From a virus: a stretch of 20,098 bases of DNA. The notes beneath the pieces were generated by a model, which worked only from the letters and a program-made list of their open reading frames with translations, made no database searches and was not told the DNA's origin. Position numbers and translations under genes: made by a program. This document shows, in pieces, positions 1-20,098 of the stretch. How positions within the stretch are numbered: the stretch's first letter is position 1; each line of letters opens with the position of its first letter. The stretch is from the IMG/VR virus record IMGVR_UViG_3300042509_000843, positions 1-20,098 of that record; one strand, 5' to 3'.

Positions 1-28
1 CCCGCGCGATCACCTGCGTATTAGACAT
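1..28 (-). CDS. 5' end of a truncated CDS, product unknown
   Basis: Only the first nine codons (MSNTQVIAR) are inside the window and the gene runs off the left edge. The start is chosen because an ATG at 28-26 is preceded by TTAGGAGG with nine bases between the GGAGG and the ATG. This is the best Shine-Dalgarno sequence in the window. It follows the 146-codon gene at 114-554 across an 85-base gap, so it may begin a new transcription unit. The product cannot be told from nine residues. Confidence 0.6.
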
Positions 29-113
29 AGCTGGGAGCCTCCTAACATTATTGCATTAGGTAGGCAAAGCGTTATACTTAGTAGCATAAAACAATCTGTT
101 ATACTGTATTGTA
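29..113 (-). promoter_or_regulatory. AT-rich leader with two TATAAC boxes and a strong RBS
   Basis: This 85-base gap holds no gene. On the minus strand it carries the octamer AGTATAAC twice (plus-strand GTTATACT at 71-78 and 98-105, 27 bases apart). An inverted pair ACAAT/ATTGT (91-95 and 108-112) surrounds the upstream copy. The TATAAC boxes could be -10 elements, but I find no good -35 element at 16-18 bases from either. The TTAGGAGG ribosome binding site at 35-42 serves the gene that starts at 28. A promoter here is an inference from position and composition. Confidence 0.35.
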
Positions 114-554
114 TCACTGCTTTGATTTGGTCTTGCTCTTAGCGTTAGTGATATGTTCTTGTACTGTAGCTTTACTAGGGATACTAACAATAGTATGACC
201 TAATGATTTCATCTTACGTTGCAGCACAATGTTCTCGCCGTGATGAAGGATGGCACTCACTCGATTCATACCGCATCCCATTAGCTTACCGATCTCACGG
301 TATGTCATGCCTTTAACTCTGTTGTGATAAGCTCTCTCGCAGTCGTAGGTATCAATCCACTTAGCAGTCTCTTCTTCCTCGGTAATAGTCTCAAGCTTAT
401 CGGGATACTTTATCCAGCCTTTAGCAATAGCATTAAGCACAAGTGATGGTGCTTGATTTAAAAGGCTGAGTTTCCTCTGTGATTCAAGCAGATCATCCTT
501 AGAGATCTCACCGTCTTGGACTTGACGAGTAAGGTATTTCTGTACGCCTCCCAT
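114..554 (-). CDS. Helix-turn-helix domain protein (146 aa), unknown role
   Basis: I do not recognise a named family. The centre (about residues 83-103) reads like a helix-turn-helix: GMTYREIGKLMGCGMNRVSA, the pattern seen in resolvase-type or sigma-factor-like DNA-binding domains. The N-terminal 70 residues are helical and charged, with an acidic run (TEEEE). The C-terminus is lysine-rich. The ATG at 554 lies one base after the TAA of the preceding gene (TAATATG), so translation is probably coupled. Possible roles are a late-gene regulator or a small-terminase-like DNA-binding protein ahead of the next module. Neither can be shown from sequence alone. Confidence 0.7.
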   Translation of the reverse strand: MGGVQKYLTRQVQDGEISKDDLLESQRKLSLLNQAPSLVLNAIAKGWIKYPDKLETITEEEETAKWIDTYDCERAYHNRVKGMTYREIGKLMGCGMNRVSAILHHGENIVLQRKMKSLGHTIVSIPSKATVQEHITNAKSKTKSKQ

Positions 555-555
555 A

Positions 556-771
556 TTACTGTTGGTTCTTTTCTTCTATCGCTTCGATCTGGTTGAGCAG
601 ATCAACGATAGAGTTATTGGATTGAATCAACTCCATCTCAAGCTTACGAGCTAATGCGAATACAACGGTTAGCGTTAGTATCGGGTAATGCTTCCTAAGC
701 TTCTCAATCTCAGCGTCACAACGTGGCGTTGCTGACTTAGTATCTTCAAAGAACTCTGCGGTAGTTGTCAT
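556..771 (-). CDS. Small phage protein with C-terminal coiled coil (71 aa)
   Basis: Not recognised. The C-terminal half (from about residue 35) has heptad-like hydrophobic spacing and ends in a charged helix (LLNQIEAIEEKNQQ), suggesting a short coiled coil. I start it at the ATG at 771 (MTTTAEFF). The upstream in-frame ATG at 798 would overlap the preceding SSB-like gene, and 771 has the A/C-rich start context TTAACACCATG seen at several other genes here. There is no Shine-Dalgarno sequence. It lies between the SSB-like gene and the HTH gene in the same unit. Confidence 0.6.
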   Translation of the reverse strand: MTTTAEFFEDTKSATPRCDAEIEKLRKHYPILTLTVVFALARKLEMELIQSNNSIVDLLNQIEAIEEKNQQ

Positions 772-794
772 GGTGTTAAATGGTTTGTTGTATA

Positions 795-1082
795 TCAAAA
801 AGGAATGTCATCTTCAGGTCCAAGAGGATCGTTAGCAGATACCTTCTTAGTGATTGCAGGAGGCATACGGTCCTCGGTCTTTACATAGTTACCGAGGATT
901 GGACCTTTGTGTCCATCTTGTCTGGCTTGCTTAGATACAGACTGAACAATCATCCCATCGTTACCGTACTGGTCACGGCCAGCCTTATTGGTAATGAGAG
1001 CGATATCTAAATACGTTCCAGCCTTACCTTTGAAGAGATGGGTCTTGTCTACTTTAGTAACGTCAATCTTTCCGGTTATCAT
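795..1082 (-). CDS. SSB-like single-stranded DNA-binding protein (95 aa)
   Basis: The C-terminus ends in EDDIPF. This is the acidic tip that bacterial SSB proteins use to dock replication and repair partners. The N-terminal 65 residues have the feel of a small beta-rich OB fold (KIDVTKVDKTHLFKGKAGTY) and resemble short phage proteins that carry the same DDIPF tail. It is much shorter than bacterial SSB (about 170 aa), with almost no linker. It directly follows dnaB in transcription order, which fits a role in coating ssDNA at the phage fork. The ATG at 1082 has no Shine-Dalgarno sequence but has the leader AAACACCATG. The SSB role is inferred from the tail, length and position. Confidence 0.7.
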   Translation of the reverse strand: MITGKIDVTKVDKTHLFKGKAGTYLDIALITNKAGRDQYGNDGMIVQSVSKQARQDGHKGPILGNYVKTEDRMPPAITKKVSANDPLGPEDDIPF

Positions 1083-1139
1083 GGTGTTTATGTTGGACTT
1101 AGGTCCGGTGATAGGTTGGCAGAAATGTTTAGGCCAGTC

Positions 1140-1155
1140 AACCTGTCGTTGGGTT
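1140..1155 (-). promoter_or_regulatory. Putative operator, degenerate copy (site 1)
   Basis: In the 80-base gap between dnaB and the SSB-like gene, the minus strand reads AACCCAACGACAGGTT. This matches the palindromic motif found at 8058-8073 and 11335-11350 in 13 of 16 bases or better. It lies 58 bases upstream of the SSB-like start codon. A TTGACT hexamer overlaps its end, but I see no convincing -10 element at the right distance. The rest of the gap (1083-1163) holds no gene. Confidence 0.4.
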
Positions 1156-1163
1156 TTTTAAAC

Positions 1164-2459
1164 TTAGGTATCAATGCCGCACTCAGAGAACCGGCAGAAC
1201 TGTCCATCGTACCAGAGTTTTACCAGTCCGCACTCACCGTCGCGCTGCTTGGCGATCACAATGGTTGCTTCTCCTTTAGGCTCTCGGCGGTCTCGGTCTA
1301 AGAGCATGACACAGTCGGCATCACGCTCAATCTGACCGGAGTCAGCGAGATCGGTTAGTCTGGGTTGTCTCCCTTTATCCTTCTCGTTCTCGCGGTTTAA
1401 TTGAGCGAGACACAACATTGCAACTCCAGTTTGGACGGCAATGTCTTTAAGCTTGCCACTGACCTCTGCGACCTCATACGTGCGTTTTTCTGCTCGGTCT
1501 GCGGCTTTGATCTTCTGAAGGTAATCTATGATCACCAGCTTAACCCCATGCTTGCGTACTGCTCGACGTATGTTTGCGGTGATGGAGGCAATGCTTTGAG
1601 AGCTAGAACCATCGAGGAACCATAACGGACTAGAAGCAATCTTGGCAGACGCTCCACTCATCGAGCGCATATCACCTTCGGAAAGATCACCGCTTTTTAG
1701 GTTTTGCATTGGCACTCCACCAATAGAAGCGACTGATCTTCGGAAGATTGATTCCTTACTCATCTCAAGCGATATAAATAAGGTTGGCACTCTTGCTTGT
1801 ATTGCTGCGGCTTCTGCTATTGCAATGGCAATTGCGGTTTTACCGATAGATGGACGAGCAGCAATGATTGCCATCTCTCGCAACTGCAAACCATCAGTCA
1901 TCTGGTCCAGCCGATAGAATCCAGTCGTGATCCCGCTCAACGTACCTTTGCGAGCAAGCCGCTCTTGCATCTGGTCAATAAACGTACCGGCAACTTGCTT
2001 TGAGGTTGAAAGAGTCTCACGGGATAGCTCAATGCTGAGTCCAGACTCGGCATTAGCGACGATTTGATCCGGTTGGAGGGTCAGGACAGCGGATTCGCGA
2101 ATCAAGCGGTCTCCGGTCAATCGTAGCTGGCGACGATGAGCGGCTTCGACAACACCTTTGACGTAGTTCGGGAGATTGGCTGGTGATGGGCAGACTTCCA
2201 TCGCTTTGTTCCAGTCTTCAAACGGGATCGGTTGATTGCTGTTAAGCTTCTTCCATTCCTTACCAAGCTCGGGTAATGATATTTGGCGGTTCTGTTGGCT
2301 TAGAGATCTAATCGTCTCGTATGTGTCTCTAAGCGTGTTTGTCTCTATCCATTCGCTTTTAACTTCAGCGAATGCATCAGCGCAAGTGTCGAGGGTTCCG
2401 GTAAGACAAGCTCCAATTAGACCAAACTCGTCGTCTTCAGCGAAGAAAGCGTCGTTCAC
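1164..2459 (-). CDS. dnaB: Replicative DNA helicase, DnaB family (431 aa)
   Basis: This hexameric 5'-3' helicase unwinds DNA at the phage replication fork. Visible motifs are Walker A ARPSIGKT (201-208), SLEMS (230-234), Walker B LVIIDY (308-313), the LAQLNRE glutamine motif (351-357), LADSGQIERDAD (371-382) and the KQRDG arginine-finger region (404-408). The N-terminal domain (about 1-145) is DnaB-like but divergent. Length is close to the usual 440-470 aa. The start is a GTG at 2459 whose bases overlap the TGA of the DUF1376 gene (GTGA), with GGAAGGA eight to ten bases upstream. Coupling to DUF1376, a replication-initiation-type protein, suggests that protein may help load this helicase. 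Confidence 0.95.
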   Translation of the reverse strand: MNDAFFAEDDEFGLIGACLTGTLDTCADAFAEVKSEWIETNTLRDTYETIRSLSQQNRQISLPELGKEWKKLNSNQPIPFEDWNKAMEVCPSPANLPNYVKGVVEAAHRRQLRLTGDRLIRESAVLTLQPDQIVANAESGLSIELSRETLSTSKQVAGTFIDQMQERLARKGTLSGITTGFYRLDQMTDGLQLREMAIIAARPSIGKTAIAIAIAEAAAIQARVPTLFISLEMSKESIFRRSVASIGGVPMQNLKSGDLSEGDMRSMSGASAKIASSPLWFLDGSSSQSIASITANIRRAVRKHGVKLVIIDYLQKIKAADRAEKRTYEVAEVSGKLKDIAVQTGVAMLCLAQLNRENEKDKGRQPRLTDLADSGQIERDADCVMLLDRDRREPKGEATIVIAKQRDGECGLVKLWYDGQFCRFSECGIDT

Positions 2460-3187
2460 AGAGAATCCTTCCAGTCAATCTGCTTCTTGTGAGCAGATGC
2501 AATTGGAAGGGATGGTTGAGAGTCTTTCTTCGGGAAAATCCCCTTCCATCCACTAGCAATTGAGTTCTCGACGGCAGTCGGGAAGTCAGCAGAGGTAAAC
2601 TCTCGGGACCACTTGGTCAGTGATGCTGCCAGTCCGGTCTTCTTGTAGCCTTCTCGCTTCTCGGCTTTGTACTGGAGCCATAACTTAACGGCTTGGAGAC
2701 AGCTATCGGTTCGCAAGCTCTCCGGTAGCTCAACTCCGAAGGAAACCTCCCATGGCGACTTAGGAGCCGCTGTATCTTTCTTATTAGGAGTAGGAGAAGG
2801 AGATGGAGAGCATATGTTTGGCATATCCACTGGCAATGCGGTGGGATATGCGGTGGCATTGCCAACCCATCTCTTTTTAGCGTTATCTGTCTGCTTTTGC
2901 CGATATTGATCCTGCTTCTCCCTTTCGGTCTCCATTCTTGGATTACGGAAGTTGCCTTCAGCATCAATCTGGAACTTGCTCTGGCATATGCGTTGGGAAT
3001 GCGGTGGCATACCAATGCAAACCCGAGTGAAATCACTTTCGGTTAACGATTCACGCGACCACTGGATGCAAAGCAGCGTAATGTAGGCTCCCTTCTCCTC
3101 GTTGGTCATTGTGATGGTTCCAGCTAAGAAATCGTCAGCGTAGAACTGGAAGGCTGGAGCCTTACGGGTTTTCTTGTCTTCGTTCAT
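2456..3187 (-). CDS. DUF1376 family phage replication protein (243 aa)
   Basis: The N-terminal 90 residues match the DUF1376 pattern: AFQFYADDFLAGTITMTNEEKGAY (written here as overlapping landmarks FYADDF at 15-20 and MTNEEKGAY at 27-35), then a Trp-containing helix. DUF1376 proteins sit next to DnaB or DnaC in many phages and are thought to act in replication initiation. A low-complexity Pro/Ser segment follows (about 110-140), then a helical C-terminal part with W-rich helices like those of replisome organisers. I start it at the ATG at 3187, which forms an ATGA overlap with the methyltransferase stop; an upstream extension would be read inside that gene. Iteron-like repeats lie inside its coding sequence. 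Confidence 0.85.
   Translation of the reverse strand: MNEDKKTRKAPAFQFYADDFLAGTITMTNEEKGAYITLLCIQWSRESLTESDFTRVCIGMPPHSQRICQSKFQIDAEGNFRNPRMETEREKQDQYRQKQTDNAKKRWVGNATAYPTALPVDMPNICSPSPSPTPNKKDTAAPKSPWEVSFGVELPESLRTDSCLQAVKLWLQYKAEKREGYKKTGLAASLTKWSREFTSADFPTAVENSIASGWKGIFPKKDSQPSLPIASAHKKQIDWKDSL
2832..3012. repeat. Iteron-like repeats, candidate replication origin
   Basis: Inside the DUF1376 gene the plus-strand nonamer ATGCGKTGG occurs four times in two pairs: 2836-2844 and 2848-2856 (12-base period), then 2988-2996 (ATGCGTTGG) and 2999-3007 (11-base period). The first pair is framed by a perfect 8-bp inverted repeat, GGCAATGC at 2832-2839 and GCATTGCC at 2856-2863. The second pair has a weaker version. 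A 25-base purine-rich run lies beside it at 2786-2810. The copies are read in different codon frames, so they are not explained by a repeated peptide. Origins with iterons inside an initiator gene are known in lambdoid phages; that this is one is inference. Confidence 0.45.
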
Positions 3188-3954
3188 AGGTCTTGGGTTA
3201 GGGTTTTCCACGCGATCATCATTGCGGCAGGGACTTGTCCGTTTCCGATTGCTCGCAGACGTTTTGGTCTGTCTGGAATGCAATTTTCCACCGGATCAGT
3301 TCCTCCATCTTGATTGGATTGAGATCTGTCCAGCCTAACGGCCAACCCATTAACCACTCGACCCACGTTGGGTTCAGCTTTCCACCAACCAGAGAAGCAA
3401 GTGTTGGAGTCTTTCGCGTTCTCTCCGCAGGATAGTTTCCCTCCTTTGCGTTGTGCGCTGTTGGAGTCGGCCAATATCCAGATCCGGTCTCTGAAGTGAT
3501 TGGCTCCTGCGTGATGCGCCCCCACAATACCCCACCTAGAATCATACCCCATCGAGGAAAGGTCACCGATAACGGTTCCAAGACCTCTGACCACAAGCAG
3601 CGGTGAGTTTTCCACAAAGACGAACCGAGGTCGTACCTCACCGACAATTCTCGCCATTTGCTTCCATAATCCGCTTTTCTCACCAGAAATCCCCCCCCCC
3701 CGTCCAGCGGAGGATATGTCTTGGCAGGGAAATCCACCGCTGACGATATCAATTGAGCCTCTCCAGTGGCTCCCATTGAATGTTTTAACGTCGTCCCATA
3801 TTGGGAATCGCTCCAAACATCCGTCTCTCTGTCGCGCCAATAAGCATTGTCTAGCGTAGGGATCAATCTCAACAGCGCATCTGGTGCGCCATCCAAGTTG
3901 TGATCCGCCCAACAAACCGCCTCCTGCTCCTGCAAAAAGTGCCAACTCATTCAT
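3184..3954 (-). CDS. C5 cytosine-specific DNA methyltransferase (256 aa)
   Basis: It transfers a methyl group from SAM to carbon 5 of cytosine in DNA, probably to protect phage DNA from host restriction. Motifs: I FAGAGGG (7-13), IV GGFPCQDIS with catalytic Cys77, VI VENSP (114-118), VIII-like NHFRDRIWI (152-160) and IX/X-like AIGNGQVP (235-242). It is short for the family (usually 300-400 aa), with only about 75 residues for target recognition between motifs VIII and IX. I chose the ATG at 3954 because GGAG lies six bases upstream; an ATG at 3984 falls inside a hairpin. The stop overlaps the DUF1376 start (ATGA). An 11-G tract encodes part of the post-motif-IV loop, and another long ORF overlaps nearly the whole gene. 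Confidence 0.92.
   Translation of the reverse strand: MNELALFAGAGGGLLGGSQLGWRTRCAVEIDPYARQCLLARQRDGCLERFPIWDDVKTFNGSHWRGSIDIVSGGFPCQDISSAGRGGGISGEKSGLWKQMARIVGEVRPRFVFVENSPLLVVRGLGTVIGDLSSMGYDSRWGIVGAHHAGANHFRDRIWILADSNSAQRKGGKLSCGENAKDSNTCFSGWWKAEPNVGRVVNGLAVRLDRSQSNQDGGTDPVENCIPDRPKRLRAIGNGQVPAAMMIAWKTLTQDL
3219..3950 (-). CDS. Overlapping alternative-frame ORF within the methyltransferase gene (243 aa)
   Basis: This same-strand ORF starts at an ATG four bases after the methyltransferase start and stays open for 243 codons in another frame. From about residue 90 its product has recognisable motifs: a YGSKW...RYD...SLWKT stretch, FPRWGM, GSGYWPTPTA and LNPTWVEWLMGWPLGWTDL. From memory, stand-alone phage proteins annotated as hypothetical or methyltransferase-associated carry the same set. 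The methyltransferase segment WWKAEPNVGRVVNGLAVRLD and the NPTWVEWLMGW segment are two readings of the same bases. It may be a real second protein, or a frame echo of conserved methyltransferase codons that databases have propagated. It shares the same RBS region, and no separate function is known. Confidence 0.45.
   Translation of the reverse strand: MSWHFLQEQEAVCWADHNLDGAPDALLRLIPTLDNAYWRDRETDVWSDSQYGTTLKHSMGATGEAQLISSAVDFPAKTYPPLDGGGGFLVRKADYGSKWRELSVRYDLGSSLWKTHRCLWSEVLEPLSVTFPRWGMILGGVLWGRITQEPITSETGSGYWPTPTAHNAKEGNYPAERTRKTPTLASLVGGKLNPTWVEWLMGWPLGWTDLNPIKMEELIRWKIAFQTDQNVCEQSETDKSLPQ
3691..3701. repeat. 11-bp homopolymeric G:C tract
   Basis: Eleven consecutive C on the plus strand (G on the coding strand) lie within the methyltransferase gene, encoding the glycines just after the PCQ motif. 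Tracts of this length slip during replication in phase-variable bacterial methyltransferase genes. At eleven G the methyltransferase frame is intact. Loss of one G, or gain of two, would shift the ribosome into the overlapping alternative frame, which is open on both sides of the tract. Confidence 0.85.
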
Positions 3955-3971
3955 GTATTCTCCAAAGAAAA

Positions 3972-4036
3972 CCCCGTCACGCATCGTGCTAGGAACTCGC
4001 GGATAATCAACGCGACGTTACACGATACGGACGGGG
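3972..4036 (-). terminator. Long hairpin with U-rich tail before the methyltransferase
   Basis: On the minus strand, arm CCCCGTCCGTATCGTG (4036-4021) pairs with CACGATGCGTGACGGGG (3988-3972). That gives 16 pairs with one G-U wobble and one bulged U. The 32-base loop holds an inner TCGCG/CGCGA stem. The 3' arm is followed at once by TTTTCTTT and then the methyltransferase RBS (GGAG) and ATG at 3954. The form is that of an intrinsic terminator or attenuator that would separate the methyltransferase, DUF1376 and dnaB genes from the upstream genes, or of a leader controlling translation. The 155-base gap 3955-4109 holds no convincing gene. Confidence 0.65.
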
Positions 4037-4109
4037 GAAATTGGTTGTACATGGATTATCTTTTGAATGTCCTCGCTCGCTTCCTAGGGCTTGCGCTGAC
4101 TGCTTACTT

Positions 4110-4292
4110 CTAAGGCTGGATCTTCGGTTCGTCCAGCACAAATTTGTCAAAAAACTCAGCCTTTGGTCGAACGTAGAAGATCTCCCCTCGTTGGTAAATC
4201 ACGCAGAGTCGCTTGGTCTCTCCAATTCTCAGTTGAGCTTCGGCAACAAACTCAACCTCAACGGTTGGCTTAGTCTTTGACAGGTATTTCAT
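4110..4292 (-). CDS. DUF1653-like small protein (60 aa)
   Basis: The middle and C-terminal part (CVIYQRGEIFYVRPKAEFFDKF, landmarks VIYQ at 31-34 and VRPKAEFFDKF at 41-51) resembles the ending of DUF1653 proteins, which carry a conserved VRPxxxFxxxV segment. That family is small, beta-rich and of unknown function. The ATG at 4292 lies within the last codons of the preceding gene (23-base overlap), so translation is probably coupled. No Shine-Dalgarno sequence is visible. The long hairpin described at 3972-4036 lies downstream. Confidence 0.6.
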   Translation of the reverse strand: MKYLSKTKPTVEVEFVAEAQLRIGETKRLCVIYQRGEIFYVRPKAEFFDKFVLDEPKIQP

Positions 4293-4548
4293 TTACTGGC
4301 CTGTAGTGTGGTGTTGGGTAGTTGCCGCGAGTTTTAGTATCAATGCGAAACTTTTTGGTTTCCATCAATCCAAGTTTGACTGACTTGTTGAGCACAAGTC
4401 CAGCAGCGTTAGGGGACAGCTTCCAAAGATCAGACCATTGGTTAGCGGTCAACCATCCCTCTGGGACGCTCTCTGCTTGATGTTGGATTGCTGCCCTCAG
4501 CCGCTTTAAAAGTTCGGCAGATGCCAATTCTGTTCGTTCTGAGGCCAT
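4270..4548 (-). CDS. Winged-helix-like small protein (92 aa)
   Basis: Not assigned to a named family. Residues about 30-65 (landmarks GWLTANQWSDLW, then AAGLVLNKSVKLGL) look like the helix-turn-helix core of a winged-helix domain, followed by a basic strand (ETKKFRID) that could be the wing. I start it at the ATG at 4548 (MASERTEL), inside the end of the metallophosphoesterase gene. The longer in-frame reading to 4677 is only the other frame of that gene. It may be a small DNA-binding regulator, but no target is visible. Confidence 0.65.
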   Translation of the reverse strand: MASERTELASAELLKRLRAAIQHQAESVPEGWLTANQWSDLWKLSPNAAGLVLNKSVKLGLMETKKFRIDTKTRGNYPTPHYRPVNEIPVKD

Positions 4549-5255
4549 TGGTGCAGGTATAGTTGCGCTGAGTTGTCTGTGTATTCTCCAAATACGATCC
4601 CGTGAGACCAAGCTAACGTTGATCGTCGTTTTCCTGCGTAATCCATTGACGGAATATCCGCCAAAGTTCCGACACAAAAGCCAATTGGATTTGACTGGTT
4701 GCGACCAGTCGCTTGACCGGCTCGATGAGCATGAGCCACAACACAGTTACCAAATGTCTCGGCTGAATCACGAATAAAGTTTTCCCCATAGAGAACCCCA
4801 TGTCCCCAACTAAAACCGCCCAACTTATAGAATGATCTTTCAAGACAGTCATGGGTCTCAATAAACGTATGGCAGTGTTTGTTAATAGGCTCAACCATTC
4901 GTTCCCATACAGCCTCCGCAAATCCTCTTACAACAGCGTTATGGTGATTGAGATACTTCTTAGCTCGCTCATCGTGATTTCCTAAAGTGAACACCGTTGG
5001 GCGTAACTCATTGAGGAACTTTACTCCCTCTTGGATATCATCAAGATAATCGTCCGCTTGATCCGAGTCATTTGGGTTTTGGAGTGAGCCAGATCGCAAT
5101 GAGGCGAGATCGAATGCGTCCCCTAAATGGATTATCTCGTCTGGCTTGAATTTCTCGCGGAACAATAGCACCGCAGCGAGTGCATCTTGATTGGCTCGGC
5201 TCCCATGACTGCAACCAATCGCCATAACTCGACGGTGGTGCTGAGTGATGTTCAC
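4506..5255 (-). CDS. Calcineurin-like metallophosphoesterase (249 aa)
   Basis: Metal-dependent phosphoesterase fold. Metal-ligand motifs in order are CSHG (15-18), HLGDAFD with GD at 45-46 and D49, GNHDE (92-96), WGHG (150-153) and AHAH (174-177). The first motif is normally D-x-H; here it reads C-S-H, so the usual aspartate ligand is a cysteine. Phage proteins of this family often act on phosphoesters in nucleic acids or nucleotides; the substrate is unknown here. The start is a GTG at 5255, the first possible start after an in-frame stop; an ATG at 5225 just before motif I is the alternative. Neither has a clear RBS. Confidence 0.85.
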   Translation of the reverse strand: MNITQHHRRVMAIGCSHGSRANQDALAAVLLFREKFKPDEIIHLGDAFDLASLRSGSLQNPNDSDQADDYLDDIQEGVKFLNELRPTVFTLGNHDERAKKYLNHHNAVVRGFAEAVWERMVEPINKHCHTFIETHDCLERSFYKLGGFSWGHGVLYGENFIRDSAETFGNCVVAHAHRAGQATGRNQSNPIGFCVGTLADIPSMDYAGKRRSTLAWSHGIVFGEYTDNSAQLYLHQWPQNEQNWHLPNF

Positions 5256-5311
5256 AATGGGGAATAATCATAAAAGAAGAGCAAAATCAAGACACACTCG
5301 CGTTGATTAGG

Positions 5312-5584
5312 TTAATTCAAGCGCAACTTATTGCTACGAACACTCCAAACCCAAAAGTAAGAAACACGATACTTAGCAGCTAACTGTTTGTTAGTCATGC
5401 TCTTGTCAGCTTGTCGCACCGCATCGACAATCTGCTGCGGTATCTTGAGTCCCTTTGGTCGTCCCCTTCCACGCTTTGCTGTGCGTCTGGGCTTAAGTGT
5501 TCTCAAGACTTCTTTGGTCTCCACCTTCTTATGGACTCCAAGCAATCTAGAGATCCCGCTTTTGATTTCGTTGAGTATGTTCAT
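5312..5584 (-). CDS. HTH protein with AT-hook-like motif (90 aa), paralog 3 of 3
   Basis: The centre has a basic GRGRPKG segment (residues 39-45) that matches the AT-hook core, a minor-groove DNA-binding motif. A C-terminal helix-turn-helix follows: MTNKQLAAKYRVSYFWVWSV (63-82). The HTH resembles those of the next two upstream genes, with shared P..I/V near its beginning and the pattern LA.KY.VS...W..R. The ATG at 5584 overlaps the TGA of the upstream small gene (ATGA). It is likely a DNA-binding protein; whether it regulates transcription is not shown. Confidence 0.75.
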   Translation of the reverse strand: MNILNEIKSGISRLLGVHKKVETKEVLRTLKPRRTAKRGRGRPKGLKIPQQIVDAVRQADKSMTNKQLAAKYRVSYFWVWSVRSNKLRLN

Positions 5585-5754
5585 TTTCTGGTCTTATTGT
5601 GTCTGATTTTGTGTATCCAACCTATGCTGACTGCGTAGTCTTCTTTTATTTGTCTGTATGTTTTGTTGTTCTTTAGGTCTTGTAGTACTTCTATTACAAC
5701 TGCTTCGGGTATATGTCCGCGCTTTGGTATGTATGACTCATTTTTTATCGTCAT
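5581..5754 (-). CDS. Tiny HTH protein (57 aa), paralog 2 of 3
   Basis: This gene was found by direct translation of the gap between its neighbours. It reads MTIKNESYIPKRGHIPEA at the start and ends IRHNKTRK. The C-terminal part (TYRQIKEDYAVSIGWIHKIR, residues 32-51) is a helix-turn-helix of the same kind as both flanking genes. Both ends overlap neighbours by ATGA: its ATG at 5754 with the TGA of the gene at 5751-5993, and its TGA with the ATG at 5584. That tight double overlap and the shared motif argue that it is real. Confidence 0.8.
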   Translation of the reverse strand: MTIKNESYIPKRGHIPEAVVIEVLQDLKNNKTYRQIKEDYAVSIGWIHKIRHNKTRK

Positions 5755-5993
5755 TCGGTTTTAGATTTACTATCTCTAATGTCCCATATGGTTGAAGATG
5801 ATATGCCATATTTCTTAGCTAACTCACGGCAAGTGTAACTTGGATGCTCTCCAAGAATGGCTTTGCGGATATCTGCGGGAACAGTTTCGTATCTCCGATA
5901 GCGTTTAATTTTAGTCTTTTTTAATGGAGCGACGACACCAAGCATCTTCTCCATTGATTGCTTTGTGAGACCTAATTTTTCAAGCAAGCTCAC
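5751..5993 (-). CDS. HTH protein (80 aa), paralog 1 of 3
   Basis: The N-terminal helix and basic linker (KKTKIKRYRRY) lead into a C-terminal helix-turn-helix (TCRELAKKYGISSSTIWDIR, about residues 54-73), close in pattern to the two genes that follow. I place the start at the GTG at 5993 because it forms a GTGA overlap with the preceding stop and has GGGAGG eight bases upstream. An alternative GTG at 6011 gives six more residues but a worse RBS. Such short HTH proteins in phages bind DNA; the specific role is unknown. Confidence 0.8.
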   Translation of the reverse strand: MSLLEKLGLTKQSMEKMLGVVAPLKKTKIKRYRRYETVPADIRKAILGEHPSYTCRELAKKYGISSSTIWDIRDSKSKTE

Positions 5994-6196
5994 GGTTTTG
6001 CCTCCCGCCACAGCAATAGATCCGCTCGCATTGCGTCGTTTTCTGCTTCGAGTTGCGTGATGTAAGCCAGTCGCACCGCTGCGAGTCGCTCAAGTCTTCG
6101 ACACAGTATACCTAGCTCGGCTACGTTGTGCGGAGTGCTGTCTGAGATGGGCGTGTCTCTGATCATTTTCGTGGGGTCAGGAATATGATCGTTCAT
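5990..6196 (-). CDS. Small coiled-coil protein (68 aa)
   Basis: Not recognised. It starts at ATG 6196 (MNDHIPDPTKMIRDTP) in an ATGA overlap with the upstream gene. The second half (about 30-62) is one long helix with heptad-like leucines and alternating charges (LERLAAVRLAYITQLEAEND), typical of a short coiled coil. The upstream in-frame extension to 6481 is the other frame of the neighbour and was discarded. It may be a small oligomeric accessory protein. Confidence 0.7.
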   Translation of the reverse strand: MNDHIPDPTKMIRDTPISDSTPHNVAELGILCRRLERLAAVRLAYITQLEAENDAMRADLLLWREAKP

Positions 6197-6435
6197 TTCG
6201 ATTCCTTCACTTGTTGCATCTGAACAAAGTCCAGTCGGTTCTCTTCGTTGATTGCAATGCCCCAGCCGTTGCGACGGCATGATAGTTCGATTGCGCTGAA
6301 GACTTCGTTCATAACTTTGTCGGGCAGATAGATAGAAAGAATCCCTTTGAATGTGATTCGATACTGCTCTTTGTCTTCTTTGATTGGTTTGACCATAGAT
6401 ACGTTTTTTAATTCTTTGGTTTCTTTGACGTTCAT
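6193..6435 (-). CDS. Hypothetical protein (80 aa)
   Basis: Not recognised. The N-terminus is lysine-rich and the middle has alternating hydrophobics (YRITFKGILSIYLPDKV) suggesting strands, then a helix (MNEVFSAIELSCRR). The ATG at 6435 has a good Shine-Dalgarno sequence (AAGGAG, six to seven bases upstream) and overlaps the TGA of the upstream 51-codon gene. Its own TGA overlaps the next ATG. Confidence 0.75.
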   Translation of the reverse strand: MNVKETKELKNVSMVKPIKEDKEQYRITFKGILSIYLPDKVMNEVFSAIELSCRRNGWGIAINEENRLDFVQMQQVKESK

Positions 6436-6587
6436 TTGGACTCCTTATTCTTCCGATTCCGTGTCCAATAACTGACAGCATAGTTTTTAACCTTCTTGGC
6501 AGCTTTGTGAATTTCTCCAGCCTCTTTCTTGCTGATGCTGTACACTCCAGTACCTCCTTTGATAATGCTTTGTATTCTGTCGCTCAT
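6432..6587 (-). CDS. Tiny basic protein (51 aa)
   Basis: Found by translating the gap. It begins MSDRIQSIIKGGTGVYSISK and ends RNRKNKESK. It is strongly basic, with a lysine-rich helix in the middle. ATGA overlaps at both ends (ATG at 6587 with the TGA of the RHH-like gene; TGA with the ATG at 6435) support it. The AAGGAG that serves the next gene lies inside its last codons. Function unknown; it is possibly a small nucleic-acid-binding protein. Confidence 0.7.
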   Translation of the reverse strand: MSDRIQSIIKGGTGVYSISKKEAGEIHKAAKKVKNYAVSYWTRNRKNKESK

Positions 6588-6718
6588 AGTGCCATCTCCT
6601 TATCTAGCCACTCCCTAATAATCTTATCAGTTAGGTGCTGGCTTTTGATTCCTTCCTTCTTGCAATACTCTTTGAGTTTCTTGTGAGTGTCTTCTGATAT
6701 TAGAATGGTCTTCTTCAT
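6584..6718 (-). CDS. Ribbon-helix-helix-like small protein (44 aa)
   Basis: Found by translating the gap. The reading MKKTILISEDTHKKLKEYCK, then KEGIKSQHLTDKIIREWL, fits a ribbon-helix-helix domain. There is a first strand (TILIS), a helix beginning at residue 10, a turn, and a second helix rich in I and L ending in W. Arc/CopG-type proteins of this size are DNA-binding repressors, often self-regulating. The ATG is at 6718; the TGA overlaps the next ATG. A 17-base gap separates it from the upstream gene. The fold assignment is by pattern only. Confidence 0.75.
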   Translation of the reverse strand: MKKTILISEDTHKKLKEYCKKEGIKSQHLTDKIIREWLDKEMAL

Positions 6719-6735
6719 AGATGCTTTTTGTATTA

Positions 6736-6957
6736 TTAGCATATCTTTATAGCAAAATTTACTGATGTTTTAATTCTAGACCACTGTGTCTCATCCATAA
6801 TTGGAAACATCCATTCTGGATTGTGCATATCCCTTAGTTGAACATACCTCTCTCCGCATTCTTCAATAAGCTCAACTATCATAGTGCCTCCTTCTTCAAC
6901 AATTCCGTTTTCAGGAGCAATCTTAATTTCCAAAACAACTCTTTGAGAAGAACTCAT
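6736..6957 (-). CDS. Hypothetical protein (73 aa)
   Basis: Not recognised. It is acidic in the first half (ENGIVEEGGTMIVELIEECGERY) with alternating beta-type hydrophobics, and has a WMFPIMDETQW segment near the end. The ATG at 6957 overlaps the TGA of the lysozyme gene, so it is probably translated with it. It has no signal peptide and no transmembrane segment, so it does not look like a holin or spanin. Confidence 0.7.
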   Translation of the reverse strand: MSSSQRVVLEIKIAPENGIVEEGGTMIVELIEECGERYVQLRDMHNPEWMFPIMDETQWSRIKTSVNFAIKIC

Positions 6958-7286
6958 TTGAGATGGCGTTTAACTTTGTTCCAGTAAGCGATTGTGGCTG
7001 TTTTCTTATCACCAGCGGGACCGCCTCCGTTCCATTTGCGAGCTAGTTGTTCGGTCGTACAACCTTTGCCGTAGTGATTAAGATAAATCTCGCAAACTCG
7101 ACGAGCCGCAACTCGATTTGTCATCTGGGCGTGAGTGTAGCTGGTGCCAGCGATCCGGTTTGCGTCCACTACGACCGCTCGGTGGATCTGGAGCGCACCG
7201 ATAGCGGCTCCAGCGTCTCCAATCGCGTTGTCTCGTCCGTTAGACTCCACGGTAATTAGAGCCGCAATAAGAGGTCCAAGATTCAC
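6954..7286 (-). CDS. SLT-type lytic transglycosylase / lysozyme-like (110 aa)
   Basis: It resembles the compact lysozyme-like superfamily: ITVESNGRDNAIGD places a likely catalytic Glu at residue 14, followed by GALQIHRAVV (the G-x-x-Q-I segment), then ARRVCEIYLNHYG and LARKWNGG, matching the Q-x-A-x-x-WNGG motif of SLT-type domains. It would cleave the glycan strand of peptidoglycan. I start it at the GTG at 7286, which overlaps the preceding TGA; the longer TTG reading is less likely. It has no signal peptide, so export would need a holin, and none is visible nearby. Its place among small early-type genes is unusual for an endolysin. Confidence 0.8.
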   Translation of the reverse strand: MNLGPLIAALITVESNGRDNAIGDAGAAIGALQIHRAVVVDANRIAGTSYTHAQMTNRVAARRVCEIYLNHYGKGCTTEQLARKWNGGGPAGDKKTATIAYWNKVKRHLK

Positions 7287-7477
7287 TTGGTCCCCTTCAT
7301 CCAAGCGGCAGCTTTGGCTTGGTAGAGTTCGTCTGCTGAGAGCAGTCGGCCAGAGTTGTCGGTGATCCCGATTAGCTCCCGAGTATGGAGCCAGACTTCC
7401 CGCGCTCGTAGAGCTTCAAGGATGCTGCTGTGCTGACTGAGGGACTTACTATTCCGATCTTTGCAATGGTATCGCAT
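7283..7477 (-). CDS. Hypothetical protein (64 aa)
   Basis: Not recognised. It is mostly helical and basic at the N-terminus (MRYHCKDRNSKSLSQHSS) and has a LLSADELYQAKAAAWMKG helix near the end. No membrane segment is present. The ATG at 7477 has no Shine-Dalgarno sequence; the leader reads AACACCATTAAATACCATG, which contains the A/C-rich ACCAT motif twice. Its TGA overlaps the GTG of the lysozyme gene. Confidence 0.65.
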   Translation of the reverse strand: MRYHCKDRNSKSLSQHSSILEALRAREVWLHTRELIGITDNSGRLLSADELYQAKAAAWMKGTK

Positions 7478-7500
7478 GGTATTTAATGGTGTTGATGGTT

Positions 7501-7755
7501 TTAGTTCAAGATCTCACAAGCGGAGAGCCGCTTCTTGGCTCCTACCTCGCGGCAAGAGATGCCCCTCCCGTTGAATCGCTGGCGACTGGCTCCAGTGCGG
7601 CTCATATCAGACTTCGGAGACTTCCCGTTGATTTCTAGCACCTCGACAACCAGAGCCATCTTCTCAGAGGTCTTGGTTGCTTTGGCGGTGATGGTGACTC
7701 CGCGCCAACCGGCAGGAGTGAAGACGGATGCGGTGTATTTGATTTCGATGGTCAT
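7501..7755 (-). CDS. Hypothetical protein (84 aa)
   Basis: Not recognised. The first 45 residues alternate hydrophobic and polar residues (IEIKYTASVFTPAGWRGVTI) as in beta strands; the C-terminal part is basic with two cysteines. The ATG at 7755 is preceded by CCATCAAATACCATG without a Shine-Dalgarno sequence, nearly the same leader as the gene at 7477. A second copy of AACACCAT lies further upstream in the gap. It has an intergenic space of about 62 bases before it and 23 after it. Confidence 0.6.
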   Translation of the reverse strand: MTIEIKYTASVFTPAGWRGVTITAKATKTSEKMALVVEVLEINGKSPKSDMSRTGASRQRFNGRGISCREVGAKKRLSACEILN

Positions 7756-7817
7756 GGTATTTGATGGATTGAGTTATGGTGTTTTGCGCGTTGGAGAGTC
7801 GCGCCCCTCTTTAAATT

Positions 7818-8006
7818 CTACGGCCAAACAGGACCGACGGACATGATGAACGGGTTGGATGCTGACTTTGCAGCATCTTCAAAGCTCCACCCGCTTTTTG
7901 AAAGAATGTGGTAAGCGATTTCGGCTGCTTGAAACTTCGTCACCTTGGCCTTCGGGAAGCTGTAGACGATTTCGGTGATTTTGCTGAGTTTGGCTTGCTT
8001 GGTCAT
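7818..8006 (-). CDS. Hypothetical helical protein (62 aa)
   Basis: Not recognised. The reading MTKQAKLSKITEIVYSF, then QAAEIAYHILSKSGWSFEDAAK, suggests two or three helices. I prefer this frame over the competing frame (7879-8064), whose product has low-complexity Q/N/R composition. The ATG at 8006 lies 52 bases after the palindromic operator-like site at 8058-8073, so it may be the first gene of a transcription unit. No clear Shine-Dalgarno sequence is present. Confidence 0.55.
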   Translation of the reverse strand: MTKQAKLSKITEIVYSFPKAKVTKFQAAEIAYHILSKSGWSFEDAAKSASNPFIMSVGPVWP

Positions 8007-8057
8007 CGTATTCTTGTCGTTTCTTCGTCGGCTCGTTGCCTTCGATGAGATGAGTTA

Positions 8058-8073
8058 AACCCATCGCTGGGTT
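8058..8073 (-). promoter_or_regulatory. Putative operator (site 2) with promoter-like boxes
   Basis: The minus strand reads AACCCAGCGATGGGTT, a 6-bp palindrome around GCGA, almost identical to the site at 11335-11350. It lies between a weak -35 (TTGCAG, 8081-8076) and a -10-like TTTAAC (8059-8054) with 16 bases between them. Just upstream the nonamer GTTGCAGAT is repeated directly (plus-strand ATCTGCAAC at 8074-8082 and 8087-8095). This arrangement suits a repressor site over a promoter for the genes from 8006 leftward. Confidence 0.5.
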
Positions 8074-8142
8074 ATCTGCAACAGAAATCTGCAACTTTTT
8101 TCAGATTTATTTCAGAGGCTCTAAAATCAGCGAAATGCTAAG

Positions 8143-8211
8143 GAAATCGCGGTGTTTCGTGCGGTGAAATCACCTGCCGCAGGATCTCCCTGCGTACCAT
8201 TCCGCGATTTC
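8143..8211 (-). other. Structured intergenic RNA element, nested stems
   Basis: Downstream of RusA, a perfect 10-bp inverted repeat, GAAATCGCGG (8143-8152) and CCGCGATTTC (8202-8211), encloses two further hairpins: GGTGA/TCACC (8163-8167 with 8170-8174) and CGCAGG/CCTGCG (8178-8183 with 8189-8194, five-base loop). The result is a three-way-junction-like fold of about 69 bases. It does not fit a tRNA. No U-run follows, so it is not a standard terminator, though it could end or protect the recombination transcript. The rest of 8007-8218 holds no convincing gene. Confidence 0.5.
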
Positions 8212-8218
8212 TGAGAGG

Positions 8219-8641
8219 CTATTCTGCCGAGATTCTCACGCTGCAACCAGCGGCATCGAGTGCGTAGGATTTGGTCGCTGAAATGAAGCAAACTTGGCTG
8301 TCGTCCAGCCAGACCCGCTGAGTGTCGGTGATCGCGTCCGTAACCGCTTTTATTAGGTTGTCCAGATCCGGCTTTTTCTGGCACCAGACTGGTGATTTCG
8401 GCTTCGGTACACCGTGCTTGTCCAGATGCGCCTTTGGTCTCGGCAGGAAGAAGTCTAGCTGGATGCGAACAACTCCCGCTATAATTGATTCTGGAGCGTT
8501 TGCGACGGCTTGTCTGCGGACCTCCTGCTTCCAAGTCTCCGCTCCATCCGGTGTGTAAACTCCAGCATGACCGCCGCGCACAAACGCTTTTACCCGAGGT
8601 TGAGCCTTCGGGATTCCCGCGCAAAAGAAGCTAAGATTCAT
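8219..8641 (-). CDS. rusA: Holliday junction resolvase, RusA family (140 aa)
   Basis: RusA enzymes are small dimeric metal-dependent endonucleases that cut four-way DNA junctions. Visible features: the N-terminal GIPKAQPRVK segment (9-18), KKPDLDNLIKAVTDAI with Asp92 and Asp94, and VWLDDSQV with Asp113/Asp114. These match the acidic triad and spacing of the family. Length is close to E. coli RusA (120 aa). The ATG at 8641 overlaps the last 11 bases of the upstream gene; the longer reading to 8866 is another frame of that gene. Together with the annealing protein and nuclease upstream it completes a recombination module. Confidence 0.92.
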   Translation of the reverse strand: MNLSFFCAGIPKAQPRVKAFVRGGHAGVYTPDGAETWKQEVRRQAVANAPESIIAGVVRIQLDFFLPRPKAHLDKHGVPKPKSPVWCQKKPDLDNLIKAVTDAITDTQRVWLDDSQVCFISATKSYALDAAGCSVRISAE

Positions 8642-8960
8642 GTCCTGAAGGAATGATCTCGCTGATGCGTCCGGTGATCCTTGGGTTTGCGTACCACCAG
8701 CCGGTGCTTGACTTGTCGGCCACTGCATCGCAGTCACCGTCGAACATAACGTGAGTCCCCTCGGTGAGCAGAAGCACAGCGTCCATATCCTCGTGATCAA
8801 ACGAGCGGAACGTGACCCGTTGAGCGTACGCTTTGCCGTTGCCCAACGTGCGTTTCTCAAACTCAATCACAGCAATCAGGAACTGTTTGCCATCGTCTGT
8901 GGTGATGATCTCAGCGTCTGAATGGAGCCGTCCAAATCCACGCGCCCATAAATGTCTCAT
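8631..8960 (-). CDS. OB-fold-like protein, possible second ssDNA-binding protein (109 aa)
   Basis: The pattern resembles an SSB-type OB fold: GFGRLHSDAEI at the first strand, FLIAVIEF, a YAQRVTFRSF strand, then a LTEGTHVMFDG segment that corresponds to the KG-x-x-V-x-V-x-G turn of SSB proteins, and a last strand GRISEII. It lacks the acidic DDIPF tail. Position between the MazG-like gene and RusA suggests a role with the annealing protein. The start ATG at 8960 has TGGAGAG upstream and overlaps the preceding TGA. The assignment is by pattern, so it could be another small OB-fold protein. Confidence 0.6.
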   Translation of the reverse strand: MRHLWARGFGRLHSDAEIITTDDGKQFLIAVIEFEKRTLGNGKAYAQRVTFRSFDHEDMDAVLLLTEGTHVMFDGDCDAVADKSSTGWWYANPRITGRISEIIPSGHES

Positions 8961-9391
8961 CGCGTGTAGCTCTCCAGTCGAGCGAGGGAGTAGCTTGGGG
9001 ATTTCGCGATCTTACCGTCAGACCTCCGCACAATATGGCGGTTGTCCCCAACGCGAGTTGACCGGCAGTCAGCAGGGATGGAGTTAATCTCGTCGTCAGT
9101 CCAGACTTTGGACATATTGGATCGGTGAATCTCGCAAAACGCTGCGTCCACTTGATGCGGACTGAATCCAGCGGCCAGCGCGGCTCCATATACGACGTAG
9201 AGAAGGTCTCCAACAGCGTCGAGGTATTCCTTCGCGTTGGTTGCTTCCGATAGCTCCTGAGCCTCCTCGTCGATGAGTCGATACCGGAGATTCTGCGTCA
9301 CCGGATCGGGGAGGATCGGACGCTGCGGGACAAGTTGCTGGTAGGTCTTCATAAACTCGCGAACGAGTTCCATTGGATGGGTTTGATTCAT
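8957..9391 (-). CDS. MazG-like nucleotide pyrophosphohydrolase (144 aa)
   Basis: Members of this all-alpha NTP pyrophosphatase superfamily hydrolyse (d)NTPs or related nucleotides to monophosphate and pyrophosphate. The metal-binding helices are visible: RLIDEEAQELSEA with Glu42, Glu43 and Glu46, and EYLDAVGDLLYVVYG with Asp58 and Asp62. A GFSPHQVDAAFCEIHRSNMSK segment follows, as in phage and PRA-PH-like members. I start at the ATG at 9391, which gives an ATGA overlap with the nuclease stop. A start at 9436 would overlap the nuclease by 49 bases. Its role may be to adjust nucleotide pools or alarmones during infection; this is inferred from family knowledge. Confidence 0.85.
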   Translation of the reverse strand: MNQTHPMELVREFMKTYQQLVPQRPILPDPVTQNLRYRLIDEEAQELSEATNAKEYLDAVGDLLYVVYGAALAAGFSPHQVDAAFCEIHRSNMSKVWTDDEINSIPADCRSTRVGDNRHIVRRSDGKIAKSPSYSLARLESYTR

Positions 9392-10503
9392 TTGATTCGT
9401 GTAAGTATTGGTTGAGACATTTTTGACTCGGTGCATCCGTCGAGGAGAGCATCAAGTTTTGCGTTTAACTGCTGACCTTTAAAGCCAGTCGCGAGTTTGA
9501 CCGCATCTTTGAGCTTGGTCTTGTTAAGCGTGATCGCGGAGCTTAACTGCTCGTAGGTTCCAAGTTCCAAGAAGCGAGAAGCGACTATTTCAGGAGTCGT
9601 AATAGACTCGCGCACCGATCCATCTTTGAGCGTCCAGCCTTCGATGGTTTCTCCCTCACTCAGTCTGCGTCGAGCCTCTGACTTGCAAGCCTCAATCACC
9701 GCCTCCGCTTGAGCCGCTCTGTCGAGGAATTGCGCCAGATGGATGGATGTTAGGGTCGCAGCAATCGCGTCCGGCGTAATGCCTTCTGGAGCGTTTGCGA
9801 GTGGTCCAGTGACCGCTAGTTCCCGCGCTTCGGAGCAATAGGGTTTCCCTTTGCAATACTTGCAAGCGGACTCAGATGGAGTGCGCGGTTGGTCCGGTTC
9901 CATGATCGCGGCCATCAGAGACTGCGACTCACGCACCGCAGCCATCAGGTCGCCTAACTCGTAGGAGGCTACGCTCGGAGGTCCAGCTAGAGGCTGAATG
10001 ATTGCGACCGTGATTGCCTCCAACGTGAATCCAAAAGACTCATGCAGGAGCGCGACCAAACACCGCAACTGGAGGTTTTCCGCTGCGTTCTCGACTGTTC
10101 CGCGACCGGACTTGTAGTCGATGATTAGAGCGCGGTTGTTCTCGACGTATACGACATCTGGTTTGCCGCTCCAGAGCCGTTTGTCTTCTTGACCAAGACC
10201 GTAGTTCTGAAGGGACCACAACCGCTTCTCGCGGAACACTTGCGGCTCCTCGGTGGAGGTTGAGAACACCTGTTTGACCAACTCGGCTTCCTGCTCTCGG
10301 CAGCGGTCGATGATGTAGGTCTCGTCTGTCGTTAGGTTTGTCACCGGCTCCAACCCCAGAGCGGAGTGGATGCGGTTGCCGGTCGCAGCGTCCCCACTGG
10401 ACTCAGTCTCTGCGATTACCTTCTCCAGTTGCCAACTACCCAGACAAGCGGCGTACCGGCTCGCTGCTGATGCGCTCGGCAGACCATTACGCTCGTCACT
10501 CAT
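9388..10503 (-). CDS. PD-(D/E)XK nuclease, Cas4-like / DUF2800-like (371 aa)
   Basis: The N-terminus (GLPSASAASRYAACLGSWQLE) resembles DUF2800 phage nucleases. Catalytic-core features are His46 (GNRIHSAL), Glu92, Asp116 (GKPDVV), Asp129-Tyr-Lys131 (IIDYKSGRG) and Gln145 (NLQLRC). Cys20 together with Cys214, Cys217 and Cys223 (CKYCKGKPYC) forms the spaced four-cysteine pattern of Cas4/AddB iron-sulfur nucleases. The start ATG at 10503 has AAGGGAAG upstream and overlaps the bet stop by eight bases. Coupling to the annealing protein suggests it makes the ssDNA ends that Bet uses, in place of lambda Exo. Confidence 0.88.
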   Translation of the reverse strand: MSDERNGLPSASAASRYAACLGSWQLEKVIAETESSGDAATGNRIHSALGLEPVTNLTTDETYIIDRCREQEAELVKQVFSTSTEEPQVFREKRLWSLQNYGLGQEDKRLWSGKPDVVYVENNRALIIDYKSGRGTVENAAENLQLRCLVALLHESFGFTLEAITVAIIQPLAGPPSVASYELGDLMAAVRESQSLMAAIMEPDQPRTPSESACKYCKGKPYCSEARELAVTGPLANAPEGITPDAIAATLTSIHLAQFLDRAAQAEAVIEACKSEARRRLSEGETIEGWTLKDGSVRESITTPEIVASRFLELGTYEQLSSAITLNKTKLKDAVKLATGFKGQQLNAKLDALLDGCTESKMSQPILTRIK

Positions 10504-11182
10504 TGGACTTCCCTTCGTGCAAGATGGCTTCGGTGGGTTGGACCGTAGCGGTAGGGATCGGGTTATGCTCTGGGAGGTACTCGTGCGGTTGCGGCTCCAC
10601 CTTCGGCTCCAGCTTGCTGCGGAAGATTGGGCGCGACGGCGTGACGTTGACTTGAACTTGCGGAGAGACAGCCTCCTCGTCGTCCACGATCCCGCTGAAC
10701 CCAAAGGCTACGCGAGCGCATTGGATCAAAGCTTTGTGGCGCAGCATTCGACGGGGATTCACCTTCCACGGTTCGGTTGATCGGTTGCACTCCGAAAAGT
10801 ATTCGGTGACCTCCACCGGATGAGACCGCTCTTTGTGGTGGATTGTAGCGGTGACCGAGAACGGTTTGCCGTCTTTGTCCTCGGTCTTGAACTCGATGCC
10901 GTCAAACTGCGAATGCGAGTTCATCATTTTGATCCAACCATCGACGCTGACCACTGGCTGAATACCGCCGTTTCGAGCGGGAAAAGCGTAGATTTCGCGG
11001 GTAAACGGATTGAGACCGTACTGGTTGGCGACCACGACAAACGAGAGCATTTCCTCGTTTGTTGCTTTGGGCATCAAGGTTGAGCGAAGAGTCTCTAACA
11101 ACTTGGCTGGCTCAACGCTAAATTTGCTCGCCATTACTGCGAGCGCGGACTGTTTCTGACTCGGTATTAGTTCGTTTTTCAT
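10496..11182 (-). CDS. bet: Phage recombination protein Bet (Redbeta/RecT-type annealing protein, 228 aa)
   Basis: Single-strand annealing protein. The signature ANQYGLNPFTREIYAFP region, PVVSVDGWIKMM, and RRMLRHKALIQCARVAFGF near residues 155-180 match lambda Bet family proteins. The C-terminal 50 residues are proline-rich and variable, as is usual. I start at ATG 11182 (MKNELIPSQ). A GGAGG lies 19 bases upstream, too far to be ideal, and the start lies inside the 66-codon gene, so coupling is possible. Stop and downstream start overlap (ATGAGTGA), tying it to the nuclease gene. Confidence 0.93.
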   Translation of the reverse strand: MKNELIPSQKQSALAVMASKFSVEPAKLLETLRSTLMPKATNEEMLSFVVVANQYGLNPFTREIYAFPARNGGIQPVVSVDGWIKMMNSHSQFDGIEFKTEDKDGKPFSVTATIHHKERSHPVEVTEYFSECNRSTEPWKVNPRRMLRHKALIQCARVAFGFSGIVDDEEAVSPQVQVNVTPSRPIFRSKLEPKVEPQPHEYLPEHNPIPTATVQPTEAILHEGKSNE

Positions 11183-11318
11183 AGGTTTTCGGTCTACCTC
11201 CACGCTTTCCGTTTGTGCGGGATGCGGAGGCTTTTGCCGTTGATTTGGATGCTCCCAACTCCTTCGCGATCTCGCGAAGACTTGTGGCAAAAATGCAGTT
11301 GCAGGAGGGACATTTCAT
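11118..11318 (-). CDS. Small zinc-finger/HTH DNA-binding protein (66 aa)
   Basis: It begins MKCPSCNCIF, a CxxC-type metal-binding start, followed by a helix-turn-helix pattern (SLREIAKELGASKSTAKASA, residues 13-32) and a basic GKRGGRPK segment like an AT-hook. It overlaps the first 65 bases of bet in another frame; that part codes for a basic, low-complexity tail. The N-terminal half outside the overlap is well formed, which supports it. The ATG at 11318 has no Shine-Dalgarno sequence and lies only a few bases after a predicted promoter, so the message could be nearly leaderless. A regulator of this operon is plausible but unproven. Confidence 0.6.
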   Translation of the reverse strand: MKCPSCNCIFATSLREIAKELGASKSTAKASASRTNGKRGGRPKTYEKRTNTESETVRARSNGEQI

Positions 11319-11329
11319 CGACAGGAGAA

Positions 11330-11358
11330 CCGATAACCCATCGGTGGGTTTCTGTCAA
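11330..11358 (-). promoter_or_regulatory. Predicted sigma70-type promoter of the recombination operon
   Basis: The minus strand has a perfect -35 TTGACA (11358-11353), a 17-base spacer and a partial -10 TATCGG (11335-11330). The -35 overlaps the stop codon of the 901-codon gene. The spacer contains the palindrome at 11335-11350. A start site near 11323 would precede the 66-codon gene by only a few bases. The -10 is weak, so a regulator may be needed. Confidence 0.5.
11335..11350 (-). promoter_or_regulatory. Putative operator palindrome (site 3)
   Basis: The minus strand reads AACCCACCGATGGGTT, arms of 6 bp around CCGA. A second, mutually exclusive stem, ACCGAT (11329-11334) with ATCGGT (11340-11345), and an outer GACAG/CTGTC pair (11320-11324 and 11352-11356) overlap it. 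The position inside the promoter spacer fits a repressor or activator site; alternating RNA hairpins are the other reading. Confidence 0.55.
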
Positions 11359-14060
11359 GCTACGTCGAGGTCAACGTATCGGATATCTCGGTAAAGCGGA
11401 CCAACCATAGCGTCCTCGTAGCTTGCAGACTGAGTGGTCTCGCCAAATCCGTAGGACCGCATGGGTCTCCATGTTGTTGCTGCGGTAACTAAGCCTCCAG
11501 CACCAGTAAGAACTGCATTTGAACAATCAAAATTGAATGAATTAAAACCTTTTGATCTGCAATACGTTGCAAGAACGCTTTGGCTTATAACCCAATAGGT
11601 TTGCATTATTGCAGTGTCATACAACTCTTTAGCTTGTAATCCATTAGCTAAAAAATCGTAGTATTGATTTCCATTGATAAAAAAACACGGCCCTTCAGAT
11701 GGATCTAAACAAGTAAGTGTTAAATCTTTGTTTAGAACATCTCCCATGGTTGACGGCACAATAACACCGGCAGCATTGAATTTGCGGATTGGACACCAAG
11801 AATCTCCGTGAGCCATTGGAATAGAGCGGTTCCATCCGTTAACGTGAGACTCCAAAAGATTCCAAAGAAAAGCTGACTTCGGTATCTTGTGATACAATGG
11901 TCCTATTTTGTTTGCAATATATGGCTCATATTGTAAGTCAAAGTATATTGCTGGCTTCCATCTAATATCAGCCAAGTAAGCTTGCTCTGTTGTTGTAACA
12001 GAAACCTGAGGAAACCACGGAGCAAGACAAGCCATTGCGGCGTTGTTTTTGTCGCGAAAGACATCGTCAGCAACACCGTTGTCTTGAATTGTCTTGTTTG
12101 GTTTTCCAAGTATTCTTACAGATGCATCAACACCGCCTTTGCCTCCCCATTTATTGATCCAAAAATCAGAACCAAATACGGTAATTGGAGAAGGCGGGAT
12201 ACCATTAGATGAAAACACTCGCTCAAGATCGTAATCGTAAACGCTGCTTGAGAATCCCCACGGTCCACCGGAAGGAACGTAAGCGCAATTTACGGCAGCA
12301 TATGGATACAAACCACCTGCTTGAGTGCTAATTTGCGGAAATACATTGCCATACATACCGTTATAATTGCTCGGTTGAGCTAGTATGTAAGTCTTTGTAA
12401 CTGATATGTATGGAGTGTTTGAATAGATACCAACACCAAAACCAGTTGGTCTTAATTCAGTTCGCAATTCCATTACATTTGCAACTCTCTCGTAATTTGT
12501 AGCTTCACTTAAAGCGTTTGCATCATACTGCTGGATTCCTCCAGTTGTTGCAACTCGCACTGTTAAGCCAATTGGACTCAATTTAACAATACCAACTTTC
12601 TCTTCAGGAATTTCAACCTGAACATTGGGGTTATAACTGACAATAAATCCTTCTTCAACCGCAATGCGAGCGCGGAGATCCCGCATTTTCTCCATCCACG
12701 TTGGGACATTATTGGGTTGCCAAACAGTAGCAATCTGCGGTGAAGATACGTCTTGAGTGTAGTAATACGAAGGATACTTAATTGAAATGTATGTTGTTGT
12801 TGGGTTTATTTGCCAAAAAGGTTGGTTTTCTTGGAAAAACACATTGCAATCAATAGGGTAAATTCTTACAGCCGCATTTGGCGTTTTACTAAACATCGAC
12901 AAATCGGTTCCATCAACTACTACATTGATTCCAATATCATCAAGTGTTTCTAAAAATGATGTAACTCCAGTAAAAACTTTAATAAAGTCTCTATATGTTC
13001 CACCAGATGTTACGTCGTAGATTTGAACTCTAACTCGTCCCCAAGTGAATATTGCATCACCAATAGCGGTATTAGAATCCGCAGGATCTGAGTATTCTGG
13101 ATACACCAAGCGGATATCGTGAGCAAAAGCAGCGTCAACCCACGCTCCCATTATCCTCATCCACTGGAGCAAGATAAATGGGTTGGCAATGTTATTAGCT
13201 TTAGCTGACCTCTCCATGCAAACCGAAAGAGATTCCAATTGTCCGTACATTGGCGGACCACCGGCAAAGTAAGGAACGTCTCCAGCGACGTAAGGGAAGA
13301 AATAAACGCAGGGAGTACCATCACGCCAAGTTGATAGCCAAGTACCGTCAGCGCGTCTCCTGAACGATCTGCAACCCATTGCAGGGACCGTCTTGCGTTC
13401 TGCTGATCCGTCCGGTAACTGAAGAAATACGGTTAGATCTTTGCTGCCAAAATTGTGAACTCGCCAGCAATCAAATCGCTTGTAACTATTGAGAATCTTA
13501 AAGGTTAAAAGACCTTCAATCTTGATCTCAGCAACAGCGGTCTTGTGATTGTGGATTCTACCGGGAGGAAGAGAAGGTGTTGATCCGGCTGCTGAAAAGT
13601 AAGACCTAACGTATGACAGATAGCCAGAATCCCAATCGTCCCAACCTAAATGGACATCGTATTCAATGCCATCAACGGTCCTCTTGTGTAACTCAAAAGA
13701 CTTTTGTATCCATTCAACATTACAATCAGTAGCATCAAAAACGTCAACATATCTATCAACGTAAACTTGACCGCCAGCAGGATCTTGATATTTGGTCTCT
13801 AAGAAAGAAAGCTCATGCTCAATTTGAGTTTGAGTTGGAGTGCTTCCAAATACATAAAAGCTAGTTGCTGGATCAATGCAATATTCATATTCAACACCTT
13901 TTGGTAAATTGCTTCCGTCATTCCTTAACTGAGTTACGCCAACAGCATACGGAGTCTTACCGTCTAAAGTTCTGGCGCACTTATTGTCGAATCTCGCGTA
14001 TAAATCATTGAGATTGCGAGCAGTCCACATCTTTTCATTTCTATCAATTGCCAATGGCAT
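11355..14060 (-). CDS. Large virion protein of unknown family (901 aa), distal tail region
   Basis: I do not recognise a family. The protein is rich in Tyr, Trp, Phe, Asn and Pro with few long helices, as in tail-tip, baseplate or receptor-binding proteins. There is no coiled coil, membrane segment or obvious enzyme motif. Position supports a tail role: it is the last gene after tape measure, distal tail protein and three small virion-type genes. The ATG at 14060 follows the preceding TGA by one base. The base composition is more AT-rich in the centre (about 11500-13000). It may be a central fibre, tip or host-binding protein. Confidence 0.75.
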   Translation of the reverse strand: MPLAIDRNEKMWTARNLNDLYARFDNKCARTLDGKTPYAVGVTQLRNDGSNLPKGVEYEYCIDPATSFYVFGSTPTQTQIEHELSFLETKYQDPAGGQVYVDRYVDVFDATDCNVEWIQKSFELHKRTVDGIEYDVHLGWDDWDSGYLSYVRSYFSAAGSTPSLPPGRIHNHKTAVAEIKIEGLLTFKILNSYKRFDCWRVHNFGSKDLTVFLQLPDGSAERKTVPAMGCRSFRRRADGTWLSTWRDGTPCVYFFPYVAGDVPYFAGGPPMYGQLESLSVCMERSAKANNIANPFILLQWMRIMGAWVDAAFAHDIRLVYPEYSDPADSNTAIGDAIFTWGRVRVQIYDVTSGGTYRDFIKVFTGVTSFLETLDDIGINVVVDGTDLSMFSKTPNAAVRIYPIDCNVFFQENQPFWQINPTTTYISIKYPSYYYTQDVSSPQIATVWQPNNVPTWMEKMRDLRARIAVEEGFIVSYNPNVQVEIPEEKVGIVKLSPIGLTVRVATTGGIQQYDANALSEATNYERVANVMELRTELRPTGFGVGIYSNTPYISVTKTYILAQPSNYNGMYGNVFPQISTQAGGLYPYAAVNCAYVPSGGPWGFSSSVYDYDLERVFSSNGIPPSPITVFGSDFWINKWGGKGGVDASVRILGKPNKTIQDNGVADDVFRDKNNAAMACLAPWFPQVSVTTTEQAYLADIRWKPAIYFDLQYEPYIANKIGPLYHKIPKSAFLWNLLESHVNGWNRSIPMAHGDSWCPIRKFNAAGVIVPSTMGDVLNKDLTLTCLDPSEGPCFFINGNQYYDFLANGLQAKELYDTAIMQTYWVISQSVLATYCRSKGFNSFNFDCSNAVLTGAGGLVTAATTWRPMRSYGFGETTQSASYEDAMVGPLYRDIRYVDLDVA

Positions 14061-14061
14061 A

Positions 14062-14277
14062 TCAATAGAACCAAGATTCCTCCGCAGTGGTTGTTGTAAC
14101 TGTCTTTCCAGTCTGCTTTATCTTAAGCGTCGTGCCATTCGGAGTCTGCTCAATCGCTTGATCGGGTCCAGCAACAAGCTGGATCTTGCGGACAACGTCA
14201 ATCAGTTGATTGATGGCGCGAGCGTGTTCGGCTTTGATACCACGCTCTGCAACCTTAGATGGTAGGGTGACAGCCAT
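14062..14277 (-). CDS. Small tail-region protein (71 aa)
   Basis: Not assigned. Residues 8-35 form a helix (VAERGIKAEHARAINQLIDV), then a beta-rich threonine-repeat stretch (LKIKQTGKTVTTTT) runs to the end. Similar short proteins with an N-terminal helix and a strand-rich C-terminus sit before tail-fibre genes in other phages. The ATG at 14277 overlaps the upstream TAA (TAATG), so it is probably coupled. Confidence 0.7.
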   Translation of the reverse strand: MAVTLPSKVAERGIKAEHARAINQLIDVVRKIQLVAGPDQAIEQTPNGTTLKIKQTGKTVTTTTAEESWFY

Positions 14278-14642
14278 TAGATTTCGCAGTATTGAGCGAA
14301 CACTTTAACGCTTGATCCGCTGGTTACTGCTTTCAGATACAGGTTAGCATCAACTCGCGGAATAAGCATGAACTCTCCAGCAGGAATTTGAAATTGGTAA
14401 GGAGTAGAAACCCCAACATAGACCGCATATTGCAAATCTAAGTTCTTGATCAACACTTTGTACGGTAATGATAGATCAGCAGCGATCTCAAGTAATTCAT
14501 CAGCAGCAGAACCGATATCTTGGGTATTTTGACCCATATCGGTTCCGGTCATGTTCACTATAGAAGTAAACGTCTGTGAGTTGATTGATGCGCCGTTTTT
14601 GGACGCATACAACCTAGCGGACATTTCTATTTCGTTTGACAT
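14277..14642 (-). CDS. Small virion-type protein (121 aa), tandem paralog B
   Basis: It shares MxxEIxMxARLYASKxGA at the start, TxxDMGxxTQxIG in the middle, a PYKxLIxNLD segment, an IPAGExxLxP segment and a final CEI with the next upstream gene. The two are roughly 40% identical by eye. The pattern is beta-strand rich, as in small tail or baseplate decoration proteins. No named family is recognised. The ATG is at 14642, 11 bases after the upstream stop. Confidence 0.75.
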   Translation of the reverse strand: MSNEIEMSARLYASKNGASINSQTFTSIVNMTGTDMGQNTQDIGSAADELLEIAADLSLPYKVLIKNLDLQYAVYVGVSTPYQFQIPAGEFMLIPRVDANLYLKAVTSGSSVKVFAQYCEI

Positions 14643-14653
14643 AGGACAAACGC

Positions 14654-15013
14654 TTAGATCTCACAGAACGTTGCTTGGATGGTAACGGAAGACGTATTTG
14701 CTAGGAGATACAGCGTTGCGCTGACGTACGGCATCAGCAGTGTTTCACCAGCGGGGATACGCATCGTGTAAGTACCAGAGACAAAGCCAAGCTCGACATA
14801 GTTGGTGCTGTCCAAGTTGGCAATCAGCAGCTTGTACGGGCTGGCTACATCAACTGGAACGTCAAGAGCCTCAACGGTGGTTCCAATCAATTGGGTCTGT
14901 GAACCCATATCGACTCCGGCCATTGTTGCGCTTTTGGTGTAGGTTACGCTCGGCAAGAAAGCTCCACCTTTGGAAGCGTACAAGCGAGCCGTCATTTGAA
15001 TTTCGTCAGCCAT
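14654..15013 (-). CDS. Small virion-type protein (119 aa), tandem paralog A
   Basis: Paralog of the following gene, with the shared landmarks ARLYASK near residue 9, DMGSQTQ, PYKLLIANLD, IPAGETLL and a final CEI. It is likely beta-sandwich and structural. The IPAGE segment resembles the surface-loop strands of small phage tail proteins, but I cannot name the family. The ATG at 15013 is preceded by CTAACACAACATG without a Shine-Dalgarno sequence, 11 bases after the upstream stop. Confidence 0.75.
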   Translation of the reverse strand: MADEIQMTARLYASKGGAFLPSVTYTKSATMAGVDMGSQTQLIGTTVEALDVPVDVASPYKLLIANLDSTNYVELGFVSGTYTMRIPAGETLLMPYVSATLYLLANTSSVTIQATFCEI

Positions 15014-15024
15014 GTTGTGTTAGG

Positions 15025-15864
15025 TTATCTGAGTAAACTAGGGTCTACGTTGTAAGGATATGCGAAAAGATCCCAAGCTGCAAACGTCCAAGTCTCATTG
15101 CGCTCTACTTGGTTGGTCTTAATCATCAGCGAGGTTGAGTCGTTTGTTTTAAGCCAAGCCCAAGCAGTTCCATCTGGCGTTAGGTTTGGATTAGCTGGCG
15201 GTCTTGGCATTACGTTTCTTACTGACGCAGGAAACAGATTATTGTTTGCGAGAACAACTCCAGAATACACCGCCGATATAATCGGTGGAGTTGATGGCAA
15301 TCCGTTTAAAGCAGAGTAAGAGGATATGCGAGTCAGTGAAACTCGGTGAGTCTGAAAACTCGTTTGGCCTCTTGCAAGACGTTTTACCAATTGATGAGCC
15401 AGCGGAAACTGGCTTTCAAGCAGTGGCAACTTGTTGTTCTTTGGATCTTCTGCCGCTAACTTTATAGCGGAAAAGTACAATTCAGTGTCGAGATTCGTTT
15501 TTGCTTCAGCCCTAACTTGCGGCAGTTCAAACAAAGAAGCATCAACGTATTCAGTCCTGAACTCGTAACGCTGAGACGGTTCTTCATCTCCTGCCGGTTG
15601 CGGAGCGGTAGGATTATTGGTGTTAAAGTTGGTCCCAGAAAAAGTAACCGTTGCTTCAGAGTACGGACCCTTTTCAATAATTTGGTATTTGCCTCCAGCA
15701 ATAACCCAGTTAACTGAAGCATTACGCAAAGCGTCTTTGCTTCCGCGATATGTGTAAATTATCTGCCTACCAGTACCATCACCTCCGCTGTATTCGCGGG
15801 AAACTTCAATGTATCCAAAGTCTTTATCTGAAAGATTTATGTCACTAGTTTTGATTGTAGCCAT
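15025..15864 (-). CDS. Distal tail structural protein candidate (279 aa)
   Basis: No family is recognised with certainty. It lies directly after the tape measure gene, where siphoviruses usually encode a distal tail protein. The N-terminal part has strands (FGYIEVSREY, GRQIIYTY), the middle is helical and charged, and the last 60 residues end in WTFAAWDLFAYPYNV. The ATG at 15864 follows the tape measure stop by one base (TAATATG), with AGAAGAC as a weak RBS. The assignment rests on position. Confidence 0.65.
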   Translation of the reverse strand: MATIKTSDINLSDKDFGYIEVSREYSGGDGTGRQIIYTYRGSKDALRNASVNWVIAGGKYQIIEKGPYSEATVTFSGTNFNTNNPTAPQPAGDEEPSQRYEFRTEYVDASLFELPQVRAEAKTNLDTELYFSAIKLAAEDPKNNKLPLLESQFPLAHQLVKRLARGQTSFQTHRVSLTRISSYSALNGLPSTPPIISAVYSGVVLANNNLFPASVRNVMPRPPANPNLTPDGTAWAWLKTNDSTSLMIKTNQVERNETWTFAAWDLFAYPYNVDPSLLR

Positions 15865-15865
15865 A

Positions 15866-16945
15866 TTAGTCTTCTGTGTTTCTTGACGTCTTATCGGTAT
15901 TCTTCACAATCATCTTCAATTGAAGAGTTTGTTCAATGGCTTGTCTAATAGCTGTATCTTGTGCGCCCTGAAATCCACTGAATCCACCAATGCGAGCAAG
16001 AGGATCTTGAGAACCACCAAGCGAAAACTTGTCTCCTTTAACCCTTTCAAACTGCGGTGTCCCTATAGCTGGAGGGTTCTCTCCTGTCTTTTCTGGTTGC
16101 TGATTAGCAAACTTTGCCGCTAAAGGGCTTTGACTAAAAGCACGGGCTGATTCCATAAAGCCTCCTTTTTGATTTGCTACTCCTGATACTGCAGAAACAT
16201 ATAAAGGCGCGGTAAAGAAGTTTCGTTTATCAAATCCATCAACGAAACTCCGGAAAGCTTCACCAGTAAGTTTAAGTCCCTCAGCCATTGCTGGAGAGCT
16301 AATGGCTTTTAACCTACGATATTGCTCATCAAGCAAATTGTTGCTTTTTGCTAGATCATCAATGTTTTTAGAAGAAAATAGATTCCTATTTGATGTGGTT
16401 TGATATTCAGCTAAAGCTGCCGCTGCTTTTCGTAACCCCAAACCATACAATTCAGTTATAGCTGTTGTGGTTTGTGCTGATTTACCTGATTCTTTATAAG
16501 CAGCAACAAGCTTTTGGCTTAGATCAAAATTTTCAATTTGAATATTGTTTAGATCAGACAAAGAAACACCGAGAGCCGCCATTCTTTTAATTTGAGCCTC
16601 ATCTCCGCTTGTTGCTTCAATTCTAGCTTTTGCTGTCTTCTCAAGAATAGATGCAAATTGTTCAAAACTAACTCCAGTTTCACTAGCTAGTATTTGAAGT
16701 CGTTGAATGTTATCAGTGTTTACGTTTAGTTGCTTTGATAAATCACTTATGTCATTAGCCGCTTTTGCTACAGAATGAGCAAACGCAGTAACAGCCGCAA
16801 CTGACAACGCTCCAGCGAGTTTGCTGGTGACAGCACTCTTAAAGCTGTTTCCAAACTTTTCACCAATGCTTTGAGCGCGTTTAACGCCCATCTCAAATTG
16901 AGTGGAATCAATTCCAAGCTTCACCAACATCGAGAGAATACCCAT
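15866..16945 (-). CDS. Tail tape measure protein (359 aa)
   Basis: The N-terminus (LVKLGIDSTQFEMGVKRAQ, residues 7-25) is the typical start of phage tape measure proteins. A long helical body (ISDLSKQLNVNTDNIQRLQI, then several Ala/Gln-rich helices) and a hydrophobic segment near 40-60 (LAGALSVAAVTAFAHSVA) follow. It would set the tail length. At 359 residues it is short; with the usual rule of about 1.5 angstrom per residue the tail tube would be near 50 nm. It follows the chaperone-like gene by one base. Confidence 0.85.
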   Translation of the reverse strand: MGILSMLVKLGIDSTQFEMGVKRAQSIGEKFGNSFKSAVTSKLAGALSVAAVTAFAHSVAKAANDISDLSKQLNVNTDNIQRLQILASETGVSFEQFASILEKTAKARIEATSGDEAQIKRMAALGVSLSDLNNIQIENFDLSQKLVAAYKESGKSAQTTTAITELYGLGLRKAAAALAEYQTTSNRNLFSSKNIDDLAKSNNLLDEQYRRLKAISSPAMAEGLKLTGEAFRSFVDGFDKRNFFTAPLYVSAVSGVANQKGGFMESARAFSQSPLAAKFANQQPEKTGENPPAIGTPQFERVKGDKFSLGGSQDPLARIGGFSGFQGAQDTAIRQAIEQTLQLKMIVKNTDKTSRNTED

Positions 16946-16946
16946 A

Positions 16947-17498
16947 TCAGTTATCTTGTTGGTTTTGCCAAATGGCCTCGCTTTGCTCGTCCCACAACTG
17001 AACCTGACCCATCATCTCTGCGTGAGCTAGAATCAGCCTTTCTGCATCACCAAGAGGCATCCTGACAGCATCGTCTGGTCCAATGCCAATATGGAGACAA
17101 CCAACAAGCACTCGCTCGGTCCACGGCATCGCGGGACGCTTTGATTTGGTTCCAGCTTCCGTCAGCACCTCGGGAGCGGTTGACTGCTCTTTGAGCCAAA
17201 GCTGGAACTTGTCGGACTCAACCATCAGATTCGTCCTCTGAATCCGTTTCCCCCAAATCCAAAGCGCGAGATCTCTCCAGATCGATTTGATTGATCTTAT
17301 GGATTCCAGAGGAGGCTGTGAGCAAACAAGCACAGCCTCAGCTAGATCATTGGACGTAATCTCTCCACCTAAAACGTACGGGGATCGAAGTCTTTGCAGC
17401 AATATCGCGTGACCTACAGTGTAGGGGACAAGTCGAACCCCAAGCACCACTGGCGCTGGAGGTCCGCTCTCTGCGAGTATTCTTGCAAGTTCTGACAC
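16947..17498 (-). CDS. Tail assembly chaperone-like protein (183 aa)
   Basis: The gene lies between the major tail protein and the tape measure, where siphoviruses encode tail assembly chaperones (lambda G/GT type). The protein is helical, with a Trp-rich C-terminal part (VQLWDEQSEAIWQNQQDN), as in chaperones that bind the tape measure. I start at the GTG at 17498, two bases after the upstream TAA; a longer reading to 17552 would overlap the tail protein. No overlapping second chaperone ORF or clear slippery site is visible, so the usual frameshift product may be absent. Confidence 0.65.
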   Translation of the reverse strand: MSELARILAESGPPAPVVLGVRLVPYTVGHAILLQRLRSPYVLGGEITSNDLAEAVLVCSQPPLESIRSIKSIWRDLALWIWGKRIQRTNLMVESDKFQLWLKEQSTAPEVLTEAGTKSKRPAMPWTERVLVGCLHIGIGPDDAVRMPLGDAERLILAHAEMMGQVQLWDEQSEAIWQNQQDN

Positions 17499-17500
17499 GA

Positions 17501-17989
17501 TTACAGAGTGATCGCTGCGGTAGCTCCGTTGATACCAGCGTATTTCACGCAAGGGAGGCTCAACATTGCCTTTCCAGACTGAGTAAACTTAAGGCTTCCA
17601 CCTCCAATGTAGATCCAATCACCGTTGATAGAGTCGCTTCCTGTAGGGGGAGTTCCCGCAGTGAATGCTGCTCCGATAGATATTGAATCTGCCGACGTGA
17701 CGTTTACCCGTCCGTTGCCATTGGGAATTATCGCAGCAAGCAAAGCGTTCGCTGATGTTGATCCGCTTGGTATAATGTTAAAGGTTGCGGATAAGCGATC
17801 CCCTGCACTTACATTTGCAACCACTTCGCCAGATGAGTTTTTCACCTGTTCGGTGTCACATTCATGCGTAATGTCCATACTCTCAAGAGTCGCAATTCCC
17901 GCGACCAAAGGAAGAAGGTTTGCGGAATCGTAGACTTTGACGGTAGCTTTAGTCCCGAAGACTAGACCTAGACCTTTTGATGTTGCCAT
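17501..17989 (-). CDS. Major tail (tube) protein (162 aa)
   Basis: It is rich in small and beta-forming residues. A strand-loop pattern (GLVFGTKATVKVYD, then TLESMDITHECDTEQVKNSSGEVV) resembles phage tail tube proteins; the EQVKNSSGEVVANV stretch matches the conserved strand-turn-strand of that fold. Size is typical for short tube proteins. It precedes the chaperone and tape measure genes. The ATG at 17989 has the A/C-rich leader AACCCAAACATG and no Shine-Dalgarno sequence, notable for a gene expected to be highly expressed. Confidence 0.75.
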   Translation of the reverse strand: MATSKGLGLVFGTKATVKVYDSANLLPLVAGIATLESMDITHECDTEQVKNSSGEVVANVSAGDRLSATFNIIPSGSTSANALLAAIIPNGNGRVNVTSADSISIGAAFTAGTPPTGSDSINGDWIYIGGGSLKFTQSGKAMLSLPCVKYAGINGATAAITL

Positions 17990-17998
17990 GTTTGGGTT

Positions 17999-18484
17999 TT
18001 ATTGTTCGTTTGCTGCTGCGAAAATTGTCATGGATCGCGAAAAAGTTCTAGCTCTTTCGCTTATGTCGTTGATGCCGAAATCTACGGGAACCGCGAATTG
18101 CGCGTTAAAGCCTCCAGAGGGATCGGTGTCAAGTGCGTTGAGTTCCGCAATGTTGCCGTCAACATAGAGGTATTGCAGGAGATTCTCAAAGATTTGAACA
18201 ACCGCCAGAGCTTGAGCCTCCGAGGTATCGTCTGCGGACAACTGGAGCGTAGCGGTTATGTCTATCTCGCAAGTGCGTTCTGTAGGATGCACCGGAACCG
18301 CAGTCGATGCGCGGACTACGATGCGCGGGAAGCTCGGCATCTGATCCTCTAGATCTTGATCTGCAAACGCACCGTGACCATAGCTTGTGAGACAAGTCGG
18401 AGTGCCAATAGGAGACTCTGACCAGTCTTCAGCGGCAAGCCAGTCAACTAGAGCGCGTTCTGTTCGTAGAGCTACAGCGTTCAT
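17999..18484 (-). CDS. Tail terminator / head-tail completion protein (161 aa)
   Basis: Position directly before the major tail gene, and the sequence pattern with an N-terminal helix (ALRTERALVDWLAAEDW), a central PRIVVRAS strand, EIDITATLQLSADD and an alpha-helix (AQALAVVQIFENLLQYL), fit phage tail terminator proteins (lambda gpU-like), which cap the tube and join it to the head. The ATG at 18484 has AAAGGA about 10 bases upstream and overlaps the previous TGA. The family assignment is by pattern and context. Confidence 0.65.
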   Translation of the reverse strand: MNAVALRTERALVDWLAAEDWSESPIGTPTCLTSYGHGAFADQDLEDQMPSFPRIVVRASTAVPVHPTERTCEIDITATLQLSADDTSEAQALAVVQIFENLLQYLYVDGNIAELNALDTDPSGGFNAQFAVPVDFGINDISERARTFSRSMTIFAAANEQ

Positions 18485-19263
18485 GTGACGGTTATTCCTT
18501 TGGATTCAGACCCATCAAAAGCGGCTTGGAGTGCTGCGGCAATGTGGTTTTCAAGCTCACGCGCTTCATCGTTGTAAGCTTGTTGCATTGCTTTAGCATA
18601 GATCCGCTCCACGGTTCCAACTTGATTGTCGGCCAATCCAATGTTCATGCGGACATGGCTGGATGGATTGAATCCAGCTTTAGCGTTGAATGCGTAAGCG
18701 GAAGATCCTCGGTGCATCGCAACATTCTCCTGCGGCAAACCGTATTGATTGGCGAGATTGATCAACGCTTGGTTTCCAGCTACGGACTTAACGCCAGCAG
18801 ATCCCTTCTTTGCGCGTCGAGTTCCGCCAAATTGTTGGAAGGATGGCGACAGCTTCTTGATTGCTTTGGTTACAGCGGACTTGAGGTAACCAACAGAACC
18901 AGCAGCGCGACGGCGTAAAGCTCCAGCAGCCTTTCGCATATCTGCACCGTAGAGACCGGGTTTTCCCTCTTTAGCGTTCTTAGCTTGAGCGATCAAGTGG
19001 ACCACTCTTAATGCTCTATTTCTTCCAATATACTTTCCTGTCTTTTTGCTTTTACGCATCTTCAAGACATACCGATCTAAGTAATCTAAAACTTTGTTTC
19101 TTGACGCTTGTGGGGACTTAGGAGGCAACAAGCAATACAGCCGCAGCATCAGATAAAACGTGCGAGCATTGACCGCATCAGCAAGAGAACGCTTGGTCTT
19201 GGGGAGGTACTCCTTCCAAGCCGCATCAAACCTCGACGTATCAACTGTAACGGTTGGAGTCAT
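18481..19263 (-). CDS. HK97 gp10-like / minor tail or connector protein (260 aa)
   Basis: Strongly basic and helical. The centre (RKAAGALRRRAAGSVGYLKS, then AIKKLSP) and the N-terminal VDTSRFDAAWKEYLPKTKR resemble HK97 gp10-like completion proteins, but it is about twice as long. The C-terminal helix (AYNDEARELENHIAAALQAAF) is well formed. The ATG at 19263 overlaps the preceding TGA (ATGA) and its own TGA overlaps the next ATG. It probably acts at the head-tail interface; the name is tentative. Confidence 0.6.
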   Translation of the reverse strand: MTPTVTVDTSRFDAAWKEYLPKTKRSLADAVNARTFYLMLRLYCLLPPKSPQASRNKVLDYLDRYVLKMRKSKKTGKYIGRNRALRVVHLIAQAKNAKEGKPGLYGADMRKAAGALRRRAAGSVGYLKSAVTKAIKKLSPSFQQFGGTRRAKKGSAGVKSVAGNQALINLANQYGLPQENVAMHRGSSAYAFNAKAGFNPSSHVRMNIGLADNQVGTVERIYAKAMQQAYNDEARELENHIAAALQAAFDGSESKGITVT

Positions 19264-19715
19264 TTGGTTTTAGAGCCAAGTTCAAGAGTATAGTAAGCTC
19301 CAGATCCGTCTCGCTTGGCAGACATAATCCGCATCTGGCGACCGTCGTAAGTGAGAAGGCGACCTACCACCGGAATCATCTTACCAAAAGTGAGAAGCAA
19401 ACGGTCTGTGTTCTCTTGGAGGAGCAAGCTGCCGCTCTCCTGCAAGAGCCGGTCAGCGGTGGAGCCAACGTCACAAGACCAGACCGCAGCGTCAACCGTT
19501 ACCAATGTTGAGTCAGCTAGTCGCCAGTCAGAAAACTTAACCAGCACTCGCGCTTGGACGTTGTCTTGGAACCCACCGGAGATAACCGAGTTAGCGTCAG
19601 TAATCGCAGCAGGAAGACAGCGAACCAGCACTCCCTGCCACAAAAACGACGGGTTTCCCATCGCGCTCTGTAGCACAGACATCCCCAACTGGAGACTGGT
19701 TGCGATTAGATTCAC
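19260..19715 (-). CDS. Head-tail connector candidate (151 aa)
   Basis: Not recognised with certainty. It is beta-rich with a VLVKFSDWRL segment, a VDAAVWSCDVG stretch, and a C-terminal RLLTYDGRQMRIMSAKRDGSGAYY segment (given as landmarks), typical of small connector or stopper proteins with an SH3-like barrel. It lies two genes before the tail terminator, where stoppers (head-closure proteins) are usual. The start is a GTG at 19715 that overlaps the TGA of the previous gene. Confidence 0.55.
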   Translation of the reverse strand: MNLIATSLQLGMSVLQSAMGNPSFLWQGVLVRCLPAAITDANSVISGGFQDNVQARVLVKFSDWRLADSTLVTVDAAVWSCDVGSTADRLLQESGSLLLQENTDRLLLTFGKMIPVVGRLLTYDGRQMRIMSAKRDGSGAYYTLELGSKTK

Positions 19716-20098
19716 GAAGTGAAGTAAGTGCCACTGACAATGAGTCGGGAGGTTGCTTGTAGGTGATCAGCAAGACTAGTTGCGTCTCCATTCTCAAAAT
19801 GCGAAAGCTCGCAATAGCTAGTGCCATTGATAGCTCTAGCGATCACAGCGGTCTTGGCTTGATTGGTCCCGTTATCAAGCCAGACAGAAAACGCTGCTTC
19901 GTACAAAACCGGATCAGGAAGAGTCAATCGAAGGTTGCCGGTAGCACTACCAGTAACGGAATTAATCGTCAGATCAACAGTAAACGTGCTGACAAAACCA
20001 ATAGAAGTATGGCGAGCCGTGTTAGTAGTAAACGCAAACGTGCGACCACCACCGGAATCTGTGAGAGCGGGAGTCCACGCTGTTGGAGAAACCAATGG
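19712..20098 (-). CDS. 5'-truncated fibre-like virion protein
   Basis: The reading frame is open through the right edge, so the start is outside the window; a TTG near 20095 is not a convincing start. The visible 128 residues (AWTPALTDSGGGRTFAF, GFVSTFTVDLTINSV, GSATGNLRLTLPDPV) match the repeat-like beta pattern seen in phage fibre or decoration domains, where a TxIGxxVxF strand is followed by a GNLxIxxLP turn. Its place before connector genes suggests a head decoration or minor head protein instead of a tail fibre. The TGA overlaps the next GTG. Confidence 0.6.
   Translation of the reverse strand, partial: PLVSPTAWTPALTDSGGGRTFAFTTNTARHTSIGFVSTFTVDLTINSVTGSATGNLRLTLPDPVLYEAAFSVWLDNGTNQAKTAVIARAINGTSYCELSHFENGDATSLADHLQATSRLIVSGTYFTS

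Follow-up and report, generated by a model that had tools for sequence, protein, structure and literature searches.

Two overlapping reading frames of a phage gene probably specify both chains of a single cytosine-5 DNA methyltransferase

Introduction

To our knowledge, prokaryotes rarely have long overlaps on the same strand with conservation of both proteins. Among methyltransferases, Lee, Kam and Shaw reportedly described in 1995 that the small chain of M.EcoHK31I is read in a different frame from within the gene for the large chain. The motifs of M.EcoHK31I (YGGCCR) are divided between its chains, the large one having motifs I-VIII and X and the small polypeptide carrying only motif IX, and its recognition domain is predicted to lie on the large chain (PMC3404938). 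M.AquI (CYCGRG) also consists of two chains, the second of which has part of the recognition region together with motifs IX-X (PMC3404938). A paper on a "hidden HNH" in phage methylases concerns an insertion, which is another kind of overlap (PMC11855218). No report of the present overlap in phages was found in the open literature, and one may exist elsewhere.

The locus analyzed here lies in the IMG/VR virus record IMGVR_UViG_3300042509_000843, and the whole stretch of 20,098 bases is referred to below as the window. It contains a set of phage genes for replication and recombination, with a DnaB-type helicase, a DUF1376 protein, RusA, RecT, a PD-(D/E)XK nuclease, and a metallophosphatase. The metallophosphatase gene (PF00149) is found at 4506-5255 on the minus strand, upstream of the methyltransferase pair. 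We call the methyltransferase chain alpha and the second protein, which is read in the +1 frame of alpha, beta.

Results

Nested reading frames and their start cassette

The methyltransferase open reading frame covers 3184-3984 on the minus strand, the strand of all the window features described below. Position 3984 is the longest possible start, and the ATG at 3954 (MNELALF...) is the likely one, giving a C5-cytosine methyltransferase chain of 256 residues (3184-3954) with motifs I-VIII and X. The sequence contains motif I as FAGAGGG (3916-3936), motif IV as PCQ with the catalytic Cys (3721-3729), motif VI as VENSP (3601-3615), and motif X as GNGQVP (3229-3246). In alignment A2, which also covers motif I, residues P76 and C77 of motif IV, E115 and N116 of motif VI, and G237-Q240 of motif X are invariant.

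Beta has 243 residues from an ATG start and occupies 3219-3950. The list of open reading frames agrees with the initial annotation, which had placed a 243-codon frame on the same strand, four bases past the methyltransferase ATG and over most of that gene. All of the motifs named at that stage were also found, namely the four above in the alpha frame and GSGYWPTPTA, LNPTWVEWL, and MGWPLGWTDL in the beta frame. WWKAEPNVG and LNPTWVEWL had been taken to be the same bases; they do overlap, but only partially, as the bases of WWKAEPNVG give GGKLNPTWV and LNPTWVEWL sits over AEPNVGRVV.

Relatives were collected with beta among IMG/VR loci, and a second set, comprising 80 bacterial genomes and 80 viral contigs, was gathered with the alpha profile alone because selection on beta was to be avoided. 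The bacterial hosts of these alpha-selected loci belong to the Pseudomonadota, Chloroflexota, Verrucomicrobiota, Spirochaetota, and others, several of the records being metagenome bins that may be misassigned.

The two window frames begin in a dual start cassette, GGAG-5nt-ATGAATG (3948-3963). The GGAG (3963-3960) lies 5 bases before the alpha ATG (3954-3952) and 9 bases before the beta ATG (3950-3948). An alpha start of ATG, GTG, or TTG with the beta ATG exactly 4 nt later (xTGAATGAG) was seen in 128 of the 160 alpha-selected loci. The beta start is ATG in 141/160 of these loci, and a ribosome-site-like sequence is present within 20 bases in 125/160. The cassette suggests that both starts are used.

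The second frame is conserved as coding sequence

The methyltransferase was found in one relative phase in 71/71 of the beta-selected IMG/VR loci, a few of them frameshifted, and beta was in phase +1 in 160/160 of the alpha-selected loci, with a median overlap of ~760 bases. Not a single stop interrupts the overlap in these 160 loci, whereas synonymous shuffles of their alpha genes predict 4.9 per locus and were free of stops in 0.6% of cases. For the window gene, which is identical to locus L024, the shuffles averaged 7.3 stops in the beta frame, and zero was reached in 0 of 300.

A frame can also look like a protein when only its neighbor is coded: the methyltransferase alone would then be the product, and the beta frame would be open through the conserved protein and its codon use, to be copied afterwards by annotation. 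Such an echo exists and accounts for about half of the typical beta profile score. Genes with shuffled codons still reach a median of 157 bits with the beta profile, so profile similarity alone is misleading. The observed median is 308 bits, double the echo, and in the reverse test the alpha profile score was 378 bits compared with 123 bits for shuffles; these shuffles take no account of shared ancestry, which affects the stop counts and the fixed codons described below to a lesser degree, and the loci are not independent of one another. When conservation was tested column by column, the +2 control frame likewise exceeded its own shuffles, the excess being about half to two thirds of that for beta. 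We do not use this column test as the main argument because shared ancestry raises the +2 control frame too.

The clearest codon evidence for beta coding is given by two positions of alpha. The codon of Gly136 is GGG in 124 of 124 loci and that of Ala205 is GCC in 109 of 111, while third-base use is otherwise mixed, with other alpha glycines and alanines using all four bases. In WGM and MGWP, the residues of beta are fixed by these codons, GCC at Ala205 fixing beta P204. Within the clade of the window, about half of the changes seen in the overlap fall at third positions (57/123 for locus L038, for example) compared with roughly 64-71% in neighboring genes, and the overlap changes less overall than the upstream gene in most comparisons.

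The absence of stops, the doubled beta scores, and the fixed codons all speak against a frame echo, as do the retention of the beta ATG 4 nt past the alpha start and a beta frame that, in some loci (L043, L082, L091), continues after alpha has ended. That the methyltransferase alone is coded is, in our judgment, scarcely credible. The initial annotation had left the choice between a conserved dual-coding pair and a propagated echo to the variation among homologs, where normal synonymous variation together with frequent stops would have counted against dual coding. With no stops in 160 loci and reduced third-position changes, the codon-level tests uphold conserved dual coding and reject a pure echo. 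Beta is confirmed as a real second coding frame and is presumably translated.

Alpha is modeled without a small domain

Against PF00145, alpha gives an E-value of 1.6e-27 over profile positions 4-167 of 324 only, a stretch that covers motifs I-VIII, and all of its PADLOC methyltransferase matches, among the matches listed, stop near residue 180. Alpha has what is expected of the catalytic chain of a C5 methyltransferase (PF00145), that is, motifs I, IV (PCQ), VI (ENV-type), VIII, and X. In the AlphaFold model, residues 1-169 and a motif X helix (242-253) are folded, and the best PDB folds for the folded part are M.HaeIII and M.HhaI. Residues 170-239 are unfolded (pLDDT < 50). As modeled, alpha is without the small domain, having neither a recognition domain nor motif IX.

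Beta carries recognition-like and motif IX-like segments

The core of beta (SLWKTHRCLW...FPRWGMILGG, 3471-3641) overlaps alpha motifs VI-VIII; its residues W134, G135, and G140 are invariant, and W113, K114, and T115 are nearly so. A recognition-like segment with WPTPTA, GYWPTPTAHNAKEGNYPAERTRKTPTLASLVGG (3381-3479), precedes the putative motif IX and is repeated as WPTPxAxDxKG units in longer relatives. This motif IX, KLNPTWVEWLMGWPLGW (3330-3380), in which P194, E198, and P204 are invariant, contains KLNPTWVEWLMGWP, the pattern of motif IX in M.HhaI (KLHPRECARVMGYP). Several WPTPxAxD / LLPTPxAxD units are found in the long beta chains of loci L085, L092, and L290. Multispecific Bacillus phage methyltransferases have several recognition modules, and the repeated units of these long chains may, by analogy, be modules of the same kind.

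Beta matches phrog_1008, "DNA methyltransferase", in two stretches with an E-value of 5.7e-19, and this family also matches the beta chains of Vash, Lily, L085, and the deep branch described below. The second frame had been likened at first to stand-alone phage proteins of unknown function. Neither part of that description held: all family members examined lie over a C5 methyltransferase gene, and the best-matching PHROG is itself labeled as a methyltransferase. No Pfam or NCBIfam match was obtained for beta or its longer relatives, and no PDB match for beta, either by profile against solved structures or with its AlphaFold model, which is poor. The chain modeled alone has a mean pLDDT of 51, with values of 65-81 only around residues 170-230; this might fit a chain that needs a partner and is not evidence in itself. 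The short motif and the homology to single-chain relatives suggest that beta is the carrier of motif IX. As to the role of the second protein, which the initial annotation did not state, the evidence points to the recognition and motif IX half of the same enzyme.

Modules move between the frames

Four modules, the catalytic part, the beta core, motif IX, and motif X, were located in 265 distinct loci. The usual layout, with the core and motif IX on beta and motif X on alpha, is found in 213 of them. The beta core lies in the +1 frame in about 256 loci, the exceptions being frameshifted or unmatched, while motif IX is carried by beta in about 229 loci and by alpha in about 29. In L002 (Vash), L043, L082, L091, and L296, beta carries motif X as well. 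Conversely, motif IX is in the alpha frame in Propionibacterium phage PFR2, where PF00145 covers gp47 nearly whole, and in many mycobacteriophages. In the single chains ShiLan gp70, Philonius gp55, and PFR2 gp47, the catalytic part is separated from motif X by a beta-type segment together with motif IX.

Among relatives that are 97-99% identical over more than 2 kb, one-base gaps shift the recognition/IX/X module from the alpha frame to the beta frame. The mycobacteriophage loci L290 and L281 share 97.7% identity across 2.5 kb, in which there is only one gap, and motif IX is in the beta frame of the former and in the alpha frame of the latter. L297 and L288 differ in the same way through a one-base gap; the change in L297 may be damage, as its alpha is broken at motif VIII. 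Since the mycobacteriophage module occurs in either frame among close relatives, we take both chains to be parts of one enzyme. The same nested +1 phase and the same beta type are present in a deep Enterobacterales methyltransferase branch (L265-L268, CQPFS...RLRAYGNAINAEVA). L269, a member of this branch, matches phrog_31772.

The core outscores synonymous shuffles both where motif IX is on beta and where it is in alpha. In the 25 loci of the latter layout, it scores 42 bits compared with 12 bits for shuffles, which speaks against its being a mere echo in the single-chain phages. The persistence of the core in the +1 frame of these 25 loci could also mean that beta is a separate nested protein with its own job, for example a host nuclease inhibitor or a regulator, and beta alone has no recognized domain. 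However, persistence would also be expected of a core that contributes part of the small domain, and the simplest reading is that it does so in every layout. Beta shows C-terminal homology to the recognition/IX part of single-chain methyltransferases, motif X is on the beta chain in some loci, and alpha lacks the parts that beta appears to hold, all of which argues against a separate protein; we consider that explanation unlikely.

A poly-G run inside the overlap

The only homopolymer of at least 8 bases in the window is an 11-nt poly-G run (coding strand) inside the overlap, at 3691-3701, which is a possible slippage site. A slip of one base at this run would join alpha to the beta frame, and a programmed ribosomal frameshift might in this manner fuse the two chains, the fused chain being the enzyme. 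However, such a slip would lose motifs V-VIII, beta has its own conserved ATG behind a ribosome site, and long G runs are absent from most loci, runs of 8 or more occurring in 19/232. We thus regard a frameshift product as very improbable. No strong enrichment of poly-G was found, with 19 loci compared with 11 expected. In L022/L039, the run has one base fewer and alpha is joined to the beta frame, and L084 and L094, with G runs of 9-10, are frameshifted there. These length variants are possibly phase variation or assembly error.

One could also imagine an ancient, obligately dual-coding methyltransferase of two chains, in which frame-changing indels shift the recognition/IX/X modules from one chain to the other, the overlap serves as a frame switch by which recognition modules are reshuffled, and a poly-G run turns the enzyme on and off in some lineages. 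This broader scenario is tentative, and we do not hold it to be probable.

Discussion

We consider it highly likely that the two frames encode two chains of one cytosine-5 DNA methyltransferase, with alpha as the catalytic chain and beta as the recognition/IX chain. Alpha (3954-3184) would be the large catalytic domain, with SAM binding, the catalytic PCQ loop, and motif X. Beta (3950-3219) would provide most of the small DNA-reading domain, namely the core, the TPTA-type recognition segment, and motif IX. The neighboring ATGs, four bases apart behind one GGAG, could balance the amounts of the two chains, which would then assemble into an active methylase that marks the phage's own DNA. Its role would most likely be that of an orphan protective methylase because the genes flanking the methyltransferase pair, in the part of the window scanned, gave no match to a restriction nuclease.

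The methyltransferase overlap is mostly mis-annotated. Records are piecemeal, giving one frame, the other, or both as "DNA methylase". In Streptomyces phage Vash (L002), gp33 is annotated to start at 1840, which cuts off conserved beta sequence that begins upstream at 1432 and lies over gp32. Annotation habits against overlap may hide such beta parts widely. From a broader perspective, this overlap involves more than 700 shared bases and is found in phages and prophages of several bacterial phyla. Once the pair is recognized, a group of phage families of "unknown function" is accounted for, and many genes annotated as "orphan C5 methyltransferase" may represent only half an enzyme, seemingly dead if expressed alone. 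Natural split methyltransferases are also on offer for tool building.

The pair in the window is likened to M.EcoHK31I by motif division and nesting, not by sequence. The sequence of M.EcoHK31I was not identified in E. coli genomes and Enterobacterales, where only prophage-type relatives were seen. In both systems, motif IX is on the second polypeptide (KLNPTWVEWLMGWP in beta) and motif X on the first (GNGQVP in alpha), as in 213/265 loci. The small chain of M.EcoHK31I is also said to be nested within the large one in a different frame, as beta is in the +1 frame in 160/160 relatives. In contrast to the large chain of M.EcoHK31I, alpha has only a short disordered stretch, with the TPTA segment being on beta, and the window type, which is found among phages and prophages, seems to lack a nuclease partner. 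The layouts of Vash, L043, and L296 split the motifs as M.AquI does, whereas the window type keeps motif X on the catalytic chain and its chains share more than 700 bases.

Closer relatives are found among phages. The single-chain PFR2 gp47, Philonius gp55, and ShiLan gp70 have the same catalytic part followed by a beta-type recognition/IX module and motif X; unlike in the window, this module is in the alpha frame, and the beta core is still only in +1. Nested pairs have been annotated in Paenibacillus phage Lily (gp62/gp63, with the note "g62 internal gene" for gp63) and in Likha (gp51/gp52), but these annotations state neither the function of the nested protein nor a half-enzyme partnership, and the sequences are distant. 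A split enzyme of a similar kind is known in one bacterium, and here it appears to be kept across hundreds of phage and bacterial genomes. The features that seem to be new are its scale and its phage setting, a recognition segment located on beta, the start cassette, and modules that cross between frames.
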